DNA of 64,000 bases, taken from contig DATBHW010000055.1 in assembly GCA_036557285.1 (NCBI GenBank), positions 1 to 64,000 on the forward strand, written 5' to 3'. Positions 1-64,000 of the stretch are shown one piece after another (position 1 is the stretch's first letter; the number at the start of each line of letters is the position of its first letter). This DNA is from Ktedonobacterales bacterium. Its GTDB lineage: Bacteria; Chloroflexota; Ktedonobacteria; Ktedonobacterales; DATBGS01. Position numbers and translations under genes: made by a program. Under the pieces are notes generated by a model. That model saw only the letters and a program-made list of their open reading frames with translations, was not told the DNA's origin and searched no databases.

Positions 1-1
1 T

Positions 2-430
2 CGTCCGTCGTTTCCCTCTGGTCGCTATCTCCACACCAACCCGCTGCGCCGGGAGGCGGGCTTGCGCCTGCTGAGTGGACCGCTGCCCGCGCCGCTGCGT
101 GCGCGGCTCCTGCGTGCCTGGAGGCGACCGGCGTTGTTCAGCGGCGAGCAGACGCCGCTGGCAGTGCAGAGCGCCCTGCGGCAGCGACCCGACCCGACGA
201 AGCTATACAGCACGCCTGCGCTGACGCTGGGGTTCTTTACCCTGACAGAACTGGAAGTCGCGCGCCGCGTGCTGGAAGCGCCGCTGGCGAGTATCAGCCG
301 GATGACGCGCAACACGCTGTTAGTGGCGCAGGGGGCATATCTGCGGCTGCTGTACGCGGCGCTGGTGGCGCAGGTGGGGGAGGCTGCCGCGCTGGCCGAG
401 TTCGAGCGGCTGCTGGCAGGCGTGGGCTAG
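2..430 (+). CDS. Partial hypothetical protein, C-terminal part (EAP/LYA family)
   Basis: The reading frame is open from the left edge to a TAG at 428, so the true start lies outside the window; about 142 residues are visible. I do not recognise a named domain. The C-terminus carries the pattern E-L-E-V-A-R-R-V-L-E-A-P, then 22 residues, then L-Y-A-A-L, followed by an Ala-rich helix. The same spacing and residues recur in the proteins at 25702 and 42585, so the three look like diverged paralogues. The next gene starts 49 bases downstream on the same strand and may be co-transcribed. Function unknown. Confidence 0.6.
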   Translation, partial: RPSFPSGRYLHTNPLRREAGLRLLSGPLPAPLRARLLRAWRRPALFSGEQTPLAVQSALRQRPDPTKLYSTPALTLGFFTLTELEVARRVLEAPLASISRMTRNTLLVAQGAYLRLLYAALVAQVGEAAALAEFERLLAGVG

Positions 431-479
431 CGTTTATGGGCGCGTAAAGTGCGAACGTAATAGAGAGTGGAGGGATGCT

Positions 480-1994
480 ATGGAGCGAGACCTTCCGCTT
501 TCCACCAACCTTTTGTTGAGATGGCGTGCGCCGCGCTGGCTACAGGCGCGGCGCATCATCACCGGCTGGCGTTGGGCCGCAGCCTGGCCCGGGGTGTTTG
601 TCACTCTGGTGGCGCTGGCGCTGCGTCTGACGCTGGTCCTGCGCTATCCCTTGCTCTATGACATTGACGCCTATGGGCGCTTTACGAACCGCGCTCATCC
701 CTTCAACACACCCTGGACACCGCTCTTTCAGGTGGTGATCTATCTGCTGACGCGCGTGGCCGATTCGATTCTGGCGGTGCGGCTGCTCAGCGCGTTCTTC
801 GGCGCAACAGCGGCGCTGGCTTTCTGGCTCTTGCTGCGCCGCGCCTTTGGCGCGCCTGTCGCCTACCTGGGCGCGCTCTTGCTGGCGCTCGATCCGCTTT
901 TTGTGACGTTCAGCGTGGTTCCCTATCAAGAGGGGCTATTTCTCACGCTGGCGTTCCTGGCCCTCTGGCTGGCGCTCGCGCCGGACAAGATTCGCTGGCT
1001 TACGCTGGTCCTGGGGTTGGCCGGGCTGACACGCTACGAGGGCTGGCTGCTGGCGCTGCTCATCTGGCTGCTCTTGCTCTGGCGGCGCTGGCGCGCGGAC
1101 AGTCTGACCTGGCGCTATGCCGCCGGGAGCGCGCTGGCGCTGGCCTGGGCGCCGCTGCTCTGGATTGGGGTGAATCGCAACGTCAGCCCTGTTGGCATCG
1201 AGACGCTGACCCCAACGCTGGACCCTGCATCCCTGCTGGCAGTACTTGGCGAGGAATGGCCTGCCTGGCAGCTTCGCCTGGGTCTGGTTGGCGGCATGGT
1301 GGCGCTCGGCGGGTTGCTCTGGCTGGGCTGGCAGGCCAGGCGAGGCCGTGAACTCGCCTGGCTGCTGCTCGCCTTTCTGCTGGGCGATCTGCTGACGCTG
1401 GCTTTCTTGCGGCCTTTCGCGCCCGGCAATCTGCGCCTGCCGCTGCTCTCGCTTCCGGTGATCATTGTCGGAGTGTCCGGTCTGCTGGTGGCTGGCGCGC
1501 GGCTGCTCTGGCGTGCCGTTGGGCAGCGCCATATGCGTGTAGGCCAGCGTTTACCGATGGCTGGCGCGTTTGCCCTGGCGACGGCGGCGCTGCTCATCTG
1601 GTATCTTCCGCTTGCCATGCAGCGCGTGGCCGCTTATGGGGCGCTCGTGCGCCCGGCCTATCTGGCCGCCAATGAGCTTGGTTCGCGCGCGCCAGACACT
1701 CCAGTGGCGGTGATAGACAGCAGCAGTACCGATTTTTATGCGTTCGTCTTCTATGCTCAGCAAGATGGCTGGCATGGGCAGGCCACCGAACTGAACGCTG
1801 CCGCAGCCATAGCCCCGGCCAGCCTTGCTGAAGCGTTGATCGCTTCGCATGCTCGCCTGCTGATTGTCTATGGCCCGGCAAATGCCAGCGCCGCTGTTGC
1901 TGCGCTGGCACAGCAGGCTCTGCTCTTGCCAGGGGCGCGCGGGCCTGGCTATACCGTCTGGAATGTGCAAGCTGCGCCAGCGGCGGCAACGTGA
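480..1994 (+). CDS. Multi-pass membrane glycosyltransferase-like protein (GT39/ArnT type)
   Basis: A 504-residue protein with about ten hydrophobic segments. An acidic pair (Asp61 and Asp63, context YDIDAYGRF) sits just after the first membrane segment, where GT-C enzymes of the ArnT/PMT class place their catalytic acid; a YQEG motif follows in the next lumenal/outer loop. Such enzymes move sugars from polyprenyl-phosphate donors to acceptors on the outer face of the membrane. The start ATG at 480 follows GGAGGG (469-474) by five bases, better placed than the out-of-frame ATG at 475. The substrate cannot be read from sequence. It converges with the similar gene at 2005. Confidence 0.75.
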   Translation: MERDLPLSTNLLLRWRAPRWLQARRIITGWRWAAAWPGVFVTLVALALRLTLVLRYPLLYDIDAYGRFTNRAHPFNTPWTPLFQVVIYLLTRVADSILAVRLLSAFFGATAALAFWLLLRRAFGAPVAYLGALLLALDPLFVTFSVVPYQEGLFLTLAFLALWLALAPDKIRWLTLVLGLAGLTRYEGWLLALLIWLLLLWRRWRADSLTWRYAAGSALALAWAPLLWIGVNRNVSPVGIETLTPTLDPASLLAVLGEEWPAWQLRLGLVGGMVALGGLLWLGWQARRGRELAWLLLAFLLGDLLTLAFLRPFAPGNLRLPLLSLPVIIVGVSGLLVAGARLLWRAVGQRHMRVGQRLPMAGAFALATAALLIWYLPLAMQRVAAYGALVRPAYLAANELGSRAPDTPVAVIDSSSTDFYAFVFYAQQDGWHGQATELNAAAAIAPASLAEALIASHARLLIVYGPANASAAVAALAQQALLLPGARGPGYTVWNVQAAPAAAT

Positions 1995-2004
1995 ATAAGC
2001 TAGC

Positions 2005-3858
2005 TTATGTAGATTGGCTGCTAGCGTAATAGAAAACGATGTAGCCGTTGACGATGGCGGAGGTGTAGCCTGCCAGGCGCGGATCGCCCGAAGCGATAAG
2101 GCCGGTGAGTTGGCGCGGCACAGCGGGGTTTACCTCGGTGGTGGTCAGGTCGAAGACATAGGCGGGATGCGGCGCGGATGTAACAGCGGCTGCATAAGCT
2201 GGAAGTGGGTTGAACCCTGGCGCGAAAGCGTTGGTGTTGCTGACGACGGCGCAACTGACCTGCTCTTGCGCGTCGAACATGAGCCGATAGCAGACCCACC
2301 AGGAGGTATAGAAGCGCGTGAGGTGATGGCTCTCCAGAAAGGCGAGAAGCTGTGTATCTCTTGTCCCGGCAGGGACGCCATACCGCTGCGTGTTGGCGCT
2401 TTCTCGCACAGCCTGCGCAGCCCCGCCGATATGCACAGCGAAGAGCGCGAGGAGCAATCCGGCTGCCAGCCAGGCGATCACACGCGGGCGCGCGGGGGCA
2501 TAGCCGCGCCCACGCGCGCTGGCCCAGCGCCAGAGCCGCCGCGCCCCCTGGCAAAGCGGCTCCGCGATGAGCGGCATGCAGAGGTAGATGCTGGTAATGT
2601 AGCGGATGGATGTGTCGGAGAAGGCGTAGGAGGAGCGCGTGCTGAGGTATTGCAGGATGGTCAATCCGCCGCCAATGACCAGCATGGCCCGGCCCCAGGC
2701 GCGTGCCCGATCCAGGCTGGACAGCGGGTCGGCGAGAGCGCCGGGTCGGAACGCTTGCCAGGCGCGGCGCGCCAGCGGTACAGCAGCGATGAACCAGCAG
2801 ACGACCACCAGTAACGAGATCATCCCGCCAACCAGCGCCGCTGGCAACGCCTGGGAGAGCGTGAGGGGGCTGCCCGGATAGGGCCAGAGCGCGCAATGCT
2901 GGCAGATAGTCTCGCTGCCAAGCATGAGGGGCAGACCGATCAGGAACGTGGCGGCGATTTGCTGACCCAGCGCCGCCAGCCCGCCCAGTGGTCCGGCAGG
3001 CGCGGCGCCCTCGGAAGCCTGCAAGGCTTCAGTAAAGATAGCCCCGTGTGTGGCGCCTATGCTGATGATGAGCGGGAGCATGCCGATGGTGGCTGCGGCC
3101 AGCACAGCCAGCGCCTGGCCGGAAAGATGCCATGTGTGGTGTTTTGACGCCCTGGCTCGCCAACTGCGCGCGCCCTCTACGCTGAGCGCCAGGCCCGCTG
3201 CCAGGACAAAGGGGAGCAGCAGGATCGTCCCCCACAGGGCCAGACCCGCTGCCAGGCCGATGCCCAGGTCCAGCGTCCAGCGCGCCCAGGCGCGCGCCGG
3301 ACGCCGCAGGCGCTGGAACGTGAGCCACAGGAGCAGCGCGCCCAGCAGCAGCATGTCCTGGGCATAGTGTCCGGCGCGCAGGCCATAGAACAGTTCTTGA
3401 TAGGGGCCAAGAGCCAGCAGCAGCGTGGTCACACCGGCGACCAGCGGTGTATAGACCGCGCGGGTGAAGAGATAGAGTACGAAGAGGAAGAGGAGCATGA
3501 GGACGCCCGTAGTGACGTGCATGGCGAAATTCGTTGGGCCAAACGCCAGGAAGAAGGGAACCTGAAGATAGGCGTCGAGCGCGCCGACGTGATGAATGCC
3601 ATAGGTGAAGGCCGGGCGCGCGCCATGCCAGAGAATGTCAATGCCCATCAAGCCGGTGTTGGCCTCGTCGCTGTTGCTATAGGGCCAGCCGCGCGCCGCC
3701 AGCGTCAAGCGCAGCGCGGCGGCTCCAGCGAGAATGGCTGCGAGCAAGAGCGCCTCGCGCCCCGGCAGCCCGAACAGGGAGATTTTTCGGCCTACCAGGC
3801 GCGCAAGCCGAACTCCCGATGCCTCCTGCGCCTTCGACTCAGCGGTATTCGTCGCCAT
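2005..3858 (-). CDS. Multi-pass membrane glycosyltransferase-like protein (GT39 family)
   Basis: A 617-residue membrane protein with a cytosolic N-terminus of about 35 residues, some ten to twelve membrane segments and a soluble C-terminal domain. The motif SNSDEANTG (Asp64-Glu65) after the first membrane segment matches the position of the catalytic acid in GT39-like GT-C enzymes. The start at 3858 is preceded by GAGGAG five bases away; an ATG twelve bases upstream has no such site. It converges tail-to-tail with the GT-like gene at 480, separated by only ten bases, so this is a two-gene cluster for envelope glycan or lipid glycosylation (inference). Confidence 0.72.
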   Translation of the reverse strand: MATNTAESKAQEASGVRLARLVGRKISLFGLPGREALLLAAILAGAAALRLTLAARGWPYSNSDEANTGLMGIDILWHGARPAFTYGIHHVGALDAYLQVPFFLAFGPTNFAMHVTTGVLMLLFLFVLYLFTRAVYTPLVAGVTTLLLALGPYQELFYGLRAGHYAQDMLLLGALLLWLTFQRLRRPARAWARWTLDLGIGLAAGLALWGTILLLPFVLAAGLALSVEGARSWRARASKHHTWHLSGQALAVLAAATIGMLPLIISIGATHGAIFTEALQASEGAAPAGPLGGLAALGQQIAATFLIGLPLMLGSETICQHCALWPYPGSPLTLSQALPAALVGGMISLLVVVCWFIAAVPLARRAWQAFRPGALADPLSSLDRARAWGRAMLVIGGGLTILQYLSTRSSYAFSDTSIRYITSIYLCMPLIAEPLCQGARRLWRWASARGRGYAPARPRVIAWLAAGLLLALFAVHIGGAAQAVRESANTQRYGVPAGTRDTQLLAFLESHHLTRFYTSWWVCYRLMFDAQEQVSCAVVSNTNAFAPGFNPLPAYAAAVTSAPHPAYVFDLTTTEVNPAVPRQLTGLIASGDPRLAGYTSAIVNGYIVFYYASSQST

Positions 3859-3955
3859 ACAACTCCTCAAATGTAACTACACACAGGGATATATGACGAG
3901 AGAAGGTGTTTTTGCGTCACCAGCGATGCAAGATCGCCACCAACTCCGCGCATGT

Positions 3956-4867
3956 TTAGAGCTTTGTGCCGAATGCAAAAACGATGGGCATCGTAATGCT
4001 CATCTGTGGAACTTCCTGGCGCGCCTGCTCAACCAGGCTCTCGTAGACCTCTACGCTGAGCAACCCCTGTCTGGTGATAATTCCTTTCAGATGCTCTATG
4101 GCGGCAAACAGATCATCGGCCAGCAGTTGCTGCTGCTGCTGGCCCTGTGGCCCGGTCCCGATGGTGAATTTTCGCTGCTGGATGTGCTGCGCCCCGGCCT
4201 GGCTGAGATGTTTCACCAGATGGTCTTCCACCCCGATGTAGAGGTTTCGCTCGATCATAAGCTGTGTTCCTATTTTGGAGAGCTGCCTATATGCCGGACT
4301 CGAATTGGTGGGTGGGCGCTCCATATCAACGATCTCGATAGCGCCGCCGCCCTTGAGGACGCGCATCATTTCGCCGACAACGTGCGGCCAGCGGTCAATA
4401 GGAACGAATGTGGCGATGAAGCGGGCATGCGCAAAGTCAAATGTTTCGTTTTGGAACGGGAACGGCTTGAGGGCATCGGCAGTCTGGAAGCGAAAGTTTG
4501 CGGGGAACTGGCCGCCTGGCCCAGGGATTTTCAGGGAGCGGTCCAGCGGGCCGCGATCAATATCGAAGCCAACCACCCGCGCGCGCGGGAATTGCTGGGC
4601 CATTTCGCGGCCCCAGATGCCAGTTCCGCAGGCGACATCGAGGATGGCCCGGGGCTGGCGGATAGGAGCGCGGTAGTTGCCTCCGGCCACGAATCGCAGC
4701 AGATAATGCTGGAAGTCGAGCCGGTCTGTTTCGGCTTGATCTTTTGGCAGGATATAGGGGGTGTTGGTCAGCATACGGCGTCCGCCCAACCAGGCCCGGC
4801 GGCCTGATTTCGCATCCGCTGCGGCGTGATCAGCATCCTGTGGCTTACGTCGGAAGCTGAAAGGCAT
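3956..4867 (-). CDS. SAM-dependent class I methyltransferase
   Basis: About 303 residues. Motif I is DVACGTGIWG (residues 77-86), followed by GFDID at the end of strand 2 and a later ADALKPFPF motif, the standard Rossmann SAM-binding pattern of Methyltransf_25/11 proteins. A Gln run (QQQQQ) lies in the C-terminal third. The start at 4867 has AGGAGG about six bases upstream; a longer frame starts further up but would run through the hairpin at 4914-4956. The methyl acceptor is unknown. Its position beside two membrane glycosyltransferases hints at glycan or lipid modification, but this is only context. Confidence 0.8.
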   Translation of the reverse strand: MPFSFRRKPQDADHAAADAKSGRRAWLGGRRMLTNTPYILPKDQAETDRLDFQHYLLRFVAGGNYRAPIRQPRAILDVACGTGIWGREMAQQFPRARVVGFDIDRGPLDRSLKIPGPGGQFPANFRFQTADALKPFPFQNETFDFAHARFIATFVPIDRWPHVVGEMMRVLKGGGAIEIVDMERPPTNSSPAYRQLSKIGTQLMIERNLYIGVEDHLVKHLSQAGAQHIQQRKFTIGTGPQGQQQQQLLADDLFAAIEHLKGIITRQGLLSVEVYESLVEQARQEVPQMSITMPIVFAFGTKL

Positions 4868-4913
4868 AAGATCCCTCCTCATATTTTCCTCTATACATTC
4901 ACTATAGAGAAGG

Positions 4914-4956
4914 GTGTCAAGAGGGGCGCTGGTCAAACCAGCGCCCCTCTTGACAC
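4914..4956 (-). terminator. Perfect 20-bp stem, 3-nt loop hairpin
   Basis: Arms 4914-4933 and 4937-4956 are perfectly complementary (GTGTCAAGAGGGG... and its reverse) with loop CAA. It lies 21 bases past the stop of the gene that ends at 4978 on the minus strand and just before the methyltransferase. Such a stem would stop transcription, although the downstream minus-strand sequence CCCTTCT is only moderately T-rich. The arm also contains TTGACA, so it may overlap the promoter of the next gene. Confidence 0.7.
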
Positions 4957-4977
4957 TTCTGGTTGATTGGTTCTCAA

Positions 4978-6156
4978 CTAATAATCGCTGCCCGGTGGCC
5001 GCCGGGGGGGGCGGGGAGGCAGTGGGCGGCTGCCACGCGGCGAACGCGGCTCGTCGTCCCATTGGGCTACGCCACCCATCCAGGCTGGCGGTTCTTGCTC
5101 GCCAATCGGCGGGTATCCGCCGGTGGTCCTGCGTGGGCCTGGCCCTGCCGGGCCGGACGCGCCGTATCTGCGGCCCCCGGTTCCGCCAGGGCTGGCGCCA
5201 TACCAGGCGGCGCGAATAGCCCGGCGCTTGGGCGGCAGCACGATCAATAGCCCGATCAGGACGATAATAGCGATCAAGAGGAGGATAATGACGACCACAA
5301 TCGCCAGCGTGTTGCCGCCGGTGGGGGTGTTGGTTGATTGATTGCCGGGAGTCGCCCCGTTCTGATTGGTGGTGGTTGGCGAAGCCGGGACTGCTGTAGT
5401 GGGGGCGCTGGTGGGCGCGGCGGTTGGGCTGCTGCTGACCGGCGTGCCAGAAGGCGGCGTGCCAGCGGGTACGACCTGAACCAGCACCGAGGCGCTAAAG
5501 GGGGTGTCGGCTGGATAATCGGCGATGACGGTAAAAACATAGGTCGTTGCCCCCGCTTTGGGAATGAAGGTGAAATCAAACTTGCTGAGGTTGCCGCCGC
5601 TCGTAATGTTCACCGGACGTGAGTTGATTTTTTTCGTTCCCTCTGGCGGAGCGCAGATAGGGTTGGGCCTGCACTTTGATTGCCCGTAGACGTAGAGGTC
5701 ATAGTGCTTGGCGGGCGCCCAGCCGGAGCCGCTCACGGTGACGGTCCCGCCGGGGTTGGTGGTACTGCTGGAAACGGTCAGGACCGGGCCATCGGCGTGC
5801 GCAGTGGGGATTCCGCCAGTGATGAGCAGCGTCGCCAGCAGCCCCACCAGAAGCAGCGCCCCTGCCAGGGGGAGCGCCACCCCCTTCGGGGAGGGCTTCG
5901 CCAGAGCCGCTTGACCGCCCCTTTGGGGAGCGGCCCTTACGGGAACTGGGCCTGCGGCCTGGGCTGCTTGCCTCGGCTGGGCCTCGGCACTCTCGCTCCC
6001 GTTGGTCGCTCGCGCAGCCCAGTTCCCGCATTCTCCCTCGCTGCGCTCGGTCGCGGGCCGCTGCTGGGCGCGGCCATGCTCGCTCGGCTGCGCCTCGCTC
6101 GCGCGCCTCTGCCGCTTGCCTTGGCGGCGGAATCCAGATACTTCAGGGCTAGCCAT
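4978..6156 (-). CDS. Anchored Ser/Thr/Pro-rich surface protein with repeat-derived N-terminus
   Basis: A 392-residue protein. Residues about 93-120 form a hydrophobic signal/anchor ending in AHA, followed by an Ig-like domain (TVSSSTTNPGGTVTVSGSGW), a Ser/Thr/Pro linker, a second membrane segment (AIVVVIILLLIAIIVLIG) and a Gly/Pro/Arg-rich cytosolic tail. Residues about 17-92 are encoded by a genomic repeat module found elsewhere only between genes, so the N-terminus looks like an in-frame insertion. The ATG at 6156 has a weak GAGGTG upstream. If this start is wrong, translation may begin inside the repeat nearer the signal segment. Probable cell-surface protein; role unknown. Confidence 0.65.
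   Translation of the reverse strand: MASPEVSGFRRQGKRQRRASEAQPSEHGRAQQRPATERSEGECGNWAARATNGSESAEAQPRQAAQAAGPVPVRAAPQRGGQAALAKPSPKGVALPLAGALLLVGLLATLLITGGIPTAHADGPVLTVSSSTTNPGGTVTVSGSGWAPAKHYDLYVYGQSKCRPNPICAPPEGTKKINSRPVNITSGGNLSKFDFTFIPKAGATTYVFTVIADYPADTPFSASVLVQVVPAGTPPSGTPVSSSPTAAPTSAPTTAVPASPTTTNQNGATPGNQSTNTPTGGNTLAIVVVIILLLIAIIVLIGLLIVLPPKRRAIRAAWYGASPGGTGGRRYGASGPAGPGPRRTTGGYPPIGEQEPPAWMGGVAQWDDEPRSPRGSRPLPPRPPRRPPGSDY
5879..6110. repeat. Palindromic repeat module (type 2) inside a coding region
   Basis: This stretch closely matches intergenic copies at 41986-42170 and in part 30189-30279, 51370-51460 and 59505-59575. Shared blocks include CCCCTTCGGGGAGGGCTTCG, CTTGACCGCCCCTTTGGGG, CATTCTCCCTCGCTGCGCTC and CTCGCTCCCGTTGGTCGCTC. 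Here it stays open in the frame of the 4978-6156 gene and encodes the low-complexity part of its N-terminus. Confidence 0.75.
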
Positions 6157-6293
6157 GCCTGCACCTCGCTTTGCAAGTCGCTTGTTTCATGCGGATGATC
6201 GCCATTCAGATACACCAACGCGCCGCTCCTCCCAGGGGCTGAGTATAGCCTTGAGGGGAACGGCGCGTCAAGTTGTATAGGCGCAATGGGTAG

Positions 6294-6315
6294 GCAGGCG
6301 GTTATAACCGCCTGC
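6294..6315 (-). terminator. Perfect 22-bp palindrome at the end of rho
   Basis: The arms GCAGGCGGTTA and TAACCGCCTGC abut with no spacer and begin at the first base of the rho stop codon. A hairpin here could end the rho transcript, but no T-run follows. Related AGGCGGTT/AACCGCCTG palindromes occur at about 19684-19704 inside murJ and near 42318, so it may be a small dispersed palindrome instead. Confidence 0.45.
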
Positions 6316-7766
6316 TATCTAATGCTCTGGTTGAGGTTGGCAAGGAACTCCTGGTTATCCTTGGTTTTGGACATCGAGGTAAGAACCGCTTCCATCGCTT
6401 CCATGCCGCGCTGCTCAGCCAGGGTGCTGAACATGCGGCGCATGACGACGACGGCGCGCAGAGTCTTCTCGTCAAGCAACTGCTCTTCGCGGCGCGTGCT
6501 GGAACGGGTGATGTCAATGGCCGGGAAGACGCGGCGGTCAGAGAGCTTGCGGTCCAGCGTGATTTCGCTGTTGCCGGTACCCTTAAACTCTTCGTAAATC
6601 ACATCGTCCATGCGGCTGCCGGTGTCAACGAGGCAGGTGGCGATGATCGTCAGGCTGCCGCCCTCTTCGATGTTGCGGGCCGCGCCAAAGAAACGCTTGG
6701 GCGGATAGAGGGCGCTGGGGTCCATGCCGCCGGAGAGGGTGCGCCCGCTCTGGGGGATGACCTGATTATAGGCGCGAGCCAGACGGGTGATGCTGTCCAA
6801 TAAGATGACGACATCGCGCCCGCCTTCCACCAGGCGCTTGGCGCGCTCCATGACCATTTCGGCGACGCGAATGTGCATTTCTGGCGCTTCGTCGAAGGTG
6901 GCGCTGTAGACTTCCGCTTTGACCGAGCGTTTCATGTCGGTGACTTCTTCGGGGCGCTCGGAGATGAGAGCGATCATCAGGTGAATGTCGTTGTAGTTGG
7001 TGGTAATCGAATTGGCGATGGATTTAAGCATGATCGTCTTGCCCGCCTTGGGCGGCGAGACGATCAGAGCGCGCTGGCCGCGCCCTATAGGCGCCACGAG
7101 GTTGACGAGCCGACCAGGGAGGTTCTGTGGAACGGTTTCCAGGTTGAACATCTCGGTGGGGAAGATCGGCGTGAGGTTATCGAAATGGGGTCGGCGCTTG
7201 GCAACCTCCGGGTCCATGCCGTTGACGGCTTCGACGCGCAGCAGGCCATAGTACTTTTCGTTGTCTTTGGGCGGGCGTACCTGGCCGGAAACCATATCGC
7301 CGGTGCGCAGGCCAAAGCGACGAATCTGCGATTGTGAGACGTAGACATCGGTGCTGCCCGGCGAGAAGCGATCCGGGCGCAGGAAGCCGAAGCCTTCCTC
7401 GACGATCTCCAGCAGCCCGACACTGAAGATGTTGCCCTGCTGCTCGGTGTATGCCTGGAGCAGCCGGAAGATCAGGTCTTGCTTTTTGAGGGCGGTGTAG
7501 CCGGAGAGATCGAGGTCGCGGGCGATGTCGCGCAGTTCGGCCAGCGTTTTGTTTTCGAGTTCGGTGATGTTGATGTGGTGTTTGACGCCAGTCGGGTCGC
7601 TGCGGCGTTCAATCGTTGCCGCGCCATAGCCCCCTTCGCCGCGCCTGGGCGGATAAGGGGCGCCGTTCCCGTTGTCCGGGGTATCGGCGAAATCGGGCTG
7701 GTCAATCTGACCAGGGGCGGCGCTCAAGGGCGCACCATTGGGGGTGTTGCGTGAAAAATGCTGCAT
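6315..7766 (-). CDS. rho: Transcription termination factor Rho
   Basis: A 483-residue RecA-type hexameric helicase that ends transcription at rut sites. Visible parts, in order: an extra disordered N-terminus (1-60), Rho N-terminal helical domain (about 66-108), cold-shock RNA-binding domain with RNP-like GFGFLRP (125-131), Walker A SPPKAGKT (237-244), catalytic Glu region LISERPEEV (268-276), Walker B VVILLDS (319-325) and the R-loop region. Length is longer than the E. coli protein because of the N-terminal extension. The ATG at 7766 has AGGA five bases upstream. It is preceded by a long leader and a nine-codon reading frame, which suggests self-control of expression. Confidence 0.97.
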
Positions 7767-8122
7767 AGCTGTCCTGTTTGGTGGAATAGCAGCTTAGCCC
7801 GTCAATGGGCTAGAAAGCTGCATAGATGGCCTGTTTGTTTGTCGGTGTCCTCGGCGGATCGAGGCGGTACTCTCGATGTGAAGGGGGGCGCTGCGCGATC
7901 CGTAGTGGCCGGTTGGCACAGCCTTACATTACCACTTTCTTTGCACTGAATGCTGAATGACAACGTGATACGGCTCAGACAGAGATCGAGCATAGAGTGC
8001 TGCTGGTCAGGTGTCGTCGGGTTTTTGGTCCCCTGTCGTTTGCGCTGGTCGAGCGATGGGGATGAGCCGTGTCACACAAAGCAGGAGCGCCAGGGTGGGA
8101 ATAAGGTGCAAACCTGAAGCTG
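7767..8122 (-). promoter_or_regulatory. Long (~355 nt) 5' leader of rho
   Basis: The only strong promoter upstream of rho lies at 8128-8156, which implies a leader of about 355 bases. Nothing in it codes for a convincing protein except the nine-codon frame at 7794-7823. On the transcript strand it has C-rich, G-poor stretches, for example around 7880-7925, which is the composition of rut sites. Rho genes are often controlled by Rho-dependent termination in the leader (known in other bacteria); here that is an inference. Confidence 0.55.
7794..7823 (-). CDS. Nine-codon leader peptide upstream of rho
   Basis: The frame reads MQLSSPLTG and stops at TAA. The 20 bases around its start (CAAACAGG-N6-ATGCAGC) are almost a copy of the rho start region (CAAACAGG-N6-ATGCAGC), placed 57 bases upstream, as if the ribosome-loading region had been duplicated. 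A TAGCCC/GGGCTA stem (7795-7812) overlaps its end. Translation could tune access of Rho or ribosomes to the leader. No protein homology can be claimed for a peptide this short. Confidence 0.4.
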   Translation of the reverse strand: MQLSSPLTG

Positions 8123-8127
8123 TCTCC

Positions 8128-8156
8128 ACTATAGCACAGGCAAGGGTATGTGTCAA
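8128..8156 (-). promoter_or_regulatory. Sigma-70 type promoter of rho
   Basis: On the minus strand TTGACA (8156-8151), a 17-base spacer and TATAGT (8133-8128) give a near-consensus promoter. It sits 31 bases beyond the end of the DUF4388 gene, so rho has its own start of transcription. Confidence 0.75.
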
Positions 8157-8186
8157 GGGTTTTTTGTTTGTTTTGTTGGGAATTGC

Positions 8187-9320
8187 TTATTCAATAAAAC
8201 CATGATACGCCACCGTCCCATCAGGACTGTAGAAATCATACAAGCGCATGAGTTCTTGCAGTTCGGGGCTGGCGTAGTGATAGAGGCCCTGCAACAAGCC
8301 CTGCGAGACTTCCGGCGGCAGCGTTTTACTGAAGTAATTCATCTGGATATTCATAAATAGTTTATAAAGGTCAATGAGCGCCGTCGCGCCGATGAGGGTA
8401 TCCAGATCGGTCAACGTCACCGCGCCGGTATACATGCGAACTTTCAAGCCATGCTGCTGCGAGAACGTGTTGAGTTCTTGCTCGAACTGGCGGGCAACGG
8501 GGGTATAGCCAAAAAGGGTGAGTTTCTTATAAATGGTCTCCAGCAGCAGCTTGAAGAGTTCGATGATCTGTGGCTTGCTGGGTAGGCTGGCGCCAATCAG
8601 CCCGCTGTTAACCAGGGCGGCCAGGCTGCGCATAACATCGAAGCGCGTCATGCCCGCCCGCGCTGCCAGGGCAATCACGTCGGAACGGCCATCAACGAGG
8701 CTGAGGATACGCTGATCGCGCGCTTCCAATCTATCAAGCTGGTCCTCCGCTGCGTACTCAAACGGTACGGCAGGGTGAAAGATCATGCGCAGCGAAGGGA
8801 TGATGGGGCTGAGGCGGCTCCACTCGTCCACGCGCCGCGTGCCTTCCATAATCAGGCGTTCGCTGGAGATGTCCACCGGCAGGGCGTTTTCCAGGTCCAG
8901 CGTTTCCGGCTCGCCACAGTAAAAACGGAAGGCACAGTCGCGCCAGAGAAAGAGGCTGTAGATCGCTTCTTCGATCTGCTGCTCGGCGCAGGCGCGCACG
9001 TCTTCGGGCGTTATGAGGCCGGAATCAACCACCAGGCGAGCGAAACTGCTGCCGGTCTGACGGGCGCGCTGCGCGAGAAAGTCGTACTGCTGCTGGGTGA
9101 TCTGGCCCGATTTCATCAGGAGTTCGCCCAGGCTCAGCGGGCGAGCGCCTTGCGAAATATAGGTCAGCCGTCCTTCTTGAAAGAAGATGCTGCGCGTGTT
9201 CCAGCCCTGGCTCAGTTCCAGTGCGCCGGTCTGCCCCGAAAGGCTGAGCATTTGCAGGATGTCAATCAGCAGAATGCGATTGAGCCACCCTTGCAGATCG
9301 GGTTCCTGGTCGGTATCCAT
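8187..9320 (-). CDS. DUF4388 (PATAN-like) domain protein
   Basis: A 377-residue soluble protein. The first 100 residues (LLIDILQMLSLSGQTGALEL, then FQEGRLTYISQG) match the DUF4388/PATAN fold common in bacterial signalling proteins tied to two-component, gliding or GTPase pathways. The middle part (LGELLMKSGQITQQQYDFL) resembles the GspE-N-like adaptor repeat, and the C-terminus is helical. The start at 9320 overlaps the stop of the upstream gene (TAATG), with GAGG about eight bases before it; the longer in-frame upstream start would overlap the previous gene by 81 bases. Translational coupling suggests joint work with the HAMP protein at 9320-10804. Confidence 0.75.
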   Translation of the reverse strand: MDTDQEPDLQGWLNRILLIDILQMLSLSGQTGALELSQGWNTRSIFFQEGRLTYISQGARPLSLGELLMKSGQITQQQYDFLAQRARQTGSSFARLVVDSGLITPEDVRACAEQQIEEAIYSLFLWRDCAFRFYCGEPETLDLENALPVDISSERLIMEGTRRVDEWSRLSPIIPSLRMIFHPAVPFEYAAEDQLDRLEARDQRILSLVDGRSDVIALAARAGMTRFDVMRSLAALVNSGLIGASLPSKPQIIELFKLLLETIYKKLTLFGYTPVARQFEQELNTFSQQHGLKVRMYTGAVTLTDLDTLIGATALIDLYKLFMNIQMNYFSKTLPPEVSQGLLQGLYHYASPELQELMRLYDFYSPDGTVAYHGFIE

Positions 9321-10804
9321 TAGCTCGCCTCTTTGAGCTGCTGGCTCAGAAGCCGCGCGCCCATCGTGCAGCGCCTTCCCAGGTCGCTGGCCTGGGTACA
9401 ATACTTTCTCGCCTGCTCCAGCAGGGCGATGTGCTTATCAAAAACGTTTTTGATGTGCTCCAAAGCCGCTCGTCGGCTTTCTTCCTGCTCCTGAGCGCCG
9501 GGCGGCCCACCAGCCCTTGCGATGTACATGCTCAGTCCCCCGCTGATGCGCTCCTCTGGTGGGCGCGAAGGTACCTGCGCTGTTTCGATGGCGAGGTCTT
9601 TTGCCAGGGAGAGCGAAGTGAAGAGTTGATTTTCTAACTCCGAGAGATAGTCGTGCTGGTGCTGCATCACGGCCCGCAAGTCTTCGGCCAGGGCACTGCC
9701 CTGCACGAGTTGACCTAGCAGGTGCTGCACCCGCGCCAGAAACGGCACGATGCGATCTACTGGCGTGCCGGTGGCGCGCAGCGCCCCAGGCGCAATCCCG
9801 CGCCCCAGCCGTTCGCAGACCTCCACGGCCTGCTGCACCGCCTGTTCCAGCCGGTGATGGTCCTGTTCGATGCGTTCGACCCGGCTCAGGCGCTCGGCCA
9901 TGATGTTGAAGCTGACGCCCAGGGGCAGGAGTTCGTTGCCCTGCAAGGAGACGCGGGCGCTGTATTCGCCATTGGCGACGCGGGCCTGGACGGCTTGCAG
10001 CGCGTGGATGCCTTGCTCGAGGCGGTGTTTCTGCGCGGCGATCTGGCGCGCTTGCTCATCAATGTGCGCGTGCGCTTGAGCCAGTTCTTCGGCGTGGCTG
10101 GCGCGCACGATGGCGCGGTTCACGCTCCAGGCGTGAAGCCAGGAAATGCCCGCGCCCGTGATCTGAAGGAGCAGCGCGTTGACGATGGCGGTGTACTGCT
10201 GCCCATGAAAGTAGGCAGCGATGCCCGCTTGCAGATAGATGTCGTGAGGTTTGAGGTTGAAGATGGCGACAATCAGACAGATGTGCAGCGCCGCGACCAC
10301 AGGGATAAGCTGGCGTGGCAAGATCATACCGGCGATCAAGATGGTCAGGATAAAGAGATCAAGATTGGGGATATTCCCATACGTAAAGATTGGTTTGATA
10401 TATAAAAACCCGGCGATGGCTCCGTCCACCAGGACGATATAAGCAAAGCCGCTTGTGGTGACGATACCGCTCCGGTTGAGCAGCGCCACCACGATCCCGC
10501 CGATGGCGAGAGCAACGAGCGGATACCAGATCAACGGCTGCACCAGCGCGCTGGGGACCAGGGTGGGGATAGCAATGACGATCAGCACCAGCAGGGCGCT
10601 GATCAATCGAGAGCGGCGCAGACGCTCCTGGGCCGCGATGGACTTGTCGAAGCTTGCCGGGCGCGGGCCGGTGAGCCAGAGCCAGGCTTTCCAGAGCCGC
10701 CAGCCAGAGCCAGCAGGGCGCGTTTGACGGGGAAGCAGAGATGGTTGCTGCTGCTCTTCAGTGAGGGCGGTTTGCGTAAATGTGTTGAGCGGCTGACTGT
10801 TCAT
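9320..10804 (-). CDS. Membrane HAMP-domain sensor-like protein without kinase
   Basis: A 494-residue protein: cytosolic N-terminus of about 65 residues, six hydrophobic segments (about 68-230), a coiled coil (HAEELAQAHAHIDEQARQIA), a HAMP-like segment (ALQAVQARVANGEYSARV) and a helical C-terminal half. No histidine-kinase, cyclase or methyl-accepting domain is present, so it probably signals through the coupled DUF4388 protein (inference). AGGAGA lies twelve bases before the ATG, a rather long gap. A strong promoter sits at 10925-10953. Confidence 0.65.
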   Translation of the reverse strand: MNSQPLNTFTQTALTEEQQQPSLLPRQTRPAGSGWRLWKAWLWLTGPRPASFDKSIAAQERLRRSRLISALLVLIVIAIPTLVPSALVQPLIWYPLVALAIGGIVVALLNRSGIVTTSGFAYIVLVDGAIAGFLYIKPIFTYGNIPNLDLFILTILIAGMILPRQLIPVVAALHICLIVAIFNLKPHDIYLQAGIAAYFHGQQYTAIVNALLLQITGAGISWLHAWSVNRAIVRASHAEELAQAHAHIDEQARQIAAQKHRLEQGIHALQAVQARVANGEYSARVSLQGNELLPLGVSFNIMAERLSRVERIEQDHHRLEQAVQQAVEVCERLGRGIAPGALRATGTPVDRIVPFLARVQHLLGQLVQGSALAEDLRAVMQHQHDYLSELENQLFTSLSLAKDLAIETAQVPSRPPEERISGGLSMYIARAGGPPGAQEQEESRRAALEHIKNVFDKHIALLEQARKYCTQASDLGRRCTMGARLLSQQLKEAS

Positions 10805-10924
10805 CTGAACTGAATCTCCTCATTCTTCGCTATGAAGAACCTAGCGTGGACAACCAACTCTACCCATGAAGAGGCGCAGCCCAATCTGTGGCCTTGCTTC
10901 TTGCTTCCTTGTTGAGATGCTGCC

Positions 10925-10953
10925 AGTCTAGCCTATAGATTTGCGCCTGTCAA
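10925..10953 (-). promoter_or_regulatory. Promoter of the HAMP/DUF4388 operon
   Basis: On the minus strand TTGACA (10953-10948), 17 bases, then TAGACT (10930-10925). It starts just after the stop codon of the SRPBCC gene and faces the HAMP gene. Confidence 0.65.
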
Positions 10954-10958
10954 TGAAT

Positions 10959-11438
10959 CTAGTACTGATGATGCCGCAAAGCACGCCCATGCGCCAGATA
11001 GTAATTGATGGCGCGCTCCCAGGCAGCCATCATCTCCTCGTAGTGCGTCTCGGTGAAGTTGGCGATAAACTCGTTTCCTGGTTCGTTCAGCGCGGTAAAT
11101 GTGTAGCTCACGGAGGCGTCTGTTGTTCCGCCTGGCGCTTCCCGGCATTGAATCTCGATGTTCCCTACCCGCGAGCCGTGCGCCACATTGAAGTAGGCGA
11201 GATGGAAACTGGCCGGGTCATAGAGAGGCATGATCCAGATGCTTTCGCCCTCTGGATGACGAGCCGTAAAGACAGCGCCTGGCTCCGCTGTGCCGTCAGC
11301 GGGAAAGAGCATGGTCGGCTCCCAGCCTTCCGCCCAGGCTTTTTCGCCAACTGGCTCAAAGAGCGGAAAGACCTGGCGGGGGGCTGCGGAAAGATGAATC
11401 ACCCGCGTTCGGGTTACACGCTGAGCGGTGAAAGACAT
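10959..11438 (-). CDS. SRPBCC-fold protein
   Basis: A 159-residue protein with the START/polyketide-cyclase-like pattern: RVIHLSAAPRQVFPLFEPVGEKAWAEGW at the N-terminus, a beta-rich middle, and a long C-terminal helix (NFTETHYEEMMAAWERAINY). This fold binds small hydrophobic ligands. The ATG at 11438 has AAGGAG six bases upstream. The gene follows the small putative regulator at 11517 on the same strand with a short gap that contains a hairpin. Ligand unknown. Confidence 0.7.
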   Translation of the reverse strand: MSFTAQRVTRTRVIHLSAAPRQVFPLFEPVGEKAWAEGWEPTMLFPADGTAEPGAVFTARHPEGESIWIMPLYDPASFHLAYFNVAHGSRVGNIEIQCREAPGGTTDASVSYTFTALNEPGNEFIANFTETHYEEMMAAWERAINYYLAHGRALRHHQY

Positions 11439-11463
11439 GGTGGTCTCCTTTCCCGTGTTTGCA

Positions 11464-11488
11464 TTGGCGAGCCTCTGCGGCTCGCCAA
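11464..11488 (-). promoter_or_regulatory. 10-bp stem hairpin between two minus-strand genes
   Basis: TTGGCGAGCC (11464-11473), loop TCTGC, GGCTCGCCAA (11479-11488). It lies between the small putative regulator and the SRPBCC gene and could be a partial terminator or an mRNA-stabilising stem. Confidence 0.45.
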
Positions 11489-11516
11489 CGATCATCACCA
11501 GGCGCGCTTACTTCGC

Positions 11517-11819
11517 TTAGCGCCCCTCGCTGTGTGGGGGCGCTTCGGTGAGGCGATGGCTCGCGCTCGCGCCGTAGTCCATGCCGTAGACCTCCTTTAA
11601 TTGCTCGATGCGCCGCAGGGTTTCTTCGCTAAAGGGGGATTTGTTCTCAAAGGCATGCAATACTATCCCTTCGAGCAGATCACCGAGAGAGAGATCGAGA
11701 TATTCGGCCAGTCCTTTCAGGACTTTGACCATGCGCTTCTCCATGCGCGCCCCAATCTGCACACGCTCGATAGGCAGGCTTCGCTCGCCCGCGCGGGGCG
11801 AGTCTTCGTGGTTGTTCAT
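11517..11819 (-). CDS. Small putative ribbon-helix-helix-like protein
   Basis: A 100-residue protein with a helical core (IGARMEKRMVKVLKGLAEYL, then DLSLGDLLEGIVLHAFENK) that resembles the strand-helix-helix layout of CopG/Arc-type regulators; I cannot confirm the family by eye. GAGGA is six bases before the ATG at 11819. It is divergent from the MFS exporter and is followed by the SRPBCC gene. A 42-base palindrome lies 42 bases upstream of its start, a natural place for auto-control. Confidence 0.5.
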   Translation of the reverse strand: MNNHEDSPRAGERSLPIERVQIGARMEKRMVKVLKGLAEYLDLSLGDLLEGIVLHAFENKSPFSEETLRRIEQLKEVYGMDYGASASHRLTEAPPHSEGR

Positions 11820-11860
11820 AACATCCTCGCCTGGTTCTCAAGAAGAAAGATCATCTGGAT

Positions 11861-11902
11861 GCTTCTGTTATATTGTTACATAGATAACAATATAACAGAA
11901 GC
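11861..11902. promoter_or_regulatory. Perfect 18-bp inverted repeat (candidate operator)
   Basis: GCTTCTGTTATATTGTTA (11861-11878), spacer CATAGA, and the exact reverse complement (11885-11902). The inner TGTTATATTGTTA half is AT-rich in a GC-rich region. It lies in the divergent interval between the small putative regulator (minus) and the MFS exporter (plus). It is either a dimeric repressor site or a transcript hairpin. Confidence 0.6.
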
Positions 11903-11941
11903 AAAGAGCAAATGTCAAGTCTTTTGTAAAAAAGACCCTGA

Positions 11942-12025
11942 TTTCGATACGAAACTATTGCGTTTTTATATTCGCTTCTGGTATACTCTTCTCAGTAAAT
12001 GAAACGATAACGTATCGTATCGAAA
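11942..12025. promoter_or_regulatory. Paired palindromic sites flanking the MFS promoter
   Basis: TTTCGATACGAAA (11942-11954) is a perfect palindrome upstream of the -35 box. Downstream of the expected transcript start, 12013-12025 holds TTTCGATACGATA on the minus strand, sharing eleven bases, and overlaps ACGATA-ACG-TATCGT (12004-12018). Two half-related sites bracketing a promoter fit a TetR-type repressor; the repressor gene at 14313 lies in the same cluster. Confidence 0.55.
11958..11987 (+). promoter_or_regulatory. Promoter of the MFS exporter gene
   Basis: TTGCGT (11958-11963), 18-base spacer, TATACT (11982-11987). It is enclosed by the palindromic sites at 11942 and 12004. Confidence 0.65.
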
Positions 12026-12036
12026 AGGGGTACGCC

Positions 12037-13680
12037 ATGAAGAACAATCGCTATCTCATTGCCCTGGTGGCCGCACTGGGGCTGATTCCTGTGGTGCTGG
12101 ACACAACCATTGTCACCGTCGCTCTCACACCCATTCGCAGCGATCTGCATACCGATGTGAATACGGCGCAGTGGATCATCACTGGCTTCTTCCTGGCAAG
12201 CGCCGCTGTGGTTGCCGTCGGCGGCTATCTCGCCAACCGCTTCGGGCGCAAGCGGATGTTTATTCTTGGTATCGGCGTCTTCACCATCGGATCGGCTCTC
12301 TGCGGCATTTCGCCGGGCATCGGGTGGCTGATCGCGTTTCGCGTGCTGCAAGGCATCGGCGGCGGTATCCTGCTGCCGATTGGTCCGGCGCTGGCCTTCG
12401 ATGCCTTTCCGCAGGAGGAGCGCGCCAGAGCCAGCGCGGTGGTGGCTGTGCCGATCTTGCTCGCGCCCATCTTTGGCCCCATCCTTGGTGGGTGGCTCAA
12501 TGATGCCTTCGTGTGGCACAGCCTCTTCTTTGTGAATCTGCCGGTTGGCGTCCTGGCGGTGGCGGCGGCGCTGGTGGCGCTGCCGAGCGAGGAGCCAGGT
12601 GAAACGCGCGGCAAACGCTTTGATTACACTGGCCTGGCGCTTTCGACACTGGGCATCATCGCGGTCGTGTACGCGCTCAAGCTGGTAACACAGACGAATC
12701 CCGATACGGTGACGCCGACGAATCCTGGCGGCGATCTCTATGGCTGGGGCTATTGGCTGGTATGGGCGCTGCTGGGCGCGGGCGCGCTGCTCCTGGGCAT
12801 CTTCGCTTACTTCGCGCTGCGGCTCAGCCGCGATCCCGCGCTGGACCTTCGGCAGCTTGGACGGCGCGATTTCCTGGTGAGCAGCCTTTTTACCTGGGCG
12901 ACGGCGATCATCTCGTTCGGCTTGCTGGTGCTGCTGCCGCTCTACTTCGAGGCGGTGCGGCTGCCACATCTTTCCGCGCTTGATACCGGCCTGGCGCTCG
13001 TACCCTTTGGCGTCGGAACCATTGTCGGGACAGTTGTCTCCGCCGCGCTCTATCGCGCCGTTGGGCCGCGCTGGGTGATCATGCTCGCGGCGGTATTGGG
13101 GGTGCTGAGCGCGTGGCTGCTGGCGCGAACGATTCAGCCCACGGCAACGGCCAGCCAGCTTTTGGCGGCGGCGCAGGCCGGGACGCCGGTTCCGGCGGTT
13201 GCCGGGCCTGATGCGCTGCGCTGGGGGCTGCTGCTGGTTGGCCTGAGCTTCGCTATGATCAATGTTCCGGTGCAGACGCTGGCGCTGGAAGCCTTGAAGG
13301 GTGAGGCGCTCGCCAAAGCATCATCGCTCTTTCTCTCCACCAAACTCATTTTTTCGTCTATCGGCATAGCGATCATTACGACGATCTTGACAGATCGCGC
13401 GCGCTCGCAGGCAAGCGCCCTTGCCAGCCAGGCGCAGGCGCTGCTTGCGGGTTCGGGGAGCAATCCGAGCGATCCACGCGTGGCGGCGGCTCTGCGGGCG
13501 ATGCAGGAGCAGATTCCTGTGCAGGCAGGAACCTGGGCCATCCAGAACATTTTCTGGCTGATCTTCTTTGGCTCGCTGAGCCTCGTTGCGCTGGCACTGC
13601 TGCTGCCGGGGCGCAGGCGGGCCGATGCGGCGCAGGCTGCTGAGGGGCAGGAGACGCCGACTGTCCCGGCGTCGGTGTAG
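12037..13680 (+). CDS. MFS drug exporter, DHA2 (14-segment) family
   Basis: A 547-residue proton-coupled exporter of the EmrB/QacA type. Visible features: VLDTTIVTVALTPI in segment 1 (motif D1-like), RFGRKRMF in loop 2-3 (motif A), RVLQGIGGGILLPIG (motif B, segment 4), GPILGGWL in segment 5 (antiporter motif C), and fourteen hydrophobic stretches. A long loop of about 20 Asn/Thr/Gly residues follows segment 7. It heads a cluster with a small membrane protein and a TetR repressor and is flanked by operator-like sites, so expression is probably induced by its substrate. Confidence 0.9.
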   Translation: MKNNRYLIALVAALGLIPVVLDTTIVTVALTPIRSDLHTDVNTAQWIITGFFLASAAVVAVGGYLANRFGRKRMFILGIGVFTIGSALCGISPGIGWLIAFRVLQGIGGGILLPIGPALAFDAFPQEERARASAVVAVPILLAPIFGPILGGWLNDAFVWHSLFFVNLPVGVLAVAAALVALPSEEPGETRGKRFDYTGLALSTLGIIAVVYALKLVTQTNPDTVTPTNPGGDLYGWGYWLVWALLGAGALLLGIFAYFALRLSRDPALDLRQLGRRDFLVSSLFTWATAIISFGLLVLLPLYFEAVRLPHLSALDTGLALVPFGVGTIVGTVVSAALYRAVGPRWVIMLAAVLGVLSAWLLARTIQPTATASQLLAAAQAGTPVPAVAGPDALRWGLLLVGLSFAMINVPVQTLALEALKGEALAKASSLFLSTKLIFSSIGIAIITTILTDRARSQASALASQAQALLAGSGSNPSDPRVAAALRAMQEQIPVQAGTWAIQNIFWLIFFGSLSLVALALLLPGRRRADAAQAAEGQETPTVPASV

Positions 13681-13793
13681 ATTCAGTGGCGCAGCATTCA
13701 TCTGTACCGCCAGTACGGAGGCTGGCGGTACAGGCAGCGCCGCGCGGATGGCTGGCTTTCGTCTGAATATCAATACAGGAGGTGAGGGGACCA

Positions 13794-14279
13794 ATGGACG
13801 ATACTCAGCTACAGACACTCAGGCAGCGGTTGGAATGGGTGCTTATCACCTTTTTCGCGCTGACCACCCTTAGTTTAGTGGTAATTTATGTGACCGATCC
13901 AGCGATCTATGCCCAGGTACTCTTGCTCGAACCTGACGTGTCTTCTGCCTACCCACTGCCTGTGGTGCTGTTTCTGGTCGGTCTGCTGGTGTTTATCGCT
14001 CTGCTCATCGTTGGCATTCGACGCCATTGGCGCTGGGTGTTCTGGCTCATCCTGGTGGCCTTTGGTGCGGCTGTGCTGGACATTCTGGCGGCGCCCTTGC
14101 AACTGGTGGGGGTCTTTCCTGAGCCTTACCCGCTCTGGTATAACCTGTTTCGCCTGGGCATCTCCTGTGCGCAGGTCGTGATTGCTGTCTGGATGGGGCG
14201 CATCGCGTATCGTCATGGCGCGTGGGCGCTGGGGAAGCAAAAGCAGGCGGATTTGACAGATGAACAATCTGTCGCCTAG
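13794..14279 (+). CDS. Small four-segment membrane protein
   Basis: A 161-residue protein with four hydrophobic segments (about 15-36, 57-78, 85-107 and 121-142). The ATG at 13794 follows AGGAGGTGAGG, a very strong site. No family recognised. It lies between the DHA2 exporter and the tetR gene on the same strand, so it is likely part of the same efflux unit or a co-regulated accessory protein. Confidence 0.7.
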   Translation: MDDTQLQTLRQRLEWVLITFFALTTLSLVVIYVTDPAIYAQVLLLEPDVSSAYPLPVVLFLVGLLVFIALLIVGIRRHWRWVFWLILVAFGAAVLDILAAPLQLVGVFPEPYPLWYNLFRLGISCAQVVIAVWMGRIAYRHGAWALGKQKQADLTDEQSVA

Positions 14280-14312
14280 ACTGAAAACACGAGCAGAGGA
14301 GGCGAATATTTC

Positions 14313-14921
14313 ATGCCAGGCATTTCTGATGGCATATCGCGCAAGCCTGGGCGTCCTCGCAGCGCCCAGGCTAACCAGGCTATTCTCAGGGCCACGCTGG
14401 AAGAACTGGCAGAGGTTGGCTTCGAGGCGCTGAGCATCGAGGCGGTGGCGGCCCGCGCTCGCGTGGGCAAGACGACGATCTATCGGCGCTGGCCTTCCAA
14501 GACAGAACTCGTGCTGGAGGCTATCAGCGTCATCCACGCCGAAGTACCCGTGATTGACACGGGCAGCTTCCGTGACGATATGCTGGCGATGATGCGGGGC
14601 GCGTTCCAACTGAGAACCACACTGGTAGAACAGCTCTTGTTCAAAGCGATGGGTGAGGTGAAAAGCAACCCTGAAGTCTTCCAGGTCTTCGTGGCGCGCC
14701 ACGTCACCCCTCGTTTTCAAGCAATTTATCAGATGATCGAGCGTGCCAAAGCGCGCGGTGAACTGCGCCAGGATATTGACCCCGCGCTCATCACCAGCCT
14801 CATGGCAGGCCCTTTTTTCTTTCAGGCGCTCTTTACCAGCATTCTGCCAACTCCCACGCCATCACCCGATCTGGCCGAAAAGCTTGTGGATGCCGTCTTG
14901 TATGGCATCGCCGCGCACTGA
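14313..14921 (+). CDS. TetR/AcrR family transcriptional regulator
   Basis: A 202-residue repressor. The N-terminal HTH is clear: KPGRPRSAQANQAILRATLE, then GFEALSIEAVAARARVGKTT and IYRRWPSKTELV, matching TetR_N. The C-terminal part (FQAIYQMIERAKARGELRQD, SLMAGPFFFQALF) fits the TetR_C_11/16 ligand domain. GAGGAGG is about nine bases before the start. It probably binds the palindromic sites at 11942-12025 and controls the exporter (inference from context). Confidence 0.9.
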   Translation: MPGISDGISRKPGRPRSAQANQAILRATLEELAEVGFEALSIEAVAARARVGKTTIYRRWPSKTELVLEAISVIHAEVPVIDTGSFRDDMLAMMRGAFQLRTTLVEQLLFKAMGEVKSNPEVFQVFVARHVTPRFQAIYQMIERAKARGELRQDIDPALITSLMAGPFFFQALFTSILPTPTPSPDLAEKLVDAVLYGIAAH

Positions 14922-15093
14922 CTCCCGCAGCCGCGCGGCAGGGGATTTCAGGCTTCCCGAGGCGGGCAAAAAGCGCGCTATGAGATACGCGGGCGTCTTC
15001 AGGCGTATATACTAATGAGCGTTATCGCCAGCCCAATTGTCTACGGGTTTTCTTCCCCCAGCCAATTATCAGACTTTTCACCAGGAGACTATG

Positions 15094-18000
15094 ATGGCCC
15101 AATCCACCGCTTCGCCCCCACGTCAACAGAGCCGATCCGCTGTTCCCTCCACGATTACCCTTGCAGTCTGGCGTGTGCGTCAGACCTGGCGCTTGCTGCT
15201 GCTGGCAGGCGTGGGTATCCTGGCAGCGGTGGTACTGGTGTGTACCGTACCGCTGTACTCAGCGGTCTCTCTGACTGCCGGACTGCGAGGTGTCCTCAAT
15301 GCTACCCCTCAATCCTCTGAGATCGGGTTACAGTTCTCTACCCTTTTCCTTTCCTCAGATATTGTTGCGCGGGCAGATCAGGAAGTGAATCGCGTCATGC
15401 AGCAGCAATTAGGCGTCTATCTGCAAAAAAAGACCAATTTTTTTATCAAAACGCAGCAGCTTCCTCTGGACGCGCCAGCCAGCATTTACGGAGATAGCAT
15501 GGGGCTGACCGGCGCGTCCATGCAGGATGCCGCTCAACATGTGCGTATACTGCGTGGACGGCTGCCGCTCCCCCTCAGCGACACGCTGGAAATTGCGATC
15601 AGCGAGCCAACTGCCAAATATCTGAAGATGGATGTCGGCTCGACGCTGACATTAAGTCAATTTTTCTTTGGCCCCGTCAACCCAAGCCAGGTGGAAATCC
15701 CCATGCATATTGTGGGGATCATGGCCGTGATCTCCAATGATCCGTTCTGGCATGGGCAGAACTTTGAGCCGCCGGAACCTGGCCCTGGCGGGCCTCCCCC
15801 GACCAACTTTTCGGCGCTCATGTCCAACGACTCGTACCTGGCTGCGCTGCACCAGGCTGCGGTTGAGCTGAAGTCGCCGACGACTCCCCCCTTCGAGGCA
15901 GGGGAGACGGTCGCACTGATCTGGTATTACCATCTGAACCCCGCGCAGATCGATATTTCTCAATTGGATGATCTGGTGAGTCGGCTCCAGGCGGCCCAGC
16001 GGCAAATTGGAAGCGGCAACATTTCTAGCTCCAGCATCTTCAGAGACCCTCAAATTTTTGGCCTTGCCCTGCCGGACGCGCATGGTTCGAGTACGCTGGA
16101 GCGTTTCCAGGCGCGCATCTCGGTGGTCAACGTCCCGGTAACGATCCTGCTGTTCCAGGTGGTCGGCCTGATTCTCTTCTTCGTAGGCATGATGGCCGGC
16201 TTACTGATTGAGCGCCAGGCGGAGGTCATCGCGCTGCTGCGCAGCCGGGGGGCCAAACGTCGGCAGGTGTTTGGCTCGTTTGCCTTCCAGAGCGTGGGCC
16301 TGGCGCTGATCGCCTTTATCGCCGGGCCGCTGCTGGCGATCCTCGCCGCTCGCGCGCTGGTTCAGCAAACCCTCTCTCCAACCGACCAGCAGGCGCTCAA
16401 TATCATCTCTGGGGATCCGCTGCCGGTGGCGCTGCGCGTGGGCTGGTTCGCGTTGGCAGCAGCGTTCGCCGCTGTGCTTGCCATGCTGTTTGCCATCAGA
16501 GGGTCGGCCAGCCGCGACGTGCTGGAGATGCGCCGCGAATCGGCCCGCGCGACGCGCCGCCCCCTCTGGCAGCGGGTGTATCTGGATATGGCAGCGGTGA
16601 TTGTCGCGCTGACCGGCTTCGCCTTCTCGCTCTACATCACCCATTCCGGGGTGCTGGATGCAGAGTCCAGCCTGGTGATTTCAGCGCCGCTGGCGCTGGT
16701 GGCCCCGATCTTCCTGGTGATTGCGGGCATTCTGCTGTTCCTGCGCTTCTTCCCAACGCTGCTGCGGCTGTTCTCCCGCATCGCCAGCCGCCGCGCCGGG
16801 GCAGCGCCCATGCTGGCGATGGCGCAGATGGCTCGCGCCCCGCGCCAGGCGGTGCGGATGATCCTGCTGCTGGCGCTGGCGAGCAGTTTTGCCAGCTTCG
16901 CGCTGGTCTTCATCGCTTCGGAGTCGTCGCATATCCAGAAGATAGCCGCTTATGAGACCGGAGCCGACTTCAGCGGGCCGGTGCTGAGCCAGAACTTCTC
17001 TGATCCGGTAGGGAAACAGGCTATCCCGTATCGGAAGATTCCGGGGGTGCTCTCGGCGACCCTGGGCTACGCGGGTGATGCGTCCCTGGAGCAAACGTCG
17101 CAAACGTTCCCGATCCGGGTGCGCGCGGTGGACGCCAGCACGTTTGCTCAGACGGCTATCTGGACCGATGAGGATTCCAGCCAGTCCTTGTCCTCGCTGA
17201 TGAATCAGCTAGTCGCCAAGCGGCGGCCAACAACCCTGGTACAGGCGGACCCGGTTCCCGCTATTGTTGATGCGCTGGCCTGGAAGACGCTCAATCTGAG
17301 CGTTGGAGCGCCTTTCGTCTTGAATATTGCCAATACGAATGTCGTGTTTGAGGCGATTGCTGAGGTCGAGCATATCCCCACCATCAATGATAGCCTGGTC
17401 TCTGGCCCGTCCAGCGATTTTACGGTCCCTGGGGGGATTCTGACCGATTACCAGACGATGGCCCCTGCTTTGCAAAGCGACTCTGGGACCGGCATCACCC
17501 CCAATTACCTCTGGCTGCGCACCAGCGATGACCCGGCCTTGCTGGCAAAGGTTCGCAAGGCGCTCAGCCAGGGGCCGTTAGCCCTCCAGTCCATCAATGA
17601 TCGCCGCGCCATGATCGCGGGTCTGGAGAAAGACCCACTCTATATAGCCCTGATCAATGTCCTGGCGCTGGGGACGGCCACGACGGTCCTGCTGGCGCTG
17701 GTGGGCAACCTGATTGCTTCCTGGCTGAGCGCGCGGGCGCGGCTGATTAACTTCGCGCTGCTGCGCGCCCTGGGCAGCGCGCCGCGCCAGATCGCCAGGG
17801 TGCTGACCTGGGAGCAAACCATTGTCTATTCGACGGCCATCGCCCTGGGGGCGTTCTTTGGCGCGCTGCTGGCGGCGACCATTGTTCCCGCGCTGATCTT
17901 TACCGGTCTTCCTGATTACACGAGCGACACCAGCAGCGGGGAGTTCTTTGCCATCCAGCATGTGCTGTCTACGCAGATGGTGATACCGCTCTCGTTGGTA

Positions 18001-18108
18001 ATCATCTTCGTGGCGCTGGTGGTGATCTGTGCGGTGGCGATTGGCATGATGGCGCGCGTGGCCTCCAGGCCGTCAATCAGCCAGACGCTGCGGCTCAACG
18101 ACGATTAG
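15094..18108 (+). CDS. Large FtsX-like ABC transporter permease
   Basis: About 1004 residues with a MacB/LolC-like layout: one N-terminal membrane segment, a large outer domain (about 65-340), a first FtsX core with three segments (VTILLFQVVGLILFFVGMMA, then LLRSRGAKRRQVFGSFAFQS), a second outer domain (about 600-850) and a second FtsX core near the C-terminus (FALLRALGSAPRQIARVLTW). Start: AGGAG is six bases before the ATG at 15094 and three before the one at 15091. No ATPase gene is adjacent, so it must pair with one elsewhere or work as a mechanotransmitter-like unit. The last 14 bases overlap murJ in the opposite direction. Confidence 0.85.
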   Translation: MAQSTASPPRQQSRSAVPSTITLAVWRVRQTWRLLLLAGVGILAAVVLVCTVPLYSAVSLTAGLRGVLNATPQSSEIGLQFSTLFLSSDIVARADQEVNRVMQQQLGVYLQKKTNFFIKTQQLPLDAPASIYGDSMGLTGASMQDAAQHVRILRGRLPLPLSDTLEIAISEPTAKYLKMDVGSTLTLSQFFFGPVNPSQVEIPMHIVGIMAVISNDPFWHGQNFEPPEPGPGGPPPTNFSALMSNDSYLAALHQAAVELKSPTTPPFEAGETVALIWYYHLNPAQIDISQLDDLVSRLQAAQRQIGSGNISSSSIFRDPQIFGLALPDAHGSSTLERFQARISVVNVPVTILLFQVVGLILFFVGMMAGLLIERQAEVIALLRSRGAKRRQVFGSFAFQSVGLALIAFIAGPLLAILAARALVQQTLSPTDQQALNIISGDPLPVALRVGWFALAAAFAAVLAMLFAIRGSASRDVLEMRRESARATRRPLWQRVYLDMAAVIVALTGFAFSLYITHSGVLDAESSLVISAPLALVAPIFLVIAGILLFLRFFPTLLRLFSRIASRRAGAAPMLAMAQMARAPRQAVRMILLLALASSFASFALVFIASESSHIQKIAAYETGADFSGPVLSQNFSDPVGKQAIPYRKIPGVLSATLGYAGDASLEQTSQTFPIRVRAVDASTFAQTAIWTDEDSSQSLSSLMNQLVAKRRPTTLVQADPVPAIVDALAWKTLNLSVGAPFVLNIANTNVVFEAIAEVEHIPTINDSLVSGPSSDFTVPGGILTDYQTMAPALQSDSGTGITPNYLWLRTSDDPALLAKVRKALSQGPLALQSINDRRAMIAGLEKDPLYIALINVLALGTATTVLLALVGNLIASWLSARARLINFALLRALGSAPRQIARVLTWEQTIVYSTAIALGAFFGALLAATIVPALIFTGLPDYTSDTSSGEFFAIQHVLSTQMVIPLSLVIIFVALVVICAVAIGMMARVASRPSISQTLRLNDD

Positions 18109-19771
18109 CGGACTGTCGCTCTCGTCCCAGTCGGCGGCGCACAATGCCGCCCAGCAGGCGCACTTCTTCCAGGCCGAAGAAGTGCGCCAGTGCGCCGTAG
18201 GCCAGCGCGCCGCCCCCAGCGGTAACAGCGACGGTCAGCGCCTGCCCGGAAAAATGCTGCAAACTGAAGAGAGGGAGTGGACTGACCAGGCTCAGCAGAC
18301 CCCAGCAGACTGCGCCCATGATGAGCGCGGCCAGGCAGATTTTGCCGAGCGCGGCCAGCAGCCCTTCGCCCGCCAGCGGGCCGATGGCCCGGCGCAGCAG
18401 GAAAAGCAGGATGAGCGCGTGCGCGCTGTTCTGGACGGACTGCGCGAAGGCCAGCGCGGGCATGCCGATTGTGCCAACCAGCGGCAGGGCGATGAGCAGA
18501 TAGAAGCCCCAGACGAGGATGCCAACCAGAACGGGCGTGAGCGTGTTCTTGCGGGCGTAAAAGGCGGCGATGAGCAGTTGATCGAGGACCAGGAAGGGCA
18601 GTTGATAGGAGTAGTTGAGCAGGGCCAGGCCGGTGCGGTCAACGTCGGCAAGGGTAAACGCGCCGTGACGCAGGATGATGGCGACAATCGGCAGGCGCAG
18701 GACATCTAGCCCGACCATTGCCGGAATCATCAGCAGCAGGCCCAGCTTGATGCCCAGGCGCAGCGTGCGCTTGAACTCCTCGTGGTTGCCTTCAGTAGCG
18801 TGGGCGGTGAGCGATGGCAGAATGGCAAAGCTGAGCGCGGCGGCCACCAGCCCTGTTGGGAAACCGATGAGCGCGGAGGCCGAGGCGAGGGCGCTGAGGT
18901 TTTGTGGGCCGGTTCCGGTTGCCAGACGGAGATCGATCTGCTGGCCCAGGACGGTGATGACCAGCCCCAACGCGACAGGCGCGTACAAGCGCATGATCTG
19001 GCGCACCGCTGGATGCTTGAGGTCCAGCGCGAAGCGATAGCGGATGCCCTGGCGCGCCAGCCCGATGCCAATCAGCGCGACCTCGCCCAGCGCGCCCAGC
19101 AATACGCCCGCCGCCGCGCCATAAATGCCATAGTGCTGGCCCAGGATGACGACGCCGATGGCCGCGCCCAGGATGATGCCGACGTGATAGAGGCCATTGG
19201 CCCAGGAGGCGAAGACCACCGAGCGCAGCGCGTAGAGCAGCGCAGAGCCAACGGCGAAGAGTCCCAGGATAAAGAGGCTGGGTAGGATCAGGCGCGTCAG
19301 GTTGACGGTGAGGGTGAACGTTTCCCCCTGATAGTTCACCAGCGGAATCAGGTACAGCGGAGCCAGCAGTATCAGCAGCGCCGTGACGACGCCGGTGACG
19401 ATGGCGACGAGGTTGATAATGGTGCTGAAGATGCGCCAGAGTTCGCGGCGCTGGTCGGGCGCGCTGTGATCAACGAAGGTGGGGATCAGCGCGCCGCTAA
19501 TGGCCCCGCCGATGAGCAGGTCATAAAATTGCTGCGGGATTTTGAGCGCGGCAAAGAACGCGCCGGTTTCCTGGCCCTGCCCAAACAGGCCACTGATGAC
19601 TTGCAAGCGCGCCATGCCCAGCAGGCTGCTGATCAGGTTGCCGATCATGATCAACGTGGCTGCTGTGACCAGACGGCGATGGCTGGCGGTTGCAACCGCC
19701 TGCCCATCTGGCGTGGTTTCAATCACCTGCTCTGGTTCAGCGTTGTTGGCAGCGATGAGGTCGCGCTCCAT
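18095..19771 (-). CDS. murJ: Lipid II flippase MurJ (MviN)
   Basis: About 558 residues and fourteen membrane segments of the MOP superfamily. MviN hallmarks are ISSLLGMARLQVISGLFG near the N-terminus, FFAALKIPQQFYDLL, GGAISGALIPTF and the RLYAPVALGLVI segment. It moves lipid II to the outer face for peptidoglycan synthesis. The start is either GTG 19777, which directly follows the stop of the upstream gene with GGAGGG four bases before it, or ATG 19771; I list the ATG. It is the third gene of an rfaE1-rfaE2-murJ unit, which ties heptose activation to the envelope (inference). Confidence 0.93.
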   Translation of the reverse strand: MERDLIAANNAEPEQVIETTPDGQAVATASHRRLVTAATLIMIGNLISSLLGMARLQVISGLFGQGQETGAFFAALKIPQQFYDLLIGGAISGALIPTFVDHSAPDQRRELWRIFSTIINLVAIVTGVVTALLILLAPLYLIPLVNYQGETFTLTVNLTRLILPSLFILGLFAVGSALLYALRSVVFASWANGLYHVGIILGAAIGVVILGQHYGIYGAAAGVLLGALGEVALIGIGLARQGIRYRFALDLKHPAVRQIMRLYAPVALGLVITVLGQQIDLRLATGTGPQNLSALASASALIGFPTGLVAAALSFAILPSLTAHATEGNHEEFKRTLRLGIKLGLLLMIPAMVGLDVLRLPIVAIILRHGAFTLADVDRTGLALLNYSYQLPFLVLDQLLIAAFYARKNTLTPVLVGILVWGFYLLIALPLVGTIGMPALAFAQSVQNSAHALILLFLLRRAIGPLAGEGLLAALGKICLAALIMGAVCWGLLSLVSPLPLFSLQHFSGQALTVAVTAGGGALAYGALAHFFGLEEVRLLGGIVRRRLGRERQSANRR

Positions 19772-19777
19772 GCCCAC

Positions 19778-20326
19778 TTAGCCCTCCGCCTGATGCTGGC
19801 CGCGCTGAAGGATGCGCTCGATCAGCGCCGTCGTTGAGTGTTCGGGCAGATAGGGGAGCAGGCGCACCTGCCCGCCATAGGCCAGCACCGGCGCGGCTTC
19901 CGGCAGTTTCGTGTAATTGATGGCCGCGCCTTGGTCTGCTGCGCCGGATGCGGCGTAATCACCGCCTTTCACATAGACATCCGGGCGCAGCGCCTCGACC
20001 AGCGCCACCGCCGTCGCTTCCTCGAAGATGGTCACGTAGTCCACGCAGGCCAGCGCGGCCAGCACTTCGGCGCGTTCCTGCTGCGGCGTCAGCGGGCGGC
20101 CCGGCCCTTTGAGCGCGCGGGCGGAGGCGTCGCTGTTGACGCCCACGACCAGCAGGTCGCCCAGCGCGTGGGCCGCCTGGAGATAGCGTATATGGCCCAG
20201 GTGCAGCAGGTCGAAGCAGCCGTTGGTGAAGACGACGACGGCCCCCGCCGCCTGGCGCTCGCGCAGGAGGGCGGCGAGTTCGCCGCGCGCGTAGATGTTC
20301 GCTGCTGGATGAGAGATAGCGGCCAT
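19778..20326 (-). CDS. rfaE2: Heptose-1-phosphate adenylyltransferase-like protein (RfaE domain II)
   Basis: A 182-residue nucleotidyltransferase of the cytidylyltransferase-like fold. The signature GCFDLLHLGHIRYL (HxGH) and the later VYVKGGDY motif match HldE domain II, which makes ADP-heptose from heptose-1-phosphate and ATP. Here it is a separate protein, as in bacteria with split HldE. It starts five bases after the kinase gene ends and runs into murJ without a gap. Confidence 0.88.
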   Translation of the reverse strand: MAAISHPAANIYARGELAALLRERQAAGAVVVFTNGCFDLLHLGHIRYLQAAHALGDLLVVGVNSDASARALKGPGRPLTPQQERAEVLAALACVDYVTIFEEATAVALVEALRPDVYVKGGDYAASGAADQGAAINYTKLPEAAPVLAYGGQVRLLPYLPEHSTTALIERILQRGQHQAEG

Positions 20327-20330
20327 CGGC

Positions 20331-21341
20331 TTAGCTCTCCGCTCTCAGCGCGTCTTCCACCCCGCGTATCAGTTCTTCTGGCGTATTGCTGGCGCAGCCC
20401 AGCCGACGCACGACCAGACTCGCCGCGATATTGGCAAGTATGGTGGCCTGGGCCATGTCAGCGCCCGCCGCCAGGGCCAGAGTGAAAGTGGCGGTGACGG
20501 TATCGCCCGCGCCGGTCGTATCGCGCACCTCGGTGAGATTGATGGCGGGCAGGTGCAGCGGCGGCTTGCCAGGCTCAAAGAGGCTCATGCCTTCGCTGCC
20601 CCGTGTAATCAAGACGCCCTGCGCCTGCATACCCGCGAGCAACTGCTGGCCCGCAGCCTCCAGGCTGGCGAGATCGGTAATGGCAGTTTTGAGGGTGGCC
20701 TCGGCTTCGGGCTGGTTGGGCGTGACGCTGGTGACGCCCCGGAAGCGAAAGAGGTCGTCGTGCGAATCAACGGTAATAATCTTGTCGTGCTGGCGCGCCA
20801 GCGAGACACAGGTTTCGATAATAGCCGGGCTGATCACGCAGTTTTCATAGTCGGAGATAATGATGGCGTCCATCTGCGGCAGGGTCTGCTCGATATAGGC
20901 AAGCATCTCCGCCTGCGAGCCGTCGCCCAGCCGCGAGCCATCGAACACATCAACGCGCACGATCTGCTGCTGGACAAGCTGGCTGCTTCCGGCCAGGATG
21001 CGTGTTTTGGTGGAGGTGGGGCGGCTAGCCTCGCTGCACAATCCCTCGCAGTGAATGCTGAACTCGTCCAGTTTGGCCCGCAGCCGCGCGCCGGGCAGAT
21101 CGTTGCCCACCAGCCCGCTCAAATAGACATCAGCGCCCAACGTGCGGGCGTTGATGCCTGGGTTGATGGCTCCGCCAGGAACGGTGAATTGTTCGCGCTG
21201 CTCCAGTATCAGGACAGGAGCCTCGCGGGAGATGCGCGTGGGCGTGCCGATGATATATTCATCAAGCACCATATCGCCCACGACCAGCACTTTCTTGTCG
21301 GCAAAGCGGGCGATGATCTGAGTCAGGGTAGCTATATCCAT
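20331..21341 (-). CDS. rfaE1: Heptose-7-phosphate kinase-like protein (RfaE domain I, PfkB family)
   Basis: A 336-residue sugar kinase of the ribokinase fold. Seen: VGDMVLDEYIIG near residue 20, PGGAINPGINARTLGA (substrate-binding Gly pair region), SDYENCVIS, and the C-terminal DTTGAGDTVTATF with the catalytic Asp. This order matches HldE domain I. The ATG at 21341 was chosen because the family begins close to this point; no clear Shine-Dalgarno is seen. The pair with rfaE2 would supply ADP-heptose. Many envelopes lacking LPS use such heptoses in surface glycans. Confidence 0.87.
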   Translation of the reverse strand: MDIATLTQIIARFADKKVLVVGDMVLDEYIIGTPTRISREAPVLILEQREQFTVPGGAINPGINARTLGADVYLSGLVGNDLPGARLRAKLDEFSIHCEGLCSEASRPTSTKTRILAGSSQLVQQQIVRVDVFDGSRLGDGSQAEMLAYIEQTLPQMDAIIISDYENCVISPAIIETCVSLARQHDKIITVDSHDDLFRFRGVTSVTPNQPEAEATLKTAITDLASLEAAGQQLLAGMQAQGVLITRGSEGMSLFEPGKPPLHLPAINLTEVRDTTGAGDTVTATFTLALAAGADMAQATILANIAASLVVRRLGCASNTPEELIRGVEDALRAES

Positions 21342-21528
21342 TGAGTTCAAGGGCCACAACCTTATAGAAAGATGCTTCCAAAGTTCCGTCTCAAGATTCT
21401 TCATTTAGAACGCACGAGGCAAAGCGCCAATAACGAAAGCGCCGGTAAAAGCGCGCGTAAAAGAGTGTATCATGTTTTGCTGCTAATTAGCGACTCTAGC
21501 AGGGGAGATGCACAGAGACCTTCTGCCT

Positions 21529-21688
21529 GTACCGCCGCCGTCCCTGGCGGCGAACCGTTGGGCCATTGAGACGCGGCGCCTCAGAGAGCAGCCTCCGTGC
21601 TGGCGCAACGCTGGCCTGCCGATATGTTAGCCTGGAGGGCGAGCGTTGCGGCTTTCGAGCGTCTCGCCGCCAGGGACGGCGGCGGTAC
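21529..21688. repeat. 160-bp element with 25-bp perfect terminal inverted repeats
   Basis: Left arm 21529-21553 begins GTACCGCCGCCGTCCCTGGC; the right arm 21664-21688 is its exact reverse complement. The interior has GCGCAACGCTGGCCTGCC and GCCTGGAGGGCGAGCG, which also occur in other repeats of the window. It fills the interval between rfaE1 and mltG; the rest of 21405-21752 shows no gene. Confidence 0.75.
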
Positions 21689-21752
21689 ACGCAGCACAAC
21701 ATGGCCCGGAGGCGCCTGCACGCTCCGAGCCAGGACACGCGAGAGAAGGTAT

Positions 21753-22991
21753 TCACCCTATGCCGTATTTATTGATGTTTTGCAGGTGTTCGGCAAAGGT
21801 GCTGGCGTAGTGGGTCTTGCCGTCTTTCCCGGTGATGAAGTAGAGATAGGGCGAGTTTTGTGGATTGATGGCCTGGGTGAGCGCGTCGGCTCCTGGGCTA
21901 CAGATCGGCCCCGGCGGCAGCCCTGGATTCTGGTAGGTATCATACGCGCCCAGTTTATACTCCTTGCCCGCCCGATCCAACTGCGGCCAGGGTTTCTTGG
22001 GAGTCCCCAGCGCGTATTGCAGCGTCGGGTCGGCTTGCAAGTGGTCCACTCCGCTCTCGTTGGTCTTGCGTTCGCCTTTGCTGATCAGATAGCGGTTATG
22101 GTAGACCGAGGCGATACCCCGGCGGTCTTCGTCTGTGCGGGCTTCGCGCTCCACGATAGAGGCCAGGGTCAGGGCGTGAAAGAGCTTATCAGCCATGCTC
22201 TTGCCGTCGGCATCGCTGTAGTTCTTCTTGAGCAGATCGAAAATGCTCTGGTGCGTGGTCGGGTCTTTCGCCGGGTGCGCCTCGCACTGCTGCTCATTGT
22301 TCAGGTAGGCGTCGGGCTTGCCTTCGGGGCTGGGACAGAGATGCTCGCTCAAGTTGTCCAGCATCTTGTGAACAACATCGGCAGCCGTCGTCTCCTGGGC
22401 CACCAGATAGCTATCCGCGAAGAGATAGCCCTCCAGCGCAAAATCAGGAGCTTTTCCTGCCTGCTTGCCATGATTCAAGAACCAGTATTCTGAGGCCAGC
22501 GCAACGCTTTTGCCGGTGTCATCGGTGTAAGCGCCTGTTTGCGCGATATGGATAAACTCGTCGCTCTTGAACTTCTGGAGGATCGGCTCGGCGGCAAAGT
22601 GGTCGGCAATCTGCCAGATACGGTCTCCTTCCGGTATTGTGACTAGCTGTTCAACCGGCTTGCTCGTCAGGAAGATCGCCACGATCTCTGGAATGGTCAT
22701 CGAGGCGGAGATTTGATACGCGCCTGCCTGAAGCTGATGGTCCAGCCCTTTATAGCGCGCCCAGAGGCGAAAGGCGAGAGCGTTGCTGATGATCTTTTTC
22801 GCCACGAGATCATCGCCAATCTGAGCGGTAGATTCGCCCGGTTGGATGACGAACAGGACCGATGGCAAACCTGGTCGGCCAACCGGCTGAATAATAGTGA
22901 GGCCAAGGGTCCAGGCGCTAAAGCCGCCCACCAATCCGCAAGCCATCAGCGCCAGCGCCAGGATGAGCGCAAGCCGCTGCTTTGTTCTCAA
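21753..22991 (-). CDS. mltG: Endolytic murein transglycosylase MltG (YceG)
   Basis: A 412-residue membrane-anchored protein. One N-terminal membrane segment (about 8-32) is followed by a LysM-like subdomain (VLFVIQPGESTAQIGDDLVA), then the YceG domain with LEGYLFADSY, ASIVEREA (catalytic Glu) and AYDTYQNPGLPPGPICSPG, the family's C-terminal signature. It cuts nascent glycan strands during peptidoglycan synthesis. The start is TTG at 22991, seven bases after GGAGGG; no ATG fits. The C-terminal HYASTFAEHLQNINKYG matches the usual end. Confidence 0.92.
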   Translation of the reverse strand: MRTKQRLALILALALMACGLVGGFSAWTLGLTIIQPVGRPGLPSVLFVIQPGESTAQIGDDLVAKKIISNALAFRLWARYKGLDHQLQAGAYQISASMTIPEIVAIFLTSKPVEQLVTIPEGDRIWQIADHFAAEPILQKFKSDEFIHIAQTGAYTDDTGKSVALASEYWFLNHGKQAGKAPDFALEGYLFADSYLVAQETTAADVVHKMLDNLSEHLCPSPEGKPDAYLNNEQQCEAHPAKDPTTHQSIFDLLKKNYSDADGKSMADKLFHALTLASIVEREARTDEDRRGIASVYHNRYLISKGERKTNESGVDHLQADPTLQYALGTPKKPWPQLDRAGKEYKLGAYDTYQNPGLPPGPICSPGADALTQAINPQNSPYLYFITGKDGKTHYASTFAEHLQNINKYGIG

Positions 22992-23191
22992 CGTGTATTC
23001 CCTCCATGTTCGCGCAGAAACCAGGCAATGGCCTGATGCGCCGCTCGCCGTCTGTCAATCGCGCCGCGCCTGCGGTCCCTGGATGAAGGGCAGCGCGCGT
23101 ACTCCTCTCTAAGTGTAACGAATAGATCAGCTCATGGGAAGACAAACAGCCGAGAAGGGCTATTCGATACACACTGCTATCAACAAACACT

Positions 23192-23494
23192 TTAAGCATC
23201 TTCTGCCGAGTCCATACCATACATCTCTTTGAGCAATTCGCCTCGTATTTTGCGCCCTGATTCAAGCATCTCTTCAAGGGTGATACCGGATTCTCGGAGT
23301 TTTGCCCCTATCTCGTCCAGCAGCTTTGCTGCAATAACTGCCTTTGGGCTGATAAGGATGCCCTCTGGCGTTTCCTGAAAGCCAACCAGATCACCTTCCT
23401 TCAGATTATATTTGCGGCGTATTTCAGCAGGAAGGGTGATTTGACCTTTCTCCCTGATTCGGGTGAGCTTTGGCTCTTGCACTTTTTCGGCCAC
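23192..23494 (-). CDS. AbrB/MazE-type DNA-binding protein
   Basis: About 100 residues. The SpoVT/AbrB swapped-hairpin domain is plain: KLTRIREKGQITLPAEIRRK followed by YNLKEGDLVGFQE. A helical C-terminus (LLDEIGAKLRESGITLEEML) follows. The GTG at 23494 has AAGGGTG eight bases upstream; a TTG at 23527 is possible but has no site. No toxin gene adjoins it, so it may be a stand-alone regulator or an antitoxin whose partner is lost. Confidence 0.8.
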   Translation of the reverse strand: MAEKVQEPKLTRIREKGQITLPAEIRRKYNLKEGDLVGFQETPEGILISPKAVIAAKLLDEIGAKLRESGITLEEMLESGRKIRGELLKEMYGMDSAEDA

Positions 23495-23562
23495 TTGTAT
23501 TTCACCCTTCTTTGTGTGAATTTCCAACTTTCTTACATGCTAACATAGCTGTGAGCAGGGAG

Positions 23563-24378
23563 TCAAGGGCTATTGCTGTTTTCCCCGCGCCATCGCTGCA
23601 TCAGGACGAGCGCGCCCATTGGGAAGAGAACGCGCATGCGCCAGGCGCGGCGGGGCTGGCGCAGCAGCCGGAAGACCCACTCCAGTCCGGCGCGCTGCAT
23701 CCAGCCGGGCGCGCGCGCCACGCGCCCGGCGATGAAGTCATACGCGCCGCCGACGCCGATGGCGACGCCCACGCCCGCCTCGCCCAGCGCCTGGGCGTGC
23801 TGGTGAATCCAGAGGTCTTGTTTGGGCGCGCCGTAAGCGACGGTGAGGACATCGGGCCGGGCGGGGCGAATCAGACCCAACATCTCTTCAGCCTCGGCTG
23901 GATCGGGCGATCCGGCATAGGTTCCCGCGATCTGAAGATCAGGGAAGCGCCGCTGGAGATTCTGCGCGACCTCTGCGGCCACGCCTGGCGCAGCCCCCAG
24001 CAGAAAGAGGCGATAGCCACGCCCGGCGCAGCGTTCGGCCAGCCGGGGCAGCAGATCGACACCCGTCACGCGCTCCGGGCAGGGGTGGCCCAGGATGCGC
24101 GAGGCCCAGACGACGCCCATGCCGTCGGCCAGAACGAGCGCGGCCTGATTGATCGTCTCGCGGAAGGCGCGGTATGTGCGCGCCGCCCAGACAAATTCGG
24201 GGTTCACGGTGATGATCTGCTGGACTGGACCACCGCGCTGGCGGTGATGGTCAATCATGGCCTCGATGCGAGCCAGCGCCCCGGCCATATCAACCCGATC
24301 AGCGCGCACGCCCAGGATCATCAGGCGCTCCGGTGGCGCTGAAAGAGGCGACGATGGGGGATTCGATGAGATGGACAT
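23563..24378 (-). CDS. WecG/TagA/CpsF family glycosyltransferase
   Basis: About 271 residues of GT26. Seen in order: ITVNPEFVWAA, LADGMGVVWASRILG, ERVTGVDLLPRLAE, YRLFLLGAAPGVAAEVA, YGAPKQDLWI and GVGGAYDFIAGRVARAPGWM, then RLLRQPRR. These enzymes add N-acetylmannosamine(uronate) to lipid-linked glycan precursors of teichoic acid or exopolysaccharide. I chose the ATG at 24378; a longer frame to 24582 would be read through the repeat at 24411-24539 and gives low-complexity sequence. The C-terminus is complete. Confidence 0.9.
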   Translation of the reverse strand: MSISSNPPSSPLSAPPERLMILGVRADRVDMAGALARIEAMIDHHRQRGGPVQQIITVNPEFVWAARTYRAFRETINQAALVLADGMGVVWASRILGHPCPERVTGVDLLPRLAERCAGRGYRLFLLGAAPGVAAEVAQNLQRRFPDLQIAGTYAGSPDPAEAEEMLGLIRPARPDVLTVAYGAPKQDLWIHQHAQALGEAGVGVAIGVGGAYDFIAGRVARAPGWMQRAGLEWVFRLLRQPRRAWRMRVLFPMGALVLMQRWRGENSNSP

Positions 24379-24410
24379 GGGCCAACCTGCTCCTGCGCTG
24401 CGCGATAGCC

Positions 24411-24539
24411 GGTTCCACCACACAGGAGGTGTTGGCAAGCGAGGCGTGGTACCTGTAGCGCCGCCTTCCAGGCGGCTCAACGCTGGCCGCCTGGAAGGCG
24501 GCGCTACAAGTGGCGTCCCCCCCAATAGGTGGTGGAACC
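24411..24539. repeat. Composite palindromic repeat, compact copy
   Basis: Outer inverted arms GGTTCCACCAC and GTGGTGGAACC enclose GAGGTGTTGGCAAGCGAGG and the core pair TGTAGCGCCGCCTTCCAGGC (from 24454) and GCCTGGAAGGCGGCGCTACA (ending 24508). The shortest copy, it shows the basic unit well. It lies upstream of wecG, probably in its 5' leader. Confidence 0.85.
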
Positions 24540-24581
24540 GCGATAGCTCAGTATAGCACGCGCCAGATGTGAGCTGTCTCA

Positions 24582-24610
24582 TTGTGTTCTATGAGAGCGC
24601 ATGTTACAAT
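24582..24610 (+). promoter_or_regulatory. Promoter of the Pro/Gln-rich membrane protein gene
   Basis: TTGTGT (24582-24587), 17-base spacer, TACAAT (24605-24610). The gene starts 145 bases downstream; nothing else is seen in between. Confidence 0.5.
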
Positions 24611-24754
24611 GACTGTACGCTAAGCCAGGCAAGCCAGGCGCGTTTTCCTGCTTTCAGGGAAAACCAGGCGTATCTTCTGCTTCTTGCGCAAATACACAAG
24701 AGCCGCCAGAGATACAACGGCCTCATCGTGTACTACTTCTGAAGGAGAGCGATC

Positions 24755-25669
24755 ATGTCCTACGACCCGACGCAGCAGGTTCCCCCGCCGCAGGGGTATC
24801 CACCGCAGGGCGGCTATCCGACGCAGCAAGGGTATCCCCAACAGCCATATCCGCAGCAATCGGGCTACACACAACAAGGCTATCCTCAGCCGCAGCCGCC
24901 AACCTATTCGCAGTACAGCGGGCCGCCGCCTGCCCCGACGGGCGCGGGCTTCGACTTCAATGCCTTCTGGAAGAAACTGGGGCTGACCGGCCAGGTCTGC
25001 TTGATTAGCGGTGTAGCCTTATTCATTTTTTTCTTTATTCCCTGGTTTGCTGTAAACGCAACGTGCAATGGCTCGCTCTGCGGCAGTGTCACTGATAAAA
25101 CCTACAGCTATAACGCCTTTGCCATCATTGGCAGCGTGAAACCTGGGAACGCCAGTGAAACCTATAGCTTTCCTTTAATCCTGCTCGTTATCCTGGCTTC
25201 CCTGGACTTTATTGTTCTGCCGATTTTGGGCGCAATGGGGAAGATGGTCGCCAGGCAGGTGCAGTTGTTTGTGCTGATTGCCGCTGGCGTGGCGCTGCTT
25301 CTTGAAGTTATTTTTATGTTCACCGCCTTTGGCGCGTTTCCAAATGAGACGGGGAGCCAAACCATCGCGGGTACGACAGTAAAGGTCTCTGCCGGGCCGT
25401 CGGCAGGTTTCTGGCTGGGCGTGCTGGCAACGCTGGCTGTTGGCGGTATCTACCTCTACCTCAATTACTTGAAGAAGCCTGCGCTGGCGGGCATGCCGAT
25501 GGGCGGCTATCAGCAGCCGGGCCAGTATCCTGGCTCGCAGCCATATCAGTACCCTGGCTCGCAGCCGTACCAGCAGCCGGGCCAGTATCCAGGTTCTCAG
25601 CCGTATCAGCAGCCGCCTCAATATCCGGGGCAGTATCCGGGCCAGCAGCCGCCACAGTATCCGGGGTAG
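24755..25669 (+). CDS. Membrane protein with Pro/Gln/Tyr-rich tails
   Basis: A 304-residue protein. Residues 1-65 are a YPQQ/GYP-type low-complexity tail; four hydrophobic segments follow (about 82-98, 142-162, 172-192 and 219-238), then a C-terminal tail built from QYPGSQPYQ-like repeats. An outer loop holds two cysteines (NATCNGSLCGS). Such proteins are frequent in Chloroflexota and Actinobacteria, but function is unknown. AAGGAGA is about eight bases before the ATG. A clean terminator starts at its stop codon. Confidence 0.8.
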   Translation: MSYDPTQQVPPPQGYPPQGGYPTQQGYPQQPYPQQSGYTQQGYPQPQPPTYSQYSGPPPAPTGAGFDFNAFWKKLGLTGQVCLISGVALFIFFFIPWFAVNATCNGSLCGSVTDKTYSYNAFAIIGSVKPGNASETYSFPLILLVILASLDFIVLPILGAMGKMVARQVQLFVLIAAGVALLLEVIFMFTAFGAFPNETGSQTIAGTTVKVSAGPSAGFWLGVLATLAVGGIYLYLNYLKKPALAGMPMGGYQQPGQYPGSQPYQYPGSQPYQQPGQYPGSQPYQQPPQYPGQYPGQQPPQYPG

Positions 25670-25689
25670 GCGGGGGTAAAACCCCCGCC
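25669..25689. terminator. Bidirectional hairpin between convergent genes
   Basis: GGCGGGGGT (25669-25677), loop AAA, ACCCCCGCC (25681-25689). It overlaps the last base of the plus-strand gene and lies 13 bases from the end of the minus-strand gene, so it can serve both. Confidence 0.7.
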
Positions 25690-25701
25690 TGCCGCCAGAG
25701 C

Positions 25702-26241
25702 CTACGCCGCCGCGCGATAATCCCAGCGCACATAGCCGCGCAGCGCCTCGCGCAGCCGCCAGCGCGCCCGCCTGGATTGCTCGCGGCGCTTGAGTTCCGC
25801 GTACAACTGACTCAGATGCTCACAGACACCCAGCGCCGCCCGCGCCCAGTCGTCTTCCCCCACCAGCGCGGGCGGCGCTTCGCTAATGCGCAGCAGCCGC
25901 TCCACCTCCACCTCCCAGAGCGAAAGGAGACCCGCTTCGCTCAGTTCGCGCAGGCAGCGCCGGTCATAAGAAACAGCAGACATCCCGGTCCAGCAGGGGG
26001 TGGACTCCTGCCAGCAGCGATAGGCGGCGGCTTCGGGATGCTGGCGCATCCAGGCCAGGCGGTCTCCAATCGCCTGACCAACCCAACGCTGGAGGCAGAG
26101 CGGCTTGAGCCAGCGGGCCGCTATCGCATCGGGCGCGACGGCGGTTTGCGCGTCGGGCGTCAGCCAGCGGCACGCCGAGCGCAGCGGTACGGACCAGGCA
26201 GCAGACCAGAAAAAGACCAGATCGGCGGGGGTAATCTTCAT
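25702..26241 (-). CDS. Hypothetical protein of the EAP/LYA family
   Basis: A 179-residue, Trp-rich and helical soluble protein with no named domain that I recognise. Its C-terminal part reads LWEVEVERLLRISEAP, then 22 residues, then LYAELKRRE, the same layout as the partial gene at the left edge and close to that at 42585. The start has AGGAG about ten bases upstream. A 116-base palindromic element precedes the gene in its probable leader, again as at 42585. It is the only gene between two converging/diverging neighbours. Confidence 0.65.
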   Translation of the reverse strand: MKITPADLVFFWSAAWSVPLRSACRWLTPDAQTAVAPDAIAARWLKPLCLQRWVGQAIGDRLAWMRQHPEAAAYRCWQESTPCWTGMSAVSYDRRCLRELSEAGLLSLWEVEVERLLRISEAPPALVGEDDWARAALGVCEHLSQLYAELKRREQSRRARWRLREALRGYVRWDYRAAA

Positions 26242-26291
26242 GATAAGTCATCTCCTTTGTGCATCGCGCGCAAAACGCCCCGCAGACGAAA

Positions 26292-26407
26292 CGGCCATCT
26301 CCTGAAGGTGGGCGGGTGAGACTTGCCGGAGGCGTGGGAGGAAGCGTCGCTGACGCTCCCTCCAGCCCAACCGGGAAGCGGTTCGCCCCGCCGAAAGGAG
26401 ATGGCCG
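26292..26407 (-). promoter_or_regulatory. Long palindromic leader element upstream of the 25702 gene
   Basis: Outer arms CGGCCATCTCCT (26292-26303) and AGGAGATGGCCG (26396-26407) enclose further nested pairings: a G-rich/C-rich pair, CTTGCCGG with CCGGGAAG, and an inner stem AGCGTC-GCT-GACGCT. The whole folds into one branched or long hairpin, 51 bases upstream of the start codon. A similar element precedes the paralogue at 43115. It could be a structured RNA regulator or a dispersed palindrome. Confidence 0.5.
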
Positions 26408-26481
26408 CTGAGTGATGGCTTCTACCAGTGATGATAGAATGCCCCCAGCCGCATCTCCTGGCTAGTTCAGGGGTGGGGTGA

Positions 26482-26516
26482 GTGACACGGCCAGTTTATA
26501 GTACTGGCCGTGTCAC
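26482..26516. promoter_or_regulatory. Perfect 14-bp inverted repeat
   Basis: GTGACACGGCCAGT (26482-26495), spacer TTATAGT, ACTGGCCGTGTCAC (26503-26516). It lies in the 803-base interval between the divergent genes at 26241 and 27045 and may be an operator or a hairpin terminator; no T-run follows. Apart from this, the leader element and the repeat at 26652, the interval appears empty. Confidence 0.5.
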
Positions 26517-26651
26517 ATGGTACCGTTTCATGCTGTCAAGGTGCGCGGCGCGTCGGACAACGCGCCAAACTCTGTGGGATACTGAGCCAAGTATACGGTC
26601 TTTTACCCGCGCTGTCAAGAGGCGCGAGCATTCCAGTTTCCCCAAACAAGA

Positions 26652-26898
26652 AGTGTTGGCAGGCGAGGCGCGTCACTTGTAGCGCCGCCATCCTGGCGGC
26701 CACCGCTGCGCCAGGGCGAACGCTGCGCCAGGGCGAACGCTTGCCCTTCAGGCCACCGTCACTTGTAGCGCCGCCATCCTGGCGGCCACCGCTGAGCCAG
26801 GGCGAGCGTTCGCCCTTGGAGCCAGCGCCCCAGCAGGCCAACGTTGGCCGCCTGGGAAGGCGGCGCTACAAGTACCATGCCTCGCTTGCCAACACCTC
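26652..26898. repeat. Composite palindromic repeat with two nested cores
   Basis: Outer arms AGTGTTGGCAGGCGAGGCG (26652) and CGCTTGCCAACACCT (ending 26898) surround two left cores ACTTGTAGCGCCGCCATCC (26675 and 26761) but only one right core GGCGGCGCTACAAGT (26860-26874). The doubled left half suggests internal duplication. It is in the probable 5' region of the gene at 27045. Confidence 0.85.
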
Positions 26899-27044
26899 AT
26901 TTTTGCTAGACCCATCTGGAGAGGCAGGCTTGCAACTGAAAGGCTGCTGTGCTACCATGCTTCTGCTACTGCTGAGCATAGCGAAGAGCATACAGCACAG
27001 GTGAAAGGATAACCCCCTTGTGGGGGTAAAAGGAGGGATACCAG

Positions 27045-28679
27045 ATGATGGCTCCGGGCGATTTCATTGGCCCCTATCGGATCTTAGCGGAAACTTCCCG
27101 ACTTGCTTCCAGCGTGACCTACCTCGTCGAACACCCCGTCCAAGACACAGCGACCCCACTGTTCCTGACGGTCTGGCCTGCTGTTCACCTGCGCTCGCTA
27201 AAGGAGAAGCACGACTTCGCGCAGGCGTGCGAGCAGATCAAGCGATTACCAGCCCCCTCGTTCCCACTCCTGGAGAGCGGCGTGGACCAGGAAACCCCAT
27301 ACATCCTTCTGCCTGAACAGGAAGCGGGCCAGGAACGGATTGCGCTGATCGATCAGCAGCTTCAGAAAAGCCAATCCAGCGAGGCTGAGGCCGTGTTTCT
27401 GCGGGCAGTGCAGGGAGCGCCACCGCCGCGCCCATCCTGGCTGCCAGGATGGGCGCGGGCCGCAAAGGAGAAGGGGAGCCGCGTGCCTAAAGGCGCCTGG
27501 GTTGGGGTGTTCGCCGCGCTGTTGATCATTTCCTGCTGCGGCTGGGTGGCGCATGTGTCCCTCCCGGCTTCTGGCGCGACCCTCACAGTCACTCCCAAAA
27601 GCACCCATGTCCAGCAGACCTTGTTTGTGGCCGTCTCCACGCAGCCCAATCAGAATGGGGATATTCACGGCCAGGCTATCACCTATACCACGCCCGCGCA
27701 AACGCGAACCGGCAAGGCAACCGGAAAAGCGCATCACGCGGCAACAAAGGCAACGGGTTCTGTCGTCATCTCGAACATCAGCTTGAACGGTTCGAGTGAA
27801 GACCTTATTGGAGCGAGTACTGTTGCCAGCCTGAGCGGAGTAGACATTGTGATAGACGGCTTCACCGCCAGGGAAGGGGCTACTATCACCGTCCCGGCTC
27901 ACGCAGAGCGGGCGGGTTCCGGGGGAAATATCTCGGCCTATGACATCAATTTTACCGTGCAGTTCTGCCGACAATCCGATGTCCTCTGTAACAACCCAAC
28001 TGGGCAGGCCCACGTGCAAAATCCCCGCACCTTCACCGGGGGACATAACGCCTTCGATCAAACGATTGTCCAGCAGTCGGATATTGATACACTTGCTCAG
28101 CCACTGATTCCCCAATTGACAGCCAGCGCCCAGGAGCAGCTCAGCCAACTCGTCGCGCAGCAAAAGCAGCCAGATGATCAAGCGGCTCTGCCCACACCAG
28201 AGTGTACCCCAACCATCCGGCCTAATCATAAGATCAGCACTGCGGCCACGACCGTCACGGTGCAGGTGAGCGTTACCTGCTACCAGATTCTCTATGCCCA
28301 GGCCGACTTTATCCCCGGTGTCGTTCACGCGCAGGAACAGCAAACACGCAGCAAGTATTTTGTGGGATACAGGCTGGTTGGCGATATGCTCGCCAGTACT
28401 CCGGTGTTTGCAACAACGGATGCCGTCCAACAGACAGCCACCTTGCGGGTGGATGCGAACAGTATCTGGGCGTATCAACTGGATGACAACGACAAGGCCA
28501 TGATGGCTGAGGAGATCGTAGAGCAAACACCAGATGCTGCCAAAGTCCTTTTGCTCGCCAAGTTTTCAAGCATTATTCAAGACGTGACCTTTGCGCTCCA
28601 GGGCTTTGGCGGCAAACTTCCGACAGATGCTGGCGCGATTCACTTCAGCACGCAGCCTGTTCCGGGCCTGCGCGCCTGA
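27045..28679 (+). CDS. Kinase-remnant/baseplate-J-like membrane protein
   Basis: A 544-residue protein. The first 100 residues begin GDFIGPYRILAETSRLASSV, which resembles the first strands of bacterial Ser/Thr kinases, but no HRD or DFG motif follows, so only a degenerate N-lobe is left. One membrane segment (about 150-172) leads to an outer domain with the baseplate J/gp47-like pattern: ATGSVVISN, GATITVPAHAERAGSGGNIS, FTGGHNAFDQTIVQQSDID. AGGAGGG precedes the ATG. The kinase-like part may be a binding scaffold (inference). Function unknown. Confidence 0.65.
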   Translation: MMAPGDFIGPYRILAETSRLASSVTYLVEHPVQDTATPLFLTVWPAVHLRSLKEKHDFAQACEQIKRLPAPSFPLLESGVDQETPYILLPEQEAGQERIALIDQQLQKSQSSEAEAVFLRAVQGAPPPRPSWLPGWARAAKEKGSRVPKGAWVGVFAALLIISCCGWVAHVSLPASGATLTVTPKSTHVQQTLFVAVSTQPNQNGDIHGQAITYTTPAQTRTGKATGKAHHAATKATGSVVISNISLNGSSEDLIGASTVASLSGVDIVIDGFTAREGATITVPAHAERAGSGGNISAYDINFTVQFCRQSDVLCNNPTGQAHVQNPRTFTGGHNAFDQTIVQQSDIDTLAQPLIPQLTASAQEQLSQLVAQQKQPDDQAALPTPECTPTIRPNHKISTAATTVTVQVSVTCYQILYAQADFIPGVVHAQEQQTRSKYFVGYRLVGDMLASTPVFATTDAVQQTATLRVDANSIWAYQLDDNDKAMMAEEIVEQTPDAAKVLLLAKFSSIIQDVTFALQGFGGKLPTDAGAIHFSTQPVPGLRA

Positions 28680-28708
28680 TACCACATCCGCCTGAAGCGG
28701 AGCCTTGT

Positions 28709-28847
28709 ACTTGTAGCGCCGCCGTCTCGGCGGCCACCGCTGCGCCAGGGCGCGCGTTCGCCCTCGGGGCCAGCGTCCCAGCAGGCCAACGTTGAGCCGC
28801 CTGGGAAGGCGGCGCTACAAGTGACACGTCTCGCTTGCCAACACCTC
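28709..28847. repeat. Composite palindromic repeat
   Basis: Left core ACTTGTAGCGCCGCCGTCTC at 28709, right core GAAGGCGGCGCTACAAGT to 28822, and right outer arm CTCGCTTGCCAACACCTC to 28847. It follows the stop of the 27045 gene and precedes the MidA-like gene. Confidence 0.85.
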
Positions 28848-28997
28848 CTCTTGGGTGGAACTACCGAAGAAAGCCTACTTGAATCGTTTGCTTCGATAGC
28901 ATATAGTAGTAATGCTCCCTGTTCTCCTCTCTTCTCCTCAGTACAAAGAAGACGAGTAACCAGGGAGCCATTCTTTCTATTCGGGGAGGGAGCCAGG

Positions 28998-30110
28998 ATG
29001 CAGCAGGCATCTACGCCTGTAGAAGCGATCATTCGGGAGCGCATCGCCGCGTCCGGGGCGATCACCTTTGCCGAGTATATGGACCTGGCGCTCTATCATC
29101 CTCAGTTCGGCTACTACACCGCTGGCCCGCCAAAGGTGGGCTGGAGCGGCGATTTTTTTACCAGCGCCCATCTCCATCCGCTTTTTGGCGCGTGCATCGC
29201 GCGCCAGCTTGCCTGGATGTGGGACACCCTCAAGCGCCCCGCGCCCTTTGTGGCGCTTGAGGAGGGCGCGGGGCAAGGCGTGCTGGCCGAACAGGTACGG
29301 GCGTTTGCCCAGGAACACCTGCCTCTGCTGGCCGAGGCGCTGCGCTATCAGGTAACTGATATTGGGCAGCCTGCGGAGATGGCTCCTGCTTCGCCTCTGC
29401 ATGTCATCCTCTCCAATGAGTTGATTGACGCCTTTCCAGCGCATCGCGTGGAGGCGCGCGGCGGGCGCTTGCTCGAAGTCTACGTGGTTGAGCGCGAAGG
29501 GCGGCTGGTGGAACGCCTGGATGAACCCTCCTCCGAGGCCGTTTCCGGCTATCTTGATCGCTTTGCTGTTCCCTGGCGGCGCTTTGGCGATGGCTGGCGC
29601 GCCGAAATCAATCTGCGCGCGCTGCACTGGATGCGAACGACGGCGGCGCGGCTGGCGCGCGGCGGCTTTGCGCTGACGATTGACTATGGCGACACGGCCC
29701 GCCGCCTCTATACCCGCGCGCGGCGGCATGGTACGCTGCTGTGCTATTACCGCCATTCGATCAACGAAGAACCGCTGGCCCGGCCCGGCCAGCAGGACAT
29801 GACGGCGCATGTGAACTTCAGCGCGCTGATTGAGGAGGGCCGCCGCGCCGGGCTGAGCCGCTCGCGCTTCACCACGCAGCGCGCATTCCTGCTGGGACTG
29901 GGCATCCGCGAGGAGATGGAGGCGCTGCGCGCCCGCCGCTTCGGCGCAGCCGACGCCGCTCGCCACACCGACCAGGGCCAGGCCGATCTGCTGCGCGCCT
30001 ATAGCCTGCGTAACGCGGTCAGCGCCCTGCTGGACCCATCCGGGCTGGGCGGCTTTCGCGTGCTGATGCAGCGCAAGACGCCTGCGTCTGGAAGCGCGCC
30101 GCGCGCGTAG
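28998..30110 (+). CDS. SAM-dependent methyltransferase, MidA/NDUFAF7 family (DUF185)
   Basis: A 370-residue protein. Family marks are ITFAEYMDLALYHPQFGYYT, VGWSGDFFTSAHLHPLFG, the SAM motif LEEGAGQGVLAEQV, and ILSNELIDAFPAHRV. In mitochondria the family methylates an arginine of a complex I subunit; the bacterial substrate is less certain. GGGGAGGG is ten bases before the ATG at 28998; in-frame starts further up would read through the repeat. It is flanked by non-coding repeats on both sides. Confidence 0.88.
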   Translation: MQQASTPVEAIIRERIAASGAITFAEYMDLALYHPQFGYYTAGPPKVGWSGDFFTSAHLHPLFGACIARQLAWMWDTLKRPAPFVALEEGAGQGVLAEQVRAFAQEHLPLLAEALRYQVTDIGQPAEMAPASPLHVILSNELIDAFPAHRVEARGGRLLEVYVVEREGRLVERLDEPSSEAVSGYLDRFAVPWRRFGDGWRAEINLRALHWMRTTAARLARGGFALTIDYGDTARRLYTRARRHGTLLCYYRHSINEEPLARPGQQDMTAHVNFSALIEEGRRAGLSRSRFTTQRAFLLGLGIREEMEALRARRFGAADAARHTDQGQADLLRAYSLRNAVSALLDPSGLGGFRVLMQRKTPASGSAPRA

Positions 30111-30188
30111 GGTGGGTACTTTTGGCCTGCCTGGGCGGCTGGAATAAAAATACAGCGTCCTGTTGGGAGAGCCAAGGTTCCTTGCAGC

Positions 30189-30279
30189 GTCGCCCCCCTT
30201 CGGGAAGGGCCGCTTGGCCGCGCCCAGCGCGGCCATTCTCGCTCGGCTGCACCTCGCTCGCGTGTCCCTTCCAGGCGGC
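30189..30279. repeat. Type-2 palindromic repeat, short copy
   Basis: CGTCGCCCCCCTTCGGGAAG, CCGCGCCCAGCGCGG, CATTCTCGCTCGGCTGCACC and CCTTCCAGGCGGC match pieces of the copies at 5879 and 51370. The block at 51370-51460 is the reverse complement of most of it. Confidence 0.75.
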
Positions 30280-30490
30280 AATTCGTGCAAAATGGGCCGC
30301 TCTGCGCCAGTTGCAGGCAAAGATGCGAGGAATTGGTCCTAAACTTGCTCCTGGCCTTGCTGCCAGGATATTGAGCGCAGAACAAGAACGCCTCCAGGGC
30401 TGCATAGCCTATGCTGCTGGCGCGAAGCGAATGCGGGGATGTCGCTGGCCGGTACTGCTGCCCAGGCGGTGGAAGCTTCAGGAAAGGTGA

Positions 30491-30533
30491 AGGAGATGCC
30501 ACGAGAGAGCGGAGGATCGGTGACATCTCCTTC
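30491..30533. promoter_or_regulatory. Hairpin AAGGAGATG/CATCTCCTT
   Basis: Arms 30491-30503 and 30521-30533 pair over 12 of 13 positions with a 17-base loop. Its role is unclear; the arm resembles the outer arm of the leader element at 26396-26407. Confidence 0.35.
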
Positions 30534-30873
30534 CAGTGGGGAGGAGCCTCAATTCCTCGCCCAAATTATAGAACAAATATTCTAATCTGTCAAGAGGCTT
30601 CTTCATCCAGAGCGAATGTGAGGCGCGCAGGCCACGCGACGTACTGTGAGCGGCGCGCCAGAGACATTTCCCTATCGAAATAGCCTCTGACCTCTGGTCA
30701 AGGGCAAATAGACCTGATTGACAGTAAGTTATATCATTTGCTGGGTCGATTATTTTGCATTTGTGGCATCACATCTGCTGGAATCTTGTTGTCATTGCTC
30801 ACTGCTTGATGCGGAGCCACTCTTAGCGATGGCCCGCGAGGTGGTGTGAGAAGATTCATCAGAAAGGAGCGCC

Positions 30874-33246
30874 ATGATGCGCCAGGACTCCCCCCATTGG
30901 TATGAGGAATCATTTCCGCGCTGGAAGGAGGGCCAGAGTATGGCGGATATGCTCATTTCTTTCGATGCTCAAGTTCCAGTGGGTGGTGTGTTTGCTGTGG
31001 CTGGCGATCCCTTGGGCCTCCGCGCACCGCCACATCTGGCGGCTGAAGCGACCCGGCGTTTAACCTCTGTCTTCCACGAGCAGGTTGAGCGCGCGGCGCG
31101 TCGTCTGGATGCCGCTTGCTGCGCGCTCTATCTGGTCGAACCCGCTTATCACGATGGGGCGACAGAGCCGCGCCGCCGGGGAAGATCAGAAAGCCACTCC
31201 AGTGAAGCGCCCGCCAGGCTGCCGCTCGCGCTCCGCGCCCTCTATGGCGCTTCGTGGAGCCAGGATAACACCCGCCTGGGTATGCCAGCGGCGCTTGATG
31301 GCCCGGCCATGCTCGCCCTGGTTCAGCAGGCTGCTGTACCCAGTAGGCAAGCGGACCCGCCCGCCTTGCAAGAGTGGGCGCAGGCCCAGCAGGTGCGCCG
31401 CTGGCTGTATGTGCCTATCTTTGGCCTGGCCCCACCTGATTCAGCGCGCGCGCGATCCCCTGGCAGTGATGGCTTTGCTCGTGAATACACCGACCAGGCC
31501 AGGCCGCCCAGGGTTTCGCTGGGGGTGCTGGCGGTAGGTCGCCACAGCGATGACCCTGGCTTTACCTCCACCGAAACACTCCTGCTCAGCGAGTTGGGCG
31601 AATATCTGGCCCTGGCAATTGATCATGTCCGGCTGACAGAGCAGGTGGAGATGGGGCGCGAGCTAGGCAGGCGCTACCAGGAGATGGCCGGGTACGCTGC
31701 CGAGCGCGAGCGTATCATTCAAGAGTTGGACGAGGGGGTGCTGCTGGTTGCGCCGTTTGGGCGCATCACGCATCTGAACGCGCGGGGGCGTGAACTGTTG
31801 GGGTGGCCGCCGGGCGCCGGTTCTTTTGCCGGGCAGGCCCGCGTGCAAGATTACGTGCCTGTGGAGATGCGCACCACGCTGGGCGAGGTCTTGCTGCTGG
31901 AGGATTGGCCCATGTTTCAGGCGCTGCGCGGCGAGCGTTTCACCAACACCGAAGTGCGCTATCGCGGCCCCGATAATCACGAGCGGATGCTGGTCTTTAG
32001 TGGGCGTCCGCTGCTTGATCCCCAGGGCAAACTGGAATACGCGCTGCTCAGCTTTCATCAGGCCAGCAGCGAGCAGGCGGCCCGCGCAGAACTGGCGCTG
32101 ATGGCGCGGCTGGCCGATCAGCGCACCCAGTATGTCGGCTCGGTGTTGGAAGCGATGAACGACAGCGTGCTGGTCTGCAACCAGCAAGGGATACTGCTGC
32201 TGGTGAATCTCGCTGGCAAGCGGATGCTCGGCATAGAGCGGGCGCGGCTGCTCTCGCGCCACTATCATATGGGCCGCTTTGTGACTGACTTCCAGGTGCG
32301 AACGCTGGCGGGGCAACCGCTGGCGGTGGAGGACTTTCCGCTGATGCAGGCGCTGCGCGGGGAAACGGTGCATGACGTGCAGTTGACGCTGCGCCAGCCC
32401 GATACCGGCGATGAGTGGCAGGCGCATGTGAGCGCGTCGCCGATCAAGGCGCGCGGCGAGGGCGCTCCGGTGGTGGGAGCAGTGGCGGTGCTGGTAGATG
32501 TCACCAAAGCGCGCGCGCTGGACCGGGCAAAAGATGAGTTTCTAGCGATCTCTGCGCATGAATTGAAGGGGCCGCTCACTTCGATTCGTGGGTTTGCTCA
32601 ACTGCTGCGGCGGGGAACAAAGCAAGCCCCGCATGGCGTGGAGCGCCGCTCTGATATGCAGTGGGTCGAGAAAATTGAGGCGCAGGCAGACCGCCTGGGG
32701 CGACTGATCGAGGAACTGACCGACGCCGCCCGCGCCGATCTCGGCAAGTTCGATCTGAAGATGCGCACAACCCCGCTGGGCGCGCTGCTGCGGCGCGTCA
32801 CCGAGGCGCAGCAAGTGACTACGGAGCGCCATAAGATTACGGTGGAAGCTCCGGCAACCGGCCTCTTTGTGCAGGGTGACGAAACCCGCCTGGAGCAAGT
32901 ATTTAGTAATCTCGTTGCCAATGCCATCAAATATTCCCCTGCTGGTGGCGACATGACCATTGTGGTGTCGGGCCTGGAAGACCAGCCGCCCGCGCCCTTT
33001 GTTGAGGTAGCTATCCGCGATCAGGGCCAGGGGATTGCTTCGGGCGATCTGGAGCGTATTTTTACTCGTTTCACACGGGCCGACCCTGTGCGGGGCGTGC
33101 AGGGGTTAGGGTTAGGTCTGTATATCGCTCGCGCCATCATCGAAGCACATGGAGGGACCATTCGCGTCGAGAGCGAAGGGCTGGGACGAGGGAGTACCTT
33201 TGTCGTGCGCCTTCCCCGCGAAGAACCCCCGCGAGCAGGAGGCTGA
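30874..33246 (+). CDS. GAF/PAS sensor histidine kinase (orphan)
   Basis: A 790-residue soluble kinase. After a GAF-like domain (about 60-255, interrupted by a low-complexity loop) come two PAS-like domains (about 285-400 and 415-550, each with IxHLNARG/LLVNLAGKR motifs), then HisKA with AISAHELKGPLTSIRGFAQ (phospho-His about 562) and HATPase_c with NAIKYSP, RDQGQGI and GLGLGLYIARAI. No receiver domain or regulator gene is adjacent. AAGGAG is five bases before the first of two adjacent ATGs. The lack of membrane segments points to sensing of a cytosolic or diffusible signal. Confidence 0.9.
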   Translation: MMRQDSPHWYEESFPRWKEGQSMADMLISFDAQVPVGGVFAVAGDPLGLRAPPHLAAEATRRLTSVFHEQVERAARRLDAACCALYLVEPAYHDGATEPRRRGRSESHSSEAPARLPLALRALYGASWSQDNTRLGMPAALDGPAMLALVQQAAVPSRQADPPALQEWAQAQQVRRWLYVPIFGLAPPDSARARSPGSDGFAREYTDQARPPRVSLGVLAVGRHSDDPGFTSTETLLLSELGEYLALAIDHVRLTEQVEMGRELGRRYQEMAGYAAERERIIQELDEGVLLVAPFGRITHLNARGRELLGWPPGAGSFAGQARVQDYVPVEMRTTLGEVLLLEDWPMFQALRGERFTNTEVRYRGPDNHERMLVFSGRPLLDPQGKLEYALLSFHQASSEQAARAELALMARLADQRTQYVGSVLEAMNDSVLVCNQQGILLLVNLAGKRMLGIERARLLSRHYHMGRFVTDFQVRTLAGQPLAVEDFPLMQALRGETVHDVQLTLRQPDTGDEWQAHVSASPIKARGEGAPVVGAVAVLVDVTKARALDRAKDEFLAISAHELKGPLTSIRGFAQLLRRGTKQAPHGVERRSDMQWVEKIEAQADRLGRLIEELTDAARADLGKFDLKMRTTPLGALLRRVTEAQQVTTERHKITVEAPATGLFVQGDETRLEQVFSNLVANAIKYSPAGGDMTIVVSGLEDQPPAPFVEVAIRDQGQGIASGDLERIFTRFTRADPVRGVQGLGLGLYIARAIIEAHGGTIRVESEGLGRGSTFVVRLPREEPPRAGG

Positions 33247-33251
33247 AGGGG

Positions 33252-33459
33252 TGGTTCCACCACCTATCGGGCGCGCCACTTGTAGCGCCGCCATCCTGGC
33301 GGCTCAACGCTGGCCTGCTGGTACGTTCGCGCTGGAAGGGGCCGCCACTGGTAGCGCCGCCATCCTGGCGGCTCAACGCTGGCCTGCCGGTACGTTGGAC
33401 CGGAGGGCGCACGCTCGCCAGGGCGAATCGTTGGCCGCCAAGATGGCGGCGCTACGGGT
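33252..33459. repeat. Composite palindromic repeat, duplicated left core
   Basis: Outer arm GGTTCCACCACCTAT (33252), two left cores TAGCGCCGCCATCCTGGCGG (33283 and 33352), and right core GATGGCGGCGCTAC (to 33456). About 65-base direct repeats within the element include CTCAACGCTGGCCTGC. It lies between the kinase and the zinc-ribbon gene. Confidence 0.85.
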
Positions 33460-33617
33460 AGCCCCCGCTTTTTGGCAGAACCTGAACCTGAAGTGGCGGC
33501 GCTCTGGCGCTGGTGCTCTTGAGTCTGGTATAATGGCTGCGTTTTCCTGCCAAAAGCGTTGGAGGCAGGCAGGCAAGAAGAAATTCGCGCCATCGCGGGA
33601 AACGGGGGCAGGGGAGA

Positions 33618-34892
33618 ATGATACGTTGCTGGAACTGCGGTTTGCCAGATGTGGCCGAGCGTTGCCCACGCTGCGGCGCGCCACAGGAGCAAGCCAGACG
33701 AGGACCGCCGCCGCCAGCGCCAGCCGGGCCGCCAGGAGCTTTTCAGCCGCCGCCAGGATTTATCGTCAACGGCGCTCAGACCGATCTGCGCCCGTCAGGG
33801 GGAATGCGGCCCCCCGGAAACCAGAGCGGTCCACTGCCGCCTATGGGGAACCGGGGCGGGCCGATGCGCCCGGCTGGGAACCAGAGCGGCCCGCTTCCTC
33901 CTGCCGGAAGCTATCCGCCGCGCAGCCCGCAGCCCGGCGGGCGGTCCCACCCGAACGCTGCCCCACCGGGATGGGATGATCCGGCTATGCCGCCCGCGCA
34001 GCTTCGTGGTCCCAGCGCGCCATTGTCTTCGCGCAGCGGTTCGTTTCCACCGCTCTCACCTGATTATGAGCGCGCGGCCTCTGACTATAGTCGCAGCGCC
34101 CCGCAGCCCTGGTCTGGAGACAGACCGCCATCGCGGCCTCTTCAGCAGCCCCAGCCACAGCGGGGATGGGAGGATGAGCCGCCAGACCCGCGTTACGGAG
34201 CGCCGCCAGTTCGCAGAACCTCCGGGGCTGTCCAGCGCGGCGGCCCGCCTCCCGCCTGGGAAAACGAGCCGATGGCTGACCAGCCGGACGCCGACTCTCT
34301 CACACAGAAAGGGGGGAGGGGCGACAAGAGCTTGCGCGGCTTGAAACGCGAGCCTGCGCCCCAGCAGCCTGAGTGGCGTCCAGAGACGACCTGGGACGAT
34401 GAAAATGCTTACTGGGGCTGGAGGGAACCAGACTCGCTGAGTCTGTCGGCGATGACCAATGCGGTCCTTGGCGCTGCGATTGGCGGGGTATTGGGCGGCG
34501 CTGGCTGGGTGGTGGCGGTGGCAGTGACCGGCCTTGATTTGCCCTATCTCGCCGTCCTGGTGGGGCTGCTGGCCGGGCTGGGCGCGCGGTTCGCCCTCGT
34601 ACAGACACGCCCCTGGATCATCGGAGCATTTGGGGCAGTGGGCGCGGCGCTGGCGTTTGTAATCACCCAGTATGGCCTCTTCGATTACGCGCTGATTCGC
34701 CAGGGATTGTCGGCATCGTGGGTGGCGATCTCGCCCCTGCGCTTTCCACAGGTCTATATTGATTATGTGATTGGCGTCTCCGATGATGTGACGCACAGCC
34801 TGGGGTTCTCCGGCGGCCATCCGCTGGACATGGCGCTGCTGCTGGCCTGCATGACGGTTTGCTGGGCAGTGCTGCTGCGCCGCAAGAGATAA
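33618..34892 (+). CDS. Zinc-ribbon, Pro-rich membrane protein
   Basis: A 424-residue protein. The N-terminal CWNC...CPRC (residues 4-7 and 16-19) is a zinc ribbon. About 240 residues of Pro/Gly/Arg-rich linker with repeated NQSGPLPP units follow, then four hydrophobic segments in the last 140 residues. GGGGAG precedes the ATG. Its layout resembles the shorter zinc-ribbon proteins at 46746 and 47028 and the Pro/Arg-rich protein at 34990. Function unknown. Confidence 0.75.
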   Translation: MIRCWNCGLPDVAERCPRCGAPQEQARRGPPPPAPAGPPGAFQPPPGFIVNGAQTDLRPSGGMRPPGNQSGPLPPMGNRGGPMRPAGNQSGPLPPAGSYPPRSPQPGGRSHPNAAPPGWDDPAMPPAQLRGPSAPLSSRSGSFPPLSPDYERAASDYSRSAPQPWSGDRPPSRPLQQPQPQRGWEDEPPDPRYGAPPVRRTSGAVQRGGPPPAWENEPMADQPDADSLTQKGGRGDKSLRGLKREPAPQQPEWRPETTWDDENAYWGWREPDSLSLSAMTNAVLGAAIGGVLGGAGWVVAVAVTGLDLPYLAVLVGLLAGLGARFALVQTRPWIIGAFGAVGAALAFVITQYGLFDYALIRQGLSASWVAISPLRFPQVYIDYVIGVSDDVTHSLGFSGGHPLDMALLLACMTVCWAVLLRRKR

Positions 34893-34989
34893 TCGCAAAG
34901 AGACCGTGCCGCGCGCAAGCAAATGTGGCATAATACAGACACTGCTGTTGAGTTTATCTATTGAAAAAAACTTCTGGAACATTCATGGT

Positions 34990-35619
34990 ATGAGCAATCC
35001 ATATGATCGTAATCCGGGGCGGCCCTCCAACCCGAACGGATTTTCGCGTGATCCGCGTGAATATGCGGGCGGCCCGCCACCTGAGTTCGATGAGGGGTTC
35101 GACGCTCGCCCTCCACGCTGGTCACGCGACCCAGGGAGCGCGCCCGATAGGCGGCCTCCGCGCGGCCCTGCTGACCAGGGGTCACTTCCTGGGAGGCGTC
35201 CGCCACGCGAGAGAGGCGATGCTGACCCTACCTCCGAGCGACGCCCCCGACGCGGCCCCCGCGAGCCAGGGATGCCCCCTCCGCGTGGCCCACGCTATCC
35301 TGATGCCGGGCGTTCAGGGCGTGAGGGATGGCCCGGCCCCCGCTCCGGGCCTGATTGGGAGCCAGGGATGCGCCCCCGGCGGCCCTCGCGCCCGCCGGAA
35401 AGACGGCCTGGGCGAAGAAGAAGCCGCGCTGCGCGCCGACGGCACTCGCGCTATCGCTATGGCGCGCTGGTGGGCATTATGCTCTTTGCTGGGGTGGGTG
35501 GAATCTGCCTGGGGTTTTCTGGCATTGGGGGGCATGGCCCTAACATCGGGCTGCTGCTTGCTGCCATTCCCGCGCTGCTTCTCAGCATGGGCTGCGCCGC
35601 TGCCTACGTGTATTTCTGA
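34990..35619 (+). CDS. Pro/Arg-rich protein with two C-terminal membrane segments
   Basis: A 209-residue protein. Residues 1-150 are Pro/Arg/Gly-rich (repeats such as RRPPRGP), followed by a basic RRRSRAARRRHSRYRYG stretch and two hydrophobic segments (GALVGIMLFAGVGGICLGF and IGLLLAAIPALLLSMGCAAA). I use the ATG at 34990; the upstream in-frame start gives non-matching, AT-rich sequence, but no clear Shine-Dalgarno supports either. It follows the zinc-ribbon gene by about 100 bases. Confidence 0.65.
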   Translation: MSNPYDRNPGRPSNPNGFSRDPREYAGGPPPEFDEGFDARPPRWSRDPGSAPDRRPPRGPADQGSLPGRRPPRERGDADPTSERRPRRGPREPGMPPPRGPRYPDAGRSGREGWPGPRSGPDWEPGMRPRRPSRPPERRPGRRRSRAARRRHSRYRYGALVGIMLFAGVGGICLGFSGIGGHGPNIGLLLAAIPALLLSMGCAAAYVYF

Positions 35620-35670
35620 TCCGGGCGCGCCGCATTTCCTGTGCTCATCCGCTCGCTGGTGCGAATAATA

Positions 35671-35697
35671 GGAGGGCCAGCGTGCAGCCGACCCTCC
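35671..35697 (-). terminator. Terminator of the pilin gene
   Basis: On the minus strand GAGGGTCGGC, loop, GCTGGCCCTC (two G-U pairs), followed by TATTATTC. It lies 67 bases past the pilin stop and can also limit transcripts from the converging gene at 34990. Confidence 0.6.
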
Positions 35698-35763
35698 CAT
35701 ACTGCGCTCGTGTTCTTCCTTGCCCTTACGGGCTTTCTATCTACCGAACGCTCAGTTCACCTG

Positions 35764-35931
35764 CTAGAGGCCGTTGGTGATGGTGCTGAAGATTTGACCA
35801 ATTTGCGGACCCATGAGAACGAGGATAGCGATCACCACAATAGCCACCAGGGCAATAATGAGCGAGTATTCCACCAATCCCTGGCCCCGCTCGGACCCCC
35901 ACCTACTCCTAACAGCCATCTTTCTCAACAT
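35764..35931 (-). CDS. Flp/Fap-type pilin
   Basis: A 55-residue protein below the usual length cut-off for gene finders. After a basic leader (MLRKMAVRSRWGSERG) comes QGLVEYSLIIALVAIVVIAI, with Glu at +5 of the mature form after Gly, exactly the class III/TadV-type prepilin signal and pilin helix. The tail MGPQIGQIFSTITNGL is typical of Flp pilins. GGGGAG is eight bases before the ATG at 35931. No tad secretion genes lie in the window, so the machinery must be encoded elsewhere. Confidence 0.88.
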   Translation of the reverse strand: MLRKMAVRSRWGSERGQGLVEYSLIIALVAIVVIAILVLMGPQIGQIFSTITNGL

Positions 35932-36086
35932 GTGACTTCTCCCCTTTTACTCTGTGATTGGGAGCGACAGTGGTGTCGAAATAAAATCGAGGAAAGAGGG
36001 AAACACCACTTGATGTCCCATCGGAACCACTATACAGAAGGAGTCTGGCCTTGTCTAGCAGATAGCCCATTTGGGTTATCGCCGCC

Positions 36087-38012
36087 CTACTTCTTCTCTT
36101 CTTCCTCGTCGTCCTCCTCATCCTCTTCGTGGTGCGCCTCATAGCCGTGCACCACGTCGGTCACGCTGGCGAACGTCACCGGCTCGCTCAATCCACCCAG
36201 CCAGGCAACCAGCTTGTTTGAGACGTTAGTGGCGCGGGCATGCGCCAGCAGTTGGTCGCTGGTAGCTGGGTAGCTGACGCCGCTGAGGAAGCGATGATTG
36301 GCATAACCAACCATCACATCGCGCGCGTTGACAAACTGATGATTTGGGTCCAACTCTTCCAGACGCACGATCATATTGGGCGGCGCGTTGTTCTTGCGCG
36401 CCTGCTCCAGCAGTTCTGCGCGGGTAGCCGGATACTCGACGCCGTGTAGATGATGCTGGAACTCGGTAATGCGGATGCTTCTGGAAGCCCTGGGCGCTGG
36501 CGGAGCCTCCGGCGCCTCGCTGGTCGGCTGGTGCGCGATCAGCAGAGTATCTTCAGCGATGTCGGGGTTGGTATGCGCGGCCCCGCCCCTGCTGCGGATA
36601 ACAACGGTATCATCGGCAATATCGGGGTTGACGTGCGCGGCCCCGGCAGGCTCTGCGGCCTCGGCGGATGGCAGGGTCGGCGGCTCCGGCTCTTCTCGCG
36701 GCAGAATCAGCGGCTCCGCGATTGGCGGAGTCACGGGTACCGGACGCGCCGGGTGCAGCGCAGCGGCTGGCTGTGTTCCGGTGGTCCGCCTGGATGGCGG
36801 CGCGGCGGGCGGCGCGGCAGCAGCGGCGGCAGCGCCTCCCTGGGCTGCGACGGGAACGAACTGCGTTGTGCTGACTTTCTGAGCCGTTTCGGTCACGAAG
36901 CGCACTTCATTATCCCGCCGGATGCGATAGATCACCAGGAAGATAGCGGGCGCCAGGAACGCCAGCGCGATGCCTGCCGTTGCGGCAGCGGTGACGCCAG
37001 CAAGGCTGGTGAAGACAGTAGCCACGATGGCGATCAGCAGCAGGATGATGGCTCCACCCCAGCGATTGCGAACGCGATGCTGCGCTGGATGGCGCAGGCT
37101 GCGATGGCCCCCATGCAGCGCCAGGGCCGCGCCGCCCGCGCCTGCGGCGGCGTAGCTGCGCACTTCGGCCTCTTCCACCTCAACCAGATCGAGTTCGCCT
37201 TCTTCTTCAAGCAGCAGTTCTTCGGTGATGAAGACGCGCTCGCTGAACGCGCCCCAGGCGGCTTCGCGCTCTTCCACGCTCATCTGTGTGGACGTGAAGA
37301 CGGTTTCGCCCCGCCCGACGCGATAGCTGCTGAAGCCGCTCACCCACAGCGCGGCCACTTCGTCGCGGTCCAGCGTGGCCCCCGCGCCTGTCGCGGCCAG
37401 ACGATGGCGGCGCCGACGTGTTCGCGCCAGGGCAATAAACTCGGCTGCCAGCACCAGCGCCCACAGGATCAGCAGCAGGATGATAACCTGCGTCATCTGC
37501 GTCAGCGTGACGCCAGCGGCGCTGATGATGATCCCCACGACCAGCAAGACCGCGCCGATTGCCAGCGGGGTCAGGAAGACAACCCCCCGACGGCGGCGGC
37601 GGTCTTGTGGTGTGCGCAGGTCGCGGAGCCTTCTGGCATGTTGATTGCTCAGCACAACATAATTGAAGGATTCCACCAGAATCAAGAGGGGAATCGTCAG
37701 GACCACCATAGCGATGCCTGTGCCGGTAATAAGCTGGCCTGGGAAGTAATGGTCAATCAGGCCAATCGCGCCGACCAGCCCAAGGATAATCGTCGCAATG
37801 GTCAGCAAGAGGTGGATAGAGCAGACCATCGAGCAGACTTCTTTGGGGCGCAGGATGAAATACGCGATCAGCCAGCCCAGGATGGCGAAGACCAGCGCCA
37901 GCACCAGCGCCGTGATGGTCACAGGAAGCTGAAAGAGGGTATTAAAGAACGATGTCAGGGTGTCGCGCAGCGAAGACGACGTATCCAGCAGCGACAGGGA
38001 GTGCGCACTCAT
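36087..38012 (-). CDS. Membrane protein with two C-terminal DUF2795 domains
   Basis: A 641-residue protein: six or more membrane segments in the first 210 residues, a cytosolic stretch with an acidic helix (LLLEEEGELDLVEVEEAEV), two further membrane segments (about 325-370), a Pro/Ala-rich linker with two VNPDIADDT/TNPDIAEDT repeats, and two DUF2795 units (GVEYPATRAELLEQARKNN and GVSYPATSDQLLAHARATN) before an acidic EEDEEDDEEEEKK tail. The ATG at 38012 has GAGGAGG seven bases upstream. DUF2795 is a small helical domain of unknown role. The gene follows the pilin but is 155 bases apart. Confidence 0.8.
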   Translation of the reverse strand: MSAHSLSLLDTSSSLRDTLTSFFNTLFQLPVTITALVLALVFAILGWLIAYFILRPKEVCSMVCSIHLLLTIATIILGLVGAIGLIDHYFPGQLITGTGIAMVVLTIPLLILVESFNYVVLSNQHARRLRDLRTPQDRRRRRGVVFLTPLAIGAVLLVVGIIISAAGVTLTQMTQVIILLLILWALVLAAEFIALARTRRRRHRLAATGAGATLDRDEVAALWVSGFSSYRVGRGETVFTSTQMSVEEREAAWGAFSERVFITEELLLEEEGELDLVEVEEAEVRSYAAAGAGGAALALHGGHRSLRHPAQHRVRNRWGGAIILLLIAIVATVFTSLAGVTAAATAGIALAFLAPAIFLVIYRIRRDNEVRFVTETAQKVSTTQFVPVAAQGGAAAAAAAPPAAPPSRRTTGTQPAAALHPARPVPVTPPIAEPLILPREEPEPPTLPSAEAAEPAGAAHVNPDIADDTVVIRSRGGAAHTNPDIAEDTLLIAHQPTSEAPEAPPAPRASRSIRITEFQHHLHGVEYPATRAELLEQARKNNAPPNMIVRLEELDPNHQFVNARDVMVGYANHRFLSGVSYPATSDQLLAHARATNVSNKLVAWLGGLSEPVTFASVTDVVHGYEAHHEEDEEDDEEEEKK

Positions 38013-38247
38013 CGGCATCCCTCCTCAAGATGAAATAGAGTGAAATAGTGAGCAGCGGGCATGAATCCATGCCGCCAGTATACAGGGAAGGATGTCTGCC
38101 AGTCAAGAGCTTGAAACTAGGTACAATTGCTGAGGCATTTCAGGCCAAAAAGCCGATGCAACCCGTTTTAATTGCCGGTACGTATACTATAATAGAGGAG
38201 GGGAAGGGTATTGTGACACAGGCCGATAGACGAAAGGCAGGCCCGTG

Positions 38248-38895
38248 ATGGCAAAAATGCGCTATCGCAAGCCCAGCGTGAAAACACTGCTGGGAGTGAC
38301 AAAATGGAAGAAACGCGCCAAGAAGGCGCTGGGCATCAACAAGGTGCTTGCGCCGTTTCGCGCCGTGAACAACTATAAGCGCCGCGCGCTGCGCCAGGCC
38401 GGGTACTATAACCCGGAAATGAAGATGATGCGCGCGATGAAGCGCGGGCAGGCGCCAGGACCAATCGGACCGCTCCAGGTTGGCGAGGGGGACGATGATT
38501 CGGGCGACAAGGGCAAGGGCAGCAGCGCGCTGCTGATGGCGGCCATGCTGGCGCAGGGCGACAGCGACAAAAAAGACGATGATGCGAATCCGCTGTTGAT
38601 GGCGGCCATGATGGGGCAGGGCAACGATGGCCCCAATCTGGCCGAAGCGATGATGCTGTCGGCCATGACCAAAGACTCGGACGAGAAACACGCGCGCAAG
38701 GCGAAGCATGCCAGGGCGGAGGATGCGTCGGATGATGACCGCCCACGCGCCCGCCGCTCCAAAGCGAAATCCTCTGATGAAGAAGAGGAGCCGAAGCCAA
38801 AACGGCGTCGCGGTCTGCGGTTGTTTGGCTTGCTGCTCGTCGTGCTGTTGGAGGCCGCTGCTATTCTGAACGTCTGGTACTTTTGGATTGCCTGA
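38248..38895 (+). CDS. Lys-rich hypothetical protein with C-terminal membrane segment
   Basis: About 215 residues. A basic N-terminus (KPSVKTLLGVTKWKKRAKKA) is followed by Met-rich repeats (LLMAAMLAQGDSD and LLMAAMMGQGNDG), an acidic/basic low-complexity region and a final hydrophobic segment (LFGLLLVVLLEAAAILNVWY). It looks like a tail-anchored protein; function unknown. The basic N-terminus resembles SHOCT/Fis-like short proteins but I do not see a domain. AAGGCAGG precedes the ATG, and TATAAT at 38188-38193 is a candidate -10 box. Confidence 0.65.
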   Translation: MAKMRYRKPSVKTLLGVTKWKKRAKKALGINKVLAPFRAVNNYKRRALRQAGYYNPEMKMMRAMKRGQAPGPIGPLQVGEGDDDSGDKGKGSSALLMAAMLAQGDSDKKDDDANPLLMAAMMGQGNDGPNLAEAMMLSAMTKDSDEKHARKAKHARAEDASDDDRPRARRSKAKSSDEEEEPKPKRRRGLRLFGLLLVVLLEAAAILNVWYFWIA

Positions 38896-38955
38896 GCCAG
38901 TGCAGCGAACGCCGGGAAAAGGCTGGCCCTCCGCCTGAGCGGCGTCCATGATCCA

Positions 38956-38987
38956 CCCCCAGGGAAGTCACCTGGCTTCCCTGGGGG
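38956..38987 (+). terminator. Intrinsic terminator
   Basis: CCCCCAGGGAAG (38956-38967), 8-base loop, CTTCCCTGGGGG (38976-38987), then TATTTTG. It ends the Lys-rich gene and separates it from the transporter gene at 39116. Confidence 0.8.
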
Positions 38988-39115
38988 TATTTTGCGCTGA
39001 AAGAAGCGAGAAGGCAGGCCCTGCGACACGCGCGTGGTCCTGTGGTTTAATGAGAAAGAAAATGCGCCCCCAGGGACGCCCGGCAAACGAGGCGCTAGCA
39101 AGGAGTGAAAAAGCT

Positions 39116-40447
39116 ATGAACGGCTTTATTGGCGTCGAAGTCATGATCATTTTCGTCTTGATGCTCGCTAACGCCTTCTTCGCCGCCTCCGAGATCGCTA
39201 TCGTTTCGGCGCGGCGTGGTCGGCTCCAGCAGCGGGCGGATACTGGCAGCCGGATGGCGAAGCAGGCGCTTGATCTGGCGGAACACCCTGATCGCTTTCT
39301 GGCGACGGTGCAGATCGGCATGACACTCATTGGCACCTTTGCCTCGGCCTTTGGCGGCGCCGAGATCGCTCAGGCGTTGGCCGAATGGTTCAATGGGTTT
39401 CCGCTGCTGGCCCCTTACGCGCAAACGTTGGGATTGGTGATTGTGGTGGTGCTGATTACCTATTTCACGCTGGTCATCGGCGAACTGGCCCCGAAACGGC
39501 TGGCGCTTCGGCATGCCGAAGGCATCGCCATGTTCGCCGCCCCCGTGATGAACGCTATCGCGCGCATTGGCCGCCCTTTTGTGGTGCTGTTGACGGTCTC
39601 CGTGAACGTGGTGCTTCGCCTGCTCGGCCAGGGACGCGCCATACAGCAGACCGTAACGGAAGAGGATGTCATCTATCTGGCCCGCGCAGCGACGACCAGC
39701 GGCGAAGTCGAGCCAGGAGAGGCCCAGCTTATCACCCGCGTCTTTCAATTCACTGATCGCCTGGTAAGCGGCGTCATGACGCCGCGCGCGGATATTGTCG
39801 CGCTCGATGTCGCTGTGCCGATCAAAGACGCTGTGCAGGAGTTTATTGATTCTGGCTACTCCCGCGTGCCGGTCTATCAGGGGACGCTCGATGCTGTGGT
39901 TGGCATAGTATTCGCCAAAGATTTGCTGCGGGCGCAGACCCTGGCGCAGCCCCCTGGTCTGCGCGAGTTGGCCCATCCGCCCATTTTCGTTCCAGAGCAT
40001 CAACACATTGATGATCTGCTCACGGTCTTCCGGCGCAAGGGAGAGCATCTGGCCTTGGTGGTTGATGAATATGGACAGATTACCGGCTTGCTGACGATGG
40101 AGGATGTGCTGGAAGAATTGGTGGGCGAGATCGAAGATGAGTATGATGTGCCAGAGGAGTCTTCTATGGTACAGCGCGAAGATGGAAGCTGGCTGGTGGA
40201 TGGCAAAGTCGCCTACGAAACGGTACGCGAGAAAGTGGGCTTGCCCGCGCGCCCAGCAGAGGATCGCGGCCTGTATGCCAGCCTGGCGGGCTTCGTGCTG
40301 GCGCGCCTGGGACATATCCCAACGGTGGGGGAGACGCTGCGCGTTGGAAGTTTTGTGGTGGAGGTGGTTGATATGGATGGGCGGCGCGTTGATCGCCTGC
40401 TGATTCGCCCGGAACCCAAAACCGCCCCGGCAGCGGATGATTCCTAA
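39116..40447 (+). CDS. CNNM/CorC-type membrane protein (hemolysin-like)
   Basis: A 443-residue protein. The DUF21 (CNNM) transmembrane domain takes up residues 1-200 (LANAFFAASEIAIVSARRGR, then ELAPKRLALRHAE). Two CBS domains follow (MTPRADIVALDV... and VDEYGQITGLLTMEDVLEEL), then the CorC_HlyC domain (LPARPAEDRGLYASLAGFVL). This family handles Mg2+ or Co2+ efflux; names such as hemolysin are historical. AAGGAG is ten bases before the ATG at 39116, which opens with the family-typical start. Confidence 0.92.
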   Translation: MNGFIGVEVMIIFVLMLANAFFAASEIAIVSARRGRLQQRADTGSRMAKQALDLAEHPDRFLATVQIGMTLIGTFASAFGGAEIAQALAEWFNGFPLLAPYAQTLGLVIVVVLITYFTLVIGELAPKRLALRHAEGIAMFAAPVMNAIARIGRPFVVLLTVSVNVVLRLLGQGRAIQQTVTEEDVIYLARAATTSGEVEPGEAQLITRVFQFTDRLVSGVMTPRADIVALDVAVPIKDAVQEFIDSGYSRVPVYQGTLDAVVGIVFAKDLLRAQTLAQPPGLRELAHPPIFVPEHQHIDDLLTVFRRKGEHLALVVDEYGQITGLLTMEDVLEELVGEIEDEYDVPEESSMVQREDGSWLVDGKVAYETVREKVGLPARPAEDRGLYASLAGFVLARLGHIPTVGETLRVGSFVVEVVDMDGRRVDRLLIRPEPKTAPAADDS

Positions 40448-40456
40448 CCGCCTGCT

Positions 40457-40561
40457 TAGAGCGCCTCACACACCCTCCGCACGAGCAGGGGTGGGGTTGT
40501 AGCGCCGTCCTTCCAGGCGGCAGGGGTGGGGCCAACCGTCGGTTGTGTGAGGCATTCTTAT
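40457..40561. mobile_element. ~105-bp MITE-like element, copy 1
   Basis: Terminal inverted repeats TTAGAGCGCCTCACACA (from 40457) and TGTGTGAGGCATTCTTA (to 40560). The interior ACGAGCAGGGGTGGGG...TAGCGCCGTCCTTCCAGGCG matches, in inverted orientation, the element at 63267-63374. It lies directly before folC, ending 14 bases before its start codon, so it may supply part of its leader. Confidence 0.8.
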
Positions 40562-40573
40562 GAAGGAAAGAGC

Positions 40574-41965
40574 ATGAACTGGAGAGAGCCGTATGATGCA
40601 GCGGTGCGGTCCCTATATGCCCTGATTCATCCGGCGGCTGTTGCGCCGCCCTTTGGGCATGGCCCTCAAGCGGCAGAGCAGCGGCTGGGGATGATGCGCC
40701 GCTTCATAGACCTGCTGGGCAATCCGCAGGACCGCTATCGCGCGGTCCATGTGACCGGCACCAGCGGCAAGGGGTCCACTGCAACGATGATTGCCGAAAC
40801 GCTGCGCCAGGCCGGGCTGCGCGTGGGTCTCTATTCCAAGCCGCATGTACAGCTTCCGCTGGAGCGCGTGGTGATTGATGGCCGCCCGGTTCATCCAGGC
40901 GCGTTTGTCGAACTGGTCGAACAGATTCAGGCGGCGGCGCGCGCGCTGGCAGCGCGCCATGACTATGCCCCCACCTATACGCAAAGCCTGGTGGCGCTGG
41001 CGCTGCTGGCCTTTGCTCAGGCGCGCGTGGATGTTGCCGTCGTGGAGGTAGGCGTTGGCGGGCGGCTGGATGATACCAATGTCGTGCATCCGCTGGTGGC
41101 GGTGATTACCGGCGTCGGCTACGATCATATGGACTTTCTTGGCCCGACACTGGAGGATATTGCCCGCGAAAAAGCGGGAATTATCAAAGAGGGCGCGCCA
41201 GCCATCAGCGGCGTGACCGAGCCAGGGCCAGCCGCGCTGATTGCCGAGGCCGCCCAGGATGCTGGCTCGTCGCTGGCCCTGTTGGGGCGCGATTTTCAGT
41301 TCACCTCCCAGGGCATTAACCTGACGGGCGGGCGTTTGCACTATACAGACGCCTCTGGGAGCGCGAGCGCATTGCCCACGCTTCAGGTGGGGTTGTTGGG
41401 CGCGCACCAGCTTACCAATGCGGCGCTGGCGGTGGCGACCCTGCGCGCCTGCGAGCGACGGCTGGAGCGGCCTATCACCCTGGAAGCCTATGAGCGCGGG
41501 CTGCGACAAGCCTGGCTGCCGGGGCGGCTGGAGATCGTCCAGCGCGATCCGCTGGTCTTGCTGGACGCCGCCCACAACGCGCAGAAGGCGCGGGCGCTGC
41601 GCGAGTCGCTGGACGCCCTCACGCCTGGCATGCCTCGCGTGCTGATGCTGGGCATTCTGGCAGACAAAGCCAGCGAAGAGATGATGGATGTGCTGGCCCC
41701 CGGCGCGCGATCCGTCATCGTCACAAAGCCGCCCGTCACCGGCAGCAAGCACTCTGAAGCGCCGGAGCGTCTGGCCGCGCTTGCCCGCCGCAGCGCCAGC
41801 CGCGTGCTGGCCGAGCCAGACCCACTGCGCGCCGTCGAACTGGCGCTGGCCGAAACGCCCCCCGATGGCGTCCTCTGCGTCACCGGCTCGCTGTATCTGA
41901 TCGGCGCGGTGCGCGGGCGCTGGTTTCCAGAGGAGACGCTGCTGGCGCAGGCAGCCGAAGCATAA
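40574..41965 (+). CDS. folC: Folylpolyglutamate/dihydrofolate synthase
   Basis: About 463 residues of the Mur ligase family. Seen: VTGTSGKGSTATMIAETL (P-loop), YSKPHVQLPLERV, VEVGVGGRLDDTNVV, GYDHMDFLG, and the C-terminal ligase domain with LLDAAHNAQKARAL. The enzyme adds glutamate to folates. AAGGAA precedes the ATG at 40574; longer frames upstream run through the MITE-like element. Length fits the family. Confidence 0.93.
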   Translation: MNWREPYDAAVRSLYALIHPAAVAPPFGHGPQAAEQRLGMMRRFIDLLGNPQDRYRAVHVTGTSGKGSTATMIAETLRQAGLRVGLYSKPHVQLPLERVVIDGRPVHPGAFVELVEQIQAAARALAARHDYAPTYTQSLVALALLAFAQARVDVAVVEVGVGGRLDDTNVVHPLVAVITGVGYDHMDFLGPTLEDIAREKAGIIKEGAPAISGVTEPGPAALIAEAAQDAGSSLALLGRDFQFTSQGINLTGGRLHYTDASGSASALPTLQVGLLGAHQLTNAALAVATLRACERRLERPITLEAYERGLRQAWLPGRLEIVQRDPLVLLDAAHNAQKARALRESLDALTPGMPRVLMLGILADKASEEMMDVLAPGARSVIVTKPPVTGSKHSEAPERLAALARRSASRVLAEPDPLRAVELALAETPPDGVLCVTGSLYLIGAVRGRWFPEETLLAQAAEA

Positions 41966-41985
41966 GAGCGATTGACACTCTCACT

Positions 41986-42170
41986 TGGAGCGCCGCCCCC
42001 CTTCGGGAAGGGCTTCGCCAGAGCCGCTTGACCGCCCCTTTGGGGAGCGGCCCTTGCGGGAACTGGGTTCCCGCATTCTCCCTCGCTGCGCTCGGTCGCG
42101 GGCCGCTGCCATGCCTCGGCATTCTCGCTCCCGTTGGTCGCTCGCGCGTCCCTCCTGGCGACTCACCGCT
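41986..42170. repeat. Type-2 palindromic repeat, long copy
   Basis: This is the best intergenic match to the coding copy at 5879-6110: CCCCCTTCGGGAAGGGCTTC, GAGCCGCTTGACCGCCCCTT, TTCTCCCTCGCTGCGCTCGG and CTCGCTCCCGTTGGTCGCTC are shared in the same order. It follows the folC stop by 20 bases. Confidence 0.85.
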
Positions 42171-42551
42171 GACCCGGAGGACGAACGCCACTTGTAGCGC
42201 CGCCATCTTGGCGGCTCAACGCTGGCCTAAGCGAGCGTTCGCGCTGGCCGGAGCCGCTCGCCCTGGCCCAACGATTAGCCGCCTGGAAGGTGGCGCTACA
42301 AGTGGCCCTACCCCGCAGGCGGTTAAAACCGCGCCTGGCGGCTCACCGCTAGCCTGTCGGTACGGCAGCCTGGAGAGCGAACGCCACTTGTAGCGCGTCC
42401 CTCCTGGCGGCTCACCGCTGACCCGGAGGACGAACGCCACTTGTAGCGCCGCCATCTTGGCGGCTCACCGCTGGCCTGTTGGTCCGCTGGCCTGGAGAGC
42501 GAACGCTCGCTCTGGCTCAACGTTGGCCGCCTTCCAGGCGGCGCTACAAGT
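42147..42551. repeat. Cluster of composite palindromic repeats with 70-bp direct duplication
   Basis: Left cores TTGTAGCGCCGCCATCTTGG occur at about 42191 and 42440 and right cores GGCGCTACAAGT at about 42291 and 42540. The blocks 42147-42217 and 42395-42466 are direct repeats about 249 bases apart (GACCCGGAGGACGAACGCC within each). No gene is present between folC and 42585. Confidence 0.85.
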
Positions 42552-42584
42552 GACGGCGCTGCAAGTGGCATCTGCCAGCCCGGC

Positions 42585-43115
42585 TCAGGCGACGAGCGGC
42601 TCGGCTTGCAGCGCCCGCTGCCAGACCAGTTCCGCTGAGGCCAGCAGCCGCTCTGCCGGATCAGCCCCCGGCTGGCGCGCCAGGACCGCGTAAAGCTGGG
42701 TGATGCGCGCCAGGGTAATTACCAGCGCCCAGTAGCGCACTTCCCACTGCGGCCAGCCTGACCGATAAAGCAGGCTCACGGGCGCTTCCACCAGCCGCAC
42801 CAGCCGCAGCAGTTCGGCTTGCAGCCGCCACACTGCCCAGGACGGCTCGCGCCCGGCCTCGGCCAGCGTCAGAGGGCGCGCCTGAAGGTCGTGTTCGATC
42901 AGTTCCCGGTCGGCGGGCAGCGCCAGCCCTGCCCGCTGGCGGGCCTCCAGTAACGACAGCAGCCAGGGTCCGACCGCCTCGCCGCTCTGGCGCGCCAGGG
43001 GGACCAGCCGCCAGACCGGCCCCAGGGTCAGGCGCAGCGTTGCGGGCAGCGTGCCTGGCGCGCCCCCCTTCAGCCAGTCTCCAAACGACAGCCAGCAGGC
43101 TTTCGATACGCGCAT
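42585..43115 (-). CDS. Hypothetical protein of the EAP/LYA family
   Basis: A 176-residue helical protein rich in Leu, Trp and Arg, with no named domain. The stretch AELLRLVRLVEAP, 28 residues, LYAVLARQPG resembles the proteins at the left edge and at 25702. The ATG at 43115 has AGGAG about ten bases upstream; a start at 43157 would precede that site. Its leader contains a long CGGCCAT...ATGGCCG palindrome similar to that of the 25702 gene. Function unknown. Confidence 0.62.
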   Translation of the reverse strand: MRVSKACWLSFGDWLKGGAPGTLPATLRLTLGPVWRLVPLARQSGEAVGPWLLSLLEARQRAGLALPADRELIEHDLQARPLTLAEAGREPSWAVWRLQAELLRLVRLVEAPVSLLYRSGWPQWEVRYWALVITLARITQLYAVLARQPGADPAERLLASAELVWQRALQAEPLVA

Positions 43116-43175
43116 GGGTCTCTCACTCCTTTTTTTCGTGTGACGACAGATGCGCACATCGCCAAAACACGAAAG

Positions 43176-43309
43176 CGGCCATCCCCACGCAGGCGCGCCG
43201 TATGCCGCAGCGCGCAGAGGGGAAGCGCCAGGATGAGCGCGCGCTCACCCCGACGGCTCCCATCCCACACCACCGGCAAACAACGACCCAACCTGCCAGA
43301 AAATGGCCG
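43176..43309 (-). promoter_or_regulatory. Palindromic leader element upstream of the 42585 gene
   Basis: Outer arms CGGCCAT (43176-43182) and ATGGCCG (43303-43309), with an inner GCAGG/CCTGC pair (near 43189 and 43292). The sequence ACGAAAGCGGCCATCCCC at its left edge matches ACGAAACGGCCATCTCC at 26286-26302, the edge of the other leader. It ends 61 bases before the start codon. Confidence 0.45.
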
Positions 43310-43572
43310 CCAGGAGATTGCAACCACAACAAGACATGGTACAATCAGCTCAGCCCCATCTTCTGGTCCTGCCAGGACTGGGGTATGACGCGGTTAGTGC
43401 TTTTTACACTAGGCGCGTCAACCGTTATCGGCTGGAAATGTGCCAGGCGTCTCCATCGGAAGAACGCCTGAGATAATACTACACTATTGCTTTGTTTGTT
43501 GTCAACGGTATAGGACATTTGGGCATGTTGGCGCGTGGGGCGGTAGAGAGAAAGCGTCAGGATCAGGAACAG

Positions 43573-44352
43573 ATGAGCGATACATCCCCCCAGCCTCCGG
43601 TGCAGGCTATCCTCTTTGATTACGGTGATACGCTGGCCCACTTTGGCCCGGTCCAGGACGCCTTGCTGACCGCCTATGAGCAGATTCGAGAAAAACTGAT
43701 CGAGGCAGGCAAGCCGATCCTGAACGGCGCGCTGAGCGTCCCTGCCGCGCATATCCTGCTAGAAGGCGTCAGCGAACGCTTCTGGCAAATCCTCAACCGC
43801 TCCTATGAAGAGGAGCGCATCGAGGAACTGGACGCTGGCCTGCTCTTTCGCAGCAGCCTGGCGGCGCTGGGCATCAACGTTGATGATATGCTGCTGGAAG
43901 AGATCATTCTAGCGGAGGAAGAAGTCGGCTACGCGCTGCGCGAGCGCGCCCCCGAAGCGCAAGAGGTCGTGGCCGGGCTGCGGGCGCGTGGGTTGAAGCT
44001 GGGGCTGGTCTCGAACTATTGCTCGCTGCCCAGCGTCGTGCGCCGCCATGCCAGGGAATCGGAACTGCTGCAACTGGTAGATGAATCCATCTTCTCCTGC
44101 GAGTTGGGGCTGCGCAAGCCGCACCCGCGCATCTATCAGACGGTGCTGGAGCGCCTGAACGTGCCAGCGGAGGCAGCGGTCTTTGTGGGTGATCGGCTGC
44201 GCGAGGATGTTCTGGGGCCAAAGGCGCTGGGCATGCGCGCCGTCCTGACGCATCAATTCCGCCAGGAAGACCCGGCCCGGGCGCTGGTTGCTCCCGACGC
44301 GGTCATCGCGCGCCTGGCCGAACTCCCCACTGTGTTGGAGGGCTGGCGCTGA
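43573..44352 (+). CDS. HAD-superfamily hydrolase
   Basis: About 259 residues. Motif I ILFDYGDTLAHF (Asp nucleophile region), motif II LVSNY, motif III Lys in GLRKPHPRIYQ, and motif IV VGDRLREDVLGPKALGM are all present, with an alpha-helical cap between I and II as in subclass I. This suggests a phosphatase acting on a small phosphorylated compound. The ATG at 43573 was chosen because the domain begins close by (CAGGAACAG upstream); the frame extends further to 43492. Confidence 0.87.
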   Translation: MSDTSPQPPVQAILFDYGDTLAHFGPVQDALLTAYEQIREKLIEAGKPILNGALSVPAAHILLEGVSERFWQILNRSYEEERIEELDAGLLFRSSLAALGINVDDMLLEEIILAEEEVGYALRERAPEAQEVVAGLRARGLKLGLVSNYCSLPSVVRRHARESELLQLVDESIFSCELGLRKPHPRIYQTVLERLNVPAEAAVFVGDRLREDVLGPKALGMRAVLTHQFRQEDPARALVAPDAVIARLAELPTVLEGWR

Positions 44353-44397
44353 CCCTTTTGAGCGTCCAGCCTGTAGCGGCGGTCTGTGGAGGTTTCT

Positions 44398-44922
44398 ATG
44401 TCTCAATCATCATCTGCCCGCACCTGGGCGATTGTCAGTGTGGTGGGGGGCGCGCTGGCGCTGATCGGCTTCTTTGTCCCCTGGTTCTTTGCGACGGGCG
44501 CTCCAGAGGGAGAGTTTACGGTGAGCGGCTGGCGGCTTTTCCTGGCTGTGCCGCAGGCGATTCAGGAGGATATATTCTTTACCCCTGGATTCATTATCAT
44601 CACGCTGCTGCCCCTGGTGGTCTTGTTGAGCGCGCTGGCGATCCTGGTGGGTGGTTTCCTGAAGCTCATCGGCAGGTCAGCGCGCTGGCTGACGGTCCTG
44701 CAACCCTGGGCCGCCGGTCTTGGATTACTCTACCTGGTCCTGGGAGTGGCCGCGTTCGAGCTGCTCTTTCAAGCCCTGGCGAGCTTCGATGTCCCCAACC
44801 CCGACGCCGCGCTGTTTCCGGGCGTGGGCGTCTGGCTGATGTTCGTGGGGTTTGTGGTGACGCTGGTCGCCAGCCTGCGCAGCCTCCGCGAGAGGACGCC
44901 CACAGCCGCGCCGCAGCCGTGA
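44398..44922 (+). CDS. Four-segment membrane protein
   Basis: A 174-residue protein with four hydrophobic segments: about 10-30, 60-85, 105-125 and 140-160, and a short Arg/Pro tail. GGAGG is five bases before the ATG at 44398. It follows the HAD gene by 45 bases and may be co-transcribed. The layout resembles the central part of the 24755 protein (FFVPWFF after segment 1, as in FFIPWFA there), so the two may be distant relatives. Function unknown. Confidence 0.7.
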   Translation: MSQSSSARTWAIVSVVGGALALIGFFVPWFFATGAPEGEFTVSGWRLFLAVPQAIQEDIFFTPGFIIITLLPLVVLLSALAILVGGFLKLIGRSARWLTVLQPWAAGLGLLYLVLGVAAFELLFQALASFDVPNPDAALFPGVGVWLMFVGFVVTLVASLRSLRERTPTAAPQP

Positions 44923-44940
44923 CCGGCAGGCGTCAGCCGC

Positions 44941-45162
44941 CTGTAGCGCCGCCTTCCAGGCGGCAGAGGCTGAGGGGTGTGGGGAGACTTGTAGCGCCGC
45001 CATCCTGGCGGCAGGGGGCTGCGGGGTGTGGGGAGACTTGTAGCGCCGCCTTCCAGGCGGCTAGTGATTCGCCAGGGCGAGCGTTCGCCCTTCGGGCCAA
45101 CGTACCAGCAGGCCAGCGTCCAGCCGCCTGGAAGGGACGCGCGAGCGACCAACGGGAGCGAG
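44941..45162. repeat. Composite palindromic repeats with three left cores
   Basis: TGTAGCGCCGCC followed by TTCCAGGCGGC or ATCCTGGCGGC at 44942, 44991 and 45038; spacer GGCTGCGGGGTGTGGGGAGA occurs twice (as GGCTGAGGGGTGTGGGGAGA the first time), giving 47-base direct repeats. The right end GGAAGGGACGCGCGAGCGAC joins a type-2 fragment. Confidence 0.85.
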
Positions 45163-45246
45163 ACGACGGGACAACGGGCCTATGCTATACTGCTGGAAAA
45201 TCGGGCAACATTTCTCTAGCGACTCTGTTATGAGAGGAGAAGCGCC

Positions 45247-45840
45247 GTGTCGAAAGATAAGAAAGCGAAGCGCAAGGCGAAAGCCGGACAGAAGAACGAT
45301 GAGCCGGGCCTGTCAGACGAGGGAACGCTGATCGTGCTGGCTGAAGGCGAGGGCGAGGCCGAACAGGACGGCGCGAGCGAGGCGGGCCTTCCGGCCATCT
45401 TCACCCCCCAGCTTGAGAGCGAATACAGCGCGGCCTTTAGCGACGAGATCGTCAATGCCGCCTTCATCCAGCAGGCGTTTCTGGCGCAGCTTGCGCCGGG
45501 CGCGCTGTTTTCCCACAGCGGGCGCGTGCGCCTGACCGAAGAGGGGCTAGATTTCGAGGGGCTGGCATTTATCCCCTTTGCCAATATGCTTTCGGTGCAG
45601 GCGCATGTAGATCGCGTCTATCACCGCTATTACGCCGGATTGGCGGCGCTTGGCGGGCGCGGCGGCCACAGCCATATTCTGACGGGCGGCGAGCCGTTTG
45701 TGATCAGGTTCCGCGATGGCGAACGCGAGCGCAGCCTGTACGCGCTCTTGGACTGGTCGTTCTTTCTGGCGCTGAGCAAAGCGAAGGGCTGGCGCAAAGC
45801 GGTGGGCGGCGTCCTGCCCGCCAAAGACAAAAAGAAATAA
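45247..45840 (+). CDS. Hypothetical protein
   Basis: A 197-residue soluble protein with a Lys/Ala-rich N-terminus (SKDKKAKRKAKAGQKN), an acidic linker (GEGEAEQDGASEAG) and a compact domain from residue 55 on (FSDEIVNAAFIQQAFLAQL, YALLDWSFFLALSKAKGW). The C-terminus is Lys-rich again. No family recognised. The start is GTG at 45247 after AGGAGAAGCGCC. It converges with the formyltransferase gene, three bases apart. Confidence 0.7.
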   Translation: MSKDKKAKRKAKAGQKNDEPGLSDEGTLIVLAEGEGEAEQDGASEAGLPAIFTPQLESEYSAAFSDEIVNAAFIQQAFLAQLAPGALFSHSGRVRLTEEGLDFEGLAFIPFANMLSVQAHVDRVYHRYYAGLAALGGRGGHSHILTGGEPFVIRFRDGERERSLYALLDWSFFLALSKAKGWRKAVGGVLPAKDKKK

Positions 45841-45843
45841 CCG

Positions 45844-46725
45844 CTATTTAACCGCCTCGTAGTCTTCGATCAGCAGGGCATCTTGCCCGGCTCGTATCAG
45901 GATGCCCTCCGGCGATTCTTCCAGCAGCTTGCCCGGCTGCGCCAGTTCCAGCGCGGGCGAAAGGCTGACCACGCGGGCGCGCCGCGCCACCAGCGTTTGC
46001 CCTTCGACAGTCGCTTTTGCGCCCTCCTGACCCCAGGCGCGAATCTGGTTGCGAAGCTGCGCGGCGCTGCGGCTCCAATCCAGCCAGCGTTCGGTGTCGG
46101 TGGGAAGAGGCGCGTAGCTCGCCCCTTCGGTGGGCTGCGGCGTGCCGGGGTCGCTAGCGGCCACTTTGGTCAGCGCCTCCACGATCATCTCGCCTCCCGC
46201 CGTGAAGAGTTTGACAAAGAAGCTATCTAAATCATCATCCGGCGTAATCTCGAAGGCCCGCTGCGCCAGAATGGGGCCGGTATCGAACTCGGCGTCCATG
46301 CGGTGCATGGTCAGGCCGCCCTGGGTTTCGCCGTTCATGAAGTGCCAGAAGACCGGATTGGGGCCGCGATAGCGCGGCAGCAGCGCCGGATGCGTGTTCA
46401 CGCTGCCCAGGCGGGGCAGCGCCAGCAGGTCCGGGGGCAGCCGCCAGGGGAAGCCGGTCACGAAGATCAGATCAGGCTCCAGCCCCTTCAGCAGCGCGGG
46501 TAGCTGGCGCATATGGCTTGTCACCAGCACATCCAGGTCGCTGCGGATGTTGGCGACCAACTCTTTATAGGCGTCGGTCCGCCGGGCAGCGGGGCCAGGT
46601 GTAGTGACTACCAGCAGCACGCGCTGCCCAAGCTGTTCCAGCAAGCTCACGACGGCGTTGGTCGCTTCTGATCCCTGGCTGGTGAAATAGATGATGCGCA
46701 TCGGTGGAATGGATGGCAGCGACAT
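45844..46725 (-). CDS. Formyltransferase-family protein (methionyl-tRNA formyltransferase-like)
   Basis: A 293-residue enzyme of the formyl-THF-dependent type. Seen: MRIIYFTSQGSEATNAV (Rossmann start), FVTGFPWRLPPDLLALP, the catalytic-loop NTHPALLPRYRGPNPVFWHF (Asn-His pair), MDAEFDTGPIL and a short C-terminal domain with RARVVSLSP. It could be Fmt or a sugar-nucleotide formyltransferase; the usual Fmt motif HASLLPRWRG is altered, so I do not assign fmt. GAGG is nine bases before the ATG. It follows two zinc-ribbon genes and may be co-transcribed with them. Confidence 0.82.
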   Translation of the reverse strand: MSLPSIPPMRIIYFTSQGSEATNAVVSLLEQLGQRVLLVVTTPGPAARRTDAYKELVANIRSDLDVLVTSHMRQLPALLKGLEPDLIFVTGFPWRLPPDLLALPRLGSVNTHPALLPRYRGPNPVFWHFMNGETQGGLTMHRMDAEFDTGPILAQRAFEITPDDDLDSFFVKLFTAGGEMIVEALTKVAASDPGTPQPTEGASYAPLPTDTERWLDWSRSAAQLRNQIRAWGQEGAKATVEGQTLVARRARVVSLSPALELAQPGKLLEESPEGILIRAGQDALLIEDYEAVK

Positions 46726-46745
46726 CTGAACCTCTTATAACCTCC

Positions 46746-47015
46746 TTAATGCAGAATGGGGGTTAGGTGAAAAACGAAATTGAGCAGGCCGAAGACAATC
46801 CCCAACACCAGGCAGAGCGCCAGCCCGATGCCCGATACGCCCCACCAGAACGACCGCTGGAGGGTCTGGCCGAAGCTGCGCTGAACGAGCGGCCCTACAA
46901 CTGGCGCTTCCGGGCCGTAGCGGCGCGCCCCACAGACGGGGCAGACCACCTCGCCCGCGCTGAAATAGGCGCCGCAGTTGCCACAGCGGGGTCCGCTGTA
47001 TGGCTCAGGCGTCAT
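46746..47015 (-). CDS. Zinc-ribbon protein with one membrane segment
   Basis: An 89-residue protein. CGNC...CPVC (residues about 11-14 and 25-28) is a zinc ribbon; the last 35 residues hold one or two hydrophobic segments (GLALCLVLGIVFGLLNFVF). The ATG at 47015 has GAGGG about five bases upstream. It belongs to the same operon-like run as 47028 and 45844. Such proteins are common in Chloroflexota; role unknown. Confidence 0.75.
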   Translation of the reverse strand: MTPEPYSGPRCGNCGAYFSAGEVVCPVCGARRYGPEAPVVGPLVQRSFGQTLQRSFWWGVSGIGLALCLVLGIVFGLLNFVFHLTPILH

Positions 47016-47027
47016 CAAAGCCCTCGC

Positions 47028-47321
47028 TTAATGGGAACCCAGTACGGATGCGAGGCCGCCCAGCAGGACGCAGGCAATGCAGCCGCCAACGATCAGAACG
47101 GCCACTGCCAGCCCGATGATGCGGCCAATAATCACGCGCTGAACGATGCGCTGGGGTGTGTAGTAGTTCTGAAGCCAGCCTCCACCGCCAGCCTGCTGCG
47201 CGGGCTGCGCAAATTGATTCTGCTGGTAGGGGTTGGCGACGCGCGGCGCGCCGCAGCGCGAACAGAACGATTCGTTGCCGGTGTAATAGGCGCCGCAGGT
47301 ACCACATTGAGGTGACATCAT
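47028..47321 (-). CDS. Zinc-ribbon protein with one membrane segment
   Basis: A 97-residue protein: CGTC...CSRC zinc ribbon near the N-terminus, a Gln/Asn/Pro linker (NPYQQNQFAQPAQQAGGGG), then a membrane segment (IIGLAVAVLIVGGCIACVLL). AAGGAG is nine bases before the ATG at 47321. It appears paralogous to the next gene, 12 bases downstream. Confidence 0.75.
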   Translation of the reverse strand: MMSPQCGTCGAYYTGNESFCSRCGAPRVANPYQQNQFAQPAQQAGGGGWLQNYYTPQRIVQRVIIGRIIGLAVAVLIVGGCIACVLLGGLASVLGSH

Positions 47322-47440
47322 GGCTCGGACTCCTTTATGGTGGCTGATGCCAGGCAGTCGTACTGGATTGCGGCTGGTTCGCGTCGGCGAGTCAGCCAGG
47401 GGACAACTCACATTGGCCCCCAAAGCGTCTCTTCCCTTCT

Positions 47441-47469
47441 AGTATAGATGCTTCCTGCAAGAGGGGCAA
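47441..47469 (-). promoter_or_regulatory. Promoter of the zinc-ribbon/formyltransferase operon
   Basis: On the minus strand TTGCCC (47469-47464), 17 bases, TATACT (47446-47441). It lies 120 bases upstream of the first zinc-ribbon start. Confidence 0.55.
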
Positions 47470-47545
47470 GATGGGGAACAAACGCTGCTCCAGGAGCGTC
47501 TTTCTCTCAGCAGCACTCCGTATCCTGGTCTACAAGGAGAAGAAG

Positions 47546-48613
47546 ATGAGGTTGAGCAAGCCAGCGATTTTGCTGGTTCTTTTAGGCGCGCTCCTGCTGG
47601 TGGGATGCAGCCCTGGCGCGGGCAGCGCGGGAGTGTCTCCAGATGCCAGACCTACCAAACTCCAGATTAAGGTCTTTGAGGTCACTGAACCCGCGCCAGA
47701 AACCTTGCTGGTAGAAAACGCTGCTACCGTCCAGAACGTCTATAACAAGGCGGTGGCGCTGCCCAAAGCTCCCAACAACCAGGCTTGCCCGGCTATTGGC
47801 GGGCCGCATTATGAACTGACCTTTCTGGAAGGCGAGCAGGTGGTTGTCACGGCGGTTGCCGATAGAGGCGGCTGCACCAGCGTGACGTTCGGCGCTGAGG
47901 ATGTTCACCAGCCCGATGAGGCGTTCTGGCAATTGCTCAACCGGGTCGTTGCGGAGGCCACTCCTCCGGTTCGGCCAGACAGAGCGGAAGTGGTGAGCCT
48001 TAGCGGACCACAGGAGCCGCCAGAGGTGGCGCTGATTGCTTCAGCGGATCAGGCCAGGCACCTCTACGACGCGTTGCGCGCGCTGCCCAGACTCCCGGAG
48101 AACACGAACTGCCCGCAGTTCACTGGCCCGCGCCATGTGCTGCTTTTCTTTGCAGGGCAAAAGCGCCTTCAAGCCGTGCTTGATAAGAACGGCTGCGTCA
48201 GCGGTCCATCAGCCTTGTATGAACTACACCAGGCCAATGACGCATTCTGGAGCCTGCTGAACCAGACGCTGGCAGGCGCGCCGACTGAGAAAGCCAGGCC
48301 CGATACCCTGAACATGAAAACTGAGCCAGCCTCAAACGATCCATCGTCCACGGCATCGGCCATGACCATCGAGCATCAAGACATCGTGCAGAAGATATTT
48401 GCTGCCATCTATGCCCTGCCGCATCAGCCGGATGGTCAGGCGTGTCCGGCCATTGTTGGGACCATCTATGGCCTGTCCTTTTCCCAGGATGGGGTCGAAC
48501 TGCTCACGGCTCTGGCGGACAAGGGAGGATGTGGAACGGTGACTCACGATGACTATGTGCGCTTAGCCGATCAGGCATTCTGGGACTTGCTACATCAGGC
48601 CGAAACAGCCTGA
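47546..48613 (+). CDS. Lipoprotein with three tandem disulfide-type repeats
   Basis: A 355-residue secreted lipoprotein. The signal peptide ends in LLLVGC (lipobox, Cys about 22). Three repeats of 75-85 residues follow, at about 55-140, 165-250 and 275-355. Each has a helix (VQNVYNKAVALP, ARHLYDALRALP, VQKIFAAIYALP), a conserved Cys-Pro in CPAI/CPQF, a central strand, GGC or NGC, and an AFWxLL helix. Two cysteines per repeat suggest a disulfide. AAGGAG precedes the ATG at 47546. I do not recognise the repeat as a named domain. Confidence 0.75.
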   Translation: MRLSKPAILLVLLGALLLVGCSPGAGSAGVSPDARPTKLQIKVFEVTEPAPETLLVENAATVQNVYNKAVALPKAPNNQACPAIGGPHYELTFLEGEQVVVTAVADRGGCTSVTFGAEDVHQPDEAFWQLLNRVVAEATPPVRPDRAEVVSLSGPQEPPEVALIASADQARHLYDALRALPRLPENTNCPQFTGPRHVLLFFAGQKRLQAVLDKNGCVSGPSALYELHQANDAFWSLLNQTLAGAPTEKARPDTLNMKTEPASNDPSSTASAMTIEHQDIVQKIFAAIYALPHQPDGQACPAIVGTIYGLSFSQDGVELLTALADKGGCGTVTHDDYVRLADQAFWDLLHQAETA

Positions 48614-48701
48614 CCCGCGCGAACGGGCCTGGCGCCTGTTGGGGACTGAATATCGCTGTGGTGCTACAATGGTCACATGAGCAAGAGCAAAGGAGGGAGT
48701 G

Positions 48702-49268
48702 ATGAACCAGGAACTCCGTGACCTGTTCGTGGCCGACCAGACAGAACCCCGAGGTGATATCGGCCCTGATACTCCTGAATATTGGCAGATGCGGGAACGT
48801 GACGCGCAGCGTCGGAGCCGCGTGAGCGAACTGCTGGCCCAGGGAGAGGTGAGCGCACCCGATGATTATTTTCACGCGGCGTTGGTCTTCCAGCATGGAG
48901 AAACGCTGGAAGAGATCTGGCAGGCCCACGAACTGGCGCGAAAGGCCGCGGACCTGGGAGCCACCCAAGCGATGGGTTCCAAAGATAGCCGCTGGCTGGC
49001 CGCTGCTGCCCTGGATCGCTGGCTGATGTATCAGGGCAAACCGCAAAAATATGGAACGCAGTTCGTGCCCGACGGCAAACGCTGGCGGCTCTGGGATGTT
49101 GATCCAGGCACTACGGATGCTGAACGTCTTGCCAATCACGTCCCTGCGCTCCAAGACCAGCTCAAGCAAGCTGGGCGCTATACGCAAGAGGGGGGATTTG
49201 GCGTGGAGAAGGACAAGGCGCCCGAGTGGCTCAGGGAGGCGCTTGAGCGATGGGAACAAGAAGGCTGA
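48702..49268 (+). CDS. DUF6624-like protein
   Basis: A 188-residue soluble protein. The middle LVFQHGETLEEIWQAHELAR and the later DRWLMYQGKPQKYGTQFVPD match the DUF6624 pattern (the GKPQKYGTQF motif is the clearest mark), with a helical C-terminus. Function unknown. AAAGGAGGGAG is just before the start at 48702. Its 3' end faces a 38-residue membrane protein on the other strand. Confidence 0.7.
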   Translation: MNQELRDLFVADQTEPRGDIGPDTPEYWQMRERDAQRRSRVSELLAQGEVSAPDDYFHAALVFQHGETLEEIWQAHELARKAADLGATQAMGSKDSRWLAAAALDRWLMYQGKPQKYGTQFVPDGKRWRLWDVDPGTTDAERLANHVPALQDQLKQAGRYTQEGGFGVEKDKAPEWLREALERWEQEG

Positions 49269-49365
49269 TGACCAGAGCAGTCTATGACTACCTTCTGTTT
49301 GCATCCACAGCCGAATCGGCAGGGGCAAATTGTTAATAGATGCACTCTGAAATCCCTAACAGGCT

Positions 49366-49482
49366 CTAGCGCGTCAGCACGAACCCGACGAGCAGGAACA
49401 GCACAGCCAGCAGGCCGACGCTCAACATAGTGATGCGAGCGATACGGCAGGAGCGGCAGGGGGGATTCAAGAACTCGCGCAT
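49366..49482 (-). CDS. Tiny membrane protein with CxxC motif
   Basis: A 38-residue frame too short for routine gene finding: MREFLNPPCRSCRIAR followed by one hydrophobic helix (LSVGLLAVLFLLVGFVL). GGAGGG is six bases before the ATG, an excellent site, and the frame ends at TAG. The paired cysteines just ahead of the membrane segment may bind a metal or form a disulfide. Function unknown. Confidence 0.6.
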   Translation of the reverse strand: MREFLNPPCRSCRIARITMLSVGLLAVLFLLVGFVLTR

Positions 49483-49538
49483 GGGCGACCCTCCAGAGGT
49501 TGTTAAAGAGTGTGATGCTCTCAATATACAAGAGCGGT

Positions 49539-49898
49539 TCATAGGGGCAGATACTCCATCTGATCAAACCACTCTTCTGGTGTACTGGCTTGCCAGACCA
49601 GATAGAGGGCTTCAATCGCTTGGGAGATTGGCAGCGTCTGTCGAATCAAGAACAACCCTGGACTATGGTGTCCGCCTTCAAGAAAGTGAGCGAAGTGGGT
49701 TGGCATGGTGCTGAGATCGTGGCTCACAAGAATCCGACCCCGTTCTGCGGCAAAAGCGATCAGCGCGGGGTCTGGGAGTCCTCTCAAGTCAACTTCAGGG
49801 ACGGTCTCGAAATCGATCAGTGGCTCTCGCCTCAACAGCCCCTTGACAATCCAGTCGTTGAAGTCCTCGTCGGCCTGAAAACGGATTTGCTCACTCAT
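49539..49898 (-). CDS. DUF5615 PIN-like protein (putative toxin)
   Basis: A 119-residue protein. IRFQADEDFNDWIVKGLLRR at the N-terminus, DPALIAFAAERGRILVSHDL in the middle and SPGLFLIRQ towards the end match the DUF5615 family of PIN-like nucleases (Asp residues of the acidic centre are present). Its start overlaps the stop of the DUF433 gene by four bases (ATGA), the usual antitoxin-toxin order. Likely a type II toxin-antitoxin-like module; activity not shown. Confidence 0.82.
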   Translation of the reverse strand: MSEQIRFQADEDFNDWIVKGLLRREPLIDFETVPEVDLRGLPDPALIAFAAERGRILVSHDLSTMPTHFAHFLEGGHHSPGLFLIRQTLPISQAIEALYLVWQASTPEEWFDQMEYLPL

Positions 49899-50236
49899 CG
49901 TATTGACGATTGTGGAGACGCTTGCAGGCGCTCGCGTGCCTCGGCGAAGCGCTGGCGCAGCCTGGCATATCTTTCGGGGTCAGCGGCTTCCGCTGCGGCG
50001 CGCTGCGCCTGGTATTCGATCTCATGTTCTCTGAAGAGCTTATCCATCTCTGCCTGGTGATCGAGATAATAGGCAATGGCCGCATAGACTTCCACAAGGT
50101 TCAGGGTGGGAAAGGCGTCGCGGATTTCTTCCGGGCTGTGTCCTTCGCGCCAGACCGTGATGATTGATTCAAGAGACACGCGGCTCCCCTGTACGTAAAA
50201 ATTGCCGTTGCGCTCTTCCACATGGGGGTAGTTCAT
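49895..50236 (-). CDS. DUF433 protein (putative antitoxin)
   Basis: A 113-residue protein with the DUF433 HTH: VQGSRVSLESIITVWREGHS, then PEEIRDAFPTLNLVEVYAAI and AYYLDHQAEMD. The C-terminal 45 residues form a charged helix that would wrap the toxin. AGGAGGT is well placed before the ATG. The DUF433-DUF5615 order is widely seen in Chloroflexota, Cyanobacteria and Planctomycetes. Confidence 0.85.
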   Translation of the reverse strand: MNYPHVEERNGNFYVQGSRVSLESIITVWREGHSPEEIRDAFPTLNLVEVYAAIAYYLDHQAEMDKLFREHEIEYQAQRAAAEAADPERYARLRQRFAEARERLQASPQSSIR

Positions 50237-50289
50237 CGTTTTATTACCTCCTTCTCACATTCTACCACACGCCCCGTCGCTTCGGCGGT

Positions 50290-51165
50290 TTAGACGGCCC
50301 GGCCCCGGCTGACCAGGAGCAGCAGGCCGAACTCGATGACGGTCATGAGCAGGATGGCGGCGGCGATGTTGCCCTCGAACTGAGCGGCGCTGGCCGTGAT
50401 GTCGGCCCAGGGCGCGGCAAGTGTGGCGCGCAGCAGGAAGAGAACCAGGCCCAGGACGATGATGGTGATGCCCAGGCCCAGCAGGTGCGGTTTGGTGTTG
50501 ATGAAATCGCCCCGGCTGGGCCAGCAGTGGGCGATGACGCAGAGAATCAGATAGATGAGCAGGGCGTCCAGCCACCAGGGATGCCCGCCGAGATGTAGCC
50601 CGCCCGGCTGCCAGGGGGTATGGCCGGTGAGCCAGCTATAGAGCAGCGCCAGCGCGACCAGACCAAAGGGCAGCGGGGCCAGGCTGATGAGGACTCGCAC
50701 CACGTCATGCACAAGCGGCACAGGACGCGCCGGGTCGGAGGTAGCGACATAGCCGACAGCAGACATAGAGCGCCCGTCGGCCACAGCCACGCGGCTGAGC
50801 GCGGGATTGAACAGCACCACGCGCCGCACGCGATAGCCCAGCGGGAAAAAGAGCAGGGTCATCAGGGCGTGGCCCAGTTCGTGGCAGGCCACGCCGGGTG
50901 CGGTCAGGAGTACCCAGGCGCCGCTGCCGTGTTCGCTGGGGCGTTTGATGGTGTTGACCCAGCCGCCCAGCGAGTAGCGCACCCGCCATTCAACGTAGGC
51001 CAGGGCGGCCACCAGCAGCGCGCCTTTCCACCAGCCGCCCGGCTCCGCCAGCACGACGCTCAGCACGGCATGCCAGCCAGCCGCCGCCACGCCCCAGATG
51101 GCGCTGAGGATGGCGAGTATCTGCTCTCCAATTGATGGCAGCGTCGTATCGGCAAGCGTCAGCAT
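50290..51165 (-). CDS. Membrane metalloprotease-like protein (HExxH)
   Basis: About 291 residues. GVACHELGHALMTLLFFPLG carries an HExxH zinc motif inside a hydrophobic segment, as in M50-type site-2 or M50B-like proteases; six or seven membrane segments in total. A second zinc ligand (often NPDG or an Asp) is not obvious, so it may be a non-proteolytic relative. The start is uncertain: an ATG at 51165 has AGGA seven bases upstream; another at 51210 lacks a site. A TATACT at about 51225 is a candidate -10 box. Confidence 0.7.
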   Translation of the reverse strand: MLTLADTTLPSIGEQILAILSAIWGVAAAGWHAVLSVVLAEPGGWWKGALLVAALAYVEWRVRYSLGGWVNTIKRPSEHGSGAWVLLTAPGVACHELGHALMTLLFFPLGYRVRRVVLFNPALSRVAVADGRSMSAVGYVATSDPARPVPLVHDVVRVLISLAPLPFGLVALALLYSWLTGHTPWQPGGLHLGGHPWWLDALLIYLILCVIAHCWPSRGDFINTKPHLLGLGITIIVLGLVLFLLRATLAAPWADITASAAQFEGNIAAAILLMTVIEFGLLLLVSRGRAV

Positions 51166-51280
51166 AGTCGGTTCCTGGTTGCTCCTCTGGAGCATGGTGA
51201 AGTGGTCCATAGCCTGGTGCTGAGTATATCATAGCCAGGGAGAGTGGCCTATGGACCATCTCTCCATGCGGCTTGTTGGG

Positions 51281-51466
51281 GTACCGCCGCCGTCCCGGCG
51301 GCCCACCGCTGCGCCAGGGCGAGCGTTCGCCCTCCAGGCCACGGCGCCAGCGGGCCAGCGTTGAGCCGCCAGGAGGGACGCGCGAGCGAGGCGCAGCCGA
51401 GCGAGAATGGCCGCGCCCAGCGCGGCCAAGCGGCCCTTCCCGAAGGGGGCGGCGCTACAGGTGGCG
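51281..51466. repeat. Composite repeat joining type-1 and type-2 modules
   Basis: The left core GTACCGCCGCCGTCCCGGCG resembles that of the 21529 element; the right half is a type-2 module (GGACGCGCGAGCGAGGCGCA, CGAGAATGGCCGCGCCCAGC, TTCCCGAAGGGGGCGGCGC) ending in GGCGCTACAGGTGGC. It lies between the protease and acetamidase genes. Confidence 0.85.
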
Positions 51467-51553
51467 CGGGGCTTGTGGCAGAAAGAGTATCAGAGGTATG
51501 ATGCGGTAGAGCTAAGAGCATTCGACAAGAGCGTCTAAGTAGAAAGAGGACAG

Positions 51554-52492
51554 ATGGCAACCTATAGCATTGAGCCTGAGCGCGCAACGCTGCATGGCAC
51601 GTTTTCCCGCGAGTTTCCACCTGTGCTGACCATTGATTCTGGCGATACGGTGCGCTTTCGCACGCTGGATGCTGGCTGGGGTCTGGAGCCACCCGCCGCC
51701 CCAGGCACGCGGGGCCGCAAGTTTGAGCCGCGCATCGAAGAACGCGATACAGGTCACGCGCTCTGTGGACCCGTCGCCATACGTGGCGCAGAGCCGGGGA
51801 TGACGCTGGAGGTGCAGATTGACGCGATTCGCCCTGGCGCGTGGGGCTGGACCGCTGCTGGCGGGCAGCATCGCCAGCGGATGAACGAGCGGCTGGGCGT
51901 GGCCGAGCGCGAGGGCATGCTGATCTGGACGCTTGACCCTGACGCGCTGATCGGGCGCGATCAGTACGGGCATACTGTCGCGCTGCGCCCCTTTATGGGC
52001 GTGATGGGCATGCCGCCCGATGAGCCTGGGATGCACTCCACCGCGCCGCCGCGCGGCGGCGGCGGGAATATTGATTGCAAGGAACTGACGCCGGGCAGCG
52101 CGCTCTATCTGCCCATTCTCGTGCCGGGTGGGCTGTTTTCGGTGGGCGATGGACACGCGGTCCAGGGCGACGGTGAGGTTTCCGGCACCGCCATTGAATG
52201 CCCGATGGAGCGCGTTGATCTAACCTTTCGCTTGCATGAAGACCTGCATCTGACGACGCCGCGCGCCCGGACTCCGGCTGGCTGGATGACCTTTGGCTTC
52301 GATGCCGACCTGAACGAAGCCACGATGATCGCGCTGGCGGCGATGCTCGATCTGCTGGGAGAGCACTATCAGCTCGAACGCCTGGAGGCGCTGGCGCTGG
52401 CGAGCCTGGTCGTCGATCTGCGCGTGACGCAGATCGTGAATGGGGTCTGCGGCATCCATGCGGTGCTGCCGCCGGGCGCTATCAAAGTCTGA
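51554..52492 (+). CDS. Acetamidase/formamidase family protein
   Basis: A 312-residue amidohydrolase of the FmdA/AmdA family. Seen: VLTIDSGDTVRFRTLDAGWG near the N-terminus, GHALCGPVAIRGAEPGMTLE, the long loop with PPRGGGGNIDCKELTPGSAL, and FSVGDGHAVQGDGEVSGTAI, all typical of the family. It hydrolyses short-chain amides to the acid and ammonia; the true substrate is unknown. AGAGGACAG precedes the ATG. It stands alone in its transcription unit. Confidence 0.9.
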   Translation: MATYSIEPERATLHGTFSREFPPVLTIDSGDTVRFRTLDAGWGLEPPAAPGTRGRKFEPRIEERDTGHALCGPVAIRGAEPGMTLEVQIDAIRPGAWGWTAAGGQHRQRMNERLGVAEREGMLIWTLDPDALIGRDQYGHTVALRPFMGVMGMPPDEPGMHSTAPPRGGGGNIDCKELTPGSALYLPILVPGGLFSVGDGHAVQGDGEVSGTAIECPMERVDLTFRLHEDLHLTTPRARTPAGWMTFGFDADLNEATMIALAAMLDLLGEHYQLERLEALALASLVVDLRVTQIVNGVCGIHAVLPPGAIKV

Positions 52493-52591
52493 GATAAGAC
52501 GCTGGCTTTCTCCCGTATCAGCGGCGTATACTGTCTTTATAGGCTGGAGAAGAGAAGGTGTCTCAGCAGAGGCTAGAGCGAGGCTGCCCCT

Positions 52592-53263
52592 ATGTCCCAA
52601 CGTTCAGAGACGCGCCCTTCCGAGGAGCAGCGCCGACCACTGTACATCACTTACGAAGAATTTCTCGATTGGGCCGATGAGGATACCCTGGCGGAGTGGG
52701 TGAATGGAGCGATTGTGATGACCAGTCCGGCAAGCCTTCGGCATCAGAGGATCGTGAATTTCCTTGTGGCGGTTCTCTCGACCTTTAGCGAGATTCATTC
52801 GCTGGGCGAAGTTATTGATGGCCCATTTCAGATGAAGCTGGCGCGTTCGGGGCGTGAGCCGGATGTGCTGTTTGTGGCGCAGGCCCATCTGGACCGATTC
52901 AAGCAGACCTATCTTGATGGTCCTGCTGATCTGGTCATTGAGGTGGTTTCGCCGGAAAGTGCTGGCCGTGACCGGGGCGATAAGTTTTACGAGTATCGAG
53001 AGGCCGGTATCCCCGAATACTGGCTGATTGATCCCCAGCTTGAACAGGCCGAGTTCTACCAGTTGGATGCGGCGGGCCTTTACCAGCATATCGCTCCTGA
53101 CGCCAGCGGCATCTATCGCTCGCTGGCGCTGCCAGGGTTCTGGCTGCGCGTGGAGTGGCTGTGGAGAGAGCCGCTCCCAGACGCCACGCAGGCTCTGCTG
53201 ACGATTGATCGTGAGGCGTATGGCCGGTATTTGCAGGAGCGCCTTCAGCAGCCGGACCTGTGA
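52592..53263 (+). CDS. Uma2-family (DUF820) endonuclease-like protein
   Basis: A 223-residue protein of the PD-(D/E)xK superfamily. Seen: YEEFLDWADEDTLAEWVNGA at the start, REPDVLFVAQAHLDR, DGPADLVIEVVSPESAGRDR and KFYEYREAGIPEYWLIDPQ. These give the Asp, Glu and Lys of the nuclease core. Many copies occur per genome in Cyanobacteria and Chloroflexota; function is unknown and nuclease activity is inferred. Confidence 0.9.
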   Translation: MSQRSETRPSEEQRRPLYITYEEFLDWADEDTLAEWVNGAIVMTSPASLRHQRIVNFLVAVLSTFSEIHSLGEVIDGPFQMKLARSGREPDVLFVAQAHLDRFKQTYLDGPADLVIEVVSPESAGRDRGDKFYEYREAGIPEYWLIDPQLEQAEFYQLDAAGLYQHIAPDASGIYRSLALPGFWLRVEWLWREPLPDATQALLTIDREAYGRYLQERLQQPDL

Positions 53264-53282
53264 TACCAGATTCGCAGGAGGC

Positions 53283-54632
53283 TTATGAGGCGGCTTCCTG
53301 GGACGTTTCCCCCGCCTCGTCTTTCCCGGTGTGATAGTAATCTCGCGCTGCCGGAACCTGGACGAGATCCATTTCAGGATAGCGCAGCGCGGTGAGACGC
53401 CCGCCGAAGACGCAGCCGGTATCAATGTTCATAGTGCGGCGCACCTCGCGCGCTTCAGCCACCACGTTATGCCCATAGATGATGAGGGGGCCGTTGGTGG
53501 CCTGCTCGTCGGGGCGATTGGCGGCCCAATCCAGGCGAATGGGCAGGCCAGTTTCCGGGGCGCTCCCCGCGACATCCCCATACAGGCAGAACGCCTGGAT
53601 GGCCCGGCTCCACTGTCCGATCATTGCGTCGCGGATGCCCGCGTGTGTCACCACCAGGCGGCCTTCATCGAGGATGAGATAGCCTGGCGCGTTCTGAAGC
53701 AGGGCGATGAGCCGGGGGCGCAGCGCGTCGCGCTCTTCCTGGGGCTGCGCGTCTAGCTCGGCGATGGTGGTTGACAGCCCATATCTGACCTGCACCTTGC
53801 GCCCCAGCAGCCAGCGCAGCAGCTTGTTATCGTGGTTGCCCTGCACGACCAGCGCCGCGTCGCGCGCCGCCATGCCCTCCACCAATGTCAGGACAGCCAG
53901 GCTGGCCGGGCCTCGGTCGGCGAGATCGCCGACAAAGACGGGCAGGCGTCCTTCAGGATGGACGAAATCTTGTTCCTCCTCGCGCCAGCGATAGCCCAGG
54001 CGCTCGAAGAGGGCGGCGAGTTCGTCGTAGCAGCCGTGAACATCGCCGATGATGTCGAAGGGCGGGGCGCTGCGCTCCGGGGCGAGGCCGCTGATTACCA
54101 CGCGCGCGCTTGCCAGTTCCTCTGGCGAATGCAGCGTGTAGATTGTGTTGAAGTTTTCGGTGGGCAGCGCGCGCAAACTCAGGTCCAGGTTCTTGCGGTG
54201 GCGCTCCAGCGCGTCGGCAGGCACGCAATACGCCCGGCTGGCGTTCCACTGCTCGTTGATTTCCTGCGGCAGCGCGAAGACAACGGCAACCGGAGGGGTG
54301 CTATGCTGCGCGGCAATCTTGAGGAGTTCGGCGCGGATAGCGGGCTGGAGGGCCGTTGAATCAACGACGGTCAGCAAGCCCCGGCGCAGACGCTCGCCCA
54401 GGATGAAGTAGAGCAGGCGGAAGGCATCGCGCGAAGCCGTTTGATCGGTCTGGTCGTCGGTCAGCATACCCCGGCAGGCGTCGGACGAGACGATCTGTGT
54501 CGGCAGAAAGTGGCGCGCCGCCCAGGAGGATTTACCGCTGCCCGCCGGTCCCACCAGGACAACCATCGCGCCCAGCGGGAGCCGAATTACCGGATCGCCG
54601 GGCGCGCTTTGAGATGACGCAGCATGTTGCAT
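53283..54632 (-). CDS. Polynucleotide kinase-phosphatase-like protein (two modules of Pnkp)
   Basis: A 449-residue protein. The first 170 residues are a P-loop kinase (VGPAGSGKSSWAARHF, SSDACRGMLTDDQTDQTASR). The rest is a calcineurin-like phosphatase (DIIGDVHGCYDELAALFERL, VGDLADRGP, QGNHDNKLLRWLLGRKV, VTHAGIRD, IIYGHNVV). This order is that of the kinase and phosphatase parts of bacterial Pnkp, an RNA end-healing enzyme, but the C-terminal ligase module is absent. It could heal RNA ends or dephosphorylate nucleotides. Confidence 0.85.
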   Translation of the reverse strand: MQHAASSQSAPGDPVIRLPLGAMVVLVGPAGSGKSSWAARHFLPTQIVSSDACRGMLTDDQTDQTASRDAFRLLYFILGERLRRGLLTVVDSTALQPAIRAELLKIAAQHSTPPVAVVFALPQEINEQWNASRAYCVPADALERHRKNLDLSLRALPTENFNTIYTLHSPEELASARVVISGLAPERSAPPFDIIGDVHGCYDELAALFERLGYRWREEEQDFVHPEGRLPVFVGDLADRGPASLAVLTLVEGMAARDAALVVQGNHDNKLLRWLLGRKVQVRYGLSTTIAELDAQPQEERDALRPRLIALLQNAPGYLILDEGRLVVTHAGIRDAMIGQWSRAIQAFCLYGDVAGSAPETGLPIRLDWAANRPDEQATNGPLIIYGHNVVAEAREVRRTMNIDTGCVFGGRLTALRYPEMDLVQVPAARDYYHTGKDEAGETSQEAAS

Positions 54633-54778
54633 AAGCGTTTCCGATAACCAAAAGCGATAGAGACCAGTATCATTGTAGCACAGGAGTATGGCCGGTTTCT
54701 ACCAGAAAGCGGCCAGCGATAAGATGCGTAACTCTGCTATTGTGTGGTATACTGGGCCGCGACAATGGGAAGCGGTTG

Positions 54779-54984
54779 ACTTGTAGCGCCGCCAGGATGG
54801 CGGCTCACCGCTGGCCTGCTGGTACGTTGACCTGGAGGGCGCACGCCACTTGTAGCGCCGCCAACCTGGCGGCTCAACGTTGGCCCGCCGCTACGATGGA
54901 TTGGAGGGCGACCGCTCGCCCTGGCGGACGACGGGCCGCCAGGATGGCGGCGCTACAAGTGGCCCCCCGATAGGTGGTGGAAAG
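54779..54984. repeat. Composite palindromic repeat
   Basis: Left cores ACTTGTAGCGCCGCCAGGAT (54779) and ACTTGTAGCGCCGCCAACCT (54848), right core GGATGGCGGCGCTACAAG (to 54960), and right outer arm GATAGGTGGTGGAAA (to 54983), the match to GGTTCCACCACCTATC at 33252. It fills most of the interval between the Pnkp-like gene and 55039. Confidence 0.85.
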
Positions 54985-55038
54985 CGGTGATTTCGCTGAG
55001 CAAGTGGATTTTCGCTGAGAAGGAGTGTGAGCGGCGTT

Positions 55039-55746
55039 ATGGAAGCACAGGTCTTGCGCGGGCAGGTGATTCATGTGAACGAAGATGGCTGGGTGGTGAT
55101 TAACCGGGGCGCTCAGGATGGGGTGAGCGAAGGGCTGCGCTTTGCCGTGCTGGGCGAGCGCAAGCCTCGCCAGATTCGTGATCCTTTTGCTTCTGCTGAA
55201 GCGACGAGCGAGCCTGCTTCCCTGGTGGTCCTGCGGGCCGATACCGTCTATGAATTGCTGCGCGTGATTCTGGTGGAGCGCCGCTGCTGCGTGGCGATCT
55301 CTGACCGCGTGCCGCCTGAGCGGACGCCGCAGCCGTTCCTGGGGCCGCAGGGTGAGCTGCTGATCTATACGCCGCCGCCCGACGATTGGCGCTATGACGC
55401 GCTTGATCTGGAGGAGGAGAGCGAAGACGCGCCCGCTGATGAAGCCGCCGAAGGCGCTCATGAAGATGAAGCTGAGGGCGATCCGCCGGAGAAGGACTCT
55501 GCCAGCAAGGCTGAGGGAGGGAGCAAGTCGGAAGCCGAGGACAGCTCGGCGGCTGACCTTACCGAGCGGCAGCAGGAGCGCCTCTGGGATGGCGCGCTGC
55601 CGTTAAATGCGGTCCAGGTGGGTGACGAGGTGGTGGTGGCGCTGCCCTATCGGCCTGGCGCGGGGGAAGCGCCTGCTGAAGCCACGCTTCCTGCTGCGGC
55701 TGATGGGCCGACCAGGCCGGCTTCCTATGATTGGCTCAAGCTCTAA
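55039..55746 (+). CDS. Hypothetical acidic protein
   Basis: About 235 residues. The N-terminal 100 residues are beta-rich (VLRGQVIHVNEDGWVVINRG, LRVILVERRCCVAI); a strongly acidic Asp/Glu/Ala linker (about 130-190) leads to a short C-terminal strand pair (VQVGDEVVVALPY). The N-terminal part resembles the FlgT-C/CsgG-associated fold seen in proteins with QDGVSEGLRF, a loose match. The start at 55039 is likely; a GTG at 55027 is closer to AGGAG. Function unknown. Confidence 0.65.
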   Translation: MEAQVLRGQVIHVNEDGWVVINRGAQDGVSEGLRFAVLGERKPRQIRDPFASAEATSEPASLVVLRADTVYELLRVILVERRCCVAISDRVPPERTPQPFLGPQGELLIYTPPPDDWRYDALDLEEESEDAPADEAAEGAHEDEAEGDPPEKDSASKAEGGSKSEAEDSSAADLTERQQERLWDGALPLNAVQVGDEVVVALPYRPGAGEAPAEATLPAAADGPTRPASYDWLKL

Positions 55747-55838
55747 CGTTGGGGAATGAAAGTTGCAATATCTCTCCACGCGCCTCAAAGCGGGCGCGTG
55801 GATGAAGCGACGAGTTCTCTGAAAGGAGAGCAAGAACG

Positions 55839-56186
55839 ATGTGTGTCAGTTGTGGCTGTGGTCAGGTCAACGATGATCACGGCGATGATCGCAACATTAC
55901 GATGAAAGACATGCGCTCGGCGGCCCAGGCGGCGGATATTGATGTGCAGACGGCGGCCCGAAACATCCAGCAGGCGATGAGCCAGGGTGGGGGTATGGGC
56001 AAGCAGCAGCCTCAGATGGGCGGCCAGAGCTATGGCGCCCAGCCAGGTATGGGCCAGGGACCAGGCGCCAGCAGGCCCGGCGGTGGCCCTGGCGGCCAGC
56101 AGCGGCAGGCGCAGGGCTTCGGCTTGGGCGACTACCCTGAGACTGACCAGCCGGAGGAGTATCGCAGCCGGGAAACGGACTTTTAG
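55839..56186 (+). CDS. Small protein with N-terminal CxxCxC motif and Gly/Gln-rich tail
   Basis: A 115-residue protein: MCVSCGCGQVNDDHGDDRNI carries a Cys cluster and His likely to bind metal; a helix (DMRSAAQAADIDVQTAARNI) follows, then a disordered Gly/Gln/Pro tail. AAGGAGA precedes the ATG. Short proteins starting MCxSCGCG are known in Actinobacteria and Chloroflexota, but their function is unknown. Confidence 0.7.
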   Translation: MCVSCGCGQVNDDHGDDRNITMKDMRSAAQAADIDVQTAARNIQQAMSQGGGMGKQQPQMGGQSYGAQPGMGQGPGASRPGGGPGGQQRQAQGFGLGDYPETDQPEEYRSRETDF

Positions 56187-56273
56187 CGGGCGATCAACGC
56201 TGAGGACGGCGTGTTCAGTTCGCTTCTAGAGCGCATTGGCTTGAACGATGCGCGCCAGGGAAAGCATCTGTGC

Positions 56274-56305
56274 AAGGCAGTGGGAACTCCTGTTCCTGCT
56301 GCCTT
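56274..56305 (+). terminator. Hairpin terminator candidate
   Basis: AAGGCAG-TG-GGAAC (56274-56287), loop TCCT, GTTCC-TG-CTGCCTT (56292-56305), with a symmetric internal TG/TG loop; then GACTTTTG. It ends the transcript from 55839 and overlaps the next promoter. Confidence 0.6.
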
Positions 56306-56333
56306 GACTTTTGCCGCTGCTCTCGGCTAGAGT
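56304..56333 (+). promoter_or_regulatory. Promoter of the winged-helix and rhodanese genes
   Basis: TTGACT (56304-56309), 18-base spacer, TAGAGT (56328-56333). The next start codon is 59 bases downstream. Confidence 0.5.
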
Positions 56334-56391
56334 AGCAGAAGAAACCACCGCGCCCACGCGACATCGCCAACGAATGGAGGCAAAACAGTCA

Positions 56392-56670
56392 ATGCGTGCT
56401 GTAGATGATGATACTGAGATGAAGGTTGCGATCTTGCGCAAGCTTCAGTATTGGGGAAAGCTGCCCGAAAGCGATCTCAGTCGCATGCTGCGCCAGTATC
56501 ACTTGATTACTGATGATTTTCGGGATATGGAAGAAGAAGGGCTGATTGAGATGCGCTTCATCGGTGATGAGTATGTCGTTGGCCCGACGGTCTTCGGAAC
56601 GCTCTTTCTCGAACAGCAAGAGAAAGAGGATCAGGCCATAGAAGACCAGCCCGGCGCAGAGCCAGACTAG
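56392..56670 (+). CDS. Small winged-helix-like protein
   Basis: About 92 residues. KVAILRKLQYWGKLPESDLS, then RMLRQYHLITDDFRDMEEEG and LIEMRFIGDEYVVGPTVFGT have the helix-helix-helix-wing pattern of small winged-helix proteins. An acidic tail follows. GGAGG lies about twelve bases before the ATG at 56392; an alternative start at 56374 exists. It ends 14 bases before the rhodanese gene, so the two are probably co-transcribed. Confidence 0.65.
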   Translation: MRAVDDDTEMKVAILRKLQYWGKLPESDLSRMLRQYHLITDDFRDMEEEGLIEMRFIGDEYVVGPTVFGTLFLEQQEKEDQAIEDQPGAEPD

Positions 56671-56684
56671 GAGGATGGGGCAGC

Positions 56685-57035
56685 ATGATTCACGAAGAAG
56701 ATGACGAGACGAGTATGCCTTTCACCAATGTGACGCCTGAGCAAGCGCAGGAGATGATTGCTCAGGGCGCGCTGGTGGTGGATGTGCGCCAGCCAAACGA
56801 GTGGATTGAGGGGCATATCCCCGAAGCGGAATTGATTCCCCTGGATGGCATTTATCTGTTTGGCAAAGCGATTGCCGACTACCCCAGGGATCGAGAGATG
56901 ATCCTGGTGTGCGAAATGGGCCAGCGGAGCGTGGGGGCTGCTGAGATCGCGCTGGTGGCGGGCCACACGCGCGTCTACAACCTGGTTGGCGGCATGCGGG
57001 CCTGGCGCATGAGAAAACTGCCGCTGGCGCGCTAG
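56685..57035 (+). CDS. Rhodanese-like domain protein
   Basis: A 116-residue single-domain sulfurtransferase. LVVDVRQPNEWIEGHIPEAE and the active-site loop LVCEMGQRSVGAAEI with catalytic Cys are clear. A typical rhodanese loop is CxxGxRS, matched by CEMGQRS. AGGAGG is about ten bases before the ATG. It may move sulfur or sense redox state; partners unknown. Confidence 0.92.
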   Translation: MIHEEDDETSMPFTNVTPEQAQEMIAQGALVVDVRQPNEWIEGHIPEAELIPLDGIYLFGKAIADYPRDREMILVCEMGQRSVGAAEIALVAGHTRVYNLVGGMRAWRMRKLPLAR

Positions 57036-57048
57036 CGGCCCTACCCTG

Positions 57049-57093
57049 GCGGCAGTACAGGCGGCTGGCCGTCTGGAAGGCGCGCTGTAAGTA
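57049..57093. repeat. Decayed copy of the palindromic repeat
   Basis: GGCGGCAGTACAGGCGGC and CTGGAAGGCGCGCTGTAAG keep the outline of the core pair but with several changes. It lies between the convergent rhodanese and NtrC-type genes and may act as their terminator. Confidence 0.5.
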
Positions 57094-57097
57094 GCTG

Positions 57098-58594
57098 TCA
57101 GGCGGTCTTATCATGGGGCAAGAGTTCGGCCATGCGCTTCCCCAGGTATTCGGGAGTGATGTTCAGCAGGCCAGCCGCGCGCGCAGTGTCTTGATCGCTC
57201 TGGCGCAGCGCGGTGCGCAGCGCCTCGCGCTCCACCTCGCGCAGCATGTCGTCGAGCGGCGTCTTCTGGCGGACCTTCTGGTCAATGTCCAGCACGTAGC
57301 GATTGAGTTCGTTGGCGAAGACGATATGCTGCGTGGTGATCACGCCGCCCCGGCTCATGACAACGGCGCGCTCGATAATGTTTTCCAGTTCGCGCACGTT
57401 GCCCGGCCAATCATAGCGTTCCAGAATGACCATCGCATCCTCGGAGATGCGCCCTGGGGGGGTCGTCGGGCTGAAGCGGTGTTTGTCTAGAAAGTGGGCC
57501 ACCAGGGCCGGAATGTCGTCGCGGCGCTCGCGCAGCGGTGGCATGTGGACGGCAATGACATTCAGGCGGAAGAACAGGTCTTCGCGGAAACGCCCGGCCA
57601 GCACTTCCTCGCGCAGCGTCTTGTTGGTGGCCGCCACCACGCGCACATCCACTTTGACCGGCATGGTCCCGCCAACTCGCTCGAACTCGCGCTCTTGCAG
57701 CACGCGCAGTATCTTCTTTTGCGTACCCAGCGTCATCTCGCCGATTTCATCAAGAAAGATCGTGCCTTTGTTGGCGGCCTCGAAGCGCCCTTTGTGCTGG
57801 GCAATTGCGCCGGTAAAAGCGCCCTTTTCGTGGCCGAAGAGTTCGCTTTCCAGCAGCGTTTCCGGCAGAGCGGCGCAGTTGACTTTCACCAGCGGCCCCA
57901 TCCGGCGGTCCGAGGCCAGGTGAATGGTTTCGGCCATCAATTCTTTGCCGGTGCCGGTTTCACCGGTAATTAAGACGGTGGCAGGGTTGCGCGCCACCAG
58001 GCCAATCGTCTTGAAAATATCAATCATGGACGAACTGCGGCCCACCATCCGATCCGTCGGATCGCGGCTCTCCACCCGCCGCCGCAGTTCGCGCACTTCC
58101 TGGGCCAGCCGCTGATGCTCGAAGACCCGGTTGACATTGAGCAGGACATCATCCAGTTCATCAAAAGGCTTGGTGATGTAGTCAAAAGCCCCGAGTTGAA
58201 TGGCTTTGATTGCCAGGCTGGAGGTGCCAAAGGCGGTCATAATGATGATGGGGACTTCCACGCCTTGTTCGTGGAGCCGCTGAAGAATCTGAATACCATC
58301 TTCGGCCAGCGGCTGATGCGTGTCCCCGCGCAGGCCGTCGGCGGCATCGCGCGAAGGCATACGCACATCCACTAACGCCAGGTCTGGTCGGTCGTCTTCC
58401 GATCCCATCAGGAGGCGCAATACTTCGTCGCTCGTTTCGGCTTCTTGCACCTGATAGCCCTCGGCCTCGAAGAGTGAGCGCAGCAGGGAACGAATATCAG
58501 CCTCGTCGTCTGCAACAAGAATGCGGCGATGCGTTGGCAGCGTGGCTTCCTCGGTTTCGCTATGAGAGCCGGGCCGATGGTTAGAGATGCTCAT
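57098..58594 (-). CDS. NtrC-type sigma-54-dependent response regulator
   Basis: A 498-residue regulator. The receiver domain (about 19-150) has the acidic pair and a phospho-Asp in LALVDVRMPS, followed by an unusual insert of about 18 residues (DAADGLRGDTHQPLAEDG), then the TAFG and KPF motifs. The AAA+ domain has Walker A GETGTGKE, GAFTGA in full, Walker B TIFLDEIGEM and the RFREDLFFRLNV box. The C-terminus holds a Fis-type HTH (ARAAGLLNITPEYLGKRM). An intact GAFTGA implies use of sigma-54. No cognate kinase is adjacent. GGAGG is eight bases before the ATG. Confidence 0.92.
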   Translation of the reverse strand: MSISNHRPGSHSETEEATLPTHRRILVADDEADIRSLLRSLFEAEGYQVQEAETSDEVLRLLMGSEDDRPDLALVDVRMPSRDAADGLRGDTHQPLAEDGIQILQRLHEQGVEVPIIIMTAFGTSSLAIKAIQLGAFDYITKPFDELDDVLLNVNRVFEHQRLAQEVRELRRRVESRDPTDRMVGRSSSMIDIFKTIGLVARNPATVLITGETGTGKELMAETIHLASDRRMGPLVKVNCAALPETLLESELFGHEKGAFTGAIAQHKGRFEAANKGTIFLDEIGEMTLGTQKKILRVLQEREFERVGGTMPVKVDVRVVAATNKTLREEVLAGRFREDLFFRLNVIAVHMPPLRERRDDIPALVAHFLDKHRFSPTTPPGRISEDAMVILERYDWPGNVRELENIIERAVVMSRGGVITTQHIVFANELNRYVLDIDQKVRQKTPLDDMLREVEREALRTALRQSDQDTARAAGLLNITPEYLGKRMAELLPHDKTA

Positions 58595-58712
58595 CCTTTG
58601 GTCCTCCAGTGTAGTCTACCCCGCTCTGCCAGATCTCATCGGTATGCTCTACAGAGCGCCTCAGCACTTTTTGCGCCAGTTTTGCCTCCATATGTTTGCC
58701 TGTGGCCGCCCC

Positions 58713-59030
58713 TCAGAGCAGATGGGTAATCTCTTTGGCGACCTCTGTTACTGTTGCATCCAGGCGTGTATTCTCAATATAGTCCAGCGCGCGAGTTAGC
58801 ACTTCATCAGCTATGCTGGCGCTGTTGCTGACACAGACGAACCCCAGCGTTGCAATCTGCCAGCGGTCCTGATCCTCCACTTCGGCCACCGCGAGATCAA
58901 ACCGATTCCGCAGGCGCTCCAGCAGGGAACGCACGACTTGCCGTTTCTCTTTTAAGGAATGGCTGGCCGGGAGATGCAGCGTGACCCGGCAGGCGCCAAC
59001 GACCATAGGATGATGATTTGATCCTGGCAT
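58713..59030 (-). CDS. DUF503 (YlxP-like) protein
   Basis: About 105 residues. VVGACRVTLHLPASHSLKEK followed by RQVVRSLLERLRNRFDLAVA and EVEDQDRWQIATLGFVCVSN is the DUF503 pattern. The family is often found beside ribosome-binding factor genes; here it is alone. The start at 59030 has AGG nine bases upstream; an internal ATG at 59006 gives the family's usual N-terminus and is equally possible. Confidence 0.85.
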   Translation of the reverse strand: MPGSNHHPMVVGACRVTLHLPASHSLKEKRQVVRSLLERLRNRFDLAVAEVEDQDRWQIATLGFVCVSNSASIADEVLTRALDYIENTRLDATVTEVAKEITHLL

Positions 59031-59316
59031 CAGAGCCTGATGCGCAGGCGGCGCTTTCACTACAAAGCCTGACTACAGAAGCTGGCGTAAAGAAGGACAG
59101 GAGGACGCGCGAAATAACAGTATGAGATACGCGCTCGCGTTGACACGGCGAATGTATCCTGATGTCCTTGAAAAATCAGCCAGAGATAGTAGAATGGCCC
59201 GCTTGCAGCAGGAGCGGCCTATTTTCAGTGTGCCAACAGGAGCATTATATCACTCACCCTCGGAGAAACAAAAGCCCGTTCTGAGCCAGCATATTTTATG
59301 CCAGCGCCACGCCCCC

Positions 59317-59787
59317 CACCCGCATCGGCGCGGCGTCTGTACCTGTAGCGCCGCCTTCCAGGCGGCCACCGCTGCGCCAGAGCGAGCGTGCGCCCTCCAG
59401 GCTAACGTACCAGCAGGCCAGCGTTGAGCCGACTGGAAGGCGGCGCTACAAGTGGCGTTCGCCCTCCAGGTCAACCTCCCAGCAGGCCAGCGTCCAGCCG
59501 CCTGGAGGGACGCGCGAGCGACCACCGGGAGCGAGAGCCTCTCGCTCGAAGAGGCTCAGCCGAGCGAGAATGGCCGCCCCCACCCGCATCAGCGCGGCGT
59601 CTGTACCTGTAGCGCCGCCATCTTGGCGGCCACCGCTGCGCCAGCGCGAGCGTGCGCCCTCCAGGTCAACGTACCAGCAGGCCAGCGTTGAGCCGCCTGG
59701 AAGGCGGCGCTACAAGTGGCGTTCGCCCTCCAGACTAACGTACCAGCAGGCCAGCGTCCAGCCGCCGAGACGGCGGCGCTACAAGTT
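59317..59787. repeat. Tandem-duplicated composite palindromic repeat array
   Basis: Two units about 264 bases apart start CACCCGCATC and share GCGCGGCGTCTGTACCTG, TAGCGCCGCC cores, CCAGCAGGCCAGCGTTGAGC and GGCGGCGCTACAAGTGGCG. A type-2 fragment (59505-59575) joins them. It fills the 768-base interval between DUF503 and the kinase gene; 59031-59316 holds no other feature. Confidence 0.85.
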
Positions 59788-59798
59788 GCAAAAGCCCT

Positions 59799-61592
59799 TC
59801 AATGGGTGTCGGCGGGCTGGCGCGGCAGGTGGATGCTAAACCGGGTTCCCTGGCCGATCTGGCTTTGCGCCCAAAGAGCGCCGTTGTGCGCCTGAATAAT
59901 CGCCAGGGCAATAGGCAGCCCCAGCCCGGAGCCACCCGCGTTCATGGCTTTCAGGATGCCGCTGCTGCCGGGCGGCTGGCCGACGGCGCGATGCTCGTTC
60001 GTATAGCCGCTGCGCGAGCGCGTCTTGTCGGCGCGATAGAACCGCTCGAAGATATGCGGCAGGTCTTCCGGCCTGATACCCTGGCCGTTATCGGCTATGA
60101 CGATTTGCGCCATGTCGGGCGAACGGCTCACCTGCGCCTGTACCCAGCCATCGGCGCCCTGGCGTCCGTATTTCAGCGCGTTGTCCAACAGGATCAGCAA
60201 GACCTGCTTGATCTTATCTTGATCGCCCAGGATCAGCAGCGGGCCGCCCCTATCGGTGCGCATCGTAACGGTGCGCTCTCCGGCCAGGATGCGCGCCTGG
60301 TCCACCGATTCGCCAACCAGGCTGATCAGATCAAACTGCTTGAAGGTCAGTTGCCGCCCGGCGTCCAGCCGCGCCAGGGTCAGCAGATCATGCACCAGCC
60401 GCGACATCCGCTCGCACTCGCGCTGCATGGCTTGCAGCACGTGCGTCGCGGTTTCGGGGTCGTCTTTGGCCCCACGCAGCAGGACATCGGTGAAGCCGCG
60501 CAGAGAGGTGAGCGGTGTGCGCAGTTCGTGCGAGGCGTCGGCCACAAACTGGCGCATATGCGCTTCGGACTCCTGCTGCGCAGCCAGGGCCGCGCGTTGA
60601 GCGGCAAAAGCGATGTCAATGCGATCTATCATTTCATCGAACGAAGCCGAAAGCTCGCCAATCTCGTCGCCGCTGTGGGGCAGGTTGACGCGCTGGCTGA
60701 GATCGCCGGAGGCAATCGCTTCGGCAGTGGCCGTCATCCTGCTGAGCGGGCGCAGCGCCCGACCTATCAGCGGCGCGCCCAGCAGCGCCGCCACCAGGAC
60801 CAGGGCCAGCATGCCCAGGGCCATATAGAGCATCAGCCGGGCGATGACCGCGTTGACGCTGCCAAAATTGGTGACAACCTCAAGGACGGCGGTATGCGCG
60901 CGTCCGTTCAGGGTCGTGCAGTGTTCGCAGCGAAAGCCGATGAGAATAACCCCCACGCCAGCGCCCGGCGGCTGATAGGTTGCGGAATCAGCTCCCTGGC
61001 CCGGCTGGCGTGTCAGTTGAGCCAGGTTGAAATAGGGCGCGGCCTGGCCGATCATATTGCCGGGGGAGCTTGCAACGACCTGGCCGGTGCGCGGGTCAAC
61101 CATGAAGACCTGCTGCACGTCGGTTAGCCCGTCAATGGCCGCGCCAACAGTACGCTCGAAGGCGGGGGAAGGGCTGCCGATGTCAACGCTGACCGCCGAC
61201 TCGAAGGCCGCTTTGTTGGCGGCAAACTGTTTGGCCGCGCCTACCTGGGTGCGCGCGAGTGCTTCGCTGCGCAGATAGGGGCGGATGGTCAGGAAGAGGA
61301 AGACGCCCAGCAGCAAGAAAGCGACGGCCAGGAAGCCAACCAGGGCGAAGGCCAATCGCCAGCGCAGCGAGCGCAGGAAGCTGAGACGTCCGACAGGACG
61401 CCTGGGGCGTCGCGGTGGGAACTGCGGCACGACCTGGGAGCGCGTGGGCGGCTGGATGGGCTGAGGCATTGGGCCTGCCGGGCGCAGCGCGCGCGATGGC
61501 GGTCTGGTTGGCGCCGTCTGCCCTGGCGCGCCAGGAGGGCTGACGGTTGGGGGCAGCGGTTGAAATGCTGGCTGGTGAGCCTCAAGCGACAT
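59799..61592 (-). CDS. HAMP sensor histidine kinase
   Basis: About 597 residues. A Pro-rich cytosolic N-terminus (1-70) precedes two membrane segments (about 80-105 and 255-275) that enclose an extracytoplasmic domain with two cysteines (FRCEHCTTLNG). Then HAMP (LIGRALRPLSRMTATAEAIA), HisKA (ADASHELRTPLTSLRGF) and HATPase_c (LLDNALKYG, IADNGQGI, GSGLGLPIALAI). The ATP lid holds an extra Gly/Ser-rich segment between the FERFYRAD and GLGL boxes. A start at 61607 is also possible. It follows its regulator gene on the same strand. Confidence 0.9.
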   Translation of the reverse strand: MSLEAHQPAFQPLPPTVSPPGAPGQTAPTRPPSRALRPAGPMPQPIQPPTRSQVVPQFPPRRPRRPVGRLSFLRSLRWRLAFALVGFLAVAFLLLGVFLFLTIRPYLRSEALARTQVGAAKQFAANKAAFESAVSVDIGSPSPAFERTVGAAIDGLTDVQQVFMVDPRTGQVVASSPGNMIGQAAPYFNLAQLTRQPGQGADSATYQPPGAGVGVILIGFRCEHCTTLNGRAHTAVLEVVTNFGSVNAVIARLMLYMALGMLALVLVAALLGAPLIGRALRPLSRMTATAEAIASGDLSQRVNLPHSGDEIGELSASFDEMIDRIDIAFAAQRAALAAQQESEAHMRQFVADASHELRTPLTSLRGFTDVLLRGAKDDPETATHVLQAMQRECERMSRLVHDLLTLARLDAGRQLTFKQFDLISLVGESVDQARILAGERTVTMRTDRGGPLLILGDQDKIKQVLLILLDNALKYGRQGADGWVQAQVSRSPDMAQIVIADNGQGIRPEDLPHIFERFYRADKTRSRSGYTNEHRAVGQPPGSSGILKAMNAGGSGLGLPIALAIIQAHNGALWAQSQIGQGTRFSIHLPRQPADTH

Positions 61593-61662
61593 GCGTGACC
61601 GTACCATTCGTAGCGCCGCTTCCCGGCCAACTTTTCGGGCGCGGGGCAGGCATGAGCAATCG

Positions 61663-62391
61663 CTAGGTTTTCAGGACATAGCCCACGCCGCGCACCGTCA
61701 GGATGTATCTCGGCTGGCTGGGTTCGTCTTCAATCTTTTCGCGCAGATAGCGCACGTAGACCTCGATAATATTGGTTTCGCCCATAAAATCATAGCCCCA
61801 GACCCGGCTCAGGATGGTCCGGCGGTCCAGCACCTGGCGCGGGTGGGTCATGAAGAGATGCAGCAAGTTATATTCGGTTGCCGTCAATGGCTCGATCAAA
61901 TGCCCGCCGCGCGTGACCTCGCGGGAGGCTTCGTTGAGTTCCAGATCGGCCACGCGCAGGATGCGCGTTCCGGGGATGGCCGGATCACTGCCGCGCTGCT
62001 GCCGCCGCAAGATGGCTTTGACCCGCGCCAGCAGTTCATCGAAGCTGAAGGGCTTGGTCAGGTAATCATCGGCGCCTGTGTTCAGCCCGGCCACGCGGTC
62101 ACTTACCTCGTCCCTGGCGGTCAGCATCAGCACCGGAATATCGGCGGTCAATTCCTGGGCGCGCAGCCGCCGACAGACCTCCAGGCCATCAATGCCGGGG
62201 AGCATGATGTCCAGGATGATGAGATCGGGCCGCAAGCGGCGGGCGGCGTCGAGCGCCGCGAAACCATCCATCGCGGCCTCCACGCGCGCGCCCTCATAGG
62301 TCATGCCCAGCTTGATGAAGTCAATGATGCTCTGCTCATCATCAACAACCAGGATGGTTTGCCCGCTGAGGCTTTTCGCTTGCTGCTCCAC
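61663..62391 (-). CDS. OmpR/PhoB-family response regulator
   Basis: About 242 residues: receiver (VVDDEQSIIDFI, phospho-Asp in LIILDIMLPG, TARDE, KPFSFDELLAR) and winged-helix DNA-binding domain (LTATEYNLLHLFMTHPRQVL, VYVRYLREKIED, RGVGYVL). I choose GTG at 62391 because GGGGAGG is seven bases upstream and the ATG at 62430 overlaps the -10 box of the promoter, so it would not be transcribed. It is the first gene of the pair with the HAMP kinase, 70 bases apart. Confidence 0.92.
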   Translation of the reverse strand: MEQQAKSLSGQTILVVDDEQSIIDFIKLGMTYEGARVEAAMDGFAALDAARRLRPDLIILDIMLPGIDGLEVCRRLRAQELTADIPVLMLTARDEVSDRVAGLNTGADDYLTKPFSFDELLARVKAILRRQQRGSDPAIPGTRILRVADLELNEASREVTRGGHLIEPLTATEYNLLHLFMTHPRQVLDRRTILSRVWGYDFMGETNIIEVYVRYLREKIEDEPSQPRYILTVRGVGYVLKT

Positions 62392-62428
62392 AGTCTGGCC
62401 TCCCCACACCGAGACGATTTCCTCTGGC

Positions 62429-62457
62429 ATTATACGAGCGGCCCACCGGAGAGACAA
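62429..62457 (-). promoter_or_regulatory. Promoter of the OmpR-type regulator/kinase pair
   Basis: On the minus strand TTGTCT (62457-62452), 17-base spacer, TATAAT (62434-62429). It overlaps the in-frame ATG at 62430 and so settles the start of the regulator gene. Confidence 0.7.
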
Positions 62458-62511
62458 GGGACAGCGACAGACGGTACAAGACTCTCAGCAGATTCTAATC
62501 TGGAGGCGTTC

Positions 62512-63255
62512 TCAAGCCCTGGGCCAGTTGCCCTGCGGGGGAGGCGCCGTCCGTTCCTCCGCTTTGCTGCGCATCTGGAAACCCATCCAGAGGTACCAGA
62601 GCGGGGCAAGAATGGCCCCCAGGCCCATCATGGGAGTCATGAGTTCTGGCATCTGGGCCGTCGCGCTGATCGGCTTGAGGCAGTACAACACGCCCAGGGC
62701 CATGCCCAGATAGGCGAGCGGCTTGGGGAGTTCTTCGCTTTGTGAGGCCGCTGTATTCACGACCAGCATCCAGAGTCCGACGCAGCCGTATTGCATCCAG
62801 CCATCCGGGTCAATGGAGCCGTTCCAGGTGGCGGCAAGCGCCGCTTTGGTGGAGGCATCCCCATGCACGTAGGCGCTGGCGACGCCGGGCAGCCGCTGCA
62901 TCATCAGCAGATTGCTGACGGCCATCACCCCATAGCTGAACGTGGCTAGCGTGCCGGTCCAGCGCGCCCCGCCTTTTTTGAGAGCTTCGAGCATCTCCGA
63001 CACGGCGGGGGCCAGCCCCATGCCACACACTCCGGCCAGCGCCATTTCGATCATTTCGAGCCGCAGCAGCGTGGGATCCCGATCAAAGGACGGTAAGAGA
63101 TCGGCGGGGTTTGCTCCTATCCGCTGTTCAGGCGGCAGGAGCAGATAATTCAGCGAGAAGAGTGCCCCCAGGATTCCCACAACGATTGCGCAGTTTCCGC
63201 CGACTTTAAGTGTAGGAGATACTTCTTTCTTCGTCACCTGAGCCGGGTACGCCAT
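62512..63255 (-). CDS. Hypothetical multi-pass membrane protein
   Basis: A 247-residue protein with about six hydrophobic segments, the first at NCAIVVGILGALFSLNYLLL and the last at MGLGAILAPLWYLWMGF. A soluble stretch with LPSFDRDPTLLRLEMIEM lies between segments 1 and 2. The layout resembles DUF4386-type membrane proteins, but I cannot confirm it. AAGGAGG is eight bases before the ATG. It ends 54 bases upstream of the regulator's promoter on the same strand, separated from it by that promoter. Confidence 0.7.
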   Translation of the reverse strand: MAYPAQVTKKEVSPTLKVGGNCAIVVGILGALFSLNYLLLPPEQRIGANPADLLPSFDRDPTLLRLEMIEMALAGVCGMGLAPAVSEMLEALKKGGARWTGTLATFSYGVMAVSNLLMMQRLPGVASAYVHGDASTKAALAATWNGSIDPDGWMQYGCVGLWMLVVNTAASQSEELPKPLAYLGMALGVLYCLKPISATAQMPELMTPMMGLGAILAPLWYLWMGFQMRSKAEERTAPPPQGNWPRA

Positions 63256-63266
63256 GAGCGTTCCTC

Positions 63267-63374
63267 CTTAGAATGCCTCACACAACCGACGGGTGGCCCC
63301 ACCCCTGCCGCCTGGAAGGACGGCGCTACACCCCCGCCCCTGCTCGTGCGGAGGTTGTGTGAGGCGCTCTTAGA
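63267..63374. mobile_element. ~105-bp MITE-like element, copy 2 (inverted)
   Basis: Terminal inverted repeats TTAGAATGCCTCACACAACC (63268 on) and GGTTGTGTGAGGCGCTCTTAG (to 63373). The interior GGTGGCCCCACCCCTGCCGC and GGCGCTACACCCCCGCCCCTG is the reverse complement of the copy at 40457-40561. It lies between the divergent genes at 63255 and 63568. Confidence 0.8.
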
Positions 63375-63567
63375 CGGTTATCGTGAGACGGTCATCGTTC
63401 TTCTGAGCGAAAACGGGTCTCCCTGAAGAAAGATTACCTGAGCCTATGCAGGAAGCGCATGCGCAAATTTGCTTATCTTTGAGGTTGCCCTGCCAGAGAG
63501 CAGAAGAGTCGCGCTGATGCGCGTTGGTATGTTATGCTGGCCGCAACAGAGTCGCTGGGAGGTATTG

Positions 63568-64000
63568 ATGCGTGAACCTGACGAGAGGCCGCGCCAGTGG
63601 GCGCGACCATCTGCATCTCATGCTCGCGGGCCTCGCCGTCCAGGCTGGCTCATCGCCGGGGGGCTGCTCCTGGTTGGATTGGTGGGCCTGCTGGTGGTGT
63701 GGGCGCGGAATATTCTGCTTGCTTCGTCTGCTGTGGTGGTGGTCGTGACGGCCACGCCGGTCCTCAGCCCGACGGTTGTTACGCAAGCTCCAACTCCAAC
63801 TCCCACGCCTGTGCCGACCCGGCAGCTCGACGCCTACATCAGCCGCCTGTCGCAGCAGCAGCGCGTCGGGCAACTGCTGATGCTTGCCGTCTATACCGAC
63901 GCCTACTCCTCCGCGCTGGATGGGCCGCTGCGGCAGGCGCAGGTGGGCAGCGTCATCTTCTTTCCCAACCATAACGGGGGGCCGCTGATGCCCACGACGC
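63568..64000 (+). CDS. Glycoside hydrolase family 3-like protein, N-terminal part
   Basis: The frame runs off the right edge; 144 residues are visible. A basic cytosolic N-terminus is followed by one membrane segment (LIAGGLLLVGLVGLLVVWA), a Thr/Pro linker (TQAPTPTPTPVPTR) and the start of a domain with LSQQQRVGQLLMLAVYTDAY, VGSVIFFPNHNGG. This matches the opening of GH3 N-acetylhexosaminidase (NagZ) domains, in which a vGgvilF.N pattern follows the first helix. GGGAGG is five bases before the ATG. Likely a membrane-anchored hexosaminidase in cell-wall turnover. Confidence 0.72.
   Translation, partial: MREPDERPRQWARPSASHARGPRRPGWLIAGGLLLVGLVGLLVVWARNILLASSAVVVVVTATPVLSPTVVTQAPTPTPTPVPTRQLDAYISRLSQQQRVGQLLMLAVYTDAYSSALDGPLRQAQVGSVIFFPNHNGGPLMPTT

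Follow-up and report, generated by a model that had tools for sequence, protein, structure and literature searches.

Coding palindromic repeats are known mainly from Rickettsia and its relatives, as the Rickettsia palindromic elements (RPE) and the repeats of Wolbachia (Ogata et al., reviewed in PMC2229807 and PMC10969869). RPE are palindromic and about 105–150 bp long, many lie in frame inside genes, and one product has been shown to be translated and active (gmk expression) (PMC2229807, PMC10969869); a target duplication is listed for them as unknown (PMC2229807). ERIC/RU-1 and Yersinia RU-2 are likewise small mobile repeats fused in frame, and RU-2 forms part of the predicted signal peptide in YPO1552 (PMC2229807, PMC2759123), a case close to the one studied here. 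Repeats of the GTAG type have been reported in Chloroflexi (PMC3733652).

Our starting point was a repeat within a predicted gene in the window (the whole stretch of 64,000 nucleotides that we analyzed, from the 5.1-Mb, 82-contig draft genome of a Ktedonobacterales bacterium). The family to which this repeat belongs works like RPE, and we regard it as a new family of coding palindromic repeats in another lineage, the likeness being one of behaviour. As in Rickettsia and Wolbachia, its members are palindromic and are found in intergenic DNA as well as, in frame, within various conserved genes that have nothing in common. Unlike RPE, they consist of a unit of ~63–72 nt with a target duplication and an arm complementary to the insertion site, nest in each other, and are embedded in GTAG-type REPs. 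A preliminary description of the locus had drawn the comparison with RPE and spoken of a possible new class; the comparison holds, in that an in-frame insertion of the same family with an empty site exists in an acyl-CoA dehydrogenase, but 'new class' is too strong because coding palindromic repeats are already known (RPE, the Wolbachia repeats and the ERIC/RU fusions). A search of the open-access literature did not find such repeats in Ktedonobacter-like bacteria.

The gene in question (positions 4978–6156, minus strand) encodes a predicted surface protein of 392 amino acids, as judged from the translated ORF and from distant homologues with the same architecture: a short N terminus, the repeat-encoded segment, a signal/anchor helix, an extracellular domain, a P/T linker, a transmembrane helix, and an R/G/P-rich tail. 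No Pfam family matched the protein above the cut-off. Homology to the dispersed repeat extends over positions 5873–6125 (minus strand), corresponding to residues about 11–95, slightly wider than the residues 17–92 originally proposed. This segment is a nested composite, B(C(A)). The outer unit B has its core, CGCGCGAGCGAGGCGCAGCCGAGCGAG, at 6079–6105; the P2 hairpin of B contains unit C, with its core CGCGACCGAGCGCAGCGAGGGAGA at 6032–6055; and the P2 hairpin of C contains unit A at 5948–6026, with its core at 5992–6016 (structure model, 86.5 bits, E = 3e-18; all on the minus strand). Because the left end of the composite is truncated, no clean target duplication is visible, and the right end carries a degenerate REP arm. 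Positions 5903–6113 are 95% identical to C55:151849–152059 (E = 3e-91), which is thus closer than the intergenic copy previously named as the best (given as 41986–42170); that copy is real, matching over 41987–42147 on the minus strand at 81% identity. Peptides predicted for the window protein include ATNGSESAEAQPR, and the frame through unit A reads ARATNGSESAEAQPRQAAQAAG, the same frame that most intragenic copies use.

At least 51 places in the genome match the window repeat at E ≤ 0.001 (40 of 223 candidates scored), and the core 25-mer CGCGCGAGCGACCAACGGGAGCGAG occurs in 129 copies at three or fewer mismatches, whereas the reversed control gave 0. Numbers so far beyond chance establish that the repeat is real. 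Our survey covered sampled loci drawn from match lists, and several copies stand at contig ends (C53, C63). Among 46 other genomes of the same order, a DNA search and a covariance model gave no convincing match to the unit, the nearest being a single 39-base match in G003 (E = 6e-4); the core 25-mer had 0 matches in the genome_contigs database, which may omit near records; and ten repeat loci matched no known ribozyme, intron or RNA family in Rfam.

The basic unit is ~63 nt long and is accompanied by a duplicated target of about 7–12 nt, for a total of 72 nt in most intragenic copies. Its parts follow in a fixed order: the target T; the core CGCGCGAGCGACCAACGGGAGCGAG, which folds into a small hairpin containing tandem G-A mismatches; the hairpin P2; an AAGC linker; the guide-like arm T'; a loop of three bases; and a second copy of T. 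The consensus fold is that of a palindromic, hairpin-forming dispersed repeat, and covariation across 37 copies supports it, with 85 two-sided changes compared with 27 ± 4 in shuffles (reached in 0 of 500), a control that ignores relatedness among copies; the number of two-sided changes dropped far when the pairing partner was slid. Units B and C share the plan of A, and the P2 hairpin of one unit can serve as the insertion site of another.

The arm T' is complementary to T, the target at the insertion site, and subfamilies carry different arms at matching targets (GGCGCGGG, GGCCGGAG, GAAGGGA and CACGGG). The complementarity of T' to its own insertion site exceeded that in all of 20,000 permutations of the pairings; when each site class was reduced to a single representative, 10 of 20,000 permutations were equally good; two mis-parsed rows included in this test biased it against the result. 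Copying of the T' arm from target sequence beyond the duplication, which we considered but do not claim, fits L105 and partly L096 and is contradicted by L137, L152 and L139. A bolder reading, in which base pairing through T' directs a mobile element to its insertion site and the element nests in its own hairpins and progressively seeds the coding sequence of the whole genome with the same peptide, seems to us a speculative possibility, somewhat doubtful as a whole.

Contrary to the earlier impression that the repeat elsewhere occupies non-coding intervals, about one-seventh of the sampled insertion clusters sit inside a gene, and in-frame insertions are present in at least 16 protein-coding genes of this genome. 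Fourteen of the 114 clusters are bounded on each side by coding sequence of one strand, and in all 14 the repeat is in frame and free of stops; in the remaining two same-strand clusters the copy sits at a gene's 3′ end (L133; by sequence, typA-like and endonuclease III–like). To the 14 can be added a beta-mannosidase (L126), an enoyl-CoA hydratase (L139) and the window gene itself. The hosts include acyl-CoA dehydrogenases, a histone-deacetylase-like protein, enoyl-CoA hydratase, alanyl-tRNA synthetase, a MarR regulator, a radical SAM protein, a helicase, a DPP IV peptidase and beta-mannosidase, and the dominant frame in intragenic copies, ARATNGSESAEAQPRQAPAA, is also that of the window protein. 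A random frame would give 14 of 14 with a probability of ~(1/3)^14, stops not yet counted, a figure to be read with the fact that the plain 72-nt unit is already a multiple of three; the composite lengths of 81, 138 and 144 nt, however, also are. Two adjacent acyltransferase-like genes (L098:243–1733 and 1773–3329) each contain a separate insertion; the two differ in position and run in opposite orientations.

The best proof case is the acyl-CoA dehydrogenase gene at L137:1313–2533, which contains a clean 72-nt in-frame insert made up of a 63-nt unit and a 9-bp target duplication. Exactly 24 residues of the L137 protein are missing in 13 of 13 orthologues from the same order (72–85% identical). 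At the DNA level, L137 reads TATGGCGGCGCGGGC, the 72 nt, then ATGGAC, whereas an orthologue reads TATGGGGGCGCGGGC directly followed by ATGGAT; two orthologues have a single copy of the target GGCGCGGGC, and L137 has two. When solved structures are aligned to the L137 protein, the alignment stops at residue 63–64 and restarts at 83–85. Other copies are flanked by direct repeats of 6–17 nt. The histone-deacetylase-like protein has a break like that in the acyl-CoA dehydrogenase, and the alanyl-tRNA synthetase has a similar one, judged by position. The genome has two alanyl-tRNA synthetase–like genes, L151:515–2383, which carries the repeat in frame, and G000:C49:10090–12165; because of this second homologue on C49, we dropped the synthetase as a proof from a single-copy essential gene.

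Might these insertions be absent from the proteins, or even from the genome? Byp elements in the mitochondria of yeasts are hairpins with duplicated flanks that lie inside genes. If intragenic copies of the window family were removed from the product by mRNA splicing, or skipped by translational bypassing as at byp elements, one would expect stable hairpins flanked by direct repeats, as seen here. However, a removed element would need neither to keep the frame nor to lack stops, and the interior copies do both in 14 of 14 cases across lengths of 72, 81, 138 nt and others. Thus, unlike for byp elements, skipping is not needed; together with the lack of any ribozyme or intron match to Rfam among the ten loci, this makes removal very unlikely in our estimation. 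We give still less credence to assembly artefacts, in which repeats would have been joined into unrelated genes. The genome is indeed a draft of 82 contigs, some of which end in repeat copies, but mis-joins would not give a one-unit in-frame insertion after which the same gene resumes (14 of 14), nor a target duplication, nor an exact empty site.

For the window gene the more serious question is where translation starts, because the repeat could instead be its 5′ untranslated region, with translation beginning at GTG 5880 or GTG 5847 and the frame through the repeat open by chance. An open frame by itself says little, because the repeat is G+C-rich and most of its copies lack stops in several frames. 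In many intergenic copies the open frame runs on into the next gene downstream, and repeats upstream of genes at L002, L043 and L108 give similar spurious extensions. Moreover, with a start at GTG 5880 the protein would still have a short signal peptide. That peptide would be devoid of a positive n-region, however, whereas the residues encoded ahead of the repeat, SGFRRQGK, resemble one in sequence. The ribosome-binding signals also favor the upstream start. ATG 6156, GTG 5880 and GTG 5847 are the in-frame starts ahead of the mature domain, and ATG 6156 alone among the in-frame starts before residue 304 has a Shine-Dalgarno match, the 6-nt GAGGTG at 6162–6167 (minus strand) 5 nt ahead of it; neither GTG has any match. 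As a control within the window, a match of at least 5 nt was found at the start of 26 of 35 called genes but at only 44 of 560 (8%) interior in-frame start codons. A start after the repeat, which the preliminary description had named as the finding that would overturn its reading, therefore seems improbable to us, and translation of the repeat segment from ATG 6156, as in the other host genes, is what we infer.

From ATG 6156 the 392 codons are open (the nearest upstream stop lies about ten codons ahead of it), and the frame continues through the repeat into the hydrophobic signal/anchor segment that the translation places directly after it (5806–5865, minus strand), just as had been described. 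About 97 residues precede the hydrophobic segment in the window protein, compared with about 15–35 in distant homologues and an in-genome paralogue (lengths read from translations). In Yersinia, RU-2 supplies part of the signal peptide; here, the repeat precedes the hydrophobic segment. A codon model trained on the sampled loci gives the repeat segment a low score (–0.08, around the 4th percentile of coding windows), yet it is the best among the three forward frames. Searching the genomes of relatives for a syntenic or close orthologue of the window protein yielded distant architecture homologues only, and none of the rho neighborhoods in these genomes had an orthologue of the window gene adjoining rho. 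No orthologue that could show an empty site for this gene was found in the genomes searched; that the repeat inserted into the window gene itself is suggested by the behaviour of the family elsewhere.

Together, these results lead us to favor, with a probability of roughly 0.8, an explanation in which a mobile but non-autonomous palindromic repeat has invaded the genome, coding sequence included, and the window segment is one of its copies. The unit would spread with the help of a putative mobilizing enzyme. Frame-breaking insertions would be removed by selection, and frame-keeping ones would survive in genes because the unit is without stops and its intragenic length is a multiple of three; these would be tolerated, presumably as neutral changes, and would add a small hydrophilic loop or tail to the translated protein. 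In the window gene, three nested units would have come to lie between a positively charged N terminus and the hydrophobic signal segment and would be translated into ~85 residues that stay in the cytosol, are probably disordered and do not disturb export, the extra N-terminal length before a signal helix probably being harmless.

Intergenic copies are embedded in GTAG-type REPs (CACTTGTAGCGCCGCC, 892 occurrences compared with 14 in the control), which consist of GTAG and a hairpin, and RAYT-like Y1 transposases are encoded in L148, L146 and L147, the one in L148 being surrounded by GTAG-REP copies. The flanking repeats thus resemble GTAG REPs with their RAYT proteins. Unlike these, the A/B/C unit itself is without a GTAG foot and enters genes with a target duplication, which would speak for a cut-and-fill step rather than for insertion of the simple Y1 type. 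In its target-site duplication (9 bp in L137, with the empty site in orthologues) the unit is like a MITE of a DDE transposon.

Rickettsia and Wolbachia have small intracellular genomes, for which weak selection is an easy explanation of coding palindromic repeats. The same phenomenon appears here at a similar scale in an unrelated lineage with a 5.1-Mb genome, and it is documented by target duplications, a covarying structure and an exact empty site. How such elements move, and whether the in-frame insertion of small peptides is a general route of change in bacterial proteins, can now be tested. The repeat in the window gene is one case of this wider phenomenon, and the initial interpretation of it, partly supported by our results, was largely right.

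Further units were recognized by the structure model in the window at 30194–30274, 45128–45194, 51369–51449 and 59501–59555, some of them with variant cores. At 23566–24582 of the window, a repeat lengthens the 5′ end of a WecG/TagA-like glycosyltransferase frame, an extension that is probably spurious. Elsewhere in the genome, L153:1500–1665 holds a unit whose P2 hairpin contains a second unit; it is flanked by a 16-nt direct repeat and lies close to the start of a glycosyltransferase-like frame.
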